Shown in pieces: positions 1 to 64,000 of a stretch of DNA of 64,000 nucleotides. Below the pieces are notes generated by a model that was given only the letters and a program-made list of their open reading frames with translations, had not been told where the DNA came from and searched no databases. The position numbers and the translations under genes were made by a program. Every line of letters starts with the position of its first letter. Position 1 is the stretch's first letter. This stretch comes from Fulvivirgaceae bacterium JP3-4. GTDB lineage: Bacteria; Bacteroidota; Bacteroidia; Cytophagales; Cyclobacteriaceae. Location of the stretch: positions 620,001 through 684,000 of the forward strand of contig JARKND010000005.1 in the NCBI GenBank assembly GCA_029309925.1, given 5' to 3'.

Positions 1-600
1 CGAGAAGTTAAACGGTTCAAGATGTGTGACGGGGAACGGAATTCGACCCCTTCGGGTCGCGTGTCGAAGCAATATCCCTGCTATAAACATGTGATCCCTT
101 CGGGATCGGACACCGTGCATTAGTGTCAGGCCTGCTCGCGCGTGCATGTAAAATAACACCTTACAATTAATCTCTATGTAATTTTATTGGTATCGCCTCT
201 CACAATTATTGAACATCAGGCAGAATGCTGCAGCTTTCTTACGTAAACGAAAGGCTTCTGACCTCGAAGAGGTCAGATGTTTGTAGAAGAAAATGGAAAT
301 GGGCTCCGACCCTGAAGGGTCGCATTTTTTTGAACGAGTGTTGCTCGATGGAGTATGGAAACCTGTTAAGGTCAAATTCCACAACGATTCTGCCGCGAAC
401 GGAGTCGACCCCTTCGTTGTCGTCTCTTGAGCTGTATGGCGTCTACTATAACATTCAATCCCTCCGGGATCGAAGGATTATTGATTCGTGTGTTAAGCAG
501 AAATATCGCCAACGCAGCGTCTTGCCCGGAAATTTGTTTCCCGACTATGGCGCTATGCCGCGATGGATGCCTGCGTCTTCCTCTTTCATGTCTCCTTACG
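1..600. other. gene-free region rich in short hairpins
   Basis: No convincing gene is seen. The stretch holds at least five short, near-perfect hairpins with stems of 5-8 bp and loops of 3-4 bases: CGACCC/GGGTCG at 44-59, GATCCC/GGGATC at 93-107, CTGACCTC/GAGGTCAG at 258-276, CGACCC/GGGTCG at 307-322 followed by a run of T (terminator-like, plus strand), and ATCCC/GGGAT at 458-470. A 166-codon open frame at 225-725 runs through these hairpins and into the end of htpG on the other strand, has no recognisable domain, and is judged spurious. The hairpins look like repeat-family members rather than regulatory sites of one gene. Confidence 0.6.
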
Positions 601-652
601 AAAAAACCCCCGGCTTAAGCCGGGGGTTACTTGGAAGAGTGGCTAAAGCCAC
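601..652. repeat. REP-like palindrome pair, possible htpG terminator
   Basis: A perfect 20-bp palindrome CCCCCGGCTTAAGCCGGGGG (607-626) is followed by a second small palindrome GTGGCTAAAGCCAC (639-652). Both motifs recur in variant form at 23.5-23.8 kb and 51.1-51.7 kb, so this is a member of a dispersed family. Six A residues precede the long palindrome on the plus strand; read on the minus strand the hairpin is therefore followed by six T, so it can also act as an intrinsic terminator for htpG, whose stop codon lies 70 bases upstream on that strand. Confidence 0.65.
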
Positions 653-696
653 ATTTGATTTTGATATCGTATCGGATAGATCAATTCCCTCTTTAT

Positions 697-2598
697 TTAA
701 GACACCAGCGAAACACTTCTCTTGATAAAATTCGTCAGGTCAGCACCGGTCAGCATGTTCTGCGAAAGCAGCGCAAGGTCGTAAGCCTGCTTGGCAAGCG
801 TTGTTTTGCGTTCATCAGAGTCGGCTTGCAGGATCTTTTGCACGAGTGAGTGGTTTCCGTTAATTGAGACGTTGTACTGGTCTGGCATCGCTCCCATAAA
901 TCCGTACTGGCCGCCACCCATCTTCGCCATGTCTTTCATTCTGCGCATGAATTCGCTCATCGTAATAACAACGGGCAGATCGTCTGGAGACATTGCTTCG
1001 ATGCTCACCGTCATATTCTTGTTATTGATAGCGTTTTCGAAAACTGTTTTCACTTTTTGCTGGTCGTCTTCGCTTAATACGCTTTCGATCTTTTCACCCT
1101 TGTCGATGAGTTTTTCAGCGGTGTCACTGTCAACGCGCTTCAGTTGTATCTTTTCAAGCTTTTGTTCAAGTGTATTTACAAAATGACTGTCAAGGATTCC
1201 GTCCAGGACAAGCACATCATAGCTTTTGTTTTTTGCAGCTTCAATAAAGCCGTGCTGTTTGCCTTTGTCCGTTGCGTACAGGAACACCGTGTTGTCGTCT
1301 TTGTCAGTCTGGATTGGCTTCACTTTCTCCTTGTATTCGGTGAATGTGAAATATTTGTCATCCGTGTTCTTCAATAGTGCAAACTCTTTTGCGCGATCGT
1401 AGAATTTTTCATCGCTGATCATTCCATATTTTACGAAGATGCTGATGTCGTCCCACTTTTTCTCAAAGTCCGCGCGGTCTTTCTTAAAAAGATCCTGCAG
1501 CTTGTCGCCAACCTTTTTAGTAATGTGTTGACTGATCTTTTTCACACTGGAATCGGACTGAAGATAGCTGCGCGAAACGTTCAGCGGAATATCCGGAGAA
1601 TCTATAACGCCATGGAGTAGCATCAGAAAGTCAGGAACAACATCCTTTACTTCATCTGTGATGAACACCTGACGGGAATACAACTGGATTTTGTTCTTGC
1701 TGACCTCAAAATCGTTTTTCACTTTAGGGAAATATAAAATTCCCGTGAGGTTGAACGGATAGTCAACGTTGAGGTGAATCCAGAACAGCGGATCCTCCGC
1801 GAAAGGATAGAGCTCTTTGTAAAACTTAAGGTAGTCTTCATCTTTAAGATCACTTGGAGACTTCGTCCAGAGCGGAGACGGGTTATTGATGATTCGGTCT
1901 TTCTTTTCGGTCCTGAACTTTGGTTTGCCGTCAGCATCAACACCATCTTCAACACGCTCTTCCTTCGTTCCGAATTTTATTTCTACAGGAAGAAACTTGC
2001 AGTATTTTTCAAGGATGCCTTTCAATCTCCATTCGTCAAGAAATTCTTCAGAGTCTTTATTGATGTGGAGGATGACATCTGTTCCACGCTGAGCTTTGGT
2101 TGCAGGCGAAAGTTCAAACTCCGTTGAGCCATCGCATTCCCAGCGCGCAGCTTCATTTTCGGAAACTTTATACGATCGCGAAATGATCTCAACCTTGTCG
2201 GCCACCATGAAGGACGAGTAAAAGCCCAGACCGAATTTTCCGATAATGTCTTTTCCATCGGCCTTGTCTTTGAACTTCTCAACAAACTCAGTAGCTCCTG
2301 AGAATGCGATCTGATTGATATACTTTTTGATTTCCTCACCTGTCATGCCGATGCCTTTATCGCTGACGGTGATTGTCTTTTTATCCTTGTCAAAAGAAAC
2401 TTCGATGGTGAGGTCGCCCAGTTCTCCGTTAAATTCTCCCATACCGGCCAGCTTCTTCAGCTTCTGGGTTGCATCTACCGCGTTCGATACGAGCTCACGA
2501 AGAAATATTTCATGATCCGAATAGAGGAATTTTTTGATGATCGGAAATATGTTTTCGGTGTGGATGGAAATTGTGCCTTTTTCGAGTGTTTCTGCCAT
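697..2598 (-). CDS. htpG: molecular chaperone HtpG (Hsp90 family)
   Basis: Bacterial Hsp90, an ATP-driven homodimeric cytosolic chaperone. The 633-residue length fits the family (E. coli HtpG is 624). The N-terminal GHKL ATPase domain shows LRELVSNAVDA with E35, N39 and D42, then DKGIGMT and the lid motif GKFGLGFYSSF. The middle domain has the conserved LNVSRSYLQ segment, and the C-terminal dimerisation domain follows. The gene stands alone, divergent from the peroxidase gene across about 180 bp. The start follows the usual family N-terminus directly upstream of the ATPase domain. Identification is firm. Confidence 0.97.
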   Translation of the reverse strand: MAETLEKGTISIHTENIFPIIKKFLYSDHEIFLRELVSNAVDATQKLKKLAGMGEFNGELGDLTIEVSFDKDKKTITVSDKGIGMTGEEIKKYINQIAFSGATEFVEKFKDKADGKDIIGKFGLGFYSSFMVADKVEIISRSYKVSENEAARWECDGSTEFELSPATKAQRGTDVILHINKDSEEFLDEWRLKGILEKYCKFLPVEIKFGTKEERVEDGVDADGKPKFRTEKKDRIINNPSPLWTKSPSDLKDEDYLKFYKELYPFAEDPLFWIHLNVDYPFNLTGILYFPKVKNDFEVSKNKIQLYSRQVFITDEVKDVVPDFLMLLHGVIDSPDIPLNVSRSYLQSDSSVKKISQHITKKVGDKLQDLFKKDRADFEKKWDDISIFVKYGMISDEKFYDRAKEFALLKNTDDKYFTFTEYKEKVKPIQTDKDDNTVFLYATDKGKQHGFIEAAKNKSYDVLVLDGILDSHFVNTLEQKLEKIQLKRVDSDTAEKLIDKGEKIESVLSEDDQQKVKTVFENAINNKNMTVSIEAMSPDDLPVVITMSEFMRRMKDMAKMGGGQYGFMGAMPDQYNVSINGNHSLVQKILQADSDERKTTLAKQAYDLALLSQNMLTGADLTNFIKRSVSLVS

Positions 2599-2780
2599 AA
2601 CTTAAAATTTTTCGTCTGGATTGTGTGTGTGCGGATAACTCAAATACTATTCCACGGGCCGAAAAATGACAGGTTGACAGATTTTAGTTTTCAACGCCTG
2701 TTTTGTACCTTCGAAATGACCGCCCGCTTGCAACGTTTTCCAGACTCAACGTGTCAAAATAAAAGAACCAAACAAGACCC

Positions 2781-3878
2781 ATGAAAACGAATTATGCACT
2801 TTTACTTTTTGCGGCAATTGCGCTGCTTGGTAGTTCATGCGCGTTTGAAGAAGACAACTCCGTCCGGACGCTTACACTCGATCTGCCCCAGACGCCCGAT
2901 GTGTACACCACAGGAACACACCTTCCGACCTTGGGCAGAGTGCTTTTTTATGATCGAAAGCTTTCCCTTAATAATTCAGTGGCATGTGCCTCATGTCACA
3001 AGCAGACCCTTGCCTTTGCCGATAATGTGCGGTTTAGTGAAGGGTTCGAGCGCAAGCTCACTACCCGGAACTCGATGCCTATTCAAAACATTCTTGGCCG
3101 CAGCCATTTCGATTCACTTGTTGTGATCGATCCGATGCCAGGATTCTTTCAGAATTTTTTATTCTGGGATGGCCGCGAGCATGATTTGAAAACTATGGTG
3201 ATGAAGCCGATCGTGAATCACGTAGAGATGGGCTTTACCGATTTAAGTGAGCTTGAGACGAAGCTTGGACGAGTTCCGTATTATGAAACGCTTTTTGAAA
3301 AAGCATTTGGTGACAGGACGATCACCGAGGAAAGGATCGCGCTGGCCATCAGTAGTTTCGTTCAGAGTATATCTTCGCAACAAACCCGGTTCGACCGTGC
3401 TGCCATGAATAACGAGCCGCTCTCAGCCCTTGAACAAAAAGGGAGAAGCCTGTTCACAACAGTTTATGACTGCAATAGTTGTCACCAGGTGGAAAGCCCG
3501 CACGGATATCTTCATGCCGGAGTATTTGCCAACATTGGCCTTGAAGCAAATTACCAGGACAACGGTCTTGGTGAGGTAACGAAAAATTCGTTTGACAACG
3601 GCAAGTTCAAAATTCCTTCATTGCGAAATGTTGCACTCACCGCTCCCTATATGCATGATGGACGATTTGAGACACTTGATGATGTGATGGAGCATTACAG
3701 TCATGGAATCGCCAATCATCCTAACCTGGATCATCGGCTGAAAACAGAAAAGGGTACTCCGCGAGTGATGGAAATTCCAGACTCCGACAAGGATGCGATC
3801 ATCGCCTTCCTGCATACACTCACCGATTACCAGATGATTACCGACAAGAAGTTTTCAGATCCTTTTAAAGTCGAGTAA
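2781..3878 (+). CDS. di-haem cytochrome c peroxidase (CcpA/MauG family) lipoprotein
   Basis: Reduces hydrogen peroxide with electrons from cytochromes, or acts as a MauG-like oxidase, on the periplasmic side. The N-terminus is a lipoprotein signal with lipobox LGSSC and lipidation Cys20. Two haem-c sites are seen: CASCH (C69, C72, H73) and CNSCH (C231, C234, H235), with a likely distal ligand in APYMHDG (M291). Length 365 is normal for the family. The stop codon TAA abuts the ATG of the next gene, so the two are co-transcribed. Whether the substrate is peroxide or a protein cannot be decided from sequence. Confidence 0.93.
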   Translation: MKTNYALLLFAAIALLGSSCAFEEDNSVRTLTLDLPQTPDVYTTGTHLPTLGRVLFYDRKLSLNNSVACASCHKQTLAFADNVRFSEGFERKLTTRNSMPIQNILGRSHFDSLVVIDPMPGFFQNFLFWDGREHDLKTMVMKPIVNHVEMGFTDLSELETKLGRVPYYETLFEKAFGDRTITEERIALAISSFVQSISSQQTRFDRAAMNNEPLSALEQKGRSLFTTVYDCNSCHQVESPHGYLHAGVFANIGLEANYQDNGLGEVTKNSFDNGKFKIPSLRNVALTAPYMHDGRFETLDDVMEHYSHGIANHPNLDHRLKTEKGTPRVMEIPDSDKDAIIAFLHTLTDYQMITDKKFSDPFKVE

Positions 3879-4595
3879 ATGCAAAAAACTTTTCTGGGGC
3901 TCGTCATGGCGAGTCTGCTTTCCCTGAATGCGGTTGCCCAGGAGGAGACTGCTCCTGTAAAAAAATCAAGTCATTACATCGGACTTCAGGCTAACCAACT
4001 TATTCGCCAGGTGTTCAATTTCAGCAACACCAATTCTATTGTGAACAACCCGTACCTCCTCACCTATGCTGTTAATTCAATTGACAACGGGGGAGGCCTC
4101 ACCATGGGTTTTGGCTACACTTTCAATGAATCAACCGATGGCGACCAGTTCGTGCAGCGCGTTACCACGATCAATGACCTTTTCTTCAGGATTGGTTTTG
4201 AAAAGAAATCGCTGCTGGCACGGAAAGTTATTCTCAGCGTGGGCGGAGACGTAGTGCTTGCCCGGGAAAAGACGGAGACCAAAACCGAAGAAAAAACACA
4301 AAGCCAAATTACATTTGAATCGGGCCGGACGGGCAAATCCACCGGCTTTGGACCGAGGCTCACGATCAATTACCAGATTCACGAGAAAATCCTGGTTGGC
4401 ACGGAAGCCAACTATTATTTTGTTTGGAGGAACACCGATGACACGCGCACCGATGTGTTTTTTGAAACGATCTTCGACCCTGTAACCGGCCAGCAAAGAA
4501 CGGTAAGAAGGACCAATGAAACGAAAGAAACCACGAAGGACAAACGCTTTCAGTTTAATCCACCGGCTGTCATTTTCCTGATTTTGAAATTCTGA
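3879..4595 (+). CDS. predicted outer-membrane beta-barrel protein
   Basis: Unrecognised 238-residue protein with a clear Sec signal peptide (cleavage near LNAVAQ-EE) and alternating polar/aromatic strands ending in a hydrophobic aromatic C-terminus (PAVIFLILKF), as in small outer-membrane barrels. It begins immediately after the peroxidase stop codon, so it is translationally coupled to it; the pair may act on the same process, for example as an envelope partner of the peroxidase. Its stop codon meets that of the opposite-strand DUF4293 gene in TGATCA, with no base between them. Function unknown. Confidence 0.75.
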   Translation: MQKTFLGLVMASLLSLNAVAQEETAPVKKSSHYIGLQANQLIRQVFNFSNTNSIVNNPYLLTYAVNSIDNGGGLTMGFGYTFNESTDGDQFVQRVTTINDLFFRIGFEKKSLLARKVILSVGGDVVLAREKTETKTEEKTQSQITFESGRTGKSTGFGPRLTINYQIHEKILVGTEANYYFVWRNTDDTRTDVFFETIFDPVTGQQRTVRRTNETKETTKDKRFQFNPPAVIFLILKF

Positions 4596-5060
4596 TCAGC
4601 GCAGACGGTCAGAGTCCCGCACGAGTTTTTCATCGCGCCTGATGAAACGGTTTGCCAAAAGATTACACAGCACAGCAGCACCTGGCAGCCAAAGGCCAAG
4701 GCCGTACACACCACCCTGAAATTCCTTTGTCAATTGGTTGGAGAATATAACAGCCGATGCAATTGTGCCGGCTATAAAGAGTGAATTCAGTGCACCCAGT
4801 TTCATTTGCAGTATGCGATTCCGGAATTTACCGATCTCAATAATAGCAATCGTAATTGCCGCAATGGCGAGGATAGCCGTTAAGGAATACGGGAAATATT
4901 GTGTGTTGGCTGTTTCACCCTGCTTCACCGTGTAGTGAAGGGCATATAACTGATGCGATTGCCCTGCACTGTCCTGGTAAACCCAGATGGGAAGGAAAAT
5001 TGATGCCAGTAAGCTGATGATGGCGATGACCAGAAATACAGTTTGAATTCTTTGCCACAT
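4596..5060 (-). CDS. DUF4293 family membrane protein
   Basis: Small integral membrane protein of 154 residues starting MWQRIQTVFL, a hallmark of the Bacteroidota-specific DUF4293 family. Four hydrophobic segments are seen at about 6-26, 58-76, 86-106 and 118-136, with a charged C-terminal tail. No biochemical role is established for the family. It is convergent with the preceding barrel gene and divergent from the thiolase gene. Confidence 0.85.
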   Translation of the reverse strand: MWQRIQTVFLVIAIISLLASIFLPIWVYQDSAGQSHQLYALHYTVKQGETANTQYFPYSLTAILAIAAITIAIIEIGKFRNRILQMKLGALNSLFIAGTIASAVIFSNQLTKEFQGGVYGLGLWLPGAAVLCNLLANRFIRRDEKLVRDSDRLR

Positions 5061-5166
5061 GTTGGTGTTAATTTAACTTGCCGCTTTGGTTTGGATACTA
5101 ACGCGTGGCGCAAAACTAAGGAATTGATTGAATCTTCGCGCCCGAATAAAGGAAAACTGACAATTT

Positions 5167-6360
5167 ATGACTTCTGCCTTTGTTGTTGATATTGTAAGAA
5201 CACCAATCGGGAAATATGCCGGGGCCTTGTCTGGCGTACGCCCGGATGATCTGGCCGCACATGTCATCATGGCGCTGATGGAGCGCAACAAGAACTTTGA
5301 TGCTTCCATCATCGAGGACGTAGTGTTTGGCGCTGCAAACCAGGCTGGTGAAGACAACCGAAACGTTGCGCGAATGGCTTTGCTGTTGGCCGGACTCTCG
5401 AAGGAAATTGGTGGCGTGACAGTCAACAGACTCTGTGCTTCGGGATTGCAGGCAATCATGGATGCTTCGATGGGAATCATGACCGGCAATGGCTCAGCGT
5501 ATATCGCGGGTGGTGTGGAGAGCATGAGTCGCGCGCCTTTTGTGATGGCCAAAAGCGATGAAGCGTTTTCGCGAAAGTCGGAAGTTTATGATACGACCAT
5601 CGGCTGGCGATTTGTGAATTCAAAGCTTTCAAAACTCTACCACCCATACAGCATGGGCGAGACTGCTGAGAATGTTGCAGAAAAATGGAACATATCCCGC
5701 TCCGCCCAGGATCAGTTTGCGTTTAATTCGCAGGCAAAATATCAAAAGGCGTTTGCAGCGGGAAAATTCAAAAACGAAATCACACCGATCACAGTGATGA
5801 AGGGCAAGGAATCGCTTGCTGTTGAAAAGGATGAACAACCCCGCGAAAGCTCACTGGAAAAACTTGCTTCCCTGAAGCCGGCTTTCAAGGAGGGAGGATC
5901 TGTCACTGCCGGAAATTCTTCCGGGATCAATGACGGTGCAGCTGCAGGGTTGATCGTGAGCGAAAATCTGCTTCGCGAACAGAATTTAGAGCCGATGGCA
6001 CGCGTAGTCTCGATGGCCGTTGCCGGTGTCGATCCGGCTTATATGGGAATAGGGCCTGTGCCTGCAACACAGAAAGCGCTGAAACGCGCGGGCCTCACGG
6101 TTAAGGATCTCGGGCTTGTCGAACTGAATGAAGCATTTGCATCTCAGTCCCTCGCCTGTATCAAAGACCTCGGGCTAAATCCTGATATCGTGAATGTAAA
6201 CGGTGGGGCTATCGCAATAGGTCATCCTCTCGGCTGCAGCGGTGTGCGCATCAGCGGAACCCTTCTGCATGAATTGAAAAAAAGAAATGTAAAGTACGGG
6301 TTAGCTACGATGTGTATCGGTGTTGGGCAGGGAGCAGCTATTATCTATGAGAACGTTTAA
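5167..6360 (+). CDS. acetyl-CoA C-acyltransferase (thiolase)
   Basis: Thiolase of 397 residues that cleaves 3-ketoacyl-CoA (beta-oxidation or aromatic degradation) or condenses acetyl-CoA. The nucleophile is C90 in NRLCASGLQ; H353 lies in GHPLGCSG and the second catalytic Cys is C383 in MCIGVGQG. The N-terminus resembles PcaF/FadA-type degradative thiolases. No other beta-oxidation gene is adjacent, so the exact substrate is open. The start ATG fits the family N-terminus (xxAFVVDxVRTPIG). Confidence 0.93.
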   Translation: MTSAFVVDIVRTPIGKYAGALSGVRPDDLAAHVIMALMERNKNFDASIIEDVVFGAANQAGEDNRNVARMALLLAGLSKEIGGVTVNRLCASGLQAIMDASMGIMTGNGSAYIAGGVESMSRAPFVMAKSDEAFSRKSEVYDTTIGWRFVNSKLSKLYHPYSMGETAENVAEKWNISRSAQDQFAFNSQAKYQKAFAAGKFKNEITPITVMKGKESLAVEKDEQPRESSLEKLASLKPAFKEGGSVTAGNSSGINDGAAAGLIVSENLLREQNLEPMARVVSMAVAGVDPAYMGIGPVPATQKALKRAGLTVKDLGLVELNEAFASQSLACIKDLGLNPDIVNVNGGAIAIGHPLGCSGVRISGTLLHELKKRNVKYGLATMCIGVGQGAAIIYENV

Positions 6361-6475
6361 AACAATTTTAAATTTGACACTTGAAATTTTAAATTTAATA
6401 CCGGCTCCTATGCGCCTTCAACGTTTTTCGGACGTGATTGCCTTTAAATTTCAAATTTAAAATTTCAAAATTTAA
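6361..6475. repeat. AT-rich fold-back element
   Basis: Two arms made of degenerate TTTAAATTT/GAAATTTT units, at 6361-6397 and 6443-6475, are inverted complements of each other and flank a 45-base unrelated loop. The element fills the gap between the thiolase stop and the truA start. It has the same architecture as elements at 9808, 13041, 15285, 24363, 36209, 39556 and 55694, though the sequences differ. As a transcript it would form a long imperfect hairpin. Confidence 0.6.
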
Positions 6476-6484
6476 GATAACCCC

Positions 6485-7231
6485 TTGCGCTACTTCTTCG
6501 AGATCAGCTACAACGGAACACATTACAACGGCTGGCAGTCGCAATTAAACGCCACCGGTGTGCAGACTGTCGTTGAGGAAGTAATGACTAAATTATTTCG
6601 GGAAAAGATCGAAATTACCGGCAGCGGCCGCACAGACACCGGGGTTCATTGCGAGCAGCAATTTTTTCACTGCGACATTGAAAAGACTTTTGACGAAGCT
6701 CAATTTATCCAGAAATTAAATTCGTTTTTGCCGAAAGACATTGCCATCCACACGATCCGGAAAGTAAAACCAACAGCAAGCGCCCGCTACGATGCCATCG
6801 AGCGAAGCTATCGCTACGAAATTGCACGTACAAAGAATCCTTTCCTGGAAGGTCTCGCATGGCACTTTTTTAAAGACATCGACATCCAAACCATGAACCA
6901 GGCTGCTGCGTTACTCACCGGTGAACACGATTTTGAATGCTTCAGCAAAGTGAAGACAGATGTCAATCATTTCAGGTGCGACATCAAGAAAGCCGAATGG
7001 AAGTCGGAGGGCAATCGTCTTTACTTTTACATTTCAGCGAACCGTTTCCTTCGCGGAATGGTAAGGGCGGTTGTCGGCACACTGCTCGATGTAGGAACCG
7101 GCAAAACTTCTATTAAGGATTTTCAGCAAATCATTAAAAGTCGTGACAGAAAAAAAGCGGGAGCAAATGTTCCCGCATATGGGCTGTATCTGATGAAAGT
7201 GAAATATCCGTCAACGGTGTATCTTAAATAA
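6485..7231 (+). CDS. truA: tRNA pseudouridine(38-40) synthase TruA
   Basis: Isomerises uridines 38-40 in the anticodon arm of tRNAs. The catalytic aspartate is D51 in GSGRTDTGVHC; the C-terminal motif NRFLRGMVRAVVGTLL is also typical. Length 248 matches the family. The start is a TTG codon at 6485, chosen because the family N-terminus (xRYFxExSYNGTxYxGWQ) begins right there and no ATG is near. The downstream ABC gene starts 6 bases after the stop, so they form an operon. Confidence 0.93.
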   Translation: MRYFFEISYNGTHYNGWQSQLNATGVQTVVEEVMTKLFREKIEITGSGRTDTGVHCEQQFFHCDIEKTFDEAQFIQKLNSFLPKDIAIHTIRKVKPTASARYDAIERSYRYEIARTKNPFLEGLAWHFFKDIDIQTMNQAAALLTGEHDFECFSKVKTDVNHFRCDIKKAEWKSEGNRLYFYISANRFLRGMVRAVVGTLLDVGTGKTSIKDFQQIIKSRDRKKAGANVPAYGLYLMKVKYPSTVYLK

Positions 7232-7237
7232 TTCATT

Positions 7238-9013
7238 GTGGAGAAAGAAAAAGTAAGCAGTGGCAATATTATTGACTGGTCAGTTCTCAGGCGACTGATG
7301 CGTTTTGTCACGCCTTACAAATGGCGGTTTTCAAGTGTTGTTGCACTAACCATCATCCTTGGTATTCTCACTCCGCTCCGGCCATACCTCATTCAGTACA
7401 CGCTCGACCACGATGTTGCTGAAGGCAACTACCAGGCGATGGTGAACATGATGATCTTCCTTTTTGGTTTGCTGGTTTTGCAGTCCATAGCTCAGTATGT
7501 TCACACCTACCTGTCCGGATGGATAGGCCAGCAGGTGATCCGCGATATCCGCACGAAGCTGTACGACCACATCGTGAACCTTCGCCTGCGCTTTTTTGAT
7601 AAGACACCTATAGGGCGACTCGTCACGCGGTCAATCTCCGATGTCGAAACACTGGCTGATGTTTTTAGCGAAGGACTCGCTGCCATGGCAGGAGATCTGC
7701 TTCAGATTATTTTCATCCTTGGCTTCATGTTCTACCAGGACTGGCGGCTGGCGTTGCTGAGTCTTTCAACGATTCCTTTGCTGCTGATCAGTACCTACAT
7801 TTTTAAAGAAAAAATTAAAGTTGCGTTCAATGATGTGAGGAATGCTGTAGCCAACCTGAATACCTTTGTTCAGGAGCACATCACCGGGATGAACGTTGTT
7901 CAGATCTTCGGTTCTGAAAAAAGGGAATTTGAAAAATTCCGCCAGATCAACGAAGATCACAAGCAGGCCAATATGCGCTCTGTACTCTATTATTCAGTCT
8001 ATTTTCCGGTCGCGGAAATTATTGCAGCAGCGGGTATCGGATTGCTTGTGTGGTACGGAGCAAAAGGAATCATAAACTTTGATGAAACTGGCATCACCGT
8101 TGGTAAACTGATTGCCTTCATCATGTACATCCAGATGTTTTTCCGCCCGATACGGATGATTGCCGATCGCTACAATACGTTGCAGATGGGAATCGTGAGC
8201 ACCTCGCGCATCCTAAACCTGCTCGATGATCAGGAACATGTTCAAAAGAATGGCACGCATCAACCGGAAGTCATCAACGGCGAAGTGCAGTTTGAAAATG
8301 TCTGGTTTGCCTACAATGATGAACAGTATGTGCTGAAAGACATCAGCCTTTCCATTCGTCAGGGCGAAACCATCGCGCTGGTGGGTGCAACCGGTGCAGG
8401 GAAATCTTCGATCATTAATTTGCTCAACCGCTTTTACGAGATCAGTAAAGGTTCAATCAAAGTTGACGGAGTTGATATCAACGAATACGACCTCGGCTAC
8501 CTTCGCAGAAATATCGGAGTGGTGTTGCAGGATGTCTTTCTATTTTCCGACACCATTTACAACAACATCACGCTCGGTAACCCGGATGTGACCGAAGAAA
8601 TGGTTTGGCACGCAGCTGATCTTGTGGGTGCGCGAAAATTTATTGAACGTCTTCCTGGAAAATTGAACTACAATGTGATGGAGCGCGGCTCAACATTGTC
8701 TGTGGGGCAACGCCAGCTTATTTCGTTCATTCGCGCAATGGTTTATGATCCTAAAATCCTCGTGCTTGACGAAGCCACCTCTTCGGTGGACACAGAAACA
8801 GAGGAGATGATCCAGGCCGCTATCGCGAAGATGATGAATGGAAGAACTGCCATTGTCATCGCACACCGGCTGTCAACTATTCAGAAGGCGGATAAGATCA
8901 TTGTGCTTGATCACGGGCATATTAAAGAGATCGGAAGTCATGACGAACTCCTGAGTAAGGAAGGGTTTTATTCACAACTCCACAAAATGCAGTATAAGGA
9001 GTTTGCCGGGTAG
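7238..9013 (+). CDS. ABC transporter half-molecule, MdlB-like exporter
   Basis: Type IV (B-family) ABC exporter of 591 residues: six membrane helices in about the first 320 residues, then an ATPase domain. Walker A is GATGAGKS at 383-390, the signature is LSVGQ at 487-491 (V replaces the usual G), and Walker B ends LDEATSSVD with the catalytic Glu intact. This combination is that of the MdlB side of heterodimeric exporters. A GTG start at 7238 is used, 6 bases after truA. The likely partner is the MdlA-like protein at 9920-11707 on the other strand. Substrate unknown (lipid or drug). Confidence 0.9.
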   Translation: MEKEKVSSGNIIDWSVLRRLMRFVTPYKWRFSSVVALTIILGILTPLRPYLIQYTLDHDVAEGNYQAMVNMMIFLFGLLVLQSIAQYVHTYLSGWIGQQVIRDIRTKLYDHIVNLRLRFFDKTPIGRLVTRSISDVETLADVFSEGLAAMAGDLLQIIFILGFMFYQDWRLALLSLSTIPLLLISTYIFKEKIKVAFNDVRNAVANLNTFVQEHITGMNVVQIFGSEKREFEKFRQINEDHKQANMRSVLYYSVYFPVAEIIAAAGIGLLVWYGAKGIINFDETGITVGKLIAFIMYIQMFFRPIRMIADRYNTLQMGIVSTSRILNLLDDQEHVQKNGTHQPEVINGEVQFENVWFAYNDEQYVLKDISLSIRQGETIALVGATGAGKSSIINLLNRFYEISKGSIKVDGVDINEYDLGYLRRNIGVVLQDVFLFSDTIYNNITLGNPDVTEEMVWHAADLVGARKFIERLPGKLNYNVMERGSTLSVGQRQLISFIRAMVYDPKILVLDEATSSVDTETEEMIQAAIAKMMNGRTAIVIAHRLSTIQKADKIIVLDHGHIKEIGSHDELLSKEGFYSQLHKMQYKEFAG

Positions 9014-9051
9014 CCTGTCCGCCTAAATGTGTCAGCTCAGTTCTATGAACA

Positions 9052-9076
9052 AGGGCAAAAACGGTATATTTGCCCT
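9052..9076 (+). promoter_or_regulatory. 8-bp hairpin containing a -7 box just before a start codon
   Basis: AGGGCAAA (9052-9059) and TTTGCCCT (9069-9076) form a perfect 8-bp inverted repeat ending 2 bases before the ATG at 9079. Embedded in it is TATATTTG (9065-9072), a full match to the Bacteroidota -7 consensus TAnnTTTG. If it is used, transcription would begin about at the ATG and the mRNA would be leaderless. A clear -33 TTG at the right distance was not found. Confidence 0.4.
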
Positions 9077-9078
9077 CA

Positions 9079-9807
9079 ATGCGTTTTCAGAAATTGATAC
9101 TGTTGTCAACGTTTTGCTTGCTCGTAGTTGGGCTGGCGGTTGGTCAACGGTCGAACGGACGCAACGCGTATTCGAAGTCAAAACTCGGGCTTCGCACACC
9201 GAAAGTCCGGGGACAGAAAGCCAAAATAATTTGTCCGATCTTTGAGACGAGCAAGTATCCTTACCAGGGAATAGGTTTCAAACTCGGTGATCCGTTTGCC
9301 GCTACTTACAAGTTTTACGCGAATGAGCGTTTTTCCGTGGCAGTAGATTTTGGGAAAGCATCCAGCGGATTGTACAACCGGTACTTCCGGGAAAAATTTG
9401 ACCAGTATGCGGCCGAGGGGGCAGACACACTTACTGATAATACATCACTTACTTATTCATTTCATCGCCTGAAACGCGATTTGGTGTTTGAAGCAAAAGC
9501 GCTGTATCACATACGGGGCGACAAGATTTCGCCTGGACTTCAGGTATACATCGGTGGAGGCTGGGAGTGGAAAAACTCGAACATCAAGTACGATTATTTC
9601 TATAACCGGTCTTCCACAAATTCTGACTTCGGGACGCTCACGCGAAAGCGTTTCACGATGGGTCCGCAGTTCGTGGCCGGCATTGAGTACGCATACTTTC
9701 AGCTTCCCCTTTCCGCGTTTATGGAAGTAGAGTTTTTTAAAGATCTCCTCGCTGATCCGGGATGGCAGCGCTTCGAAGGCGGTGTAGGCTTGCGATATAT
9801 CTTCTAA
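9079..9807 (+). CDS. predicted outer-membrane beta-barrel protein
   Basis: Unrecognised 242-residue protein. The start is placed at the ATG at 9079 because it gives a proper signal peptide (MRFQKLILLSTF..., cleavage near VGLAVGQ); an upstream TTG would only add three residues. Alternating strands, many Tyr/Phe and a C-terminal VGLRYIF ending with Phe suggest an outer-membrane barrel. It lies between two convergent ABC transporter genes that may be partners, but no link in function can be shown. Confidence 0.75.
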   Translation: MRFQKLILLSTFCLLVVGLAVGQRSNGRNAYSKSKLGLRTPKVRGQKAKIICPIFETSKYPYQGIGFKLGDPFAATYKFYANERFSVAVDFGKASSGLYNRYFREKFDQYAAEGADTLTDNTSLTYSFHRLKRDLVFEAKALYHIRGDKISPGLQVYIGGGWEWKNSNIKYDYFYNRSSTNSDFGTLTRKRFTMGPQFVAGIEYAYFQLPLSAFMEVEFFKDLLADPGWQRFEGGVGLRYIF

Positions 9808-9913
9808 GGTTTCTTAACGCGGAGGCGCAGAGTTGCAGAGTTCGCGGAGTTTAATTTCTTGTGTTTCTCAGCGAACCCGCATCTTCGCGGCTTCGCGTTG
9901 GAAACCGTTGTTC
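9808..9913. repeat. fold-back element with GCGGAG-type arms
   Basis: The left arm 9808-9851 (degenerate units like GCGGAGGCGCAGAG) and right arm 9868-9913 (GCGAACCCGCATCTTCGCGG...) are imperfect inverted complements; for example CGCGGAG...GGTTTC pairs with GAAACC...CGCG. It sits between two convergently transcribed genes and could stop transcription from both sides. Confidence 0.5.
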
Positions 9914-9919
9914 AAGGCA

Positions 9920-11707
9920 CTACCCCTCAGCTTCATCCATCTGCATCTGCTTCTCGTACAGATCGCGGTACATTCCTTCCACGCCAATCAGCTGGTCGTG
10001 TGAGCCTGATTGGATGATCTTTCCATCTGACAACACGACAATGCGTTGCGCAAGTTTTGCTGACGACACGCGGTGAGAAATAATAATCGTAGTGCGTCCC
10101 CTCATGATCCGCTTGAGGCTGTTCAGGATATTATTCTCCGTTTTAGTATCAACAGCAGACAGCGCATCATCCAGCATCAGAATTTTTGGCTCGCGCACAA
10201 CAGCCCGTGCAATCGACACCCGCTGCTTCTGACCCCCTGATAACGTAATTCCACGTTCACCGACTCGCGTTTCAAACCCCTGCGGAAAGGCGATAATGTT
10301 TTCATACACATCGGCATCTCGGGCCGCCTGATAAATTTTTTCCTGGTCAGGCTCCTCGATACCGAAGCCAATGTTATTGTAAATGGTGTCGCTGAAGAGG
10401 AAAACATCCTGCGGAACATAGCCGATCTGCCTGCGTAATGAGGTCAGGTTGTAGTGCGCAATAGGTATATCATCAACGAGCACCTCGCCTTCGCGGACAT
10501 CATACAGTCGCGAAACAAGATTCGAAATTGTGCTCTTGCCCGACCCTGTTGTACCGATCACCGCGAGTGATTCGCCCGGATTCACCACAAATGAAATATC
10601 CTTCAACGCCTTGATGCCGGTATCAGGATAGGTAAAGCTGACGTTTTTGAATTCGATCTTTCCCTGGATCTCGCGAACAAGTTCTTTCTCCGAAATGATA
10701 TTCGTTTTTGTTTTCAAAAATTCGTTGATGCGCTTTTGAGATGCTTCCGCACGCTGGACAAGACTGCTGGTCCAGCCGAGTGAAGTAACAGGCCACGTTA
10801 GAAGGTTTACATAGATTATGAATTCAGCAACGGTGCCGAACGAAACTGCGCCTTTGATGACGAGCGCACTTCCTGCATACACGGTCAGAATTGTACTGAT
10901 CCCGATCAGGGCCATGATTAACGGATAAAACAACGACTGCACTTTCGTGAGCTTCATCGACTGCTTTTTATAACGGTCGCTTTCTTCTTCAAACTTGGCG
11001 ATTGATTCGTGTTCGCGGTTAAACGACTTCAGCACGCGGATGCCGCTAAATGCTTCCTGGACAAAAGTTGAAAGCCGGGACTGGCTGCGCTGAATTTCTT
11101 CCGAACGTTTTTCCATTTTGTTGTTCACAAGGAAAATACTCAGCGACAAAAATGGCAGCGGGCTGATGGCATACCACGTCAGTTCAGCGTTCACACGAAA
11201 CATGTATGGGATCAGCATCATAAAAAGCGTGATCAGTGTGAGGCCATACATGATTGCCGGGCCGAGGTACATCCGCACACGGCTGACATCTTCCGAAATC
11301 CTGTTCATCAGATCACCGGTGTTGTTCCTTCTGTAAAAGCTAAGCGGTAATGTCTGGTAGTGCTCGAACACTTCGTTCTTCAGATCGTATTCAATGTGCC
11401 GCGACATCACGATCAGCGTCTGGCGAACGAAGTACAAAAACAATCCGCGCAGAAGCGCCATCAGTAAAATCAACGCAGCATTGATTAGAATTCCAAAAGC
11501 GAAAAGTTTAAAAAAGTCAGGTTGAACGTCAGAGCCTTCGAGCGTCTGATACATTCGGATGTTGTCAACCACGAAGTCGATGGCGAGACGCACGAGCTGA
11601 GCCGGAACGATCTGAAAAAGGTTTGAAATGATGACGAAGATTGTCCCCAGAATCAAATGCCATTTGTACTTGATGAGGTATTTATTGAGGTATCGGAGTT
11701 CTTTCAT
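9920..11707 (-). CDS. ABC transporter half-molecule, MdlA-like exporter
   Basis: B-family ABC exporter of 595 residues with six membrane helices in the first 310 residues and a C-terminal ATPase. Walker A is GTTGSGKST and the signature is a canonical LSGGQKQ, but Walker B reads LDDALSAVD: Asp replaces the catalytic Glu. This is the pattern of the degenerate-site subunit of heterodimeric exporters such as TM287 or E. coli MdlA. The gene is convergent with the MdlB-like gene at 7238-9013, with one barrel gene between. Substrate unknown. Confidence 0.9.
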   Translation of the reverse strand: MKELRYLNKYLIKYKWHLILGTIFVIISNLFQIVPAQLVRLAIDFVVDNIRMYQTLEGSDVQPDFFKLFAFGILINAALILLMALLRGLFLYFVRQTLIVMSRHIEYDLKNEVFEHYQTLPLSFYRRNNTGDLMNRISEDVSRVRMYLGPAIMYGLTLITLFMMLIPYMFRVNAELTWYAISPLPFLSLSIFLVNNKMEKRSEEIQRSQSRLSTFVQEAFSGIRVLKSFNREHESIAKFEEESDRYKKQSMKLTKVQSLFYPLIMALIGISTILTVYAGSALVIKGAVSFGTVAEFIIYVNLLTWPVTSLGWTSSLVQRAEASQKRINEFLKTKTNIISEKELVREIQGKIEFKNVSFTYPDTGIKALKDISFVVNPGESLAVIGTTGSGKSTISNLVSRLYDVREGEVLVDDIPIAHYNLTSLRRQIGYVPQDVFLFSDTIYNNIGFGIEEPDQEKIYQAARDADVYENIIAFPQGFETRVGERGITLSGGQKQRVSIARAVVREPKILMLDDALSAVDTKTENNILNSLKRIMRGRTTIIISHRVSSAKLAQRIVVLSDGKIIQSGSHDQLIGVEGMYRDLYEKQMQMDEAEG

Positions 11708-11847
11708 CGGAGTTCAGCCCGTTCTTTTTTTATGGTGCCGCACAAAAAATACACCTGAGGAAGCGCGCATTCTTTGCATAAAATTTGGTCAATCCAGTAT
11801 TAAACGAAATATGCTTCTAATGGTTCATGCAAACGATTGAACATGCC

Positions 11848-11855
11848 TAAATTTG
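11848..11855 (+). promoter_or_regulatory. candidate -7 box for leucine dehydrogenase
   Basis: TAAATTTG fits the TAnnTTTG consensus and lies 75 bases before the ATG at 11930. No convincing -33 TTG is seen at 17-23 bases upstream, so this is only a candidate. Confidence 0.3.
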
Positions 11856-11929
11856 CATAATTCTTAACTGAATTGGCTTAAAATTTTAAGCGGGCTAAAG
11901 TACAACAATCAAACGTAAAACGCATTCGC

Positions 11930-13030
11930 ATGGAAGTTAAAGAAGTTGAAAAAGTAAAGGAGAGCGGCATCTTCGGAACGCTTTCACAATTGGGTCACGA
12001 GCAAGTTGTTTTTTGTCATGATGAAGCCACCGGCCTGAAAGCGATCATCGCTATTCACAACACGGTGCTCGGTCCGGCACTTGGCGGAACCCGCATGTGG
12101 AACTACTCATCCGAGCAGGAAGCCCTGACTGACGTTTTACGATTGTCGCGCGGAATGACTTTCAAAGCTGCCATCAGCGGTATCAATCTTGGTGGAGGAA
12201 AAGCAGTGATCATTGGCGATGCTAAAACGATGAAGACAGAAGCGTTCCTCAGACGCTTTGGAAAATTCGTCAACAGCCTCAACGGCAAATACATCACTGC
12301 CGAAGATGTAAATATGAAGACCATCGACATGGAATACATTAACATGGAAACAAAACATGTTACTGGTTTGCCCGAGTCAATGGGTGGTGGTGGCGACCCT
12401 TCGCCCGTTACAGCCTATGGTGTTTACATGGGGATGAAAGCCACAGCGAAAAAAGTCTATGGCTCCGATAGCCTCACCGGCAAGCGTGTTGCCGTTCAGG
12501 GCGTGGGCCAGGTTGGGATGCATCTCGTGGAATACCTGGTGAAAGAAAAAGCAGAAGTCTCTATCACAGACCTTTTTGAAGATAAGGTAAAAGCGATCGC
12601 AAAGCAGTTCGGTGTAAAAGCTGTTGGACAGGACGAGATCTATGATATCGACAGTGACATTTATGCCCCATGCGCGCTGGGAGCGACTGTTAACGATGAG
12701 ACGATTTCCCGTTTGAAATGCAGCATTATTGCCGGTGCAGCCAACAACCAGTTAAAAGACGAAGTGAGACACGGCTATATGCTGATGGACAAGAGCATCA
12801 CGTATGCACCCGACTTCCTGATCAATGCCGGAGGCCTGATCAATGTTTACAATGAATTCCTCGGCAACTATAACCGCAATCGTGTGTTTGAACAGGCTGA
12901 GAAGATTTATACAACGTGTCTCAACATTCTTAACCTTGCTGAAAACGAAAAGATCTCAAGCCAGGAAGCTGCGATTAAACTTTCTGAAAAGCGTATTGCC
13001 GATATCGGCCGCGTTCGCATGACGCGCTAG
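11930..13030 (+). CDS. Glu/Leu/Phe/Val dehydrogenase, leucine dehydrogenase type
   Basis: NAD-dependent oxidative deaminase of branched-chain amino acids, giving 2-oxo acids and ammonia. The catalytic domain shows GGTRMW and GGGKAVIIGD with the catalytic Lys at K91; the Rossmann domain has GVGQVG at 191-196. Length 366 equals that of Bacillus leucine dehydrogenase. The gene is followed by a good terminator at 13111. It may supply branched-chain keto acids for the iso-fatty acids common in this phylum; that link is an inference. Confidence 0.92.
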   Translation: MEVKEVEKVKESGIFGTLSQLGHEQVVFCHDEATGLKAIIAIHNTVLGPALGGTRMWNYSSEQEALTDVLRLSRGMTFKAAISGINLGGGKAVIIGDAKTMKTEAFLRRFGKFVNSLNGKYITAEDVNMKTIDMEYINMETKHVTGLPESMGGGGDPSPVTAYGVYMGMKATAKKVYGSDSLTGKRVAVQGVGQVGMHLVEYLVKEKAEVSITDLFEDKVKAIAKQFGVKAVGQDEIYDIDSDIYAPCALGATVNDETISRLKCSIIAGAANNQLKDEVRHGYMLMDKSITYAPDFLINAGGLINVYNEFLGNYNRNRVFEQAEKIYTTCLNILNLAENEKISSQEAAIKLSEKRIADIGRVRMTR

Positions 13031-13040
13031 TTCCGGTTCC

Positions 13041-13100
13041 AGGTCAAAGTTCAAGGTTGCGGTAACTCAAACTTTGAACTTTAAACTTTAAAACTTTGAA
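13041..13100. repeat. fold-back element with TCAAAGTT arms
   Basis: The left arm AGGTCAAAGTTCAAGGTT (13041-13058) is the inverted complement of the right arm made of AACTTTGAACTTTAAACTTT units (13064-13100). It lies in the 3' region of the dehydrogenase gene, upstream of its terminator. Confidence 0.55.
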
Positions 13101-13110
13101 TCGATTTAAG

Positions 13111-13148
13111 TCATCCTGTTGGGGAAACCTGACAGGATGATTATTTTT
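13111..13148 (+). terminator. intrinsic terminator after leucine dehydrogenase
   Basis: A perfect 9-bp stem TCATCCTGT (13111-13119) / ACAGGATGA (13132-13140) with a 12-base loop is followed by TTATTTTT. It sits 80 bases after the dehydrogenase stop and 49 bases before nusB. Confidence 0.8.
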
Positions 13149-13196
13149 ACGCCCTTACTGAATTTTTAAGCTTTCAACTTTCGTTAGTTCTTTAAC

Positions 13197-14336
13197 ATGC
13201 TGAACCGTAGGAGTCTTCGAATCAAAGTCATGCAGAGCCTTTTCGCATTGCAACAATGCAAGGAAGCCACGTATGAACTGTGCATTGAGCAAATAAGCGA
13301 TGCTTTCCTTCCCGACCTGAATTCGATGGAGGTTCAGGACAAGGCATTACTCGGTCAGCAGAAAAAACACGCCATCAAGGCGTTTGAGAAAGCATTTGCC
13401 GCGGGCGAAACTTCCGTTGATGAGGAGGATCCAAAAATTAAGAAAGCAGTCAACAGCGCGTTTCAGTATTATAAAACGCAGGTGAAGAAGGATACAGATT
13501 TCTTCAGGAAAAATCTGGTGTCTGAGGTTGAACGGATCTATGATCACTACATCGCCACGCTTACGCTTGTGACCGTGTTTGCTGATCTGGCGGAAGCCGA
13601 TAAGAAAGCAAGTCACAAGAATTTTCTGAACAACAGCTGGATCAAAGCGTTGCGCACCAGCGAGCAGCTCAAGAAAGAGTCACTGCGTCTTGGCAAGCCC
13701 TGGCAGAATAAAGCCGACCAGGTTCGCCAGTGGTTCAAGGATGTAGTCCGTCAGGATAACGAATACCTCGCCAACCTCGATAGAAAAAATCCTTCGGCTG
13801 ACGATCAGAAGAAGCTCGTCAATCATCTTTTCAAAAAAGTAATCTTCGGAAAAACCATCATCAATGACTTTTTTGAGGAAGATGTGTTGCGCTGGGCAGA
13901 GGACCAGGACATCGTGAAAGCCCTGGTTGAAAAAACCATCAAATCATACGACCCGGAAACTTCGAAAGAGCTCACCCTTCATACCCTTTCTCTCAATTGG
14001 GAGGAAGACAAAGATTTTATCGAAGTCCTGTATGATTCAGGCATAGAAGTGTCAGCAAAGTATAAAGACCTCATCGCAAACAACACTCGCAACTGGGAGG
14101 TCGATCGCCTGCCGTTGACCGATCGCATCATTCTTGAAATGGCGATTGCGGAATTGATCAGTTTCCCGAACATTCCTGTGAAAGTGACAATTAACGAATA
14201 CATTGAACTGGCGAAAAATTACAGCACGCCAAAAAGCCGTCAGTTTGTCAATGGAATTCTTGATGTTATGGCAAAGGAATTGGTTGATTCTGGCGCAATC
14301 CGGAAGAGTGGCCGCGGGCTGATCGATAATAAATAA
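13197..14336 (+). CDS. nusB: transcription antitermination factor NusB, long form
   Basis: RNA-binding factor that with NusE (S10) joins the boxA antitermination complex on rRNA operons. The NusB signature is C-terminal: WEVDRLPLTDRIILEMAIAEL and then VPVKVTINEYIELAK-like and KSRQFVNGILD segments at about 299-358. At 379 residues it is more than twice the 140-150 of E. coli NusB; the added N-terminal 230 residues are helical and charged, begin with a NusB-like MLNRRSLRIKVMQSLFA, and suggest that the NusB fold is split around an insertion. This long form is common in Bacteroidota. Confidence 0.9.
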   Translation: MLNRRSLRIKVMQSLFALQQCKEATYELCIEQISDAFLPDLNSMEVQDKALLGQQKKHAIKAFEKAFAAGETSVDEEDPKIKKAVNSAFQYYKTQVKKDTDFFRKNLVSEVERIYDHYIATLTLVTVFADLAEADKKASHKNFLNNSWIKALRTSEQLKKESLRLGKPWQNKADQVRQWFKDVVRQDNEYLANLDRKNPSADDQKKLVNHLFKKVIFGKTIINDFFEEDVLRWAEDQDIVKALVEKTIKSYDPETSKELTLHTLSLNWEEDKDFIEVLYDSGIEVSAKYKDLIANNTRNWEVDRLPLTDRIILEMAIAELISFPNIPVKVTINEYIELAKNYSTPKSRQFVNGILDVMAKELVDSGAIRKSGRGLIDNK

Positions 14337-14404
14337 GCCGACATTTGTTAAAAAATGTTAAAATCTTGAATTTGCAATCCAACGCACATTAATTTGAAAA
14401 GCTT

Positions 14405-14716
14405 ATGGGCAAAAAAGGTGGAAACACGTTGTTAGCATTTTTAGTGGGAGCAGCAACCGGAGCAATTTTGGGAGTTCTTTACGCACCTGACAAGGGCTCA
14501 AACACACGGGAAAAGCTGTCGTTTCAGTTAGATAAGTATAGAAAAATGCTCCAGGACGTCATCAACGATTTTGTGTCTGGAAAGGAAACACCATTGACCT
14601 CTGAAGCAAAATCGCAGGGTCAGAAAGTGGTGGATGAAGCGAAAAACAAAGCGGAAAAGCTTTTGGAAGACGTTGATGAACTTTTAGAGCAGATTCGTGG
14701 TAAGAAGAGTAATTAA
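14405..14716 (+). CDS. YtxH domain protein
   Basis: Small 103-residue protein with an N-terminal glycine-rich hydrophobic segment (LLAFLVGAATGAILGVLYAP, about 8-27) that ends in the YtxH hallmark YAPDKGxxTRxK. An amphipathic charged helix follows and ends in lysines. YtxH proteins are membrane-anchored general-stress or envelope proteins of unclear activity. It lies between nusB and the DUF1573 gene on the same strand. Confidence 0.85.
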   Translation: MGKKGGNTLLAFLVGAATGAILGVLYAPDKGSNTREKLSFQLDKYRKMLQDVINDFVSGKETPLTSEAKSQGQKVVDEAKNKAEKLLEDVDELLEQIRGKKSN

Positions 14717-14732
14717 GGAAAGTATTTGAGAT

Positions 14733-15281
14733 ATGAAAACCATGATGTTCAGGCTGATGTTATTTGTTGCGGTTGTAGCGTTTGGCTTCTCCTGCAGCGA
14801 TCGTAATGCCGAGAAAAAAATTGCCGCACTTGAAGAAAGATTAAAGGATCTCGAGGGTAAAAAAGCTGCGGGGGCTTCTTCTGTAACACCAGCAGCAAAC
14901 CCGACCGTTGCGCCTGCCGAAACAAAGCCGGAAGGGCCACTGCCGGTTGCAACTTTTACCAAACTTGAGCACGACTTCGGAACGATTCGCGAAGGCCAGG
15001 TAGTGGAGTATACATACACTGTAAAGAACACTGGTAATGCTCCTTTGATCATCCAGACTGCTCAGCCGTCATGCGGTTGCACAGCTCCTGACTGGACCAA
15101 AACTCCAATTCCAGTTGGTGGAACAGGTTTCGTGAAAGCGAGCTTTGACAGCAATGGTAAGCCAAACATTCAAAACAAGTCGATCACGGTGACTGCCAAT
15201 ACATGGCCAAAGCAAACGGTGTTGCGCTTCAAAGCGATGGTGACGCCTAAGGGCGATGGCTCGAACGGACCGGTTAAGTAA
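14733..15281 (+). CDS. DUF1573 lipoprotein
   Basis: A 182-residue lipoprotein with signal peptide ending in FGFSC (C21), a short coiled coil (about 25-45, KKIAALEERLKDLEGKK), an Ala/Pro-rich linker, and a DUF1573 domain (about 78-175) with its typical HDFGTIREGQVVEYTYTVKNTGNAPL start and the PSCGCT motif. The fold is immunoglobulin-like; a role in envelope or adhesion is suspected but not shown. A strong terminator follows at 15447. Confidence 0.88.
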   Translation: MKTMMFRLMLFVAVVAFGFSCSDRNAEKKIAALEERLKDLEGKKAAGASSVTPAANPTVAPAETKPEGPLPVATFTKLEHDFGTIREGQVVEYTYTVKNTGNAPLIIQTAQPSCGCTAPDWTKTPIPVGGTGFVKASFDSNGKPNIQNKSITVTANTWPKQTVLRFKAMVTPKGDGSNGPVK

Positions 15282-15284
15282 TAG

Positions 15285-15404
15285 TAGGCAGTAGGGCAAC
15301 TAACAGTAGGCAAAGCGAAACGCTAACTGAAACCTGCCATTCAATGTAGGGCTAGCTTTAGAATCAATAACACCTTGCCTACTGCAATTTGCCTACTGCC
15401 TACT
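15285..15404. repeat. fold-back element with AGTAGGCAGT arms
   Basis: The left arm at 15285-15315 (AGTAGGCAGTAGGGCAA plus a second AGTAGGCAA) and the right arm at 15375-15404 (TTGCCTACTG...TTGCCTACTGCCTACT) are inverted complements with a 60-base unrelated centre. Each arm is itself two degenerate copies of one short unit. It lies in the 3' region of the DUF1573 gene. Confidence 0.6.
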
Positions 15405-15446
15405 TTCCGATAGCGGAATATTCAAAAAGTAAAAATAAGGTCAACA

Positions 15447-15475
15447 AACCCGCGCTTTAAAAAGCCGGGTTTTTT
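15447..15475 (+). terminator. intrinsic terminator after DUF1573 gene
   Basis: AACCCG (15447-15452) pairs with CGGGTT (15466-15471), the inner GCTTT/AAAGC extends the stem, and a T run follows directly to 15475. Confidence 0.75.
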
Positions 15476-15508
15476 CATTTAGATGCCCTTACATTAGGCG
15501 AAATGCTA

Positions 15509-15516
15509 TACCTTTG
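15509..15516 (+). promoter_or_regulatory. -7 box of the yajC promoter
   Basis: TACCTTTG is a full match to TAnnTTTG and lies just after the terminator of the upstream gene and 20 bases before the yajC ATG, exactly where a promoter for the yajC-coaE run is expected. The -33 element is weak. Confidence 0.45.
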
Positions 15517-15536
15517 AACGCTTAAAAAAATCGACT

Positions 15537-15845
15537 ATGTCAACCATATTACTTCAGGCGCAGGGTGGCCAAAACCCATACTTCTCATTTTTCTTTTTCG
15601 GAGCGATCATACTTATCTTTTATTTCTTTATGATCCGTCCGCAGCAGAAGAAGGCGAAAGAGCAGAAGAAATTCATTGAAGAAATAAAGAAAGGTGACTA
15701 CGTGGTAACCATCGGTGGTGCACACGGGTATGTGGAAGAGCTTGAAGGTGACACGTTCATCCTAGGTGTGGAGAAAGGCGGCAGAATTCGTTTCAATAAA
15801 TCGGCTATTTCTCAGGACGCTACAAAAGCAGCCAACAAGAAATAA
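15537..15845 (+). CDS. yajC: preprotein translocase accessory subunit YajC
   Basis: Single-span inner-membrane protein of 102 residues associated with SecDF/SecYEG. One hydrophobic helix at about 16-36 is followed by the hallmark MIRPQQKKAKEQKKF and a small C-terminal domain (GDYVVTIGGAHGYV). It heads a tight run with the YbbR-like gene and coaE. Confidence 0.93.
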   Translation: MSTILLQAQGGQNPYFSFFFFGAIILIFYFFMIRPQQKKAKEQKKFIEEIKKGDYVVTIGGAHGYVEELEGDTFILGVEKGGRIRFNKSAISQDATKAANKK

Positions 15846-15879
15846 TCCGGCTTCAGGCTGTATCTTTAATACTAACAGC

Positions 15880-16821
15880 ATGCGGCTCTTTCATTCAATC
15901 CTGAACATCTTTCGTTTCAATCGTAGAAATTGGAGGGCCATTCTGTTGTGTTTTTTTGCCGCTACGATCTTCTGGTTCTTCAACGCACTGAACAAGTCGT
16001 ACACGACAAACTTAAATTTCCCGCTGAGCTTTGAATACGACCGCGAGCAATTTGTTCCGGTGAGAACGCTCCCCGCGCAGGTACGTTTGAACGTGACCGG
16101 TAATGGCTGGGATCTTTTTAAGAGGAGTGCAGGAGTAAAGGTCGTTCCACTCGAAATTCCGCTGGAGCGCCCTGCCGATGTTAAAAAAATTGTTGGCACT
16201 TCGCTGCAGCGGTTTTTTGCCACGCAGGTGGACGGCATGGAACTGAATTTCGTCCTAACGGACACGCTATACGTTGACCTCGAACCAAAGGCAGGACGTT
16301 GGATCAAGCTAACGATGGATTCGCTGCATTTCAATCTGAAACGTGGTTACGGGCTCGTTAGTGAAGTGATCATCAAGCCCGACTGCATCTATGTTGAGGG
16401 TCCGCAGCCACTGATCAACCGCATTAAAGAACCATTCAAACTCCGTCTTCGTCAGCGAAACATCGATGAGAGTTTTTCAGAAGATGTGGAGATCGATCTT
16501 CCGCAGTCGGATATTATCAAGCGCGATCCACCTACCGTCTCCATTGATTTTAAAGTTGACCGCATGATCAACATCATGGACTCTGTCAAACTCGAAGCGG
16601 AAAATATTCCGCCAACAGTTTCGTACATCGAAGAGACCTGGGTTCCCGTTACCATTGAAGTGCCCGAAGGTACAAACATGAAAGAGGCGCTCCGTGAAGC
16701 CCGTGCCGTGATGGATCTCAAAGATTTCAAAAGAGGCTCGGCCCGCGTGTTGCCCAAAGTCAAAGGTTTGCCTCCATTCATGCGCGTTATCAAGATTGAC
16801 TCAGTTAATATCAAACTCTAG
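15880..16821 (+). CDS. YbbR-like domain protein
   Basis: A 313-residue membrane-anchored protein. The ATG at 15880 is chosen because it follows the yajC stop and leaves a short basic N-terminus before one membrane helix (about 19-37); the open frame extends further upstream only inside yajC. The rest is extracytoplasmic with repeated beta-rich YbbR-like segments. In Firmicutes YbbR (CdaR) regulates the diadenylate cyclase CdaA; no cdaA is seen here. The stop codon overlaps the coaE GTG by one base. Confidence 0.8.
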   Translation: MRLFHSILNIFRFNRRNWRAILLCFFAATIFWFFNALNKSYTTNLNFPLSFEYDREQFVPVRTLPAQVRLNVTGNGWDLFKRSAGVKVVPLEIPLERPADVKKIVGTSLQRFFATQVDGMELNFVLTDTLYVDLEPKAGRWIKLTMDSLHFNLKRGYGLVSEVIIKPDCIYVEGPQPLINRIKEPFKLRLRQRNIDESFSEDVEIDLPQSDIIKRDPPTVSIDFKVDRMINIMDSVKLEAENIPPTVSYIEETWVPVTIEVPEGTNMKEALREARAVMDLKDFKRGSARVLPKVKGLPPFMRVIKIDSVNIKL

Positions 16822-17426
16822 TGAGCAGGCCGTATCAGGTTGGCATTACAGGAAGTATTGGCTCTGGCAAAAGCCTGGTGTGTAAAATTTTTAAAACACT
16901 GGGAATTCCCGTCTACGATGCCGATAGCCATGCGAAAGAACTTATGACCACCGATGGAATACTGATGTCGGGAATCAAAAAAGAATTCGGTGATTTGGCG
17001 TATCATGGGGATGGTAGCCTTAACAGAAATTATCTGGCCGAGCACGTTTTCCATGATGAGGAAAAACTCCAGCGACTGAATCGTTTAGTTCATCCGCGTG
17101 TAGCCGCTGATTACCGCCATTGGGCAGATCGGCATCAGCAGTTCCCCTATGTGGTGAAGGAAGCTGCACTGCTTTTCGAGTCTGGAAGTTACAAGGGACT
17201 GGATCGCATTGTTGTAGTGCATACGCCTGTAGAGGTAAGGATACAGCGTGTGTTAAAAAGAGATCCACACAGAACGGTCGAACAGATCAGGGCGATTGTC
17301 GAAAAGCAGATGCCTGATGATGAAAAACTGAAACGTGCCGATGATATTGTCGTAAATGATGAAAGTGTCCTGCTGATTCCTCAAGTGTTAAAATTACACA
17401 ATGAGCTGATTGGTCGAAAAAAGTAG
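16821..17426 (+). CDS. coaE: dephospho-CoA kinase
   Basis: Last step of coenzyme A synthesis: phosphorylates the 3'-hydroxyl of dephospho-CoA. P-loop GSIGSGKS at 11-18, followed by the YDADSHAKEL motif with the conserved Asp pair, and HPRVAADY further on. Length 201 is normal. A GTG start overlaps the stop of the YbbR-like gene by one base (TAGTG), which indicates translational coupling. Confidence 0.95.
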   Translation: MSRPYQVGITGSIGSGKSLVCKIFKTLGIPVYDADSHAKELMTTDGILMSGIKKEFGDLAYHGDGSLNRNYLAEHVFHDEEKLQRLNRLVHPRVAADYRHWADRHQQFPYVVKEAALLFESGSYKGLDRIVVVHTPVEVRIQRVLKRDPHRTVEQIRAIVEKQMPDDEKLKRADDIVVNDESVLLIPQVLKLHNELIGRKK

Positions 17427-17490
17427 TCACCCGCTTCCTCGAACCAGATTGGCCTTTGCCGTGTTAATGAAATTGTTACTTATTCTAAAT

Positions 17491-18555
17491 ATGCGCTTAT
17501 TCCTTCGACCGATTTTTTTCGGGTTATTTATCTTTTCTGTCTCTGTCAGTTCGTGTAAAAAGGAAGAACAAAAGCCTGCTGCAGCCGCTGGCCGCGGACG
17601 TCAGCAGGGGCCTGTTGAGGTTGATGCATTTGTAGTGAAGCAAAGCTCCGTCAGCGAAGAGGTTGAAGTGCCGGGTTCACTATTGCCGTTTGAAGAAACT
17701 GCAATTGCGGCAGAAGTAGGCGGCAGAATTGTTCAGATGAATATTAAAGAAGGAACGGTCGTGGAGAAAGGGACGCTTATGGTGAAACTGTTCGATCAGG
17801 ATTTGCAGGCACAATTGAAAAAGCTGCAGGTTCAGCTTCAGATCAATGAGAAAACAGAGGAGCGTAATCGCGAGCTGCTGAAGATCAATGCCATCAGCCA
17901 GCAGGACTACGATCTGAGTAACTTGAGTGTGGAGAACCTGCGTGCGGATATTGAAAGTACGCGGATCGCGATATCGAAGACTGAGATCCGTGCGCCATAC
18001 AGGGGCACCGTTGGACTCCGCAACGTCAGTTTGGGTTCATTTGTCTCACCTGGCGATATAATTACCACAGTCCGCCAGGTCGATCAGCTGAAACTTGACT
18101 TCGCGGTTCCTGAAAAATACGCTCAGCAGATCGGAAAAAATTACAAGGTGGCTTTTCGTGTCGATGGAGGCGTAAAGGACCATTTTGCAACAGTGATCGC
18201 GACAGAGAACAGTGTTGATCAGGCAACGAGGACATTGCGTGTGAAAGCAGTGGTCAATGAAAAACATCCGGAGCTTGTGCCAGGCGTGTTTGCAAGAATT
18301 AACCTGCAGCTTGGTAAAGATGACAAGGCGCTGCTCGTGCCAACCCAGGCTGTTATTCCAAGTATCAGAAATAAACAGGTAATCCTTTTCAGAAAGGATA
18401 GTGCACTTTTTACGGTTGTTGAAACCGGAATCCGCGATTCATCTTTCATCCAGATCCTTCGGGGTCTGAAAGTTGGTGACACCGTTGTAACAACTGGTCT
18501 GATGGCTATCAGACCAAACTCAAAATTGAAGGTCACGAAAGTGAAAACACTCTAG
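17491..18555 (+). CDS. RND efflux periplasmic adaptor lipoprotein
   Basis: Membrane-fusion protein linking an RND pump to TolC. The ATG at 17491 is preferred: it yields a compact lipoprotein signal ending VSVSSC (C22). An ATG at 17467 and a TTG at 17410 (inside coaE) are alternatives. Then come a biotinyl-lipoyl half (GGRIVQMNIKEGTVVEKG), a helical hairpin (about 115-165), the second lipoyl half (IRAPYRGTVGLRNVSLGSFVSPG) and beta-barrel and membrane-proximal domains. First of a three-gene efflux operon. Confidence 0.92.
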   Translation: MRLFLRPIFFGLFIFSVSVSSCKKEEQKPAAAAGRGRQQGPVEVDAFVVKQSSVSEEVEVPGSLLPFEETAIAAEVGGRIVQMNIKEGTVVEKGTLMVKLFDQDLQAQLKKLQVQLQINEKTEERNRELLKINAISQQDYDLSNLSVENLRADIESTRIAISKTEIRAPYRGTVGLRNVSLGSFVSPGDIITTVRQVDQLKLDFAVPEKYAQQIGKNYKVAFRVDGGVKDHFATVIATENSVDQATRTLRVKAVVNEKHPELVPGVFARINLQLGKDDKALLVPTQAVIPSIRNKQVILFRKDSALFTVVETGIRDSSFIQILRGLKVGDTVVTTGLMAIRPNSKLKVTKVKTL

Positions 18556-18581
18556 TGTGTTGCTGTTGATAAATTGAAGTT

Positions 18582-21500
18582 ATGAACATTTCAGAGTTAA
18601 GCTTAAAACGTCCGGTACTGGCGTTTGTAATGAACATCATTCTGGTGGTGTTTGGAATCATTGGATTTAGTTTTCTCGGTATCCGTGACTATCCGGCCAT
18701 CGATCCGCCAAACGTGAACGTGAGTACAAGCTACTCGGGTGCGAATGCGGATATTATTGAATCGCAGATCACAGAACCCCTGGAGAAGTCGATCAACGGA
18801 ATTGCAGGGATCAAGAATATAACTTCTTCATCGAGTGTAGGCCGAAGCAACATCAATATTGAATTTGAACTCAGTGTAGATCTTGAAGCTGCTGCAAACG
18901 ATGTGCGCGATAAAGTTTCGCAGGCTGCCCGATCTCTGCCTCAGGATTTGACAGCACCTCCTGTGGTGTCGAAAGCAGACGCTAACTCTGATGCGATCTT
19001 GTCAATGACGGTCAACAGCAATACAAAAAACATTCTGGAATTGACCGAGTATGCGAACAATGTGCTGGTTGAGCGCCTGCAGACAATTCCGGGCGTAAGC
19101 AGTATTCAGGTGTGGGGCGAAAAGCGCTATGCGATGAGAATCTGGCTCGACCCGGGAAAGCTCAGCGCGTATAGCCTGACACCGCTTGACGTTCAAAATG
19201 CTCTTAACCGCGAAAACATTGAGTTGCCATCCGGAAAGATCTCCGGGATCGCTACTGAATTGACCGTTCGGACTTTCGGAAAACTGTATAGCGAAGAAGA
19301 CTTCGAGAACGTGATCATCAAATCGGCAACTACGGGTGACATTCGTCTTCGTGATGTGGGTGAGGCCACACTTGGTCCGGAAAACGAAGAGTCACAGTTC
19401 CGTGAAAGTAACGTGGCAGGTGTTGGTCTCGCGCTTGTTCCGCTGCCTGGAGCCAATTACGTTGAGATTGCCGATGAGTTCTACAAGCGCCTGGAGCAGA
19501 TCAAAAAAGACGTCCCTTCTGATATATCACTGAATGTTGCACTCGATCAGACGGTGTTCATCAAGCGTTCAATATCTGAGGTTGAAGAAACACTGATCAT
19601 TTCGTTCCTGCTGGTCGTATTGATCATCTATCTCTTCTTCCGCGATTTTATAATTGCTGTTCGCCCTTTGATTGATATCCCCGTCTCCCTGATTGCCACG
19701 TTCTTTATTATGTATCTCTGCGGGTTCTCGATCAACGTGTTGACGATGCTCGGCATTGTACTCGCCACCGGTCTCGTGGTGGATGATGGTATCGTTGTCA
19801 CGGAAAACATCTATAAAAAGCTTGAAAGCGGGATGAACAAATACCAGGCAGCGAGGGAAGGATCAAAAGAAATTTTCTTTGCCGTAATCTCAACATCCAT
19901 CACGCTGGCAGTGGTGTTCCTTCCGATCCTCTTCCTCGAAGGTTTCGTAGGTCGTCTCTTCCGTGAATTTGGAATTGTTGTTGCAGGCGCGGTACTCGTG
20001 TCATGCTTTGTATCACTTACGCTTACTCCAGTACTAAGCGTAAAACTTACGCGCAGCAAACACAAGAACTCGAGATTTTATGAATGGTCAGAACCTTTTT
20101 TCCGAGGAATGGAAAACGGTTATCACAGGTGGCTTGGCGGTTTTATGAAGGTCCGCAACCTCGCGTGGGTGATCATCGCGGTTTGTTTGCTTTCAACCTA
20201 TTTTATAGCTACATCCATTCAATCGGAACTCGCACCAATGGAAGACAGGAATCAGTTTCGTCTTCAGATGAGCGCGGTCGAGGGCACGTCCTATGACTAC
20301 ATGGATGATTACGTGCAACGCATGGTAGGTTTTCTGCAGGATTCTGTTCCGGAATACAGAACGATTATCTCGGTTACAGCACCTGGGTTTACCGGATCAG
20401 GCTCTGTCAACACTGCGTTCGTGCGCGTAGCACTTTCGGATCCCGATCAAAGAGACCGGTCTCAGCAGGAGATCGTTGACATGGTTTCCAGGAACATGTC
20501 ACAATTCCCCGAAGGACGAGCCTTTGCCATTCAGGAGCAAACAATATCCGTAAACAGAAGAGGTGGGCTGCCAGTGCAGTTTGTTATTCAGAACAACAAT
20601 TTCGACAAGCTACAGGCTGCTTTGCCTAAATTCCTCGAAGCTGCGCAGCAAAATCCAACGCTCATGGGTGTTGACACTGATCTGAAGTTCAACAAGCCGG
20701 AGCTTAAAGTTGAAATCAATCGCCTGAAAGCATCACAGCTTGGTATCAGCGTTCAGGATATCGCTCAAACACTTCAACTTGCATACAGTAATCTTCGCTT
20801 CGGATATTTCACCAAGGAGGGCAAGCAGTATCAGGTGATGGGACAGGTAACAAAGATCAACAGAGATGATCCCGATGATTTGAAAAATCTTTATGTGCGA
20901 ACGAACTCAGGTCAGCTTATTTCAATCGACAATGTGGTTTCCGTAACAGAATCAACAACGCCACCATCGTTATATCACTTCAACCGCTATAAGTCGGCCA
21001 CGATCTCCGCGGGCCTCGCACCTGGAAAAACAATTGGCGATGGAATCAAAGTAATGGAACAGATCGCAGATGATGTTCTCGATGAAAGTTTCACGACATC
21101 ACTGGCAGGCTCATCAAGAGACTATGCGGAAAGCGCAAGCAATACTTCCTTCGCTTTTGTGCTGGCGTTGCTGTTGATCTATTTGATCCTTGCAGCGCAA
21201 TTCGAAAGTTTTGTCGATCCTTTGACGATCATGTTCACGGTACCGCTTGCCATTTGCGGTGCGTTTATTTCGCTGTGGATCTTTGGCCAAACGCTCAACA
21301 TCTTTTCGCAGATCGGGATGATCATGCTGATTGGTCTTGTGACCAAGAACGGTATCCTCATTGTTGAATTCGCAAACCAGAAGCGCGAAGAAGGCTTTGG
21401 CAAATTCGAGGCGGTGCTTGAAGCGTCAAGAATGCGCCTTCGTCCGATCCTCATGACGTCTCTGGCCATGGCTCTGGGTTCTCTACCACTGGCGTTGTCA

Positions 21501-21692
21501 CTCGGGGATGCATCTACCAGCCGTCAACCGCTGGGAATTGTAATTGTGGGTGGAATTATGTTTTCACTCGTATTGACGTTGTTTGTGATCCCAGCGATGT
21601 ATACATTCTTGTCGCGCGAACGGAAACATGTTGAAACCGGAGATCGCCCCACACCACCACAACCACACAAGGAGTTGATTTATGAAGCTTAG
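18582..21692 (+). CDS. RND efflux pump, HAE/AcrB family
   Basis: Inner-membrane proton-driven pump of 1036 residues with the usual 12 membrane helices and two large periplasmic loops. The proton relay is intact: D401-D402 in GLVVDDGIVVTEN in helix 4, and a Lys in VTKNGILIVEFAN in helix 10. Sequence style (IRDYPAIDPPNVNVSTSYSGANADIIE) is that of drug or lipid exporters rather than heavy-metal CusA types. It begins 26 bases after the adaptor and overlaps the TolC gene by 11 bases. Confidence 0.95.
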   Translation: MNISELSLKRPVLAFVMNIILVVFGIIGFSFLGIRDYPAIDPPNVNVSTSYSGANADIIESQITEPLEKSINGIAGIKNITSSSSVGRSNINIEFELSVDLEAAANDVRDKVSQAARSLPQDLTAPPVVSKADANSDAILSMTVNSNTKNILELTEYANNVLVERLQTIPGVSSIQVWGEKRYAMRIWLDPGKLSAYSLTPLDVQNALNRENIELPSGKISGIATELTVRTFGKLYSEEDFENVIIKSATTGDIRLRDVGEATLGPENEESQFRESNVAGVGLALVPLPGANYVEIADEFYKRLEQIKKDVPSDISLNVALDQTVFIKRSISEVEETLIISFLLVVLIIYLFFRDFIIAVRPLIDIPVSLIATFFIMYLCGFSINVLTMLGIVLATGLVVDDGIVVTENIYKKLESGMNKYQAAREGSKEIFFAVISTSITLAVVFLPILFLEGFVGRLFREFGIVVAGAVLVSCFVSLTLTPVLSVKLTRSKHKNSRFYEWSEPFFRGMENGYHRWLGGFMKVRNLAWVIIAVCLLSTYFIATSIQSELAPMEDRNQFRLQMSAVEGTSYDYMDDYVQRMVGFLQDSVPEYRTIISVTAPGFTGSGSVNTAFVRVALSDPDQRDRSQQEIVDMVSRNMSQFPEGRAFAIQEQTISVNRRGGLPVQFVIQNNNFDKLQAALPKFLEAAQQNPTLMGVDTDLKFNKPELKVEINRLKASQLGISVQDIAQTLQLAYSNLRFGYFTKEGKQYQVMGQVTKINRDDPDDLKNLYVRTNSGQLISIDNVVSVTESTTPPSLYHFNRYKSATISAGLAPGKTIGDGIKVMEQIADDVLDESFTTSLAGSSRDYAESASNTSFAFVLALLLIYLILAAQFESFVDPLTIMFTVPLAICGAFISLWIFGQTLNIFSQIGMIMLIGLVTKNGILIVEFANQKREEGFGKFEAVLEASRMRLRPILMTSLAMALGSLPLALSLGDASTSRQPLGIVIVGGIMFSLVLTLFVIPAMYTFLSRERKHVETGDRPTPPQPHKELIYEA
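21669..21674 (+). promoter_or_regulatory. Shine-Dalgarno sequence of the TolC gene
   Basis: AAGGAG lies 7 bases before the ATG at 21682, inside the last codons of the pump gene. Strong Shine-Dalgarno sites are uncommon in this window, so this one probably serves translational re-initiation across the 11-base gene overlap. Confidence 0.6.
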
Positions 21693-23007
21693 ATTTTTCG
21701 CGGGAGCATTTTTTTGGTTGTTCCTTTGTCATGCAACGGTTGCACAGCAGAAAGAAGAGATCACGCTGGAGGAGGCGATCATGCTTGCGCTCCAGAAAAA
21801 CTATGATATAAAACTTGCGGAGAATACAACTACGGTAACTGAAACCGATAAGGACTACGCATGGGGCGCATTTCTCCCGCAGATCAATGCCAACGCTGCG
21901 ACCCTGCACACACTGAATGATCAGGACCTGCGGTTTGCTGATGCCACCCGAAACAATTCCGGTAACACAGAGTCAGTCAATAAGACTGCCAGCGTTCAAC
22001 TCGTGTGGACACTCTTTGACGGAACACGAATGTTTGCTGTACGCGGACGTCTTAATGCGCTCGACAATCAAAGCGAACTCGCGCTGAAAGACCAGATGGT
22101 AAACACGATTGCCACCGTAATCGCCAATTACTACGACATTGTGCGGCAAAAACAATCGCTCAAGGCGATACAGGAACAGATGTCTGTGAGCGAAGAGCGT
22201 GTGAAACTTGCTGAACGCAAACTGCAGGTGGGAACGGGTATCAAACCCGAACTACTCCAGGCACGTGTCGACTACAATGCACAGCGCACACAGGTAATTC
22301 AACAGGAGTCTACCATAGAACAGCTGAAGCAACAGCTCAATGTTCTGACAGGATCTCAGCTGCCATCCCAGTATGAAGTCGCAGACACCATTCTCATCGA
22401 CCTTAACCTCGATGCGCAGGCACTGGTTGGGAATGCGGAGAATACTAATTTCGGTTTGATGGCAGCGCGCGAGAATCTCAGCATCGCACAATTGTCGCTG
22501 CGGGAGAATCGTGCGAACTACCTGCCGTTCCTGAATTTTAACGCAGCGTACACCTATAATGAAAACGATAACCGTATTCTGTTGAACCCCTTCGGAACGA
22601 TTTACAGCTTGTCAAACGGTTTTAACTATGGATTGTCGCTGTCGCTTCCGATCCTGAATGGCTTTAATACGAGGAGGCTCACGCAGCAGGCAAGAATAAA
22701 TATGAGTCGTCAGTCAATTCTTTATGAGCAGGCCAAGGCAAATGTGAATGTTGGTTTGAACAATGCGTATGTCAACTACGAGAATGCGAAGAAGATCCTT
22801 GTGATTGAAGAAGAGAACATCGGCCTGGCTAAAGAAAACGTCTTCATTGCGCTTGAAGGATTTAAACGCGGTGTGACTACATTCATTGAGTTAAGAACAG
22901 CGCAGCAAAGTCTGGCTGACGCCTACAACCGGCTGATCGCAGCGCGGTATAACACCAAGCTTGCTGAAACGGAGTTGCTGAGGCTCAGTGGCGGACTGCT
23001 TAAATAG
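21682..23007 (+). CDS. TolC-family outer-membrane efflux protein
   Basis: Outer-membrane channel of 441 residues with a signal peptide (cleavage near ATVAQ-QK) and two internally repeated halves with long coiled-coil helices (about 150-230 and 365-425). The repeated motif LEEAIMLALQKNYDIKLAE near the start is typical of OEP domains. Completes the tripartite pump; the operon seems to end here. Confidence 0.93.
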   Translation: MKLRFFAGAFFWLFLCHATVAQQKEEITLEEAIMLALQKNYDIKLAENTTTVTETDKDYAWGAFLPQINANAATLHTLNDQDLRFADATRNNSGNTESVNKTASVQLVWTLFDGTRMFAVRGRLNALDNQSELALKDQMVNTIATVIANYYDIVRQKQSLKAIQEQMSVSEERVKLAERKLQVGTGIKPELLQARVDYNAQRTQVIQQESTIEQLKQQLNVLTGSQLPSQYEVADTILIDLNLDAQALVGNAENTNFGLMAARENLSIAQLSLRENRANYLPFLNFNAAYTYNENDNRILLNPFGTIYSLSNGFNYGLSLSLPILNGFNTRRLTQQARINMSRQSILYEQAKANVNVGLNNAYVNYENAKKILVIEEENIGLAKENVFIALEGFKRGVTTFIELRTAQQSLADAYNRLIAARYNTKLAETELLRLSGGLLK

Positions 23008-23093
23008 TTAAGGTTGGGGAAAGAATACCAGCAAAAAGCCTGGCTTTCTACATGATTGCGGAGCGGGCAGCCATGTCGTTGTAAAGTCTAACG

Positions 23094-23118
23094 TTGGCAC
23101 ACCGATTTAATACAATAG
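23094..23118 (+). promoter_or_regulatory. conserved promoter-like block of RNA candidate 1
   Basis: GTTGGCACACcGATTTAATA is almost identical to the block before RNA candidate 2 and has identical spacing (25 bases) to the conserved GTCAGTCTTATACA. TTGGCAC with TTTAA 12 bases further on recalls a sigma-54 -24/-12 promoter, though the -12 GC is missing. An alternative reading is TTG-17-TACAATAG as a poor housekeeping promoter. Confidence 0.45.
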
Positions 23119-23270
23119 GTCAGTCTTATACATAGGAGTCTTTAATATCCTCACGGACCTTAAATGCTCTTAACTGTCGGGATCATACCCGCAGCCCTTT
23201 TAGGATCATACCTGAAAGTGTTTTGTAAGATCAATTAGAGAGGTCTCCTTGGAGGGCTCTCTTTTTTTTT
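23119..23270 (+). ncRNA. structured RNA candidate 1 (paralogue of 24208-24356)
   Basis: A sequence of about 150 bases without coding potential that matches a second copy 1.1 kb away. Shared order: GTCAGTCTTATACA; hairpin 1 (TTTAATATCC/GGACCTTAAA around loop TCAC); hairpin 2 (CTGTCGGG/CCCGCAG); hairpin 3 (AGG/CCT around ATCATA) followed by GAAAGTGTTTTGTAA-GATCAA; and an intrinsic terminator (AGAGAG/CTCTCT plus nine T). Stems are kept while bases differ between the copies, which argues for RNA structure. It does not look like tmRNA, RNase P, SRP RNA or a 6S rod. No gene follows in the same direction, so it is more likely a free small RNA than a leader. Confidence 0.55.
23237..23270 (+). terminator. 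terminator of RNA candidate 1
   Basis: AGAGAG (23237-23242) pairs with CTCTCT (23257-23262); the inside folds further as CTCC/GGAG; nine T follow. Confidence 0.75.
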
Positions 23271-23330
23271 GGATGCATGGGCAAGAACTAACGTTGAGAG
23301 ACACCTTTTATCGCATTACATTGAAGTTGT

Positions 23331-23480
23331 ACCATCGCGCTCATTGCGCCATCGCGGTAAAGGCGAGTAGATGTACCAAGACACTCATATCGGGCGACAA
23401 ATTTTTTAAGTTTGGAACTTCGTACCATATCTTCTTTACAGCACCGTTTTTTTCCGCTAACGCAGATGACACTATGAACA
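23331..23480. repeat. partial copy of the TGCACTCA-bounded element
   Basis: Contains the core seen at 51256-51438 and 32701-32890: ...ATCGCGCTCATTGCGCCATCGCGGTAA..GCGAGTAGATGTACCAA.(A)CACTCATATC..GGCGACAA, then a T-rich stretch, ACAGCACCG and CGCTAACGCAGATGACACTATGAA. Both terminal TGCACTC/GAGTGCA ends are degraded or missing. A 100-codon open frame that crosses it is considered spurious. Confidence 0.55.
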
Positions 23481-23491
23481 TTGTGCGGATA

Positions 23492-24110
23492 TGTTCGGCT
23501 TTAGCCGGTCGCGGCCGTGCCCCCGACTTAAGTCGGTGGTTATTGGAATGACAACGTGCTTCAAATCACTTTAGAGTTTGTCGGCTAAAGCCAACGACAG
23601 TTCAGTTCTTGGATTTGATTTCTTTGGGTTTTCTATCGATGGAAATGTGCCGTTTAAAATCGTGTCGTCTCTTCGTTAGAATTTAATGTCAGCTGCCACA
23701 CTTTGTTCGGCTTTAGCCGATGGCGGCCGTAGCCCCCGACTTAAGTCGGGGGTTATTGGAATGACAACGTGCTTCAGATCAGTTTACGGTGTCGGCTAAA
23801 GCCAACGACAGTTCAGTTCTTCGATTGGATTTCGTCTGGGTTTTCTATCGATGGAAAATGTGCCGTTTAAAATCGTGTCGTCTCTTCGTTAGAATTTAAA
23901 GTAATGTCAGCTGCCACAGTTTGTTCGGCTTAGCCGGTGGCGGCCGTAGCCCCGTTCTAATCTTCATCCTCTTTCTTGCGATCAGTTTGCGGGGGTTATT
24001 GGAATGACAACGTGCTTCAAATCACTTTAGAGTTTGTCGGCTGAAGCCAACGACAGTTCAGTTCTTCGATTTGATTTCGTCAGACGAAGAGGAAAATAAC
24101 CTGCGAGCCA
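23492..24110. repeat. tandem array of three REP-like units
   Basis: Three direct repeats begin with TGTTCGGCTTTAGCCG at 23492, 23704 and 23932 (steps of 212 and 228 bases). Each holds CGGCTTTAGCCG, GGCGGCCGTAGCC, a 20-bp palindrome of the CCCCCGACTTAAGTCGGGGG family (23520-23539 with one mismatch, 23733-23752 perfect), GTTATTGGAATGACAACGTG, TCGGCTAAAGCCAACGACAG and a CGATTTGATTTCGTC-type tail. In the third unit the palindrome core is replaced by about 40 unrelated bases. No transposase is nearby; such elements are usually moved in trans by RAYT (TnpA-REP) proteins. Confidence 0.75.
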
Positions 24111-24182
24111 CGCTTTGAGTAATTCCACAAATTTTTGAAGAGCGAACGTCCATTCAGTCGACAATTTTTAGTGCACTTGGCG

Positions 24183-24207
24183 TTGGCACACAGATTTAAT
24201 ATAACAT
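24183..24207 (+). promoter_or_regulatory. conserved promoter-like block of RNA candidate 2
   Basis: GTTGGCACACaGATTTAATA, matching 23093-23112 apart from one base, again 25 bases before GTCAGTCTTATACA. See the matching block at 23094 for the possible sigma-54-like and housekeeping readings. Confidence 0.45.
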
Positions 24208-24356
24208 GTCAGTCTTATACAGATGAGTCTTTAATCTCCTTCGGGAATAATTAAATACTCATCCTTGCTGGCCTCGCAGCCGGCTACTCTTCTGGGTTCA
24301 CACCCGTAAGTGTTGTAAAGGATCAAAAAGGCTCTCCTCGCGAGAGCCTTTTTTTT
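24208..24356 (+). ncRNA. structured RNA candidate 2 (paralogue of 23119-23270)
   Basis: Second copy of the RNA candidate. Hairpin 1 has GAGT-TTTAAT-TCC/GGA-ATTAAA-ACTC around a TTCG tetraloop; hairpin 2 is GCTGGC/GCCGGC; hairpin 3 is GGGT/ACCC around TCAC, followed by GTAAGTGTTGTAAAGGATCAA; the terminator is GGCTCTC/GAGAGCC plus eight T. Compared with copy 1, hairpins 2 and 3 and the terminator stem have changed sequence on both sides while staying paired. A 65-codon open frame on the other strand across the region is a shadow. Confidence 0.6.
24330..24356 (+). terminator. terminator of RNA candidate 2
   Basis: Perfect 7-bp stem GGCTCTC (24330-24336) / GAGAGCC (24342-24348), five-base loop, eight T. 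One of the strongest terminators in the window. Confidence 0.85.
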
Positions 24357-24362
24357 ACCCTT

Positions 24363-24525
24363 ACCCCTAAATCCCCTGAAGGGGACTTTGGCAATTCGTA
24401 GTGATTTCGCAGGAATTTGAACTTGCACGCATTCGTAAACGGTTTCAGTTTCGTTATCCCATCAGCAGCGTGAACTTTAATTTCAATGCTGCATCTAAGT
24501 CCCCTTTAGGGGATTCAGGGGTGGG
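24363..24525. repeat. fold-back element with CCCCTAAATCCCCT arms
   Basis: The left arm (24363-24391, ACCCCTAAATCCCCTGAAGGGG...) and right arm (24494-24525, AGTCCCCTTTAGGGGATTCAGGGGT) are inverted complements around a 100-base loop. Each arm contains an internal CCCCT/AGGGG mini-hairpin. It separates RNA candidate 2 from the convergent GH172 gene; the same arm type appears at 39556-39686. Confidence 0.6.
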
Positions 24526-24529
24526 GTGG

Positions 24530-25714
24530 TTAATTACCCCACGATGAATTTGTTCCCTTGTTTCGTCTCCATGCTTCACGCCATTTGTGAATATCGACAC
24601 TGTTGGTCAGCGGCATGAACTGACGCTGCTCCTTCGTGAGCGGTGCAGGAAGTTTTGCTGCTTCCGACTGATACCAGTACGCGACACTTGCAAGGTCAAG
24701 GATGAGTACGTTGTTATGGCCATGCTCAATTGTGAACTTCAGTGACTTGTCAAAATAAATCGGATCGACCACATGGAAACGATAGACATGTGTTCTCCCC
24801 TGCCATCCGGTTTCCCATCGCTTGTCGTTTGTGTTAACGCGCGGGTAACCGAAGTATGGCGTCATGAAAACTTCTTTCGGGCACCAGCTCGTGTTGAAGT
24901 AGTCTTCGGTTCCTGTGCCATGAAGGGTGGGTGAATCCTGGCCATCGATGAAAATCATGTCGTCACCTTCACCATACCACATCGGTGAAGGAGAATTCAC
25001 ATAGTAATTCACGCCTACGAATTGCCCCTTCCCCTTGATGTCAGCGAACAAATAATTGCGCTCACCTTTGGGATTTGGTTTTTGAGGACCGAGCACACCC
25101 CATTCATTTTCACCTTCCGCTGATTCGGTGTCTGTTACCTGGTGATTGAACCACGCGTGGAATCTGCCCATATCGACCGGAAGTTTCTCCACTTCATAGT
25201 AATCAACATAGTTGTAAAACGCATCGATATTGCGATCAGACTGATTTTCAACTTCGATGCGCGCGCCCTTTGCAAATGGCATTACGAAGTAACTCACAAG
25301 ACCTTTGGCACCGGTGGGTGTTGCAGAGAGCGGCTGCGAAAGAAAAGGATACTCTTCGTTCCATCCCTGGCCGAAGAACGGACCGATGGGGCTCTCCACG
25401 GATGGGAAAGTATTGCCGTCCCAGTACATGCGTATAATGATATCGTTGCGATTGAGGTGCTGCGGTTCCGGTGATATGGTTATCCAGATGTGATTGATCA
25501 TCCCAGCACCGGCTACATCGAACAACGTCCGCTTTTCCCCCGGTTTAATCGCCTCCATGCGATCGTTGTTATTGCCTGTCCTGTCGAAACTGCTGATTCG
25601 TTTTGACTTCACGCCCGTTTTCATCTGCGCGAGAGAAAACATGTCGTTTCCCGGTGGCTGCGCGATTACCACGGCAAAATTGAAAATCAGAAAAATTAAT
25701 ACGATGTGCCTCAT
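24530..25714 (-). CDS. DUF2961 / glycoside hydrolase family 172 protein
   Basis: Secreted 394-residue protein with a signal peptide (cleavage near AVVIAQ-PP). It carries the DUF2961 (GH172) features, including the GTGTEDYFNTSWCP segment and KRISSFDRTGNNNDR near the N-terminus. Characterised GH172 enzymes act on alpha-D-fructofuranosides or D-arabinofuranosides. The gene is divergent from the esterase gene across 135 bp and belongs by position to the glycan-degradation block. Substrate not predictable. Confidence 0.88.
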   Translation of the reverse strand: MRHIVLIFLIFNFAVVIAQPPGNDMFSLAQMKTGVKSKRISSFDRTGNNNDRMEAIKPGEKRTLFDVAGAGMINHIWITISPEPQHLNRNDIIIRMYWDGNTFPSVESPIGPFFGQGWNEEYPFLSQPLSATPTGAKGLVSYFVMPFAKGARIEVENQSDRNIDAFYNYVDYYEVEKLPVDMGRFHAWFNHQVTDTESAEGENEWGVLGPQKPNPKGERNYLFADIKGKGQFVGVNYYVNSPSPMWYGEGDDMIFIDGQDSPTLHGTGTEDYFNTSWCPKEVFMTPYFGYPRVNTNDKRWETGWQGRTHVYRFHVVDPIYFDKSLKFTIEHGHNNVLILDLASVAYWYQSEAAKLPAPLTKEQRQFMPLTNSVDIHKWREAWRRNKGTNSSWGN

Positions 25715-25849
25715 AGCTGTTTTTGTTTTGGATCAATGAAGTTATTCAATTGCCTTCACTTTTCGACATACAGCGGTTGAGTTTCGTTTTGTATGCCCGG
25801 GGGTTTGATTGGCGTGACAAAAAATTTCACTTATATTCGATATACTCCA

Positions 25850-27424
25850 ATGATCAAGCTCTGCATGCCGCTATTCAAGACAACCATCTTTTGTTTTCTT
25901 TTCATCATCACAGGTGTTTCGTGGGTATTTATTGACTTCGATCAGTCAAAGAATTTTTCCGTGGTGAAGGTGGAAGGTGGGAGTATCAGCGGTACTAAAA
26001 ATGCTGCAGGCGATGTGTCTATATTTAAAGGAATTCCCTTTGCAGCGCCACCCATTGGAGAGCTCCGCTGGAAAGCACCCGCCCCGGTAAAACCATGGTC
26101 AGGTGTCAAAGCATGTACGAAATTCAGTGCAAGCCCGATGCAGGGAAAGCCCACACCGTTCGGAGTGTATACGTCCGAGTTCCTCATTCCGGAGGAGCCG
26201 ATCAGTGAAGACTGTCTTTATCTCAACGTGTGGACTGCCGCGACAGCTCCTTCCCAAAGGCGTCCTGTGCTGGTATGGATTTATGGTGGCGGATTCTCTT
26301 CAGGGGGAAGTGCGTGTGCGATTTATGATGGTGAAGCGTTGTCTAAGAAAGGTGTTGTATTTGTTTCGGTCAACTATCGCGTTGGCGCCCTTGGGTTCTT
26401 CTCACATCCTGAGCTAAGCAGGGAAAATCCAAACAACGCATCCGGCAACTATGGCCTGCTCGATCAGATTGCAGCGCTGAAGTGGGTTCAGAAAAATATT
26501 GCAGCGTTTGGCGGTGATCCGTCAAATGTTACCATCGCAGGTCAGTCAGCAGGCTCAATGAGCGTAAACTGTCTTGTAGCCTCACCGTTGGCAAAAGGCC
26601 TGTTTTCAAAAGCAATTGCCGAAAGCGGATCGACTATGCTGAGCAGGGGCTTTGTAAGAACAGCTGACCTGCGCGTCAAAGAGGCAGACGGAAAGAAAAT
26701 AGCGGATGATGCAGGATATGAAACATTGAAGGAATTGCGCGCGCTCTCCGCTGCAGAAGTTCAGCGGGAGATCAAAGGAAGATTTTCGCCCGTGATCGAT
26801 GGATATGTTTTGCCGGAATCCATTCCCGCCATTTTTTCGGCAAACAAACAGAATCCGGTTACGCTTCTCACAGGTTGGAACGAGGACGAGCGCTTCAGCC
26901 AACTCGTATCGATGTCGGAATATAAAAGGCAACTCGAGTCGAAATATGCCGCGGATGCCGGACGGATATTGAAGTACTATCCGGCAAATACGGAAAGCGA
27001 AGCAACGGAGTCACAGAAAGCGCTGGGCCGCGATGAGACCTTTGGCATCTCAAACTATGCGTGGGCGAAGATACAGAGCGGAAGCGGAAGCAAAGTTTAT
27101 CTGTACAACTTCCTTCGGAAGCCGCCAGCGGAAGGTGAATTCGTTCAATATGGCTCGTTTCACACCGCAGAGGTTCCCTATGCATTCAACACGCTTAATT
27201 ATTTCAAACGGCCATTACAGCCTGCCGATTACGCGCTGGCAGCGCTGATGTCATCGTACTGGACGAACTTTGCAAAAACTGGCGATCCCAACGGGAAAGG
27301 TTTACCGGAATGGCCTGCATTCGATGATCAGAACGCAATGGTCATGATGTTTGACGAAACTTCAATCGCCAGAAAATTTCCGCGCAAAGAGGCGATGGAT
27401 ACTTTGTTTGAAATTCTGAAATAG
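25850..27424 (+). CDS. secreted carboxylesterase, type B
   Basis: Alpha/beta-hydrolase of the carboxylesterase family. The nucleophile is S233 in GQSAGS; EDCLYLNVWT and the oxyanion segment YGGGFSSGG are typical. The ATG at 25850 gives a usable signal anchor (MIKLCMPLFKTTIFCFLFII); a frame-compatible ATG at 25793 would add 19 hydrophilic residues and lies over the promoter region, so it is not preferred. Length 524. It is followed after 19 bases by a rhamnosidase gene, so it may remove ester groups from pectin-like chains. Confidence 0.88.
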   Translation: MIKLCMPLFKTTIFCFLFIITGVSWVFIDFDQSKNFSVVKVEGGSISGTKNAAGDVSIFKGIPFAAPPIGELRWKAPAPVKPWSGVKACTKFSASPMQGKPTPFGVYTSEFLIPEEPISEDCLYLNVWTAATAPSQRRPVLVWIYGGGFSSGGSACAIYDGEALSKKGVVFVSVNYRVGALGFFSHPELSRENPNNASGNYGLLDQIAALKWVQKNIAAFGGDPSNVTIAGQSAGSMSVNCLVASPLAKGLFSKAIAESGSTMLSRGFVRTADLRVKEADGKKIADDAGYETLKELRALSAAEVQREIKGRFSPVIDGYVLPESIPAIFSANKQNPVTLLTGWNEDERFSQLVSMSEYKRQLESKYAADAGRILKYYPANTESEATESQKALGRDETFGISNYAWAKIQSGSGSKVYLYNFLRKPPAEGEFVQYGSFHTAEVPYAFNTLNYFKRPLQPADYALAALMSSYWTNFAKTGDPNGKGLPEWPAFDDQNAMVMMFDETSIARKFPRKEAMDTLFEILK

Positions 27425-27443
27425 AAATACAAATCACGACAGC

Positions 27444-29822
27444 ATGAAAAAAATTCTGACCGCATTCCTTATGTGCGTTGTCGCGCATTCATTTTCACAA
27501 TCGGTTAATCCGGAGTTGATGAAGAGTCGCTGGAAAGCAATCTGGATCACCGTTCCTGACGAACCCGCCAAGCAATATGGTGTGTACATGTTTCGAAAAA
27601 GTTTCGACCTCGCCACGAAGCCTTCTTCGTTTGTCGTGAACGTATCGGGAGACAATCGGTATAAACTTTACGTGAATAACAATCTGGTGTCACTTGGGCC
27701 CGCACGAGGTGACATGTATCATTGGAATTTTGAAACGGTTGATGTTAGCAAATATCTGGTGGCCGGAAAGAACACATTTGCCGCGCTTGTCTGGAATGAA
27801 AGTGATTTCCGTCCGGAAGCACAGATCTCAAACAAGACGGGTTTCATCCTGCAGGGAAACTCTGCCGCGGAGGAAGTTGTCAACACCAACAACACTTGGA
27901 AATGCAAAAAGAGTCAGGCTTATCAGCCGATCACTTCCAGCATCGGGTATCCAACGTACTATGTTGCCGGGCCCGGTGAATTTGTCAACATGCATTTGTT
28001 CGACCAGGGGTGGACTGACATCAACCATGACGACAGCGGTTGGAAAAATGCAACGCAGACCAACTGGGGAGCACAGGGCGCACCGAAAGGAATGGTTGAT
28101 GCATTCAACTGGATGCTGGTGCCTTCGCCAATTCCACAGATGGAAATGACTTTGCAACGCATTGAATCGGCACGCAAGGCAGATGGTGTGAAACTTCCGG
28201 CAGGTTTTCCAAAGAGCAAAGTGGCGGTTACCATTCCGGAGAATACGAGGGCCACTATTTTGCTTGACCAGTCATATCTGACGAATGCCTTTTTGACGAT
28301 ACACTTCAGCAAGGGCACGGATGCTGCAATGTCCATTAAATATGCTGAGGCTTTATTCCAAAGTGGATCTCCGATCGTCAAAGGCAACCGAAACGAAATT
28401 GAAGGCAAAAAATTTCTGGGCAGAAAAGACAGTCTTGTATCGAACGGAAGTTCAAATCAGACTTTTACAACACTCGCCTGGCGGACATACCGGTACATCG
28501 AATTAAAAATTCAAACGAAAAATGACCCATTGGTGATCGATGATATCTACGGCACCTTCACCGGCTTTCCATTCGAACGCAAAGCAACATTCAATGCTTC
28601 GCAACCCGAACTTCAGAAAATCTTTGACATCGGCTGGCGCACGGCACGGCTATGCGCAGTCGAAACATACATGGACTGCCCCTACTACGAACAACTGCAA
28701 TACATTGGCGATGCACGTATCCAGGCGCTTGTTTCTTTTTACAATGCGGGTGATGACCGGCTCGTGCGGAACGCCCTTAGCCAAATGGACAATTCGCGAC
28801 TGGCGGAAGGTGTCACACTATCTCGGCATCCGTCATTTTCGCCACAGATCATCCCGACTTTTTCGCTGTGGTACATTGGCATGCTCCACGACTACTGGAG
28901 GTACAGGCCCGATGCCATGTTTGTGAGAGAAAAAATAGCCGGCACACGAGAGGTTCTGAATTTCTTTGCAAAATATCAGGGGGAAGATGGCTCTCTGAAG
29001 AACACACCGTACTGGCTGTTTTCCGACTGGGTAAACAACAAAACGCAATGGAGTTATGGCATGGCTCCAAAGGGTAAAGACGGAAGTTCATCTGTCCTTG
29101 ATCTTCAACTTTTGTGGGCGTACCAGGTTGCAGCAGAAATGGAGCGAGCGCTCGGAATGCAGGCTTACGCTGACATGTACTCAAAAAAGACTGAAGTGCT
29201 GAGCAAGACGATTCGCGAAAAATACTGGGATGCTTCGCGCCAGGTTTTTGCCGATACGCAAGAGAAGGATTTTTACTCTCAGCACGCGAACACACTGGCA
29301 ATTCTTACACGCATCGTGACTGGTGACGAGGCAAAGCAGCTGGCTCAAAAAATCCTCAGCGAAAGTTACATGGCACCCGCTTCTATCTATTTCAAATATT
29401 ACACGCATCTGGCATTGACAAAAGCCGGCCTCGGTGATCAGTATCTGACGTGGCTGGACAAGTGGAAGGAAAACATTGCTTTGGGATTAACAACCTGGGC
29501 AGAAATATCGGATGTTAGCAATGCCCGCTCTGACTGTCACGCGTGGGGATCAAGTCCTAATATTGAGTTCTATCGCATCGTTCTTGGCATCGATAGCGAT
29601 GAACCCGGGTTTAAGACCATCAGGGTAGAACCGCACCTTGGAGACCTGACCAGGGTTTCCGGTGAGATGCCTCATCCAAATGGAAAAGTGTCTGCAAGTT
29701 ATTCACTGGAGAAAAATAAGTGGAAGGTTGACATTTCTATTCCGGAGAATACAAACGGTTACCTCGTTTGGAAAGGAAAGCGCATCGATTTGAAATCAGG
29801 CATCAATTCCCTGCAACTATAA
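27444..29822 (+). CDS. alpha-L-rhamnosidase-like glycoside hydrolase (GH78 type)
   Basis: Secreted 792-residue enzyme with signal peptide (MKKILTAFLMCVVAHSFSQ), an N-terminal beta-sandwich carbohydrate-binding part, and an (alpha/alpha)6 barrel with MDCPYYEQLQYIGDAR at 410-425, the position of the GH78 acid motif. Compared with classical GH78 (DCPQRDERLGWTGD, as in the next gene) the motif is divergent, so the sugar could differ. The C-terminus has the usual small beta domain. Same operon as the esterase. Confidence 0.85.
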   Translation: MKKILTAFLMCVVAHSFSQSVNPELMKSRWKAIWITVPDEPAKQYGVYMFRKSFDLATKPSSFVVNVSGDNRYKLYVNNNLVSLGPARGDMYHWNFETVDVSKYLVAGKNTFAALVWNESDFRPEAQISNKTGFILQGNSAAEEVVNTNNTWKCKKSQAYQPITSSIGYPTYYVAGPGEFVNMHLFDQGWTDINHDDSGWKNATQTNWGAQGAPKGMVDAFNWMLVPSPIPQMEMTLQRIESARKADGVKLPAGFPKSKVAVTIPENTRATILLDQSYLTNAFLTIHFSKGTDAAMSIKYAEALFQSGSPIVKGNRNEIEGKKFLGRKDSLVSNGSSNQTFTTLAWRTYRYIELKIQTKNDPLVIDDIYGTFTGFPFERKATFNASQPELQKIFDIGWRTARLCAVETYMDCPYYEQLQYIGDARIQALVSFYNAGDDRLVRNALSQMDNSRLAEGVTLSRHPSFSPQIIPTFSLWYIGMLHDYWRYRPDAMFVREKIAGTREVLNFFAKYQGEDGSLKNTPYWLFSDWVNNKTQWSYGMAPKGKDGSSSVLDLQLLWAYQVAAEMERALGMQAYADMYSKKTEVLSKTIREKYWDASRQVFADTQEKDFYSQHANTLAILTRIVTGDEAKQLAQKILSESYMAPASIYFKYYTHLALTKAGLGDQYLTWLDKWKENIALGLTTWAEISDVSNARSDCHAWGSSPNIEFYRIVLGIDSDEPGFKTIRVEPHLGDLTRVSGEMPHPNGKVSASYSLEKNKWKVDISIPENTNGYLVWKGKRIDLKSGINSLQL

Positions 29823-29905
29823 ACATCTTATTCAACCAGTACAGTACCGGATGGTTGCGTTGGCAAACGTTCCGACATTCGCTCAGACCTTAAACGTTTT
29901 TTTTT

Positions 29906-32641
29906 ATGATCAGGAAGTTCTTCTCAATCGCTGTTGCCTTCACATTCGTCACAACACTGGTGTTTTCACAGGTGAAAGTTGTTGATCCGAAAGTCGAGAA
30001 TGCAAATAATCCGCTGGGTGTGGATGTGGCCAAACCTCGTTTCAGCTGGCGTCTCGAATCCGGTAAGCGCAACACGATGCAGACAGCTTACGAAGTGAAG
30101 GTTGCGAAAGACGTGGCTTCACTCGCATCAGACAAAAAACTTTTCTGGACTTCAGGTAAAGTAAACAGCGATCAATCCCTCTACATCGATTACACCGGGC
30201 CCGCCCTTGAGTCAGGTCAGAAATATTTCTGGCAGGTACGCGTGTGGGACAACACAGGCAAAGCCTCACCATGGACAGGAGCATCGATGTGGCAAATGGG
30301 TTTGCTGAAGCCAGCCGACTGGAAAGCAAAATGGATCACACCATCCTACGAGGAAGATTCAGTGATGCGTCCAAGCCCCTACCTGAGGAAGACATTTCAG
30401 ACAACAAAGAAAGTCCAATCTGCCACAGCGTATGTAAGCGCCCTGGGATTGTACGAGGCCTTTATCAATGGCAAGCGTGTTGGCGATGCATACCTGACTC
30501 CAGGCTGGACGAACTATGCGAAACGTGTTCAGTATCAGCAATACGATGTCACCAACCTGCTCACCCAAGGCAATAATGCAATAGGGGCTGCGTTGGGCAG
30601 CGGCTGGTATCGCGGATACATCGCATTCAGCAATCAGAAAAACTTTTATGGAAAAGATGTTGCCCTGTTGTTCCAACTCCAGGTCAACTATGATGATGGG
30701 TCCTCTGATCTGATCGTGTCGGATGAAACCTGGAAATCTTCTACCGGGGAAATTCTGGCTTCTGAAATTTACCATGGAGAAACAATCGATCACCAGAAAA
30801 CGAAAGGCGGCTGGAACACCGCAGGTTTTGATGATTCCGGATGGAGTGGTGTGCGCGTGAAGAGTGAAGGTTATGACAAGTTGGTTGCCACCTACAATGA
30901 ACCCATCCGCAAACACGAGACGTTCAAGCCCATCAAAGTTATTAAGACACCTGCAGGTGAGCTCGTGATGGATTTTGGTCAGAACCTGGTGGGATGGGTG
31001 CAGATGAAAATAACAGGAAAAGCAGGAGACAAGGTGACCTTGTATCATGCTGAGGTGCTTGACAAGAAGGGAAACTTTTACACAGAAAATCTCCGCCCGG
31101 CAAAACAACAGAATATCTACATCCTCAAAGGCGGTGGCGAAGAAACATTCGAGCCACACTTTACCTTCCAGGGATTTCGCTATATAAAAATTGAAGGATA
31201 TCCGGGTGAGCCAAAGGCGGAAAATTTTACAGCAATTGCCTTGTATTCAGACATGAAACTGACAGGAAATTTTACGTGCTCAAATCCGCTAATCAATCAG
31301 CTGCAGAAAAATATTCAGTGGGGTCAGCGCGGAAACTTCCTCGATGTGCCAACCGATTGTCCGCAGCGTGATGAGCGACTGGGCTGGACAGGCGATGCAC
31401 AGGCGTTTGCACGAACTGCCTCTTATAATTTCGATGTAAAAAATTTCTTCTCGAAATGGCTGAAGGATGTCGCCAACGAGCAAGTCGATGGCAATGTGCC
31501 GTTTGTTGTTCCAAACGTGTTGCGCTGGGGACCGAACCTCGCGGGAGGATCTGCCGGATGGGCTGATGCCGCAACGATCATTCCATGGAACATGTACCTC
31601 GCCTATGGTGACAAACGTGTTCTTGAAGACCAATATGAAAGCATGAAAGGATGGGTAGGATGGATTGAACGCACCAGCAAAAACGATCTTTGGAACACAG
31701 GCTTTCATTTTGGCGACTGGCTTTTCTACAGACCGTTCGATGACAACGATGGGCGTTCTGCAGTCACCGACAAATATCTTATCGCGCAATGCTTCTGGGC
31801 GCACTCTACCCAACTTGTTATCAACGCTGCGAAGGTGCTCGGCAAAAATGATGATGTGCAAAAATATTCCGCCATGCTGCAACGCATCAAGGACGCTTTC
31901 AACAAAGAGTATGTGACATCGACAGGCAGACTTGTTTCGAGTACGCAAACAGCTTATGTCCTTGCACTGAACTTTGACATGCTTCCGGAGGCGCAGCGCA
32001 AACAGGCTGCTGACCGTCTTGTGGAAAATGTAAAATCCTATGGCAACCACTTGTCGACCGGATTTTTAGGAACACCATACCTGTGTCACGTGCTCAGCAG
32101 GTTCGGTCATGACGATGTAGCCTTTGCATTGCTGGAGCAGGAAACTTATCCTTCATGGTTGTATCCGGTGAAAATGGGCGCGACAACAATCTGGGAAAGG
32201 TGGGATGGAATTAAACCCGATAGCACTTTTCAGACTCCAGGTATGAATTCGTTCAATCATTATGCATATGGCGCCATCGGTGACTGGATGTACCGCGTTG
32301 TTGCAGGGATCGACACAGAAGAATCTGCGCCTGGATATAAGTCGATGGTGATCAGGCCGCACATCGGAGGTAAGCTCACACATGCAGCCGCAGAATACGA
32401 AACGAAATACGGTGTCGTCAGATCCGCATGGAAAATTGCAGATGGCAAGCTGACATTTGATGTGGAGATCCCGGCCAATACCAAAGCCGTTGTGTATGTG
32501 CCCACGTCAAAGCAAAGCTCACTCAGGGAGAGCCAAAAAGAGCTGAACGCTTCAAAAGATTTCAAAGTACGTGGTGTTGAAGGAAACTATACGGTTGTTG
32601 AAGTCGGCTCTGGCAGATTTCAGTTTGCAGGTGACTTATAA
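29906..32641 (+). CDS. alpha-L-rhamnosidase, GH78
   Basis: Secreted 911-residue enzyme with signal peptide ending near VFSQ. Domain order is that of Bacteroidota GH78: an N-terminal fibronectin-like domain (VENANNPLGVDVAKPRFSWRL), a Bac_rhamnosid_N domain (SALGLYEAFINGKRVGD), a concanavalin-like domain (VMDFGQNLVGW), the six-hairpin catalytic domain with DCPQRDERLGWTGD at 484-497, and a C-terminal beta domain. It should release terminal L-rhamnose from rhamnogalacturonan or arabinogalactan. It starts 83 bases after the preceding hydrolase. Confidence 0.94.
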   Translation: MIRKFFSIAVAFTFVTTLVFSQVKVVDPKVENANNPLGVDVAKPRFSWRLESGKRNTMQTAYEVKVAKDVASLASDKKLFWTSGKVNSDQSLYIDYTGPALESGQKYFWQVRVWDNTGKASPWTGASMWQMGLLKPADWKAKWITPSYEEDSVMRPSPYLRKTFQTTKKVQSATAYVSALGLYEAFINGKRVGDAYLTPGWTNYAKRVQYQQYDVTNLLTQGNNAIGAALGSGWYRGYIAFSNQKNFYGKDVALLFQLQVNYDDGSSDLIVSDETWKSSTGEILASEIYHGETIDHQKTKGGWNTAGFDDSGWSGVRVKSEGYDKLVATYNEPIRKHETFKPIKVIKTPAGELVMDFGQNLVGWVQMKITGKAGDKVTLYHAEVLDKKGNFYTENLRPAKQQNIYILKGGGEETFEPHFTFQGFRYIKIEGYPGEPKAENFTAIALYSDMKLTGNFTCSNPLINQLQKNIQWGQRGNFLDVPTDCPQRDERLGWTGDAQAFARTASYNFDVKNFFSKWLKDVANEQVDGNVPFVVPNVLRWGPNLAGGSAGWADAATIIPWNMYLAYGDKRVLEDQYESMKGWVGWIERTSKNDLWNTGFHFGDWLFYRPFDDNDGRSAVTDKYLIAQCFWAHSTQLVINAAKVLGKNDDVQKYSAMLQRIKDAFNKEYVTSTGRLVSSTQTAYVLALNFDMLPEAQRKQAADRLVENVKSYGNHLSTGFLGTPYLCHVLSRFGHDDVAFALLEQETYPSWLYPVKMGATTIWERWDGIKPDSTFQTPGMNSFNHYAYGAIGDWMYRVVAGIDTEESAPGYKSMVIRPHIGGKLTHAAAEYETKYGVVRSAWKIADGKLTFDVEIPANTKAVVYVPTSKQSSLRESQKELNASKDFKVRGVEGNYTVVEVGSGRFQFAGDL

Positions 32642-32700
32642 CAATCGCCAAAAGGCTCGGCTAGCAAATATAATGTAGAGCGCTACCGTGATGTTCTGTC

Positions 32701-32890
32701 GCACTCATAGCGGAACATCGCGCCCATTGCGTCATCGCGGTAAAAGCGAGTGGAGAAGCTGAACACTCACATCAGGGAATAAACTTCTGGGCAAGCATTA
32801 TCTGTCTAACCTGCGTAGCCTGGCTTCCCTGACAACAGCGCTTTCTTTACCGCTATGACGCGGGGGACGCTATGAACCGCGGTGAGTGCA
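32701..32890. repeat. TGCACTCA-bounded repeat element, full copy
   Basis: Begins GCACTCATAGCGGAACATCGCG (32701) and ends CCGCGGTGAGTGCA (32890); the ends are inverted complements of each other, and the inside is shared in order with 51256-51438. About 190 bases, no open frame. The remaining part of the 32642-32979 gap shows nothing else recognisable. Confidence 0.7.
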
Positions 32891-32979
32891 TCAGGAGTTC
32901 AAAACTACTGCGGCTAAACATGTGTTCGAACCGTAATTTCTAAAGGAGGCCGTAGGATGAGGTCAGTTGTCAGGTTAAA

Positions 32980-34011
32980 CTATTTCACCGTAATCACCTT
33001 CTCACCTTTCGGCACCAGCTTTCCAAATGCGGATAGCTTCAAACCATTGTCGGTTGCGATTTTTTCGAATTCAATTGCTTTGTTTTGATCAACAGAGATG
33101 AGAAGACCTCCACTAGTCTGTGGATCTGCAAGGATTGCTCTCTGTTCATCTGTCAGCGATGAAATCTTAGCGCCATAGCTGTCGAGGTTACGGGTTGTTC
33201 CTCCGGGCATACTTTTCTGCGCGATGTACTGATCAAGGAAATCTAACCTTGGTACTTTTGCAAATTCGATCTCGGCAGACAGTCCGCTGCCCTCACAGAC
33301 TTCGCACAAATGACCGAGTAGTCCGAAGCCAGTTACATCCGTTAGAGCGTTTACATAAGAAAGTTTGCCGAGAACTGCTCCGAATGAATTTAGCGTAAGC
33401 ATTGTCTCTGTTGCTTTTTTCAGATGCTCTTCCTTCACAATGCCTTTCTTTTGCGCTGTTGTTGTAATACCAATGCCCAATGGCTTGCTGAGATACAAGA
33501 GTGATCCAGGTTTTGCTGTGTCGTTGCGCTTCAGGTTTTCTTTTCTCACTTTCCCGGTAACGGCAAGTCCAAACACCGGCTCGGGGCAGTCGATACTGTG
33601 TCCGCCTGCGAGTGGGATGCCTGCTTTTTGACACACACTTCTGCTGCCTTCGAGAACACCTTGGGCAACTTCGGCCGGAATCTTATTGATCGGCCAGCCA
33701 AGTATAGCAATTGCCATCAGCGGATCACCTCCCATCGCATAAACATCACTGATCGCATTCACCGATGCAATTGCACCAAACGTAAAGGGGTCGTCAACGA
33801 TCGGCATGAAAAAGTCTGTCGTGCTGACTACGCAGGTACCATCGCCAAGATCAAAAACAGCGGCATCATCTTTCGATTCATTTCCTACCAACAGTTGAGG
33901 AAAAATCCCCTTTGGCGAGTTGGAATGAAGGATAGTATCCAGAACCATGGGGGATATTTTGCAACCGCATCCTGCTCCGTGACTATATTGTGTCAGCTTA
34001 ATTTGTTCCAT
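32980..34011 (-). CDS. selD: selenide, water dikinase (selenophosphate synthetase)
   Basis: Makes selenophosphate from selenide and ATP, the selenium donor for selenouridine in tRNA and for selenocysteine. The N-terminus [11 protein letters not shown] contains the reactive Cys (C15, matching E. coli C17) and Lys (K18, matching K20); the catalytic position is Cys, not Sec. Length 343. It is divergent from the Cys4 gene with only 35 bases between, and a selU gene lies 1.1 kb away on the same strand. Confidence 0.96.
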
Positions 34012-34016
34012 GGCGG

Positions 34017-34024
34017 CAAATTTA
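34017..34024 (-). promoter_or_regulatory. -7 box abutting the selD start
   Basis: Read on the minus strand, TAAATTTG ends five bases (CCGCC) before the selD ATG. It matches TAnnTTTG fully, so the transcript would start about at the ATG. The same TTTGCCGCCATG arrangement is seen before the cyclophilin gene. Confidence 0.45.
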
Positions 34025-34046
34025 TCAACTTAAGTTAATACCCGAT

Positions 34047-34817
34047 ATGGCCGATCAAAAAATACCCGGCATCTACAACTACTGCGACCGATGGTGCGAG
34101 CGTTGCACCTTTACCGCGCGTTGCTCTGTCTATGAAAATGAGCTTGATGCTCCTGAAGGTTCGCTCGATATGAACAACAAAGCATTCTGGGACAGACTTT
34201 CGGAGAATTTTTCAAAAGCCCGTAAGATGCTTGAGCAAGCTGCACAGCACTACAACATCGACCTGAAGGAGATCGCAGCCCAGGCAAATGATATCGACCT
34301 CAAACAAAAGCTTATTCGACAGGAAAGCAGGCAGCACCCGATTGGAGAATTAAGCTGGGAATACAGCAAACTCTCGATGGATTGGCTCAAGCGGCAGCCA
34401 GGCATGCTCGACAGGCTTGAAGAAATGAAAGGACAACTTACGATGGGTGTTGAATCGGTCGAAGGCGGAAAAGAGAAGATCGAGTCTATTCGCGATTCAC
34501 TCGCGGTGATCCGATGGTATGAAACCTTTATTCATGTGAAGCTGATTCGCGCGCTTTCGGGAAAGGTGAAGGCTGCCGATGATGACTTCGGTGAAGTGGC
34601 TGAGTCTGCCTTCGGATCGGATTCTGACGGGTCGGCAAAAATTGCAATGATAGGAATCGAGCGATCAATCAGTGCGTGGGCGGCACTCTTCGAATTGCTT
34701 CCTGAGAATGAAGATGAATTCCTGAATATACTCGGGACGCTTGATAAACTAAAGAAGCTCGCGATGGAAGAATTTCCGAAGGCGATGAGTTTTCACCGGC
34801 CGGGATTCGATGATTGA
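34047..34817 (+). CDS. unknown protein with N-terminal Cys4 motif, selenium locus
   Basis: Not recognised. A 256-residue soluble, mostly helical protein with C13-x3-C17-x2-C20-x5-C26 at the N-terminus (YCDRWCERCTFTARC), which could hold zinc or an iron-sulfur cluster. The rest is charged helices, including an acidic AADDDFGEVAES segment. It sits divergent from selD and just upstream of the selU region, so a role in selenium handling or tRNA modification is possible but unproven. Its 3' end overlaps the opposite small membrane-protein gene by 25 bases. Confidence 0.8.
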   Translation: MADQKIPGIYNYCDRWCERCTFTARCSVYENELDAPEGSLDMNNKAFWDRLSENFSKARKMLEQAAQHYNIDLKEIAAQANDIDLKQKLIRQESRQHPIGELSWEYSKLSMDWLKRQPGMLDRLEEMKGQLTMGVESVEGGKEKIESIRDSLAVIRWYETFIHVKLIRALSGKVKAADDDFGEVAESAFGSDSDGSAKIAMIGIERSISAWAALFELLPENEDEFLNILGTLDKLKKLAMEEFPKAMSFHRPGFDD

Positions 34818-35026
34818 TCACCGCTTTTGACTGAGCGCATGAGCACCACGACACATAAGAATGCAATCATGCCCATAACGACAATCGGGATAGAATAGCC
34901 GAGCATGTACTCAGAAAGAAAGCCTGTTTTTTCATCGCCCACTGTCACCAGTCCTTTTATAAGTCCGATCACGATGAGGAGAATTTCGGCTGCGAGAACA
35001 ATTGCAAATCGCTTGAGGTTTGACAT
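34793..35026 (-). CDS. small predicted membrane protein
   Basis: 77 residues with two hydrophobic segments (about 7-27 and 41-64) and a charged tail. Membrane character and position in an otherwise empty gap support a real gene, but its last 25 bases overlap the end of the opposite Cys4 gene and no family is recognised. Confidence 0.5.
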   Translation of the reverse strand: MSNLKRFAIVLAAEILLIVIGLIKGLVTVGDEKTGFLSEYMLGYSIPIVVMGMIAFLCVVVLMRSVKSGDQSSNPGR

Positions 35027-35120
35027 TACGTTTTTTTTCGAAATGTCATCAATAACTCCGCGTTGCGTAAGCCCTGGTTTTGGTATAAAAGTGTCTAAAT
35101 AAGTTCAGATTGAATCACAA

Positions 35121-36143
35121 TCAGACTGATGCGAAAGTCACCTTGATCAATTGTTCGGCAAACGCGGATGGATTTTGTGAGTTCCACTCGGAACGCAGTA
35201 CAATCCTGTTCGTCTTCTTCGACATTCCTGTTGCGTAGGCCTTGTCATAATAGTTGAGAAGGATATCGATCGTACTATGCATGTCGCCCTCGAGAAGCTT
35301 TGCTTTCGCTGCATTGAAGTGCTGGCCGCCCAGCTTCTTTACAATCTTTTCCATGCTCGCAAGAAATTCTTCTTTAGGTGCAGGACCATATTCATTGACG
35401 AGGCGTTCAATCCGGTTTTCTTTCGGTACGACTACTTCGATTAGCGGGGATTTCGACATTGTTTGCCAGAGATCAACAGGCAGAAAAATTTTTCCCACAG
35501 CGATTGACTCGTCCTCAATCCAAATTCTGCGATTTATATCAAGCTTCAGAATTTCTTCAAACAAGTCGTTCTGAAATTGTTCAGTTGTTGGCTGTGGAGG
35601 CATCATCAGTCCACCGAACACGGAGCCTTTATGACTTGCCAGGTGTTCAAGATCGATGACCTGCTCACCATGCTCTTTCAGTGCGCGAAGGATTTCGCTT
35701 TTCCCACTTCCTGTGCTTCCACCGATGATCATCAGCTGTAGCGGCAGCTTGAAGGAATCGAGCGCTTCCTGTCGGTAAGCTTTGTATCCACCGCGCAGCT
35801 GATGCGTTCGCATTTTCGCCATTCCAACAAAGTGACAGAAATTGCCCGACCGCATTCCTCCGCGCCAGCAATGCACAAGAAGTTCTTTGCTGTCGGCTAT
35901 ACGCTCGGCTTCATTGACAATATCGATAATGCGCGGACCCACGAGACGGAAACCGGTCTTGATGGCTTCGAGCTGGCCCTTTTGTTTATAGTCCGTACCA
36001 ACGGCTTTCCGCTCCTCGTTGTTGAGGATCGGCACATTGACTGCTCCCCGGACATGGCCTTCCGCAAATTCGCCTTCGGAACGAACGTCAACGACTGGCA
36101 ACGTTTTGCGCAGACTAAGGAATTCTGGTACGGAGATAATCAC
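35121..36143 (-). CDS. selU: tRNA 2-selenouridine synthase
   Basis: Also called MnmH. Converts 2-thiouridine at tRNA wobble position 34 to 2-selenouridine through a geranylated intermediate, using selenophosphate. Rhodanese domain first (VVDVRSEGEFAEGHVRGAVNVP) with active-site C92 in HCWRGGMRSG, then a P-loop domain GGSTGSGKS with K148. A GTG start at 36143 is chosen because the family begins right there (IISVPEFLSL); the open frame reaches 25 codons further without similarity, into a fold-back repeat. 340 residues. Works with SelD nearby. Confidence 0.92.
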   Translation of the reverse strand: MIISVPEFLSLRKTLPVVDVRSEGEFAEGHVRGAVNVPILNNEERKAVGTDYKQKGQLEAIKTGFRLVGPRIIDIVNEAERIADSKELLVHCWRGGMRSGNFCHFVGMAKMRTHQLRGGYKAYRQEALDSFKLPLQLMIIGGSTGSGKSEILRALKEHGEQVIDLEHLASHKGSVFGGLMMPPQPTTEQFQNDLFEEILKLDINRRIWIEDESIAVGKIFLPVDLWQTMSKSPLIEVVVPKENRIERLVNEYGPAPKEEFLASMEKIVKKLGGQHFNAAKAKLLEGDMHSTIDILLNYYDKAYATGMSKKTNRIVLRSEWNSQNPSAFAEQLIKVTFASV

Positions 36144-36208
36144 GGCTGCAAAGTTACAGAAAAGTTTCAGCTTGAACGCGCGTTCGTTGGAAGCAGGGAT
36201 GCAAGTCT

Positions 36209-36298
36209 CAGGTTGCACGTTCCAGGGTCAAGAACATCGATCTTCGTTGGCGATACTTGTGCCGCACCTGACGCCTGTGACCTGGAACCTGCGACCTG
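36209..36298. repeat. fold-back element with CAGGTTGCACGTTCCAGG arms
   Basis: The left arm CAGGTTGCACGTTCCAGG (36209-36226) is the inverted complement of CCTGGAACCTGCGACCTG (36281-36298), with a further CCTGTGA half unit. The 50-base centre is unrelated. It lies between the outer-membrane protein gene and selU. Confidence 0.6.
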
Positions 36299-36300
36299 CT

Positions 36301-38958
36301 TTAGTCTGAAAAATTAACTGCAATGCTTGTCGCGATTCCGAAACGGAAGCCGTAGTCCATAAACTTTCCTTCCCGGAAAGCTGCAGCTGCTTCGAGGCGG
36401 AAAATGCGCAGGATGTTGTCGATCGAATATCCGACCTCCGTGTAATTGCCTGAAGTAGGCGTTGCCAGGTAATTGACAAAAACGTTTTCACGGATTCCCG
36501 CAAGGCGGACATAAGTGATGTTCGAAACCAGGAATTTCCGGAACTGATAATGAACGTTGGCAACAAAGTACTCATCGTTTGTGCTGTATTTGTAATAGTC
36601 AAGCAGGCGGAAACTGCCCACCGGATCATTTGTGCTGAAAGGTGTCTTGTTGCCGAGGAAGTGCTTGTAGTCCATGAAATACATGCGGTCTGTATTGAAG
36701 AAAGTACCTCCGCGTAAAGCGAAATGAACATTGCCGCGTACACCAATTTTAAATTCATGCCTTACACCTACTTCAAGGTTATCAAATTCGATGTCAGCAT
36801 TCACGCTGGGTGATGGCAGCGCCCTCCGATAGTCCAGCATCAATGTGGGCGATGATCTGTCGATCGCATATTTCCTTCCGTTCCTGATCCTGTACTTCAG
36901 CCATGGTCGCGCAGAGATCCCCACCGCTCCAATGAACGCAGTGTGCTTCGGAAAGCCAGTGCCGTTGAGTTCGCTGTCGTTGTCGGAGAGCTCTTCATTC
37001 TCTGGCCGGTTAGGCGTATACCCTTCGATTTTTTTCCGGTCGACAAGTTTGTATTCTGTGTTGTTGAAAAGTTCTGTTCGTTCCGATAATTGCCAGTTTG
37101 TGCTGACCGTCACAAACGGACTGATGACCCTGCGATAGCGCATTTCGTAATAATCGCGCTCATAGATCTTCATCAGATTTTTTTCGAGCAGCAACGTTGT
37201 AAACGTGTTGACAATCGGAAGAATGGGGTCATCGGAATTGTACTGCTCAACGTAAACCCCGCGTTCGAATTCAAAGCGGGTCTTCCTGTTGGAAACACGG
37301 AAGGTGCCGTAGCCGAGAAATTTCTCACGTTCGAACGAGTAGCGGATTAGTGGTGTAATGCTCAGGCGCGTTCGGTTCGTATCGCGGAGCACTGTTCCGA
37401 TCGCTACTTTGTATATGATGTTGAAACCTTCCACGGTGTTGAATCCACCAGTGGGAGTATAAATTCTGAAATTTGATCGCTTCCCGATGCGGTAGCTGTC
37501 GCCTGTAACGATGTCCCACGGTTGAAACCCTTTGTGTTTCGACCGCTTTAGGGTATCACCTTCTTCTTTTGCGCGCTCGATCTTAGAGATGCTGTCGGCT
37601 TTTTCATAGCCTTTGATCTCTTCTCTCGTCAGTGGTATTGGTCGCACAAGCGCCCAGTATGATGAATCCTTCTTATACGCGAGGCTGTCGATCGAGAATG
37701 TGTTATCTGAAACTACTTCGGGCTCTTTCTGTTGTTTGCGTTCTTCTTTCTCGTATTCTTTTACAATGGTTTTAAGTTCCTTTCGTGTGATCTCTTCTCC
37801 CGCTGCAAGTCGTTCCTGTAATTTTTTCGTATCGTCAGTTTTTTTCTTCGTTACAGTTTTTTGCTTTTTTTCGATCTCTTTCGCCAGGGCTTTTTCTTTC
37901 TTCTCATCAATCACCTCCATCTTCTCAACGTAAAGTTTTGGATTGACGGCAATCTTATAATTGCTGACGGAAGCGAGGTAATTGTATTCGAATTCAAAAC
38001 CGAAAACTTTTCCATCAACTTTGAACTTATGAGAAACCGGAAGCCACGCTTTGTCTTCGATCGGGTTGCACATCACCTGGATGTAAATATCAATTCCCAG
38101 TTTGTTTGTGTGGATGTCGAGGCTGTGTATGCTCCACGAGTCTTCCACGATGTAGATCATGCCATCGATAACGTTGTCGCCTTTTGAACGCGGAATGACT
38201 TTGATGCGACTGATGTCGTAATCGCGGTCTTTGTACGTTCCATGATATTCGAATTTATAATAGGAGAATGCTTTAGGCGACAACGGTGAAATGGTCTCGG
38301 CAACTTCAGGCTCGTAGAAACTTCCGAAAATATACGGATTGGGTGATGTGTTGTTGTCTTTGCCGTCACTGCGGATCGAGATAACCTTTTCTTCAAACTT
38401 ATTCGGCCGTGTGAATTTAATATCGCTGACCGACTCAGAAATGTAGACGCGGTTTTTTTCGATTCCCTCCTTCTCAAGCTGCTTTTTAGCCAGCCACGGG
38501 TAGTCCTTCAGTTTGCCCGCGCCTTTGATGTAAACACGCGCAGAATAACTGTCGAGCAGATTGCGATGATAGTTCGCTTTCGCGATGGCTTTGCGCATGA
38601 TGCTGTAGGCTGGATCTTCATCGTTGCCATCGATCTCCACTGTCTGAAGGATAATATCCTGGAGGTTCAGCGTTACATTGATCACCAGAAATCCGTCTTT
38701 TACTTCGGCAACGCGTACTGTAGTTTGTTTTCCGAGGTGCTGGAAAACAAGATCATACCGGCCAGGAGCAAGTTGTATTTCGTAGTTGCCTTCCTCGTTG
38801 GCTGTCGTGCCAGTGCCAAGTTGCTTTACAAAGATCGTTGCAAAAGAAAGCGATGATCCATCATCGGCTTTGATGTTGCCCCGTACGCCACTGGGTTGTG
38901 CATACGAAGTGGAGATTCCACACAAGAACGTGAGGACAGCAAGTAGAATTCTATTCAA
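36301..38958 (-). CDS. DUF5686 / carboxypeptidase-regulatory-like outer-membrane protein
   Basis: 885-residue outer-membrane protein with a signal peptide (cleavage near STSYAQ-PS), a carboxypeptidase-regulatory-like beta domain at about 22-100 (VRGNIKADDGSSLSFATIFVKQLGTGT), a long DUF5686 middle part with a Lys/Glu-rich coiled segment (about 340-410), and a C-terminal barrel ending in aromatic residues. It resembles TonB-receptor-like proteins without a plug. Function unknown. It starts 14 bases after the nadD stop and is probably co-transcribed with it. Confidence 0.87.
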   Translation of the reverse strand: MNRILLAVLTFLCGISTSYAQPSGVRGNIKADDGSSLSFATIFVKQLGTGTTANEEGNYEIQLAPGRYDLVFQHLGKQTTVRVAEVKDGFLVINVTLNLQDIILQTVEIDGNDEDPAYSIMRKAIAKANYHRNLLDSYSARVYIKGAGKLKDYPWLAKKQLEKEGIEKNRVYISESVSDIKFTRPNKFEEKVISIRSDGKDNNTSPNPYIFGSFYEPEVAETISPLSPKAFSYYKFEYHGTYKDRDYDISRIKVIPRSKGDNVIDGMIYIVEDSWSIHSLDIHTNKLGIDIYIQVMCNPIEDKAWLPVSHKFKVDGKVFGFEFEYNYLASVSNYKIAVNPKLYVEKMEVIDEKKEKALAKEIEKKQKTVTKKKTDDTKKLQERLAAGEEITRKELKTIVKEYEKEERKQQKEPEVVSDNTFSIDSLAYKKDSSYWALVRPIPLTREEIKGYEKADSISKIERAKEEGDTLKRSKHKGFQPWDIVTGDSYRIGKRSNFRIYTPTGGFNTVEGFNIIYKVAIGTVLRDTNRTRLSITPLIRYSFEREKFLGYGTFRVSNRKTRFEFERGVYVEQYNSDDPILPIVNTFTTLLLEKNLMKIYERDYYEMRYRRVISPFVTVSTNWQLSERTELFNNTEYKLVDRKKIEGYTPNRPENEELSDNDSELNGTGFPKHTAFIGAVGISARPWLKYRIRNGRKYAIDRSSPTLMLDYRRALPSPSVNADIEFDNLEVGVRHEFKIGVRGNVHFALRGGTFFNTDRMYFMDYKHFLGNKTPFSTNDPVGSFRLLDYYKYSTNDEYFVANVHYQFRKFLVSNITYVRLAGIRENVFVNYLATPTSGNYTEVGYSIDNILRIFRLEAAAAFREGKFMDYGFRFGIATSIAVNFSD

Positions 38959-38972
38959 TCGGGTCAGAATTT

Positions 38973-39548
38973 TTAATGAAGGTAGAAGCCCTTTGTACGG
39001 ATCATCTCTTCAACCGGATCCGCAACCAGATAACGCACAGAACGGCCTTTCCTGATACAGTCACGGATAAATGTTGCAGAGATATCGAGCATCGGTGCAT
39101 CCACCATTGTAACGTTAGGATGCTGTTTTAGTTCTGAAGGTTGCGCACCAGGGCGCGGATATACGTATAATCCGTAATCGCGAAGGATGATATCATGGTT
39201 TTTCCATTTGGTGAAGCCACCCAGATTGTCTTCGCCAATGATGATTTTAAAATCCTTGTCGGGATGTTTCTCCTTCAGGTGCACCAGTGTATGGATGGTG
39301 TAGCTGGGCTTTGGCAGGTGAAATTCAATGTCGGAAACCTCGAGCTTGTAATTGTCATGAATGGCCGCCCGCACCATATCGTAACGGTCGTGTTCGTGAA
39401 GCAGTCCTTTGCTCGGCTTAAACGGGTTCTGGGGGGAAACAACAAACCAAACCTTTTTGAGGTCAGCGCTTTCGGCCATCAGGTTCGCGATGATGAGATG
39501 GCCCATGTGGATGGGATTGAACGAACCGAAGAAGAGACCAATTTTCAT
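38973..39548 (-). CDS. nadD: nicotinate-nucleotide adenylyltransferase
   Basis: Adenylates nicotinate mononucleotide in NAD synthesis. GSFNPIHMGH at the N-terminus is the nucleotidyltransferase HxGH motif region; DISATFIRDCIRKG is the C-terminal ISxTxxR motif. Length 191 is typical. First gene of a pair with the DUF5686 protein. Confidence 0.95.
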   Translation of the reverse strand: MKIGLFFGSFNPIHMGHLIIANLMAESADLKKVWFVVSPQNPFKPSKGLLHEHDRYDMVRAAIHDNYKLEVSDIEFHLPKPSYTIHTLVHLKEKHPDKDFKIIIGEDNLGGFTKWKNHDIILRDYGLYVYPRPGAQPSELKQHPNVTMVDAPMLDISATFIRDCIRKGRSVRYLVADPVEEMIRTKGFYLH

Positions 39549-39555
39549 GAGACCG

Positions 39556-39686
39556 TAAATCCCCTAAAGGGGACTTTTAGTGCTAAAACTACTCACCGGA
39601 ACTTTTAAATCATAGCAATATCGAAGGCGGCCGTGGAATCACAAAAATTTTAGACGCGGTGACTTCCTTTTGGGATTTAGGGGTAA
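39556..39686. repeat. fold-back element with CCCCTAAAGGGG arms
   Basis: The left arm (39556-39580, AAATCCCCTAAAGGGGACTTTTAG) and right arm (39662-39686, CTTCCTTTTGGGATTTAGGGG) are imperfect inverted complements. It fills the divergent gap between nadD and the cyclophilin gene, and its right arm runs into the cyclophilin -7 box. Confidence 0.5.
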
Positions 39687-39691
39687 TTTTG
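39684..39691 (+). promoter_or_regulatory. -7 box abutting the cyclophilin start
   Basis: TAATTTTG fully matches TAnnTTTG and is followed by CCGCC and the ATG at 39697. Transcription would begin about at the start codon. Confidence 0.45.
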
Positions 39692-39696
39692 CCGCC

Positions 39697-40140
39697 ATGA
39701 AAATCGCAGAAATTCACACCAAGAAAGGCGTCATGAAGATCAAGTTCTTCGAGAAAGATGCGCCCAACACAGTTAAAAATTTTATTGACCTGGCTGAACG
39801 CAATTTTTATGACGGCCTTATTTTCCATCGCGTGATTCCGAATTTCGTGATCCAGGGCGGTTGCCCGAACGGAATTGGCAATGGCGGACCGGGCTACAAA
39901 ATCGATTGCGAGCTTACTGGCGACAACCAATATCACGATCGCGGAGTATTGTCTATGGCACATGCCGGGCGCAATACTGGCGGTTCACAATTCTTTATTT
40001 GCCATAGCCGCCAGAATACGGCTCACCTGGATCGCAACCACACTTGCTTCGGAAAAGTTTACGAAGGCCTTGAAGTGATCGATCAGATCAGACAGGGCGA
40101 CAAGATGGAGAAGGTTGTTATTAAGGAAGTAGAAGGATAG
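39697..40140 (+). CDS. peptidyl-prolyl cis-trans isomerase, cyclophilin type
   Basis: Cytosolic cyclophilin of 147 residues (no signal peptide). Active-site segments [13 protein letters not shown], the NTGGSQFFI stretch and [15 protein letters not shown] are all present. The ATG at 39697 is preferred over a TTG nine codons earlier since it starts the conserved [11 protein letters not shown] and follows a -7 box. Confidence 0.94.
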
Positions 40141-40312
40141 AAGGAGGAAGCCAGGAGGCCGGGATGCCGGGTCGAACATTGCGATCGCAGCAAAGCATCG
40201 GGACCATCTGGAGGAAGTTTCAAGTTGCAGGTTGCAAGTGACAGGTTTGAAGGTTTGTAGTTTATGGATTATTGAATCGCCATGAGCTGCAAACTTTTTT
40301 TTGCTTTGAATT

Positions 40313-40666
40313 ATGAGAAAACGATTGTCGCAGGATGTCGGTTTGCGGAAAAGATTTTCGGCTTTGGTCGAACGTTTTGGGAAGAAGGTCAACTACAAAG
40401 GGTACTCCGAAGAGACCATTCTCCTGAAAAATATCACAGATATTGATTCGCACGAGATTGTTGCTGATCATTTGTGGTTTGCCTTTTCTCTCGCATTTCA
40501 GAAAGCAAAAATCACAGAAGGGAGTTCAATTGAGTTCGATGCCCGCGTGAAAGAGTATAAGAAGGGCTATGTCAATAAGAAGATTGGAATCAACACCCGC
40601 AAGAAAGATTTCAAGCTCAGCAATCCCACGAAGGTTCTTGTAGTCAAGTCGGAACTAAAAATATAA
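40313..40666 (+). CDS. small basic OB-fold-like protein of unknown function
   Basis: 117 residues, basic, with the pattern RFxALVERFGKK...ETILLKNITDIDSHEIVADHLWF...GSSIEFDARVKEYKKGYVNKK. Similar short proteins with DHLWF and FDARVKEYxKGY are known from Gram-positive bacteria and phages, with no assigned role; the beta pattern suggests an OB-like nucleic-acid-binding fold. It stands alone between a cyclophilin gene and a convergent lipoprotein gene. Function not claimed. Confidence 0.75.
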   Translation: MRKRLSQDVGLRKRFSALVERFGKKVNYKGYSEETILLKNITDIDSHEIVADHLWFAFSLAFQKAKITEGSSIEFDARVKEYKKGYVNKKIGINTRKKDFKLSNPTKVLVVKSELKI

Positions 40667-40787
40667 GACATGACCGATAACTACTGGGGACTAATGCCTA
40701 ATGCCTAGTGCCTAGTGCCTTCCCTCTCTACTCACAGAACGCTTACAAGTCACGCCACGTTGTCCAAACGGGCAATGACCGATAACT

Positions 40788-40820
40788 AAAAAAGTCCCAG
40801 CCACTTTCGCAGCCGGGACT
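40788..40820 (-). terminator. intrinsic terminator of the 40851 lipoprotein gene
   Basis: AGTCCC (40793-40798) and GGGACT (40815-40820), extended by G-T/G-C pairs, form a stem; on the minus strand the hairpin is followed by six T. It lies 30 bases after the stop codon of the gene at 40851. Confidence 0.7.
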
Positions 40821-40850
40821 CTTGCTCATTCCCAATCTGAAAATCTTAAA

Positions 40851-42389
40851 TTATTGATAGTAATACCTTGTCAGGTTTACAAGTGTGCTTGATTTATACC
40901 GTGTCTTTTGCTCTGTTGCAAATCCTTCGCTGTCGTATTTATATTCGATGGCTTCCGGTATATAAGTTGGGAAGGCGCACCCTACATAATTGACGTTTTC
41001 TGCAATCTTATTATTGATTGAATAATTTCTGAAATTGTAATCAAGGTATCCGAGGTGCGCGAGCGGATTGATATTCTTGTCATACGTGTAAGTGCCAGTG
41101 TTGCACAATCCGCCAAACCTGGTTGTTTTGTCTTTGGTAATATTCTTATAGATGTAGTTGAACTCATACTCAAACGACCCGCCATTAGAGAATGTATACG
41201 CTGCTCTGATGAGCCGGTCAGTGTAGTTGTATGTGATGTTCACTTCAGACGTAACACCTGCAGCATAGTTTACTTCCTGGATCTTTGAAACATTTCCGTC
41301 ATTCTGGTACGTGTAAAAATCTTCGATATAAGGTGTGATATGTCCAAGGTGATAGCCGGCTAATTTTGACAATCTTTCGCCAGTGTAAGTGAACAGAAAA
41401 TATCGTTGTTCGACAAATGTGTTAAGGCTGTCAACGAATCCGTAAATTTTCATCTTTGAAGGTTTGCCATCAACGCGGTATTCATATTCAATTTTTGACT
41501 GCGGGTCGAGGTAGGTTTTGCCCCACTCCGTGGGATCAGCGCGCTCGATGTAGTTGATAAAATGTGATACTTTCTTTGCCTGGCGCGCTCCACCCAGCAC
41601 ATAGGTAGTGGGCACTTCGCCAGCGGACCCTTCGATCAGATGTTCACCTGAAATGGTTTGCTTGTCTGTGATGCCCCAGTGGTTTATTGCAAATTCGTAA
41701 TGGTGGTATCCTTTCTTTATTTCAAGTTCGTTGGCACTTGGTCCAACGTATGCATACTCCTGTGTCCATTGTAACTGGTTATCAGATGTGAATCCCGAAA
41801 CACGCACCTTTGTATCGACATCGAGATAAAGAATGTTTCCCACCTGGAGCTCGACCTTTACGCTTACTTTTAATTTGTCGGAACCTACAACATCAAAACC
41901 AAATGATGCGTAGCCGAATTTTTCCGGTGAATCGTTTGACTCGATTTCGACAACCTCCGGTCTCAGCTCTGTAGCTGCATTTTCACGAACGACAAAGGAG
42001 ATTGGCAACGGTGTCGCTACCAGATCAGCCTTTGGTGATCCGGCAACTGGAGTGGCATACATGGCCTGGTTGCTTTCATTGAGCACAATGAACGATGTAA
42101 TCTTATAATTACCGACTTCAAGCGATACGTTTTCTGTTACGTAGCCACTTCCGAAGCTCAGCAACGCGAGCTTTTTGTTTGCCAGTACAACCTCTCCCGC
42201 TGCATTTATCACATTGAGAAAGATCGATGATGGAGTTCCGGTTGCATTCGCTCTACCCCCGGTAATTTCCTTTGATGTAAATGAGAAGGACACCCTTCCC
42301 GACTGCTTAACAGTTACGTCCTCCTTATCGCATGCCAGTGCAAAAAATGCGATCGAGGTGATAACAACATACTGAATGATTTTTTTCAT
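40851..42389 (-). CDS. large lipoprotein with YD-like repeats
   Basis: 512-residue lipoprotein; the start at 42389 gives a clean signal with lipobox FALAC (C20). The N-terminal half is beta-rich (about 30-260, with elements like NYKITSFIVLNESNQAMY); the C-terminal half has Tyr-rich strand repeats such as YTGERLSKLAGY, YTYQNDGNVSKI and YKYDSEGFATEQ, as in RHS/YD-type or DUF4595-like surface proteins of this phylum. No enzymatic motif. It stands alone with its own terminator. Confidence 0.8.
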   Translation of the reverse strand: MKKIIQYVVITSIAFFALACDKEDVTVKQSGRVSFSFTSKEITGGRANATGTPSSIFLNVINAAGEVVLANKKLALLSFGSGYVTENVSLEVGNYKITSFIVLNESNQAMYATPVAGSPKADLVATPLPISFVVRENAATELRPEVVEIESNDSPEKFGYASFGFDVVGSDKLKVSVKVELQVGNILYLDVDTKVRVSGFTSDNQLQWTQEYAYVGPSANELEIKKGYHHYEFAINHWGITDKQTISGEHLIEGSAGEVPTTYVLGGARQAKKVSHFINYIERADPTEWGKTYLDPQSKIEYEYRVDGKPSKMKIYGFVDSLNTFVEQRYFLFTYTGERLSKLAGYHLGHITPYIEDFYTYQNDGNVSKIQEVNYAAGVTSEVNITYNYTDRLIRAAYTFSNGGSFEYEFNYIYKNITKDKTTRFGGLCNTGTYTYDKNINPLAHLGYLDYNFRNYSINNKIAENVNYVGCAFPTYIPEAIEYKYDSEGFATEQKTRYKSSTLVNLTRYYYQ

Positions 42390-42510
42390 AAAATTTTTAA
42401 CCTGTGATGTCTTATACTCCATCAGACACATAAAGTTTTCAGGAAGTAAATGGATTTTGAGTTCGGGGGATTGAAATACGGAGATTCCCTTAGCGTAAAC
42501 CGTTTTGCTA

Positions 42511-42540
42511 TTGTCCGTTATCGGGAAAACGTTAACTTTA
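42511..42540 (+). promoter_or_regulatory. candidate promoter of the 42567 gene
   Basis: TTG at 42511-42513 and TAACTTTA at 42533-42540 are separated by 19 bases, close to the Bacteroidota TTG/TAnnTTTG pattern, and lie 26 bases before the ATG at 42567. Confidence 0.45.
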
Positions 42541-42566
42541 ATAAGCTCTCACCAATCCCCCATTGA

Positions 42567-43322
42567 ATGAAACCCTCAGTCGAACTCGAGATGCCTGGCA
42601 CGCAGATCCCTGGCGCGAAGAAAAAAATCGGTGCAAGGTCCAACTATTACGTGATCATTTCTGTCTGGGCGTTATTTATCGTGCTCTCCGGTTTTGCGCT
42701 GACTTACTTTCAACCGTTGATCAAGGGAGGCGCCAGCTTCAGACCGCTCGTACACCTGCATGGATTCCTTTATTTTTTATGGATGATAATGTTCATTGCG
42801 CAACCGCTTCTCGTTAGGCTAGGCTACACACACCTTCATAAAAAGATCGGTGTGGCAGGATTGGTACTTGCCGGACTTATGATCATTGTGGGGGTTGTCG
42901 CGTCAATCACGGGTGCTAAGCTCAACAGTCCGACACTCATTGTTGGAGGCTACACGGCAAAACAGTTTTTGATTGTTCCGATGACGGATATGTTTCTGCT
43001 TACAACATTTTTCATCGCAGTTTTGTTGAACCTGAAAAATTCACAAAGTCATAAGCGATTGATTGTGCTCATGACGTTATCTGTACTTCCCGCAGCAGTG
43101 GGCCGTGTTACCGGCATCTTTGGAATAACCAATATTTTTCTTGGGCTTTTGATCCAACACGGAATCCTTTATTCAGGAATAATCTATGATCTGATCAAAA
43201 CAAAACGCGTCCATCCTGTTTATCTGTGGGGCGGGTTGTTGCTCGTTGTGGTACATCTCATGCGGTTTCCGCTTGGAGCTTCTGCGTGGTGGGCAGCCGT
43301 TGCAAACTGGCTGGTGGATTAA
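42567..43322 (+). CDS. predicted seven-helix membrane protein (DUF2306-like)
   Basis: 251 residues with about seven membrane helices (near 30-50, 68-87, 102-124, 146-165, 173-192, 196-213, 222-244). The HGFLYFLWMIMFIAQPLLVR...HLHKKIGVAG segment recalls the DUF2306 group, whose role is unknown. It is convergent with the NarL-type regulator. No partner gene is evident. Confidence 0.75.
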   Translation: MKPSVELEMPGTQIPGAKKKIGARSNYYVIISVWALFIVLSGFALTYFQPLIKGGASFRPLVHLHGFLYFLWMIMFIAQPLLVRLGYTHLHKKIGVAGLVLAGLMIIVGVVASITGAKLNSPTLIVGGYTAKQFLIVPMTDMFLLTTFFIAVLLNLKNSQSHKRLIVLMTLSVLPAAVGRVTGIFGITNIFLGLLIQHGILYSGIIYDLIKTKRVHPVYLWGGLLLVVVHLMRFPLGASAWWAAVANWLVD

Positions 43323-43341
43323 ACTGACGCTGATGTATGGA

Positions 43342-43959
43342 TCATTCGAGACCGTTGTTCTTTGCGAAATCGATCAGTTGGGCCAGCGTGTTCATCTTTA
43401 ACTTTCGTTTGATGTTTGTGCGGTGGGTATCAACGGTTCGGTCGCTGATGAAAAATTGCTCCCCGATTTCTTTGTTCGATTTTCCTTTTACTATCTCCTT
43501 CAAGATCTCAATCTCGCGCTGGGAAAGAACATGCTGGATCTCATGATCGTTTTGATATTGGGTTCCTTCAACGAAAAAGTCTTTCTGCTGCATCGCCTTG
43601 CGGATGGAATTCAGAAAAATTTCCCTGTCGACATTTTTGAGAAGATATCCATTTGCCCCTGCAGCGATCATCTTGCTGATGAAGTGAGATTCATGGTGCA
43701 TGGTAAGTGCAATGATCTTCACATCGGAACTGATTTTACGAATGCTTTTTGTAGTCTCAACGCCATCCATCTCCGGCATTTCGATGTCCATCAGAATGAC
43801 ATCAGGTTTGACTGAAGTGCTTGCGAACGCTTCCAGCAGTGCTTTTCCGCTTTTGAATTTGCCCTCGAGTGCCAACTCCGGAATACTCTCCACAAGGGTG
43901 CCCATTGCTTCGAGCATCAGCGTGTGATCGTCAGCAATGTAAATGGAGATGCGGTTCAT
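43342..43959 (-). CDS. NarL/LuxR-type response regulator
   Basis: 205 residues: receiver domain (1-125) with acidic pair D10-D11 and phospho-acceptor D58 in ILMDIEMPEMDG, then a LuxR-type helix-turn-helix (about 140-200, LSQREIEILKEIVKGKSNKEIGEQ-like). It overlaps the upstream kinase gene by four bases (ATGA), so the two form a cognate pair. Target genes unknown. Confidence 0.94.
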   Translation of the reverse strand: MNRISIYIADDHTLMLEAMGTLVESIPELALEGKFKSGKALLEAFASTSVKPDVILMDIEMPEMDGVETTKSIRKISSDVKIIALTMHHESHFISKMIAAGANGYLLKNVDREIFLNSIRKAMQQKDFFVEGTQYQNDHEIQHVLSQREIEILKEIVKGKSNKEIGEQFFISDRTVDTHRTNIKRKLKMNTLAQLIDFAKNNGLE

Positions 43960-45887
43960 AACTTCACAGTAATGTTGGTGATCGTTCCTTTTCCGGGCTG
44001 CGATGAAATATCTACTACGCCCCCGATCACTTCCGCGCGGGTCATGATATTGACGAGGCCTGCCCCTTTCCTCACCTTCATAGGATCAAATCCCTTCCCG
44101 TTGTCTTCAAAAGTTAGCGATAATTGAGTTGCGGAATTTTTTAGTATGACTTTCACAAACGTGGCTTCGGCATGTTTCGAGATGTTGTTGATGATTTCCT
44201 GGCTGATGCGATAAAGATTCACGGCAATAGCCTGGTCGAGTTCCAGGTTATCCTGTCCGTCAAACGAATATGTTGCGAATGAGCTTTGCACCAGTTCGCG
44301 CAAAGCGGAAGAAAATCCTTCCCGCATCAGCGAATAGGGCAGTAGTTGGTGCGAAATGTTTCGCGCTTCTACACAGGCATCGTCAATGATGGCAGACGCC
44401 CTCGATGCTTTCTCGAGCAGGCTCTTAACTTCATCACCCGGTCGGATGGCCTGGAGTGATAGTTTAGCAGCGCCCATCATCTGCACGAGGCCATCATGAA
44501 TGTCGCGGGCAATATCCTGCTGAACTTCTTCCTGCGTTTTGATGATGGTCTGTAGTCTCAGTTTGTTTTGCTCCTGCTTTTCCGCAGCCAGCCGCAGCCG
44601 GTGCCTGTTGCGTGTGATAAGCAGAACTACAACGAACACAAGAATCAAAATGACACCGATCGAAAGGATCAGCACAATGCGGGCGCGCTGCTCCTGTATT
44701 TTCAGCTCCTTTTCCGCAAGCAATTTTTCTTTTTGCTCCGTTTCGTACTTCTCCCGGATCTCATTCACCGCCTTCGCGTTTTGGAGTGCAAGGGTACTGT
44801 CTTTAAAGATCATCGATTGCCTCAGGTGTGAATAGGCATCTGAGAACTTACCGGTGAGTGAATCTAATGTGGACAGGTGACGATAGTAATAGTTCAGGTA
44901 TACATAATCTTTCAGTGCGCTGCTCGTAGCGATGCCTTCGCGTATTGTCTGATCTGCAGCAGCGTATTGTTTCAGATGAATTTGCCATTCGGCAAGATTC
45001 AGTAGATCATTTTGCAGTGCCTTGACCTGTCCCATAGCCCGCTTCATCCTGATCGGCTCGCGTGCAATGTTAATCGATTCCTGCAAGTTGCCCTGGCCTG
45101 AGCGCAGAATCGCAATTGACGAAAGCACATAGCTCTCAACGGGCATGTTATGCGTTATATCAGTAATCTTCTTCGCACGCATCAGGTATGCCTCCGCTCG
45201 CGGAAGATTATCCAGCACCATGCTGGCATTCGCCATTCTCGCACAGTTTCTCGCAATGATGTCAGCGTGTTTGGTTGAGTCACACAAAGAGATCGCCTCG
45301 TTGAGCAGGCTCATCACCCGTTTCATGTTCGGCTCCAGGGAAAAATACAGCGAGGCCATTCCCGTCAGGGCAAGGATCCTGTGTTTTAGTGCGTCTGCTT
45401 CGATGGCGAGCGTCAAAGCCTTTTGGTAGAAGGGCAATGCCTTCGGAGGTTGGTTCAGCGAATGCCAGTAGCGCGCGCGGACCAGCGGGATACCGAGCCG
45501 GTTCAGACCGGTTGTATCGAGCTGTTCTGCAAGCTCAGCATGACGCAAGACCGAATCTGTTTTTCCAAGTTCGATTGACGAGAATGCAATTTCGATCAGG
45601 GCAGCCGAAGCGATAGCAGGGTTGTTATTTGCTTTCGCGATGGTGTGAGCTTGTCTGCCGAAATCAATTGATTTTGGAAAGTATCCTTCGTGATTTTCAA
45701 GTCTCGAAGCCAGCAGGTAAGTTTCGGCAGTCGCGTTGCCCTCTAGTGCCTGGTTCAGGAAAGGCCTTGCGCGTTTTACATTGCCATTTTCGAAATGGTA
45801 CCGCGCTGAGTCAAAATAAACTGATTGCGCCAGAACAAATTGTGCGATAAGCAACGAAAGACATGCTGACAGGATGAAGCGTATCAT
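43956..45887 (-). CDS. TPR sensor histidine kinase, HisKA_3 type
   Basis: 643 residues with a signal peptide (cleavage near VLAQ-SV), about six or seven TPR-like repeats in a periplasmic part (25-380), one membrane helix (about 400-422), a HisKA_3 domain with H464 in DIARDIHDGLVQMMG, and a HATPase domain near the C-terminus (DNGKGFDPMKVRKGAGLVNIMTR). This NarX-like kinase pairs with the regulator that follows. The signal sensed is unknown. Confidence 0.93.
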   Translation of the reverse strand: MIRFILSACLSLLIAQFVLAQSVYFDSARYHFENGNVKRARPFLNQALEGNATAETYLLASRLENHEGYFPKSIDFGRQAHTIAKANNNPAIASAALIEIAFSSIELGKTDSVLRHAELAEQLDTTGLNRLGIPLVRARYWHSLNQPPKALPFYQKALTLAIEADALKHRILALTGMASLYFSLEPNMKRVMSLLNEAISLCDSTKHADIIARNCARMANASMVLDNLPRAEAYLMRAKKITDITHNMPVESYVLSSIAILRSGQGNLQESINIAREPIRMKRAMGQVKALQNDLLNLAEWQIHLKQYAAADQTIREGIATSSALKDYVYLNYYYRHLSTLDSLTGKFSDAYSHLRQSMIFKDSTLALQNAKAVNEIREKYETEQKEKLLAEKELKIQEQRARIVLILSIGVILILVFVVVLLITRNRHRLRLAAEKQEQNKLRLQTIIKTQEEVQQDIARDIHDGLVQMMGAAKLSLQAIRPGDEVKSLLEKASRASAIIDDACVEARNISHQLLPYSLMREGFSSALRELVQSSFATYSFDGQDNLELDQAIAVNLYRISQEIINNISKHAEATFVKVILKNSATQLSLTFEDNGKGFDPMKVRKGAGLVNIMTRAEVIGGVVDISSQPGKGTITNITVKL

Positions 45888-45929
45888 GGCCGTAGGGTAC
45901 AGGTGATGGAATTACTGAATACGCGCAAC

Positions 45930-46466
45930 TCAACGCTGCGGTTTTAATAATGCCGGGTAAATTTCGGATGAATTTAAACGCGATTTGACGGAATTGCTAA
46001 AAAGCTGCAGGTCAAATTCTGTTTCGTGCGCGAGTTGTGTCAGCTTCTTTCGGCTAACCGGAAAGGGTACCCATGGGTTTGACTTTTCAAGATCGTATTC
46101 TATCACAATCAGACGCCCCTCGCTTTTTAAATGTTTCTCCCTGATTGTTCTGAGAAAGGAACTTTGATCGCGGATGTAGTGAAGCGCATTGGCCATGATG
46201 ATTCCATCGAAGACAGGCAAATTGTCCGGAAGATGATTCATGTCGGCAACGATCGTTTCCAACGCGATGCGGCCGTTCGGCAGCCTGATTGTCTTCAACT
46301 GCTTTTCGTCCTGATCAATGGCAATAATTTTAGCTGGTTGCGGAAGAATTCCGGCCAGCGCGAGCGCAAAAAGTCCGTCACCTGCACCGAGATCAGCCCA
46401 AACCTGGTTCGTTTTTGAAATGTCTATGGCCTCTTCAATCAAGCTTTGTGCAACGGATAACTCCAT
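45930..46466 (-). CDS. class I SAM-dependent methyltransferase
   Basis: 178-residue Rossmann methyltransferase. Motif I is ADLGAGDGLFALALA (about 25-40), then IIAIDQDEKQ with the acidic ribose ligand, and a DGIIMANALHYI segment. The substrate cannot be told. It lies upstream of the two-component pair on the same strand, 42 bases before the kinase start, so it may be co-transcribed with it. Confidence 0.85.
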   Translation of the reverse strand: MELSVAQSLIEEAIDISKTNQVWADLGAGDGLFALALAGILPQPAKIIAIDQDEKQLKTIRLPNGRIALETIVADMNHLPDNLPVFDGIIMANALHYIRDQSSFLRTIREKHLKSEGRLIVIEYDLEKSNPWVPFPVSRKKLTQLAHETEFDLQLFSNSVKSRLNSSEIYPALLKPQR

Positions 46467-46470
46467 TAGG

Positions 46471-46478
46471 GAAAGTTA
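46471..46478 (-). promoter_or_regulatory. near-consensus -7 box abutting the methyltransferase start
   Basis: On the minus strand, TAACTTTC (one mismatch to TAnnTTTG) is followed by CCTA and then the ATG, another possible leaderless start. Confidence 0.3.
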
Positions 46479-46516
46479 TCGGATCATATTGATAATTCCG
46501 CCATGCTTTCGGGCTT

Positions 46517-47353
46517 TTACGGAGCGTCAGCCCACGCGTGCATCTTGCTGACCACAGCGTAGTAATCTTCCCACGCGAGGAACCGCGCTGCAAGCACAGG
46601 GCCCATCTGCTCTTTGAGCTGCAGGTAATATTTCTCTTTTAGTTTGATCTCACGTTCAAGGATGGCGAGAGCATCCTGGCCAATCCGCTTCGAAAGGGCT
46701 GGTGTGAAATCGGTCGGATCACCAGCGTAATATGATATAAGGGAGTACTCTTCACCTAAAACGTTGCTTACTTCTTGTTCATATTTATTGTATGTATTCC
46801 AGAAGTAGAAGTCGTTATGCTTCGTCAGACCGAGGGCCCGTGTAATCGTATTGTGCTTGGCTGCTGTAAATTGTTCCTCCGATGTGATGGCAGGATGGAA
46901 TTTAAATTTCTGAATGGGGGAATTCTCGTATGCGTTGGCGGCCTCCATCATATCCATCACGATCTCACCCTGAAGAAACTGAAGTGATACAATGCCGTTC
47001 AATTCATCTGCTATCTTTTGATAGTAATCACGTTTGTTGGCGAGCGCTTTGTGTTCAAGCTCGATGAGTTTTTCAGCCACTGTGGCCGCATCTTCCGGTG
47101 ACGTTGAACTTGAAATTGCAGCAAGGCTCTTCTTCAGCCTTCCGCTTTCGGATGAAAACTGGCTGGCCGTCTTCAGATAGTTTTCATAAATCGGCCAGAA
47201 CGTTTTTTCGTGCCATGACGGTATTTCAATGCTGTTTCTGGCAATAGCGAGCTTTTCGTTGCCGGAATAGGAAATAAGACTGGTAGTTGCTTCTTGCGCG
47301 AAAGCCCACAAACAAAGTGATCCTGCCAGGACCGTCATCAGTAATCTTTTCAT
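46517..47353 (-). CDS. secreted protein of unknown function
   Basis: 278 residues, with a signal peptide (MKRLLMTVLAGSLCLWAFAQ). The mature part is mainly helical with heptad-like stretches (IELEHKALANKRDYYQKIADEL, ALAILEREIKLKEKYYLQLKEQMG) that resemble the helical-hairpin fold of Spy/CpxP-like periplasmic proteins; similarity is only of style. It stands alone between the methyltransferase and dinB. Confidence 0.75.
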   Translation of the reverse strand: MKRLLMTVLAGSLCLWAFAQEATTSLISYSGNEKLAIARNSIEIPSWHEKTFWPIYENYLKTASQFSSESGRLKKSLAAISSSTSPEDAATVAEKLIELEHKALANKRDYYQKIADELNGIVSLQFLQGEIVMDMMEAANAYENSPIQKFKFHPAITSEEQFTAAKHNTITRALGLTKHNDFYFWNTYNKYEQEVSNVLGEEYSLISYYAGDPTDFTPALSKRIGQDALAILEREIKLKEKYYLQLKEQMGPVLAARFLAWEDYYAVVSKMHAWADAP

Positions 47354-47520
47354 AAAATAAAATTTGAATGCGCTGGGGGCTTTATGTACTTACTTGTAGA
47401 ATGTAACCATAGGCAGGAGTTGTTCCACCTGAATCGGATAAAAACTAGTGCCTGCCCAGCTCCAAATTGGTCGGGATGGCAGTTGGAAAAGTCAAAAGGT
47501 GAAAAAAGGGTCGTTTAAGC

Positions 47521-48609
47521 CTAAAATAAACTTAGCTGTGACGAATGGGGAGGCTGGTTAAGCTGAACCATAGGTTCCACAAAATTCGAAACCGAAATCC
47601 CCAGCAACCGGATCTTGTCCTGATCGTCAAGTGCCGAAATCATGAGGTCGTTGGCTGTTTTTAGAATAGTTTCAAGGTTGGATGTTGGCTCGGCCAGCGA
47701 ATAACTACGCGTGATCAGCCTGAAATCGTGGAATTTTATTTTCACTGTAACAGTTCGGCCTTTTAAGTCGTGCTTTTCAAGTCTGGTGTGGACGGTCGCG
47801 GCAATTTTCTTCAGTTCTTCGTGAAGTTCTTCGATTGTGGTGAGGTCAGTGGCAAACGTGTCTTCCGCCCCGACAGATTTTGTTTCGCGATTCGGGCGTA
47901 CTTCACGGTTGTCGATGCCGCGAACGATCTGGTAGAAGAACTTGCCGGTCTTTCCAAAATGTTTGACGAGGTCTGCTTCCGTCAGGCGTTTCAGATCGGC
48001 ACCGGTAAACAATCCCATCGAACGCATTTTGTCAGCTGTGACTTTCCCCACGCCATAAAATTTCTCTACCGGCAAGCTTTCCATAAAACTTTCTATCCGC
48101 GATGGTCCGATGAAAGTCAGTCCGTCAGGTTTATTGATATCGGACGCGATCTTGGCAACAAACTTATTGATCGAAACACCTGCCGAGGCGGTGAGGTTCA
48201 GCTCTTGTCTGATCGATTCCCGAATGGCTTTGGCGATGTCAATAGCCGAACCGATATTCTGCTTGTCGGTAGTAACGTCAAGGAAAGCTTCATCCAGTGA
48301 GAGAGGCTCGATCAGGTCTGTGTATCGGCTGAAGATCTCACGGATTTTTTCAGATACACTTTTGTAAACATCAAATCGCGGGCGGATAAAAATCAAATGA
48401 CGACAAAGCTGCACGGCTTTTTTGGAAGGCATCGCAGATCGAACCCCGTACTTTCGCGCTTCATAGCTTGCCGTTGCCACCACTCCGCCACGACCTTCTG
48501 GTGATCCTCCTACTGCGATCGGCTTACCGCGATACTCCGGATTGTCACGCTGCTCGATCGAAGCGTAAAAAGCATCCATGTCGATATGAATGATCTTGCG
48601 GAAGCTCAT
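47521..48609 (-). CDS. dinB: DNA polymerase IV
   Basis: Y-family translesion polymerase of 362 residues. IHIDMDAFYASIEQ at the N-terminus gives the first metal ligand; SLDEAFLDVT gives the Asp-Glu pair; YGVGKVTADKM is the helix-hairpin-helix; little-finger domain follows. The protein ends in QLSLF, a classical sliding-clamp-binding motif at the very C-terminus. No imuA/imuB neighbours. Confidence 0.96.
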   Translation of the reverse strand: MSFRKIIHIDMDAFYASIEQRDNPEYRGKPIAVGGSPEGRGGVVATASYEARKYGVRSAMPSKKAVQLCRHLIFIRPRFDVYKSVSEKIREIFSRYTDLIEPLSLDEAFLDVTTDKQNIGSAIDIAKAIRESIRQELNLTASAGVSINKFVAKIASDINKPDGLTFIGPSRIESFMESLPVEKFYGVGKVTADKMRSMGLFTGADLKRLTEADLVKHFGKTGKFFYQIVRGIDNREVRPNRETKSVGAEDTFATDLTTIEELHEELKKIAATVHTRLEKHDLKGRTVTVKIKFHDFRLITRSYSLAEPTSNLETILKTANDLMISALDDQDKIRLLGISVSNFVEPMVQLNQPPHSSQLSLF

Positions 48610-48717
48610 AATAATACGCGCAAGCTACAGGTCATTTTTAAATAGTCATCTCCTTGGGAAAGCATTCCTTCCAATGTCCCAATGATTGCGCAGGTTACAA
48701 TATTTATTGCGGATGGA

Positions 48718-48770
48718 TGCACCCATAGCGAAACATAGCGGCCATCGCGCCACCGCGGTAAAAAAAATTT
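48718..48770. repeat. left-end fragment of the TGCACTCA-bounded element
   Basis: TGCACCCATAGCGAAACATAGCGGCCATCGCGCCACCGCGGTAA matches the left 45 bases of the element at 51256 but lacks the rest. The whole 48610-48905 gap shows no gene. Confidence 0.55.
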
Positions 48771-48905
48771 GACTAAGGTAGAAAAATTAGAATAGTCAGC
48801 TAAGCCAATTAAGAATCTTGCAGGCCAACTACTCTTTCACCACAATTTCTATGATCTGGAAGAACCGCGAGGTCGGCACTGACTGTTGGTCAGTCGGTCA
48901 CAAAA

Positions 48906-50921
48906 TTAATTCAGCACGGATACTGAGGTTGCAGCCAGCGGAAGTTCAAAATTGAAACTCGAACCTTTTCCAACCACGCTCTCTACCCAAATCCGGCCGC
49001 CATTCTTTTCGATGAATTCTTTGCAGAGAATAAGCCCCAGCCCGGTTCCTTTCTCGTCAGCTGTTCCTTTCGTGGTGTGCTTCGTGTCAATTCGGAATAG
49101 CTTGTCCATCACTTCCTGACTCATTCCAACACCAGTATCCGTCACGCTTACAATAACCTTCTTTTCTGCCGTTGAGGCTTTCAGGGTGATGTGACCTTCC
49201 GGTGGTGTAAATTTAATAGCGTTCGATAAGAGGTTTCGCACAACAGTGTTGACAGAATTGCGATGAGCATTCACGACAGCGTCCGTCACGCCCTGGACAA
49301 CAATGGAAATCTTTTTGTTCTGCGCCTGCTGGAGCAACAGCTCCTGATTTTGTTTCAGCAGCGCAACAATGTCAAACGCTTCTGCCTTAAATTCGATATT
49401 CCCAGTCTGTGAGCGCGACCACTCGAGCAGGTTTTCAAGTAGTGCAAAAAGATTTTTCAGCGACTTGTCGAGATCCTTCGCCAGCATCCTGATCTCGTCT
49501 TTGCTCAGACTGTCTGTATGATTGATGAGCAGACCCGAGAAAGATGTAAGTGAATTCAGGGGGCCTTTCAGGTCGTGGCTGATAATGGAAAAAAATTTGT
49601 CTTTGGTGGCATTCAGTTCCTGCAGTTTTGCATTCTGATTCCGCACCGTGTCGTTAGCAACTTGTAAGACCTTGTTTGTTTTGCGTTTCGAAAGGTAGCC
49701 GTATAATACAAGAAGGAGGACAATCGCCACGAAAACCACAATCGTGATCAGCAAATTTCTTGTTTGTTTTTCCTCCCTCAGTTCATTCTCGCGGGCTGCT
49801 TTAATGTTCTCAAGTTTCTGAATCTGACCTTCCTTCTTTTCAAATTCGTAACGATTCTGTGCTTCAAGCAATTTTTGCTCATCCAGTTCCTGCTGCATGA
49901 AGTCAGTAATGGTAATGTAATCCTCCTTGTAGGCAAGGGCGCGTTCGAAACCTTTAAGATCTTTGAAAACAAGACTGAGGTATTCGTAACTTCTCCGCAT
50001 TTGTTGCTGCGACTGGGCTTCTTTCGCAGCGGTCAGAGCCAATTCCAGATTGAGCTTCGCACGTTCAACATTGCCTTGCTTGTAGTAAAGCGCACCAACG
50101 TTGTTGTATACGGTTGCCAGGCCTTCTTTATTTCCAAGGGCTTCCCAGATCTCAAGGGCAACCACATAGTTTGCCAGGGCTTTTTCGGTGTTCTTCATCA
50201 AAGAATACAATCCACCGATCTCGTTCAAACAGATTGCTTCCTTTTCTTTATCGTAAAGCTGTCTTCTTTTTGCGAGCGAAGTTTTGAATAACTCGAGTGC
50301 CTTCTCGTAGTTCGTTTTCTGCGTCTCGATTCGCGCTTGCTGGAAGTAGGCTTCGGCTTCATAGGGCGTACCATCAATGTCGTCTGCAAAGTTCAAAGCA
50401 CCTTGAAAATCTTCTCGTGCATCTTCGAGTTTTCCCAATTGAAAATGGATCTGCCCGAGCCTGATGAAAATCAGGATCGAAGTATGATTGTCTTTAATTT
50501 CAAGATTGAGTTGCTCAGCCTGCTGGAGCATCTCCAGTGCTTTTTCAAAATTTCCGGTATGTTGAAAGACATCGGAGATACAGATGTAGGTGATGATCTG
50601 ATCCGAATTAAGCTTTAGCGCCTCTTCGATCATCAGCGCCTGAATGAAAGCATCCATCGCCTTGTCGAAATCCTGGCTCACGGTCAGATGGAGCAGACCA
50701 AGTTCTTTATGTGCTTCGGCTTTTTTTTCGATGTCGTGTGAGCCGACCGCATCTTCAAGCTTAGCCTCCGCTTTTGCAAAAGCTGAGTCTGAATTTTTCA
50801 GTGCGTTTTCATGAAAGAACTTTTCGTAGAAGTCGATTCTGGGATTTCGCTGCGCCATGCCTGCGAAACCTGTTAGAATAAAAAGGACTGTTCCGAAAAA
50901 AATAATTGCCTTAGGCGACAT
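48906..50921 (-). CDS. orphan TPR sensor histidine kinase, HisKA type
   Basis: 671 residues: signal peptide (cleavage near GMAQ-RN), tetratricopeptide repeats at about 60-330 (for example YNNVGALYYKQGNVERAKLNLELAL), a coiled coil (about 340-385), one membrane helix (about 389-411), a HisKA domain with H449 in SIISHDLKGPLNS, and a HATPase domain (GTGLGLILCKEFIEKNGGRIWVES). No response-regulator gene is adjacent, so it may signal to a regulator elsewhere. Confidence 0.93.
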   Translation of the reverse strand: MSPKAIIFFGTVLFILTGFAGMAQRNPRIDFYEKFFHENALKNSDSAFAKAEAKLEDAVGSHDIEKKAEAHKELGLLHLTVSQDFDKAMDAFIQALMIEEALKLNSDQIITYICISDVFQHTGNFEKALEMLQQAEQLNLEIKDNHTSILIFIRLGQIHFQLGKLEDAREDFQGALNFADDIDGTPYEAEAYFQQARIETQKTNYEKALELFKTSLAKRRQLYDKEKEAICLNEIGGLYSLMKNTEKALANYVVALEIWEALGNKEGLATVYNNVGALYYKQGNVERAKLNLELALTAAKEAQSQQQMRRSYEYLSLVFKDLKGFERALAYKEDYITITDFMQQELDEQKLLEAQNRYEFEKKEGQIQKLENIKAARENELREEKQTRNLLITIVVFVAIVLLLVLYGYLSKRKTNKVLQVANDTVRNQNAKLQELNATKDKFFSIISHDLKGPLNSLTSFSGLLINHTDSLSKDEIRMLAKDLDKSLKNLFALLENLLEWSRSQTGNIEFKAEAFDIVALLKQNQELLLQQAQNKKISIVVQGVTDAVVNAHRNSVNTVVRNLLSNAIKFTPPEGHITLKASTAEKKVIVSVTDTGVGMSQEVMDKLFRIDTKHTTKGTADEKGTGLGLILCKEFIEKNGGRIWVESVVGKGSSFNFELPLAATSVSVLN

Positions 50922-51025
50922 ACGGAAGTTTTTGTAAAAATCGGGAAAAGTTGGTTGTATAATGCGGTGAACAGGCGATTTATCTTACATAGGCGTTGGT
51001 CAGTTGATCCGTTGGTCAGTTGATT

Positions 51026-51166
51026 AGTTGATACGTTGATTCGTTTCGGTCTTTGATAACATGTGCTGTTATGACAAGACGCGCCTGATTTAACCAGGAG
51101 ACCGCTGTATAGAATTCGCATACGGCTTTAGCCGGGTTGATCCTAACCCCCGACTTAAGTCGGGGG
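51026..51166. repeat. 141-bp direct repeat, copy 1
   Basis: Identical to 51506-51646 except at three positions (51120, 51122, 51143). The block runs from AGTTGATACGTTGATTCG to the end of the palindrome CCCCCGACTTAAGTCGGGGG and includes CGGCTTTAGCCGGGTTGATC. The near identity points to a recent duplication; the copies are 480 bases apart. Confidence 0.85.
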
Positions 51167-51255
51167 CTACCGCGTGGAAGAGTGACAGACCTTCGATTGT
51201 CCTTAAGCCCCATGGTTAAGACACGCTTTTTTGGAGCAACAAGTTGAAGTTCTGA

Positions 51256-51438
51256 TGCACTCATAGCGGAACATCGCGTTCATTGCGCCATCGCGGTACA
51301 GAGCGAGTAGATGTACCAAGGCACTAATATCTGGCGACAAGCCTTTCGGATATGTCTTATCATGAACCAGTCTTTCCGTACAGCATCACTTTTTTTTACC
51401 CGATGACGCAGTAGTCGCTATAAACCGCGGTGAGTGCA
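51256..51438. repeat. TGCACTCA-bounded repeat element, full copy
   Basis: 183 bases from TGCACTCATAGCGG to CCGCGGTGAGTGCA, terminal inverted repeats included, no open frame. Same family as 32701-32890, with partial copies at 23331-23480 and 48718-48770. It lies between the two copies of the 141-bp direct repeat. Confidence 0.7.
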
Positions 51439-51505
51439 TGGCGATATCAAAGCTACCGCAAGGAAACTTGTGTCCTTCGGAGGACTTAACGTTGATCGGT
51501 TGATC

Positions 51506-51646
51506 AGTTGATACGTTGATTCGTTTCGGTCTTTGATAACATGTGCTGTTATGACAAGACGCGCCTGATTTAACCAGGAGACCGCTGTATAGAATTCGCG
51601 TCCGGCTTTAGCCGGGTTGATCGTAACCCCCGACTTAAGTCGGGGG
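51506..51646. repeat. 141-bp direct repeat, copy 2
   Basis: Second copy of 51026-51166, 480 bases downstream, three mismatches; ends in the palindrome CCCCCGACTTAAGTCGGGGG at 51627-51646. Confidence 0.85.
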
Positions 51647-51800
51647 TTTATGAGAATAGTGTCTTAACCCGAGGTATCAACGCCAGCGGCTTAAGCCGCA
51701 GTGCTGATTTGCCAGTGATCGAAAATATGCTACAGCTAAGAATTGAATAGATACCGAAGCGAATAAACGGATCAACTAATCAACTAATCAACCTATCCCC

Positions 51801-53816
51801 TCACCGCACCACCGGAAAAGCAACCACCCTCACCTTTGTAAACCCATACGGGATGAGTTGGATTTGCACCACTTCCGGTTCAACCTTTCCCTTATACACT
51901 CCGTTGCGGTCCGTCACGGGCTGATGGGCAACACCATTAACAATTTTCCAATCGGGAATCTTCTTTGCGGGAGCTGTGATCTCGACAGGGGCTACCTTTT
52001 GATTCCACACGAATTTTTCTGGCATCGGCTTCGTTGTCACCTTCAAGGTCGACTTAGGATCTTTCACGATCGTCTCTATCAATCCATAGTTCCATGCTTC
52101 AGTCGGGTAGATGCTGAAATAATCTCCTTCCTTTTCCTGCGTGCCTTTCTCCCAACGCTCACCCAGTTTCAACGCAAATACGAGGGGACCTCGCTCGATG
52201 GCGCGTGAGTTTTTTGCCCAGTTTGAAGTCGACACTTCCATCGGCAGACTGAGTACTAATTTGTCTTTATCGTTCCAGGTGCGGTCGACCTTAATTACCG
52301 TTCCGCCTTTTGCAGTCTGCAGGATTTTGCCATTCAGCGTTACCGTTGCTTCCCTGCACCATGAGGGAATTCGCAAGTGCAATGGAAATGATGCGCTGCG
52401 CTTTGTTGCAATGTCAAAGGTGACGGTCTCTTCAAACGGGTAGTTGGTGATTTCTTTGATGGTGACTTCGTTGTGTTCGTTTCCTACTTTGGTTTTAAGT
52501 GTGCTGGGACTATAAGCAAGCGCTGCCACGCCACCATCATTTGTGCCATACCACAAGTGGGTTGCAAACTTTGTCCAGCCCTGGTGCATGTTTGCCGTGC
52601 AGCACGTGTAGCCACTCCGTAAGCCAAATACGTTGTTCATTTCCCTGTCGAATGGAAGCGAAAAATCAAAGACACCCCGAGACACTTCAACCTGGTTGGC
52701 GATCTGAAAATACTGCTTTGCATTGTAGTCGTCAGTGGTCTGGGTGGGCAGCGCGTTAAACGCAATCCGCTCGAGCGCATCCATGTATTGCTGGTCGCCC
52801 GTAATGGCGATTATTTTCTCCAGTGAGAACATCGCTTCCACAATGGCGCAAAGTTCAACACCTTGTGTGGGATCGTTACCATGCAGATCCTCGTCACCAG
52901 AAAAAATTCCCATCGGGAGACCATGCAAGGTCATCAGGTCGTTCCAGCCTGTCTTGATGGCCTTCACGTATTTTTCATCGCCTGTTCGTTGGTAATTGAT
53001 CACCGGAGATTTCAACGCCATTCCAATGTTGACAGCGTGACGCCTCATCCAGTGTTCATCGGTCTGGTTTGCTGCTGCCCAGATCACCCAGTCGCGGTTG
53101 CCGAGCCATGTGCTCCAGTCATACGACTGCGATTCGATGAGCGCTGCAAGTTCGATCAACGACTGGTCACCGGTCTTTGTATAAAGCCACTGCGCCATCA
53201 TCACATTGTCTGCACCGCGTGAAGTTGCCCACTCAGTCCATTTCCCCACAGGACAATTTTTTATCGCACTCAGCTGATACTGGAAATATTTTGTCATGAA
53301 GGGGATGACACGCGCATCGTTAGTCGCTTCATAATATTGCTGAAGAACTTTCAGCATGATCATTTTCGGCCACCAGTCTTCTCCAGACGCGCAGCTCTCA
53401 GGTGTGATCTGTGTGGTTTTTTCGCGCTCGTCTTTGGTAACGGGTCCGAAATATCCGGAGGGTCGCTGATTGTCGAGTGTCCAGTTGATGTATTGAAGCA
53501 CTTTCGTTTTCAGATTCTTGTCATCCAGCAGGTATGCCAGCGGAACAGCGCCATCGAGCCAGTATGGAGTTTCTTCCCATCCATCACCTTTACCACCAAG
53601 CCAGCCATTATCATTTTTGAGCTTGGCGTGAACTTCATCAAGGTGTCCGGTCGATCCGTTCGCCATAATCTGAAGCTGATCCTTTAACCATCCTTCAGGC
53701 TTGATTGCACCGAGAGGCAGTTCATGGTATGCCGATGGTGTGAGTGCAGACTGACCAATGGCTTCGAGCGAAGCGAAACCGATCAATACTGTCGCGATGA
53801 GGCTGCTGATTTTCAT
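51801..53816 (-). CDS. beta-L-arabinofuranosidase-like GH127 family protein
   Basis: Secreted 671-residue protein (DUF1680) with signal peptide (cleavage near EAIGQ-SA) and an (alpha/alpha)6 barrel starting LGAIKPEGWLKDQLQ. The Cys pair C405-C406 in GYTCCTANMHQGW matches the zinc-bound Cys nucleophile region of GH127 enzymes. Related GH146 and others share this fold, so the sugar (beta-L-arabinofuranose or another) is not certain. Last gene of the galK-galM-GH2-GH127 operon; 19 bases after the GH2 stop. Confidence 0.88.
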   Translation of the reverse strand: MKISSLIATVLIGFASLEAIGQSALTPSAYHELPLGAIKPEGWLKDQLQIMANGSTGHLDEVHAKLKNDNGWLGGKGDGWEETPYWLDGAVPLAYLLDDKNLKTKVLQYINWTLDNQRPSGYFGPVTKDEREKTTQITPESCASGEDWWPKMIMLKVLQQYYEATNDARVIPFMTKYFQYQLSAIKNCPVGKWTEWATSRGADNVMMAQWLYTKTGDQSLIELAALIESQSYDWSTWLGNRDWVIWAAANQTDEHWMRRHAVNIGMALKSPVINYQRTGDEKYVKAIKTGWNDLMTLHGLPMGIFSGDEDLHGNDPTQGVELCAIVEAMFSLEKIIAITGDQQYMDALERIAFNALPTQTTDDYNAKQYFQIANQVEVSRGVFDFSLPFDREMNNVFGLRSGYTCCTANMHQGWTKFATHLWYGTNDGGVAALAYSPSTLKTKVGNEHNEVTIKEITNYPFEETVTFDIATKRSASFPLHLRIPSWCREATVTLNGKILQTAKGGTVIKVDRTWNDKDKLVLSLPMEVSTSNWAKNSRAIERGPLVFALKLGERWEKGTQEKEGDYFSIYPTEAWNYGLIETIVKDPKSTLKVTTKPMPEKFVWNQKVAPVEITAPAKKIPDWKIVNGVAHQPVTDRNGVYKGKVEPEVVQIQLIPYGFTKVRVVAFPVVR

Positions 53817-53835
53817 CTTGAAGCGGAGTTTGTGA

Positions 53836-55662
53836 TCATTTCATTTTAACCAGCGAAGCATCGTACAGTTGCTTGTGGGCTGCCTGTAATTTCTCCTCAG
53901 TCATCTTCACAACCTTGCGATCGTACGTCATCAAGCCGTTCGTTTCAATTTCAACATCGGTAGTTTGTGTGTACACCGCTGCCGAAAGGCCCTGACGGAT
54001 CAGCGCAGGAATCGCATCCATAAAAGTTGTGTACTTGTTCAGCAGTTCTTCTTTGTTAGGAAAGCTCTGGTATCCCCAGTTGTCTTTGCTCTGCCACGTG
54101 TGTCCTTCGAGTGGAAGACCCAGCCCGCCAAATTCCCCGAGCACCACAATCTGCTCCCTGCCATACAAGTTTGGATCAGGCATGCAGGGCGCTGGATAGT
54201 TGTGAAGGTCGATGATATGTCCCGTGACCTCGAAGTTTCCGCCACTTGCAGAATTCACAAGACGTGAAGGGTCATAGGCCATCGTCCATTCGGTGATCTC
54301 CTTCGTCTTGAACTGTCCCCAGGCTTCGTTGAACGGAACCCACACAACGATGCTTGGAAAAGTTTTGCGTGAGTCGATGATTGCCTTCCATTCTTTTTTG
54401 AAGATTGCTTCTGACTCGGGTGTGCGCTCTTTGTCATTTGCAATGCCGATGATACCCGGTCTGGAGTCCCATCTGTTCCCCATGTCTCCGCTCGGCATAT
54501 CCTGCCACACCAGCATACCGAGCTGATCGCAGTGATAATACCAACGCGCAGGTTCGACTTTCACATGTTTGCGGATCATGTTGAAACCCATCTCTTTTGT
54601 TTTTACGATGTCGAACTTCAGGGCTTCATCCGTTGGAGCGGTGTACAAGCCATCGGGCCACCAACCCTGGTCGAGGGGACCGTACTGGAAAACAAATTCA
54701 TTGTTGAGCAGCATGCGCTGGATGCCATTTGCATCTTTCTGCATGGAGATTTTTCGCATGCCGAAATAACTTTTCACATCGTCAATAACCTTTCCGTTGC
54801 GTACAAGCTGGATCTGCAGATCATACAGAAACGGGCTCGATGGCGACCAGAGTTTTGCGTTCGGAATCGAAAGCGTTACAGTTTCTCCTGCAACTTCCTG
54901 TTCGGCTACTTTTTGTTTTCCATCCCAGGCGGAGACTCGGATCTTATCACCTTGCTCAGCATTTTTCAACACAGTGCTTATGCTTACGGAACCTTTGTCG
55001 ATGTCCGGCACCGGGTTCGCGCTTTCGATATACGATTTGGGTACCGCTTCGAGCCAGACCGTTTGCCAGATGCCGGTCACGGGAGTGTACCAGATGCTGT
55101 GTGGATTTTTGATTTGTTTGCCTCGCGGCTGCGGGCCATCGTTGCTGGGATCCCAAACACTTACAACAACTTCCTGCTGCTTTGATTTGCTGAGAAGGGA
55201 AGTGATGTCCAATGAAAAAGGATCGTAGCCGCCCTCGTGTCTTCCGGCTGACTTTCCGTTTACAAAGACTTCACACCGCCAGTCTACTGCCCCGAAGTGG
55301 AGCAGAACAGTTTTATTTTTTGCATCAGCCGGAGCGGAGAATGTACGTTTGTACCACAGGGTATTGTCTTTTCCAACTGTTTTTCCGACACCTGACAATG
55401 TTGACTCGATGGCGAACGGCACCAGGATCTTGCCCGCATAGGCCGAGGGTTGTTCATTGCTTATCGCATAGTCCCAGAGCCCGTTGAGGTTGGTCCAGTT
55501 GGGGCGCACCAGCTGCGGCCTCGGATACTCTGCGTGAACGCTGGCGGGGTTTACCTTGCCGGCCCATTCTGTTGTAATTTTTCCTTCGACAGGTTTCCAC
55601 TCCTGTGCGGAAAGGTTTGTAGTGAATAAAATGTAAGAGAAAAGTAAGACTACTTTTTTCAT
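53836..55662 (-). CDS. glycoside hydrolase family 2 (beta-galactosidase-like)
   Basis: Secreted 608-residue GH2 enzyme with signal peptide (cleavage near NLSAQ-EW), sugar-binding domain (about 30-200), immunoglobulin-like domain and TIM barrel. The acid/base is E446 in VPFNEAWGQ, the nucleophile E510 in VLGEFGGLG. Shorter than LacZ (1024) and without its C-terminal domains. Operon with galM and galK supports action on beta-galactosides, though beta-glucuronidase or arabinosidase activity cannot be excluded. Confidence 0.9.
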   Translation of the reverse strand: MKKVVLLFSYILFTTNLSAQEWKPVEGKITTEWAGKVNPASVHAEYPRPQLVRPNWTNLNGLWDYAISNEQPSAYAGKILVPFAIESTLSGVGKTVGKDNTLWYKRTFSAPADAKNKTVLLHFGAVDWRCEVFVNGKSAGRHEGGYDPFSLDITSLLSKSKQQEVVVSVWDPSNDGPQPRGKQIKNPHSIWYTPVTGIWQTVWLEAVPKSYIESANPVPDIDKGSVSISTVLKNAEQGDKIRVSAWDGKQKVAEQEVAGETVTLSIPNAKLWSPSSPFLYDLQIQLVRNGKVIDDVKSYFGMRKISMQKDANGIQRMLLNNEFVFQYGPLDQGWWPDGLYTAPTDEALKFDIVKTKEMGFNMIRKHVKVEPARWYYHCDQLGMLVWQDMPSGDMGNRWDSRPGIIGIANDKERTPESEAIFKKEWKAIIDSRKTFPSIVVWVPFNEAWGQFKTKEITEWTMAYDPSRLVNSASGGNFEVTGHIIDLHNYPAPCMPDPNLYGREQIVVLGEFGGLGLPLEGHTWQSKDNWGYQSFPNKEELLNKYTTFMDAIPALIRQGLSAAVYTQTTDVEIETNGLMTYDRKVVKMTEEKLQAAHKQLYDASLVKMK

Positions 55663-55693
55663 TTGGCGTTTGGTTTAGTTCTTAATGGAAATC

Positions 55694-55775
55694 CCGTGTT
55701 CCGGGTTCCGTGTTCCGAGTTCTGCCCATGAGCAAGATTTAAGTAACCCGAAACGCTGAACCCGACACCCGGAAG
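55694..55775. repeat. fold-back element with TTCCGGGTTCCGTGTT arms
   Basis: The left arm (55694-55722) consists of degenerate GTTCCGxGTTCCG units and the right arm (55744-55775, AACCCGAAACGCTGAACCCGACACCCGG) of their inverted complement, around a 21-base loop. It lies between galM and the GH2 gene inside the presumed operon, so the mRNA would carry a large hairpin there. Confidence 0.6.
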
Positions 55776-55781
55776 TTTGAA

Positions 55782-56957
55782 TTACTTCGTTGAGAAAGTA
55801 TAGATCGTCTGTGTGCGATAGGTTTCTCCGGGGCGAAGGACGACCGGAGGAAAACTTTTTTGATTTGGAGAATCCGGGAAGTGCTCTGTCTCGAGACACA
55901 AGCCGTAACGCTTTTTGTAAACCGTGGAATATTTTCCGGTGATGCTGCCGTCAAGGAAATTGCCGGAGTAAAATTGAATTCCGGGCTCACTTGTCTTCAC
56001 GCTCATTACGCGGCCTGACGCGGGGTCATGAAGGGTTGCCGCAACTTTTGACGTATCGCCCCCGGTGTTTAACACCCAGCAATGATCGTAGCCAAGCCCG
56101 AACTCCAGTTGCTGATCCTTTTTGTCGATGCGTGAACCAATGGCAGTCGGAGTTTTGAAATCAAACGGAGTCTCTGATACATTTTTCAGTTCTCCTGTCG
56201 GGATCAATGTTTTGTCAACCGGAACAAACTTATCTGCGTTGAGGTAGAGTTCGTGGCTCAGTATATCGGCTTTCGAATTCCCGCTAAGGTTAAAATAAGT
56301 GTGTTGCGTAAGGTTGATGATGGTTGGCTTGTCGGTTGTTGCCTCATAGAAGATTTTCAGTTCATTGTTGTCAGTGAGGTGATAGATCACCTGCGTGGTA
56401 AGGTTCCCGGGATAGCCTTCCTCCATGTCTTTACTTATGTAAGACAGTTTGAGCGCAGCGCCATTGTCTACGGCATGTTCTTCAATGTTCCAGAATCGCT
56501 TATCGAATCCGTTGGGCCCACCGTGCAAACTGTTGCCGTTGTTATTCTGCGCAAGCTGGTATGCTTTTCCGTCAAGTGTGAATTTTCCTTTTGCTATCCT
56601 GTTTCCATATCGGCCTATGAGCGCGCCAAAGTATGGGCTGCTCTTCAGGTACCCTGACAGTGAGTCGTATCCGAGGACCACGTCTTCCAGGTTTCCATTT
56701 TTATCAGGGGCAGTAAGCGATGTGATGATTCCACCATAGTTCATCACTTTCATGGTCATGCCGTTGGCGTTGACCATGGTGAAAAGTGAAACCGGGGTTC
56801 CGTCAGCAAGTTTGCCGAACGGTGTGGACGCTACGCGAGCCTTCGATTCTACACGAGTGGTGTCAGCCATTGCCTTGTCCTCCGTTTTATTCGATTTGCA
56901 TTGTACAAAAACTAGTGACGTGGCTCCGAGGAGCAAGACGAGAAATCGTTGTTGCAT
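55782..56957 (-). CDS. galM: galactose mutarotase (aldose 1-epimerase) lipoprotein
   Basis: Interconverts alpha and beta anomers of galactose. 391 residues, with a lipoprotein-like signal ending FVQC (C20), so it is probably periplasmic, unlike the cytosolic E. coli GalM. Motifs NGNSLHGGPNGFDKRFW, the catalytic-His segment TQHTYFNLSG, and the C-terminal GLCLETEHFPDSPN with the catalytic Glu. It starts 18 bases after galK. Confidence 0.93.
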   Translation of the reverse strand: MQQRFLVLLLGATSLVFVQCKSNKTEDKAMADTTRVESKARVASTPFGKLADGTPVSLFTMVNANGMTMKVMNYGGIITSLTAPDKNGNLEDVVLGYDSLSGYLKSSPYFGALIGRYGNRIAKGKFTLDGKAYQLAQNNNGNSLHGGPNGFDKRFWNIEEHAVDNGAALKLSYISKDMEEGYPGNLTTQVIYHLTDNNELKIFYEATTDKPTIINLTQHTYFNLSGNSKADILSHELYLNADKFVPVDKTLIPTGELKNVSETPFDFKTPTAIGSRIDKKDQQLEFGLGYDHCWVLNTGGDTSKVAATLHDPASGRVMSVKTSEPGIQFYSGNFLDGSITGKYSTVYKKRYGLCLETEHFPDSPNQKSFPPVVLRPGETYRTQTIYTFSTK

Positions 56958-56975
56958 ATAGATTTAGTTGGATGG

Positions 56976-58154
56976 TCATTTTGAAACGGAGGCTGTTGAT
57001 AGCACACTGGTGCCGTCTTTGATCTTTACACGGTAAGCCGGCATATCAATATTGAATTTCTCCTTATAGGCTTTTGTGAGTGTTTCAATAACTTCATCGG
57101 CATCATCTTCTAACAGGATGTTAATCGTACATCCACCGAAGCCACCACCCATCATGCGCGCGCCCAGCACTTTGCCTGTTTTCTTTGCTTCATCAACAAG
57201 AAAATCCAGCTCCTTACAACTTACCTGGTATAATTCGGAAAGGCCTTTGTGTGTTTCGTACATTTTTTTTCCAAAAGCGGTCAGGTTTCCGGCTTCAAGA
57301 TCCCGGGTCGCTGCCTGGACGCGTTGGATCTCCGAGACAACGTAGAAGCAACGGTCGAATACCTTACCCTTCAATTCATTGCGGTGTTTTTCAACTGCTT
57401 CCAGTGGCACATCGCGAAGGCTTTGGATCTCCGGGTAATGTTTTTTCAGAATGCGAACACCTTCTTCACATTCTGCCCTGCGCGTGTTGTATTCCGAGTC
57501 TACCAGAGCATGCTTTACCTTCGTATCACACAATATTATTATGTGCTCAGAAAGATCGATTGGTGCATACCGGTGTTTCAGTGAACGACAGTCAAGCAGT
57601 ATGACGTTATCTTCTTTGCCCATCACACTGGCATACTGATCCATGATGCCACATTTGACGCCCACGTAGTTGTGCTCTGCCCATTGCGCCATCGTCACAA
57701 GTGTCAGTCGCGGGATGTTAAAGTTAAATAATTCGTTAAGCGCAAATCCGAATCCGCACTCAAGTGCTGCCGAAGATGACAGACCTGATCCGGTTGGAAT
57801 GTTGCCGCCAAAAACGCAGTTGAAAGGTTTCACGGTGTGCCCATGCTGGTGGATCTGAAATAGAACTCCTAGCAGATAGTTGGCCCATCCGGGTTTATTT
57901 ACCTTCGAAATATTCTGAAGATCGACCGAGATGTGCTGGTCGAAATCAAGCGCATAGATCTTTGAATCCGAGGAGTCGCTCGGCCCGATCGCGAACACAA
58001 TCTCCTTATTGATTGCGGCCGGCATCACAAACCCATCGTTGTAGTCAGTGTGCTCACCGATCAGGTTGATCCGGCCAGGCGAACGCACCAGTTGCGGCTC
58101 GGAATTAAAAAGTTCTATAAAACGCTCGCGTATTTTTTGTGTCAAAGCATCCAT
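56976..58154 (-). CDS. galK: galactokinase
   Basis: First committed step of the Leloir pathway: galactose to galactose 1-phosphate. GHMP kinase of 392 residues: substrate signature GRINLIGEHTDYNDG, ATP motif PTGSGLSSSAALE, and C-terminal GARMMGGGFGGCTI. First gene of the galK-galM-GH2-GH127 operon. galT and galE are not in the window. Confidence 0.96.
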   Translation of the reverse strand: MDALTQKIRERFIELFNSEPQLVRSPGRINLIGEHTDYNDGFVMPAAINKEIVFAIGPSDSSDSKIYALDFDQHISVDLQNISKVNKPGWANYLLGVLFQIHQHGHTVKPFNCVFGGNIPTGSGLSSSAALECGFGFALNELFNFNIPRLTLVTMAQWAEHNYVGVKCGIMDQYASVMGKEDNVILLDCRSLKHRYAPIDLSEHIIILCDTKVKHALVDSEYNTRRAECEEGVRILKKHYPEIQSLRDVPLEAVEKHRNELKGKVFDRCFYVVSEIQRVQAATRDLEAGNLTAFGKKMYETHKGLSELYQVSCKELDFLVDEAKKTGKVLGARMMGGGFGGCTINILLEDDADEVIETLTKAYKEKFNIDMPAYRVKIKDGTSVLSTASVSK

Positions 58155-58158
58155 ATAA

Positions 58159-58187
58159 AAAACCTAGAGGCACAAAACGTGCGCCTC
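58159..58187 (-). promoter_or_regulatory. hairpin with T run directly before galK
   Basis: GAGGCAC (58167-58173) pairs with GTGCGCCTC (58179-58187, one bulge). On the minus strand the hairpin is followed by TAGG and six T, and the galK ATG begins four bases later. It can end transcription coming from yihY, or, if part of the galK leader, act as an attenuator or mask the start. Confidence 0.5.
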
Positions 58188-58243
58188 GCAACGACCTTAG
58201 CTAAAGTGGGGATTTAAAGCTATAAAAAAAAGTTTATGATCGC

Positions 58244-59239
58244 TTACACGGCCTGCTGTTTCTTCAGCCGGTATTTCCGGGCTTTCCACAGTGCCTCATT
58301 CCGGATGGCCTCGTGAATGGACGCGTTGATTTCATAGCCGATCAGCAACACAACAGTGATCAGCTGGATCCATACCATCAGTGCAATCAGCACACCGATC
58401 GAACCATACACTTTGTTATAGGTGCCGAAGTTTGTGACGTAAAATGAAAATCCGTAAGAGACTGCGAGCGCAAGCAGCGTGGCGATGAGCGAACCGATGG
58501 AAAAGAAACGCCAGTTGTAATGAATGGCCGGTCCGAAATAGTAAATGGTGCTGATGGCGAGAAAGAAAACAATAAAGATCACAATGAATCGCAACGCGAA
58601 GATCAGGCTGACGGTGAAGCCATCGAGATCAATCAAATCAAACTCGCGCATGTGCTGCAACAGATATTCCATCACTAGCTGGCCGACAACAAGAAGGAGA
58701 ATAGCCAGGAAAAGCACAATCGTCATGTTAAGCGTCAGTCCCGTGGCAATCAGCCTGGTCTTTAATCCGCTGCGGTTTTCGATAGTCTTGTAACATGAAT
58801 TGAATGCACGCATCAATGCCATCATCCCGTTGGTAGAAAGATACATGGCAAAAAAGAAACCCAGGGTGAGGAGTCCGCCACGTTGATTGCTGACGATGTC
58901 GAGCACGGTTGTAGAAACAACTTCATACGTGTCAGAGGGCACGAGGTCCTTCATAAACAGCATGATGCTCTCCGTGTTGATGTCAGGAAAGTAATGCGAT
59001 ACGTAAGGGATGAGTGTGAAAAGGAAAATGATAGCCGGGAACGTTGCAAGGATGAAATTGAAGGCAACACCATTTGCACGGTCGATGATCTCATCATCCT
59101 CAAGGTTCCTCACAAAAACTTTAAAAATTTTATACAGCGAAACACCTTCGTGTTTGCGAAAACGGATCTTGCGCATCCACGTGACAAACAGCCACACGGG
59201 ACTCCATTGAAGAACGAATTTTTTGTGCTTGTACTTCAT
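58244..59239 (-). CDS. YihY/BrkB family membrane protein
   Basis: 331-residue inner-membrane protein with about six helices (near 65-85, 115-135, 155-180, 205-225, 240-260, 270-295). The YihY family was once thought to be RNase BN but has no RNase activity; its role is unknown. The start overlaps the thioesterase stop by four bases (ATGA). Third gene of the mltG-thioesterase-yihY operon. Confidence 0.88.
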   Translation of the reverse strand: MKYKHKKFVLQWSPVWLFVTWMRKIRFRKHEGVSLYKIFKVFVRNLEDDEIIDRANGVAFNFILATFPAIIFLFTLIPYVSHYFPDINTESIMLFMKDLVPSDTYEVVSTTVLDIVSNQRGGLLTLGFFFAMYLSTNGMMALMRAFNSCYKTIENRSGLKTRLIATGLTLNMTIVLFLAILLLVVGQLVMEYLLQHMREFDLIDLDGFTVSLIFALRFIVIFIVFFLAISTIYYFGPAIHYNWRFFSIGSLIATLLALAVSYGFSFYVTNFGTYNKVYGSIGVLIALMVWIQLITVVLLIGYEINASIHEAIRNEALWKARKYRLKKQQAV

Positions 59240-59643
59240 TGAAAATAGGGCGCCAAGACATTTAGCATCGCTTCAGGAGGACGACACGGCCTGTTTGTCT
59301 TGCGGTCAATAAACACCAGTATCGTCTCGCCTTTATGGATCAGCGTATTCGTTTCATTGAAAATTTCGTATTCAAACCGGATTCTTGCACCTGGTTTTTC
59401 ACGAAGGGTTGTTACAATCCGCAACAGGTCGTCATATCGGCCGGGAGCAATGAACCTTGAATGATTTTCCAGCACCGGCATCATCACACCCATGTCTTCG
59501 AGCTCCTTGTAACTTAAACCAAGTTGCCGCAGGCTTTCCACGCGGGCAACTTCGTAGTACATCGCGTAGTTTCCGTAATAGACATACCCCATCTGATCAG
59601 TTTCTCCATAGCGAACGCGGATGTAGGTCTCGGACGTGTACAT
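59236..59643 (-). CDS. acyl-CoA thioesterase, 4HBT/YbgC family
   Basis: Hot-dog-fold thioesterase of 135 residues. VRYGETDQMGYVYYGNYAMYYE carries the conserved Asp (YbgC/4HBT position) and the helix that follows. Substrate probably short- or medium-chain acyl-CoA. It begins one base after the mltG start region ends (TAC/CAT boundary at 59643-59645), and overlaps yihY. Confidence 0.9.
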   Translation of the reverse strand: MYTSETYIRVRYGETDQMGYVYYGNYAMYYEVARVESLRQLGLSYKELEDMGVMMPVLENHSRFIAPGRYDDLLRIVTTLREKPGARIRFEYEIFNETNTLIHKGETILVFIDRKTNRPCRPPEAMLNVLAPYFQ

Positions 59644-59644
59644 G

Positions 59645-60706
59645 CTACTTGTTTTGCTCTGCTCGTCTGCGTGCCTGCCCGATCTTGATTTCGCGCTCCA
59701 GCGCCCGCTGGTATTTGATCGCGTTGTTCATGTGCTGCTTGTAGCTGTTGGTAAAGTTGTGATTGCCGGAGAAATCTTCCTTTGCACACATGTACAGGTA
59801 ATTCGTATCAGCATGGTTGAGCACAGCATCTATCGACCGGATCTCAGCCATATTGATTGGCCCCGGTGGAAGCCCCGCATTTTTATAAGTGTTGTATGGA
59901 GAATCGATTTCCTTGTGTTCATTCAGCACGCGCTTCAAACTAAAATCCCCCACAGCGAATACAAGAGTCGGGTCGGCCTGAAGTGGCATTCCCTGCTTGA
60001 GGCGATTCAAATATAAACTTGCAATGATCGGTGCCTCTTCTTTCTTAACCGATTCAGCCTGAACGATAGAAGCAAGGATAGAGACTTCAATTGGTGTCAT
60101 GCCCAGCTTGTCTGCCTTGGCCTTCCGGTCAGCATTCCAGAAATTTTTGTACTCACCATACAAGCGCTCGATCACTTCTTCCGGGCTCGACTGATAATAC
60201 ACCTCGTAAGTGTTTGGAATAAACATCGTGAGGACATTGTCTTTGTTGAATCCATACTTGTTCGTCATCGCGAACTGCACCAATGCCGCTTCGAACTCAG
60301 CAGGTTTCATCAGGAGGTTCTTTGTGATTTTTTCACTCAGTTCGGAAATCAGTCGAACGTTGTTGAACGTAATTTTTACCGGTTCCTGTTCTCCGGAACG
60401 AAGCAGGCGGATAGCCTGGAGGTTGGTCATGTTCGCACGTAAAACGTAGCGGCCGGATTTTATGCTCTTGTCGTAATCCATCAGTCGCGACAAGAAACTG
60501 AATGAGATCAGGTCCTGGACGATATCCTGCTCGTGCAGAATTCCCTGAACGTCCTTGAATGAAGCGCCACGCGGAATAATGATCTGCCGGTCTTTCTTTT
60601 GCACCAGCACATTAGGAGTATAACAAATCTGGTAAGCGTAGAACGCAAACGAGATCATCAGAATGGAAATCAGCAGAAAAAAGATCAGCCTCTTCGAAGG
60701 TTTCAT
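59645..60706 (-). CDS. mltG: endolytic murein transglycosylase MltG
   Basis: Cuts nascent glycan strands and thereby sets their length. 353 residues with one N-terminal membrane helix (about 8-27), LysM-like part (IIPRGASFKDVQGIL), and YceG domain with the catalytic Glu E218 in SIVQAESVKKEEAPIIASLYLNRL, and LQADPTLVFA plus SPYNTYKNAGLPPGPI. Heads the operon with the thioesterase and yihY. Confidence 0.94.
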   Translation of the reverse strand: MKPSKRLIFFLLISILMISFAFYAYQICYTPNVLVQKKDRQIIIPRGASFKDVQGILHEQDIVQDLISFSFLSRLMDYDKSIKSGRYVLRANMTNLQAIRLLRSGEQEPVKITFNNVRLISELSEKITKNLLMKPAEFEAALVQFAMTNKYGFNKDNVLTMFIPNTYEVYYQSSPEEVIERLYGEYKNFWNADRKAKADKLGMTPIEVSILASIVQAESVKKEEAPIIASLYLNRLKQGMPLQADPTLVFAVGDFSLKRVLNEHKEIDSPYNTYKNAGLPPGPINMAEIRSIDAVLNHADTNYLYMCAKEDFSGNHNFTNSYKQHMNNAIKYQRALEREIKIGQARRRAEQNK

Positions 60707-60907
60707 ATTTTAAGTCTATCGTATCACGACACAGTCGCAGCGTTTATCAGACGATTAAAGTGCTGTTTTATTACAGCGCATCGCGGAAATCGTGAGCACG
60801 CGATCTCGTGTACGGGTTTTGCGTGTTAAAATTAAATCAAAAAATCTCTCAAGAATACTAAGTTTTAATGAATCAACAGACGCATATGTTGATTTGGTTC
60901 TAATTTA

Positions 60908-60926
60908 GTGCAATAAATAATTGCAC
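60908..60926. promoter_or_regulatory. inverted repeat upstream of the YrdC-family gene
   Basis: GTGCAAT-AAATA-ATTGCAC is a perfect 7-bp inverted repeat ending 13 bases before the ATG at 60940. A TAATTTAG just upstream (60901-60908) resembles a -7 box, so the repeat would lie at the start of the transcript or serve as an operator. Only a candidate. Confidence 0.4.
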
Positions 60927-60939
60927 ATTAACGACAAGT

Positions 60940-61566
60940 ATGGCTGCGGAACTGCTGAAGATTCATCCGGGTAATCCGGAAATGCGAAAAATCGAACGGG
61001 TGGTTGCGAAATTGCGACAAGGTAGCATTGTTATCTATCCGACCGACACCATTTACGGTATCGGCTGCGATCTGTTTAACAAAAAAGCAGTAGAGAAGCT
61101 TTGCCAGATCCGCGGCATAAAACCGCAGAAGCTCAACCTCTCGTTCATCTGTTCTGACATCAGCCAGATTTCGGAATACGTTAAGCGCATTGAAACACCT
61201 GTCTTTAAAATTTTGAAGCGTCACCTGCCCGGACCGTATACATTTATTCTGGAGTCAAGCTCGAAGGTGCCGAAGGTGCTGGATGTAAATAAAAAAACCG
61301 TTGGGATTAGAATTCCCAACCACGCCATACCTCAGATGATTGTGCAGTCGCTGGGAAATCCGATTATTACGTCATCAATAAAAGATGATGATCAGATTAA
61401 AGAATACACCACCGATCCCGAAGAAATTTACGAAGACCTGAAGAACGTGGTTGACGTTGTGATCGATGGCGGGATCGGGGGAAATATTCCCTCCACCATT
61501 ATTGACTGCACGAAAGATGAGCCGGAAATTATTCGTCAGGGACTCGGTGAGTTCGATGCAGCCTGA
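60940..61566 (+). CDS. L-threonylcarbamoyladenylate synthase (YrdC/Sua5 family)
   Basis: First step of t6A modification of tRNA: makes threonylcarbamoyl-AMP from threonine, bicarbonate and ATP. The 208 residues cover only the YrdC domain ([18 protein letters not shown], [21 protein letters not shown] nucleotide site, [12 protein letters not shown], and VGIRIPNH), lacking the Sua5 C-terminal domain; YciO-type paralogues share these features, so activity is likely but not certain. Its last 31 bases overlap the opposite lipoprotein gene. Confidence 0.88.
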
Positions 61567-62879
61567 GCTTTCGAAAAAACTTCCTGGTTTGCCAGAAGTT
61601 TTTGAATGGCATTGAGTGTGATGCTTCGGATCGCGTCTCCGGAACTTCCACCCATACCGCCCGGTCCGCACCATTCCGTTGAGGCTGCGTTAACAACAAT
61701 ACCCGTTGTTGCCTTTTTCTGAAATATCAAAAATGTCGGGGTTGTTGCACCATCGCGAAACCCCTTATCGAATCCAATAATTTCTCCCCGGTGAAAACCG
61801 AGTGATTGCGTGTCCATCATCGGATAGCCCTCATTATCAAAACCGCGAAGCAATGTGCCATCATACTCGAGCGTTGGAAGGGAAATGATGTCGCCTTTCT
61901 TTAAACCGGTGCCCTCCAACAATGGCGAATCCTCCTGCAGTATTTTGTAACCATTCCAGCCAGCATCGTCCTGTTTGCCGTAGCCACCGTATGTAAACTC
62001 TGCACCGATACTTGTAATCAGTGGAAAATTCAGTGAAGCGCTCACCCACTCCGTTGTAATCAGCGATTTATCTTTCAGTGAATCGAGTTCCGGCTTACGG
62101 AAGCAGATCATTTTTGTCCGATCGTCAGAATATCGGATCTGCCACCACATCGTATTTCCTGAAAAGATCAGCGCATGTTTTCCACTATCCACAAAGCGAT
62201 CAAAATTGGTACGACCAGCGCGCGTCCAGTACTCGCTGTGCCCGATGATCGCGAGAAGTTTTGCCGATGAAATATTTTCATAATGGTCCAGGTCCACATC
62301 TGCCACATAACCTGTAGTAAAACCTGACTGGCGTTCAAACCACCCAAGGCAATATTGTGAGTAGGATTGCAGTTCGATGGGACGTTGAAATGAACCCTGG
62401 CTTACGCCCGGAGAATAGAGATTTTTTCCACCGCTGAAACTATATGCGTTGGCCGTGTTTGACGGATAAACAACTATCACGTCAACTGGCTTTTTTGTCT
62501 TAACTACAAAGGGAATTTTCTTCTCAATTAGGTAGATGCCGCTTTCAATGTCGGGCAGCGTAAACTCGCCCGTAACGGGATAGTTAAAGCCTTCCGTTGC
62601 GCCTGTGTTCCACGGATACTTTGGGTGGAACGGCAGGGGCGATGCCACTGAAAAAACGGAGTCGCCATTCACGTTGAATATCGTCAGCCGGCAAATCTCA
62701 AGGGGGCGCGATGCATGCAGGAACACCTGCATCTTTTCACCAGGGAAATATGAAACACGATCGGTGTAGCCTTCGGTCAGGTTTGGCGTGCAGGCTACGT
62801 CCGGTAATTCGCTTTTTACTGAGCAGCCTGTGAAGATATGAATGATGAAAAAAATGCCCGCAAAGAACCTGCGCTTCAT
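61536..62879 (-). CDS. lipoprotein with N,N-dimethylformamidase beta-subunit-like domain
   Basis: 447 residues; the ATG at 62879 gives a lipoprotein signal with Cys19 in IFTGC, whereas a frame-compatible upstream ATG lies inside the divergent gene. The remainder matches the style of the dimethylformamidase large-subunit C-terminal domain ([45 protein letters not shown]; glutamine-amidotransferase-like fold), widespread as surface proteins; the true activity is unknown. The 3' end overlaps the YrdC-family gene by 31 bases. Confidence 0.78.
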
Positions 62880-62932
62880 CAATGGGGTTTGTTGAATGAG
62901 AAAACTAAGCAATAAATTGCGAAAAAATTTCA

Positions 62933-63559
62933 GTGCAGACCGTTCTTCTTGAATCTCAATATCTTCCTTCCATCGCATATTTTTCTGCTATCGGGGCAAG
63001 CACTGAACTGCTGATCGAAACCCATGAGAATTTTCAAAAGCAAACCTACCGCAACCGATGCTATATCAACACAAGTCAGGGCCCCATACCCCTGATAGTT
63101 CCGCTGTCGAATGCCGGTAGCAGGTCTGTCATCACCGAGGTTACAATCGACTATTCGCAACGCTGGATGAACAATCACTGGCGTGCTATTCAGTCGGGCT
63201 ACGGTAAGTCTCCCTTCTACGAATACTACGCAGACGACTTGCATGCGGTGCTTTTCACGAGATTTGACAGGTTATTTGAGCTTAATTCTGCGCTGCTGAC
63301 ATTATGTCTCAGGTGGTTAAAGCTTAAAGTTGCGGTCCGTGGAACATCGACCTTTGAAAAAAGCCCTCCACAACCGGTTTATGACCTACGTTCCACGATC
63401 TCACCGAAAAATCCGGAAGGCCTTTCGCAAATTTTCGAACCGGCCATATATCGACAGGTGTTTGGCAATAAGTTTGTACCAAACCTCAGTCTCATCGACC
63501 TGATTTTTTGCGAAGGACCGGGCGCGTGGGACATCGTACAAGCTTCCACTCGGAAATGA
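62933..63559 (+). CDS. WbqC family protein
   Basis: 208 residues of the WbqC-like family, starting with VLLESQYLPSIAYF and containing FQKQTYRNRCYI and INNHWRAIQSGYGKSPFYEYY-type motifs. Members often lie in O-antigen or surface polysaccharide loci and near signal peptidase genes; the role is unproven. A GTG start at 62933 is used because the conserved N-terminus begins there. Divergent from the dimethylformamidase-like lipoprotein. Confidence 0.88.
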   Translation: MQTVLLESQYLPSIAYFSAIGASTELLIETHENFQKQTYRNRCYINTSQGPIPLIVPLSNAGSRSVITEVTIDYSQRWMNNHWRAIQSGYGKSPFYEYYADDLHAVLFTRFDRLFELNSALLTLCLRWLKLKVAVRGTSTFEKSPPQPVYDLRSTISPKNPEGLSQIFEPAIYRQVFGNKFVPNLSLIDLIFCEGPGAWDIVQASTRK

Positions 63560-63612
63560 ACAATTCAAGGGCGGTCTGCGTTTCTAGGATAATTCTTAGT
63601 TTCTCTATAGTG

Positions 63613-63639
63613 TTGTACGGTAGAAAAACTTTACATTTA
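63613..63639 (+). promoter_or_regulatory. candidate clpC promoter
   Basis: TTG at 63613-63615 and TACATTTA at 63632-63639 (one mismatch to TAnnTTTG) are 16 bases apart and lie 25 bases before the clpC ATG. Confidence 0.4.
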
Positions 63640-63664
63640 CCATATCTAATCATCTATTTTTTAC

Positions 63665-64000
63665 ATGGAAGCTAAATTTTCCAACCGCGTTAAAGAAGTG
63701 ATCTCACTTAGCAGGGAAGAAGCACTGCGCCTGGGCCATGATTACATTGGCACGGAGCACCTGTTGCTGGGAATGATTCGCGAAGGTGAAGGTGTTGCTG
63801 TAGGCGTTCTCAAGAAGCTGGGTGTACCACTCGAAGAACTCCGTGGAGAGATCGAAAAGATTTCGAAAGGGACGGCAACGCATGAGATAAAAAACCTCGC
63901 TAACATTCCACTGACGAAAGCATCTGAAAAAGTTCTGAAGATAACCTATCTCGAAGCTAAGATATTCAAGGCTCAGCTGATCGGCACGGAACATTTATTG
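63665..64000 (+). CDS. clpC: ATP-dependent Clp protease ATPase subunit ClpC, 5' part
   Basis: Only the first 112 codons are in the window; the frame stays open to the edge. They encode the ClpA/B/C N-terminal domain with its two repeats (RVKEVISLSREEALRLGHDYIGTEHLLLGMIREGEG and later KVLKITYLEAKIFKAQLIGTEHL). In this phylum ClpC is a AAA+ unfoldase working with ClpP. The start ATG directly begins the family consensus MEAKFSxRVKEVI. Confidence 0.92.
   Translation, partial: MEAKFSNRVKEVISLSREEALRLGHDYIGTEHLLLGMIREGEGVAVGVLKKLGVPLEELRGEIEKISKGTATHEIKNLANIPLTKASEKVLKITYLEAKIFKAQLIGTEHLL

Follow-up and report, generated by a model that had tools for sequence, protein, structure and literature searches.

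A candidate family of sibling trans-acting small RNAs with a cloverleaf fold in the genus Chryseosolibacter

Introduction

Sibling small RNAs (sRNAs) that are tied to sigma-54 promoters are known from another phylum, as Qrr and as GlmY/GlmZ, which are linked to Hfq or RapZ. The sigma-54 -24/-12 consensus reads TGGCAC-N5-TTGC, with GG and GC at fixed spacing. A different mode of action is represented by CsrB and RsmZ, RNAs that titrate an RNA-binding protein. To our knowledge, the structured sRNAs of Bacteroidota have hardly been mapped except in Bacteroides and Flavobacterium.

Within Bacteroides, the available part of the account of FopS describes a single-stranded 5' seed stretch followed by a terminator hairpin, 14 copies, and canonical sigma-ABfr promoters (PMC11697453). 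For Flavobacterium psychrophilum, the accessible part of a second report places promoters with a sigma-54 motif upstream of dnaK, htpG, groESL, and the putative regulatory RNA Rfp36 (PMC9723704).

In this study, two similar intergenic RNA loci of a soil bacterium, referred to as RNA1 and RNA2, are described. Our hypothesis is that they are sibling trans-acting sRNAs of a family known so far from the genus Chryseosolibacter (Bacteroidota, Cytophagales) alone, a reading to which we assign a probability of roughly 60%.

Results

Two paralogous loci with a common upstream block

The initial annotation had proposed two paralogous, terminator-ended RNA candidates with a common upstream block and an identical spacing of 25 bases between the start of the block and a shared motif. 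These proposals were borne out in the window, i.e., the whole stretch of 64 kb that was analyzed. The block TTGGCACAC-N-GATTTAATA occurs at exactly two places, and no third place was found in the window even with up to three mismatches (shuffles average 0.04). The shared motif GTCAGTCTTATACA starts at 23119 and 24208, both 25 bases past the block start. The main features are the following.

23094..23112, + strand: promoter-like block 1, TTGGCACACCGATTTAATA (TTGGCAC-ACCGA-TTTA-ATA), a candidate -24/-12 element
24183..24201, + strand: promoter-like block 2, TTGGCACACAGATTTAATA (TTGGCAC-ACAGA-TTTA-ATA)
23119..23270, + strand: RNA1, proposed transcript of ~150 nt with a predicted 5' end, based on paralogy, fold, and a homologue in C. 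histidini
24208..24356, + strand: RNA2, proposed transcript of ~149 nt with a predicted 5' end, on the same basis

A blastn search of the 5.81-Mb genome of origin with RNA2 as query aligned RNA1 at 71% identity over query positions 22–197 (E 3.4e-16). The same search returned no further strong copy, the next match having an E-value of 0.29, and a covariance model search of this genome retrieved RNA1 and RNA2 only.

The last gene of an RND efflux operon (HlyD-type, AcrB-type, and OEP proteins according to Pfam) is tolC-like, and the block of RNA1 starts 86 bases past its end. The start of the RNA2 block is 1,089 bases past that of the RNA1 block. Downstream of RNA1 lie repeats and then RNA2, which in turn is followed by a convergent DUF2961 gene. 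The repeats, at 23492–24088, comprise three copies of a REP-like unit of ~215 bases with palindromes such as CCCCCGACTTAAGTCGGGGG. Just past the RNA2 terminator, a 26-base inverted repeat (92%) was observed at 24363–24388 and 24497–24522, its arms 108 bases apart.

Predicted fold of RNA1 and RNA2

Minimum free energy (MFE) folds were obtained for both RNAs and compared with 500 dinucleotide shuffles each. RNA1 reached -49.8 kcal/mol (z -4.3) and RNA2 -54.5 kcal/mol (z -6.3), with none of the 500 shuffles as low in either case. The first 112 bases of RNA1 and RNA2 gave a z of -4.1 each, with 0/500 and 1/500 shuffles as low. In these models, each RNA is a cloverleaf, in which a closing stem P1 encloses three hairpins, H1 to H3, and a terminator follows.

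23123..23132, + strand: RNA1 closing stem P1, 5' strand GTCTTATACA (folds; compensatory changes relative to C. histidini)
23133..23172, + strand: RNA1 hairpin H1 (MFE fold, alignment)
23174..23194, + strand: RNA1 hairpin H2, hexaloop AUCAUA, absent in C. histidini (MFE fold)
23197..23218, + strand: RNA1 hairpin H3, hexaloop AUCAUA closed by GG/CC (MFE fold, alignment)
23222..23231, + strand: RNA1 closing stem P1, 3' strand TTTGTAAGAT, one mismatch in ten (folds; comparison with C. histidini)
23235..23270, + strand: RNA1 intrinsic terminator (MFE fold, sequence)
24212..24221, + strand: RNA2 closing stem P1, 5' strand GTCTTATACA (folds; comparison with C. histidini)
24222..24263, + strand: RNA2 hairpin H1, UUCG loop (MFE fold, alignment)
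24267..24284, + strand: RNA2 hairpin H2, loop CUCGCA (MFE fold)
24289..24310, + strand: RNA2 hairpin H3, loop UUCACA closed by GGG/CCC (the MFE fold also pairs the two outer loop bases)
24314..24323, + strand: RNA2 closing stem P1, 3' strand TGTAAAGGAT, one mismatch in ten (folds; comparison with C. histidini)
24324..24356, + strand: RNA2 intrinsic terminator (MFE fold, sequence)

The two independent MFE folds match by alignment column on P1, H1, and most of H3. H2 is present in both, but one alignment column apart. P1, the 5' strand of which contains GUCUUAUACA in both RNAs, has 8 pairs in the MFE fold of RNA1 and 9 in that of RNA2, 7 of them in common columns; when extended, it spans ten columns with one mismatch in each RNA. 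The initial annotation had listed three hairpins and a terminator in the same order in both copies, as well as base changes on both sides of stems with pairing kept. The hairpins, both terminators, and the double-sided changes were recovered, whereas P1 had been overlooked.

The 5' strand of H1 can also pair with the 5' arm of the terminator (RNA1 23133–23146 with 23233–23248, RNA2 24222–24235 with 24324–24336). The predicted energies are -9.7 kcal/mol for RNA1 and -10.3 kcal/mol for RNA2, values attained by 0.6% and 0.2% of shuffles, respectively. This pairing is absent in the C. histidini copy. A tRNA-like reading was dropped: ARAGORN reported no tRNA or tmRNA gene in the 64-kb window, and H1 is too long.

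A third member in Chryseosolibacter histidini

A covariance model built from the RNA1/RNA2 pair (R1) was used to search 390 family genomes. At E ≤ 0.5, three family genomes besides the genome of origin gave a match. One of these, in C. histidini PWU4 (NZ_JAHESF010000008.1), is a further family member (E 2.6e-7), and the other two (E 0.09 and 0.36) were taken for chance. The C. histidini copy carries the block TTGGCAC-AGCGT-TTTA at the same distance to TCAGTC, followed by P1 (GUCUUCUUU/AAAGGAGAU), H1, H3 with GGGUCAUACC, and a terminator, while H2 is missing. Its unguided MFE fold contains P1 (9 pairs), H1, the upper H3 stem with its loop, and the terminator; the lower part of H3 pairs differently.

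The covariation alignment comprises three sequences, two of which had served to build the model that all were fitted to, and hence leans to structure; the unguided MFE folds of RNA1, RNA2, and the C. histidini copy are independent of this lean. In the alignment, standard pairs fill 94.4% of 108 cells, and the fraction falls to 36–55% when partners are slid by 1–3 columns. The 6 unpaired cells among the 108 are distributed over P1 (3), H1 (1), H2 (1), and H3 (1). Double-sided changes were found in 6 of 38 pairs (3 in P1, 2 in H1, and 1 in H3), compared to a mean of 2.1 for shuffled alignments, none of 500 being as high. The initial annotation had named homologues with compensatory changes as a test of the proposed stems, and C. 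histidini provides one, as a single homologue that lends thin support.

In H3, the NUCAYA loop and the two closing G-C pairs are the same in all three sequences, and the pair just below is of three types (A-U, C-G, and G-C). Hairpins of the form GG-NUCAYA-CC occur twice in RNA1, in which GGAUCAUACC is found two times, and once each in RNA2 and the C. histidini copy.

Searches for further members and known families

The third Chryseosolibacter genome was without a match in the covariance model searches, so that the family was found in two of the three genus genomes (genome of origin included) by the searches run. In this third genome, a different gene, recognized by eye as GDSL-like, stands straight after tolC. 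Blastn searches covered the three genus genomes with RNA2 (genome of origin included) and 196 family genomes with RNA1. Four matches of 24–30 bases outside the genome of origin were rejected as chance; their surroundings showed neither a promoter block nor a similar RNA.

A second covariance model, which includes the C. histidini copy (R2), was run on 390 genomes of the order and 395 of the phylum. Outside the genome of origin, matches were returned in 13 order genomes (E 0.15–0.98) and 16 phylum genomes (E 0.013–0.73). Ten of these loci were taken further, and the nine alignments viewed were rejected as promoter-like AT-rich stretches or partial folds, one locus lying in a coding gene. These two runs scored 8 of about 15–107 first-look candidates per genome, so remote members can be missed; C. 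histidini, a true member, was missing from the matches in both runs, having been either not drawn or lost. Given this limited sensitivity, the restriction to the genus is a statement about the searches run. The covariance search of the aligned pair that the initial annotation had suggested thus led to the C. histidini member and to no other convincing one in the Bacteroidota samples.

A pattern scan of genome contigs gave eight stretches, of which C. histidini alone matches the model and the other seven do not. In viral contigs, at least 120 stretches carry the 14-base word, which is the chance level; 80 were tested with R2, none reaching E ≤ 0.1. A stricter pattern left 10 viral stretches, none of which matches R2 at E ≤ 1.

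Searches against Rfam 15 gave no match at the gathering threshold in the 64-kb window. Between 23050 and 24400, only insignificant matches were obtained at E ≤ 10, the best being RF01859 with 24.9 bits against a cut-off of 55 (E 0.17). The C. histidini locus had no match up to E 5. The earlier impression that no Rfam family has such a layout is therefore upheld at threshold for both loci. Literature searches found nothing on a Cytophagales sRNA with sigma-54 or on RpoN in Cytophaga hutchinsonii, and nothing related on four-way-junction motifs in Bacteroidetes. Within Rfam 15 and the literature searched, the RNA family appears to be new; paired sibling sRNAs as a kind are already known.

Upstream block, sigma-54, and Hfq

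TGGCAC-N5-TTTA stands upstream of the RNA in all three copies, with GG at -24 present and GC at -12 absent. Judged from its sequence, the odds that the block is a sigma-54 promoter are about even. The genome of origin encodes two RpoN proteins (PF04552, E 2.7e-56 and 2.5e-53); their genes were seen at two separate loci in this one Cytophagales genome. No similarity or activator site common to the regions upstream of the blocks was found.

Genome-wide, TGGCAC-N5-TTKM is not enriched (30 compared to 57 for the reversed control), and TTGGCAC-N5-TTT hardly so (21 compared to 15). Among the TGGCAC-N5-TTKM sites other than those of RNA1 and RNA2, 9 of 17 with TTTA, TTGA, or TTGC are located upstream of a gene and do not fall within a same-strand frame; the same is true of 2 of 11 with TTTC. 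This crude count is only suggestive of sigma-54 sites among the former.

Similar elements were observed before heat-shock genes. In the genome of origin, TGGCAC-AACCA-TTGA is found upstream of dnaK, and TGGAAT-N5-TTGA precedes htpG both there and in C. histidini (found by eye, sought after PMC9723704). The -12 part is thus TTTA in all three RNA copies versus TTGA before dnaK and htpG. By eye, CTGTCAA-N-CTG(A/T)CA was noted in front of the -24/-12-like sites of dnaK (genome of origin) and htpG (genome of origin, 2640–2680, - strand, and C. histidini); from its sequence, it may be an activator site for a heat-shock regulon. Three genes for MacB/FtsX-type permeases in the genome of origin have TGGCAC-N5-TTGA or TTGC beginning 42–49 bases upstream of the start codon; going by sequence, these may be sigma-54 promoters too.

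Hfq (PF17209) was detected in none of the three genus genomes and in 5 of 14 control genomes. Within the detection range of the Pfam model, this makes an Hfq-type sRNA unlikely.

Gene order in the two species

A tblastn comparison set the proteins of the window against 80 kb of C. histidini; gene names in it were assigned by eye, except for tolC and DUF2961. In both species, the RNA was found to lie within one and the same larger block of genes. A first conserved block extends from htpG to tolC, with the order kept apart from a local inversion at window positions 4596–6360. A second one, from 53836 to 61566, contains beta-galactosidase, galM-, and galK-like genes, among others. In C. histidini, the stretch from tolC to the beta-galactosidase gene is short, and the RNA adjoins the latter gene, which is convergent and lies 3' of it. 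The DUF2961- and GH78-like genes of C. histidini and of the window are only 34% alike and not necessarily orthologous.

RNA and tolC run in the same direction in both species, 86 bases apart here and 8 kb apart in C. histidini. From these sequences, the RNA may either have stayed in the region during rearrangement or have moved within it. Additional tolC loci were located via the TolC protein, and the sequence downstream was searched with unfiltered R2 in four genomes. No member was found in the third genus genome (3.4 kb) or the three others (about 19 kb, about 19 kb, and 2 kb), the best E-value being 0.22. One more genome with tolC was left out, as its contig ends 64 bases after the gene.

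Discussion

Alternative explanations

The main rival to trans-acting sRNAs, unlikely in our estimate, is that RNA1 and RNA2 are decoys, whose GG-NUCAYA-CC hairpin loops would titrate an RNA-binding protein in the manner of CsrB/RsmZ, with another motif. The constancy of the H3 loop and its two closing G-C pairs in 3/3 sequences, above a pair of three types, is what such a protein site would look like, as is the repetition of GGAUCAUACC in RNA1; moreover, the RNA is well folded and offers little single strand. However, the loop of RNA2 H2 is CUCGCA and C. histidini is without H2, which leaves only one or two motif copies per RNA, and the partner protein is hypothetical.

A cis-acting leader, i.e., a riboswitch or attenuator with an aptamer-like cloverleaf, the gene of which was lost or displaced, is improbable. 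The multibranched fold directly before a terminator would suit it, and so would the alternative pairing of H1 with the terminator arm in RNA1 and RNA2, as in an attenuator, but this pairing is not kept in C. histidini, Rfam provides no match, and none of the three loci has a same-direction gene directly 3' of the RNA. The initial annotation had noted the lack of such a downstream gene, which is correct for the neighbors: RNA2 is followed by the convergent gene, and only past it, at 25793, does another same-direction frame of at least 200 amino acids begin.

Slightly less probable still is that the two copies are relics of a mobile or repeated element and not functional RNAs. The three palindromic, REP-like repeat copies between them (about 23492–24088) and the differing position of the RNA relative to tolC in the two species would fit a relic. 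Only two copies of the RNA were nevertheless found in the genome of origin, no such repeat was seen by eye beside the RNA in 3.1 kb of C. histidini, and promoter spacing, stems, and terminator persist in both species, with compensatory changes.

A small-protein or dual-function gene is the least probable explanation, as the 24-codon ATG frame of RNA1 (23164–23238, MLLTVGIIPAALLGSYLKVFCKIN) meets an ATA in place of the ATG and a one-base shift further on in RNA2, and has no counterpart in the C. histidini copy. Frames of at least 12 codons differ among all three copies, and a leader peptide or dual-function reading was rejected on the frames. The statement of the initial annotation that no open frame fits was thus wrong in the letter for RNA1 and right in substance, since the frame is not common to RNA2 and C. 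histidini.

Proposed mode of action

As sibling trans-acting sRNAs, RNA1 and RNA2 would each be a separate transcription unit with a promoter of its own, possibly a sigma-54 -24/-12 promoter, with 5' ends near 23119–23122 (RNA1) and 24208–24211 (RNA2) and the 3' end at the terminator. Closure of the RNA at its ends would fall to P1 and the terminator. Both RNAs would act in trans without Hfq. Contacts with target mRNAs or, less likely, with a protein would be made by the short 5' tail and by the H3 loop NUCAYA, which is constant and sits on GG/CC.

More speculatively, and with a probability that we rate below that of the decoy, the RNAs could represent a new class of RNA in Bacteroidota that lack Hfq. 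Its members would be free-standing cloverleaves with a sigma-54 variant promoter (TTTA for TTGC/TTGA at -12, perhaps read by one RpoN paralogue) and a constant NUCAYA loop that recognizes an RNA-binding protein or start-codon regions. In the latter case, the loop sequence UCAUA would pair with U-AUG-A of start-codon regions. If true, the phylum would gain an RNA arm regulated by stress, in a setting where, Bacteroides and Flavobacterium aside, little is known of riboregulators.

The family is compact and testable, with a defined fold, two natural variants per cell, one homologue, and a candidate promoter. It lets one ask whether the Cytophagales stress response has a sigma-54-driven RNA arm, and what might substitute for Hfq.

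Comparison with known systems

BTnc231 (RF04180), a Bacteroides sRNA of similar length, gives a weak full-length alignment to RNA2; this alignment was put down to chance, as it scores 16.1 bits (E 2.3) where the cut-off is 80.4, and the opposite strand reaches 15.9 bits. The FopS model (RF04319) matched the locus on the minus strand only, with 17.6 bits against a cut-off of 56, and left the transcribed strand unmatched. Qrr and GlmY/GlmZ, compared through Rfam only, resemble RNA1 and RNA2 as sibling sRNAs, with a sigma-54 link that is a candidate one in RNA1 and RNA2, and have other folds. Rfp36 of F. psychrophilum is alike in being a candidate sigma-54-driven RNA of Bacteroidota, a likeness drawn from its description in the accessible part of the report (PMC9723704), with no relation claimed. 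FopS and GibS of Bacteroides share with the present pair that they are paralogous Bacteroidota sRNAs with an intrinsic terminator; in contrast to them, as far as the available part of their description goes, RNA1 and RNA2 combine a cloverleaf, two copies, and another upstream block.
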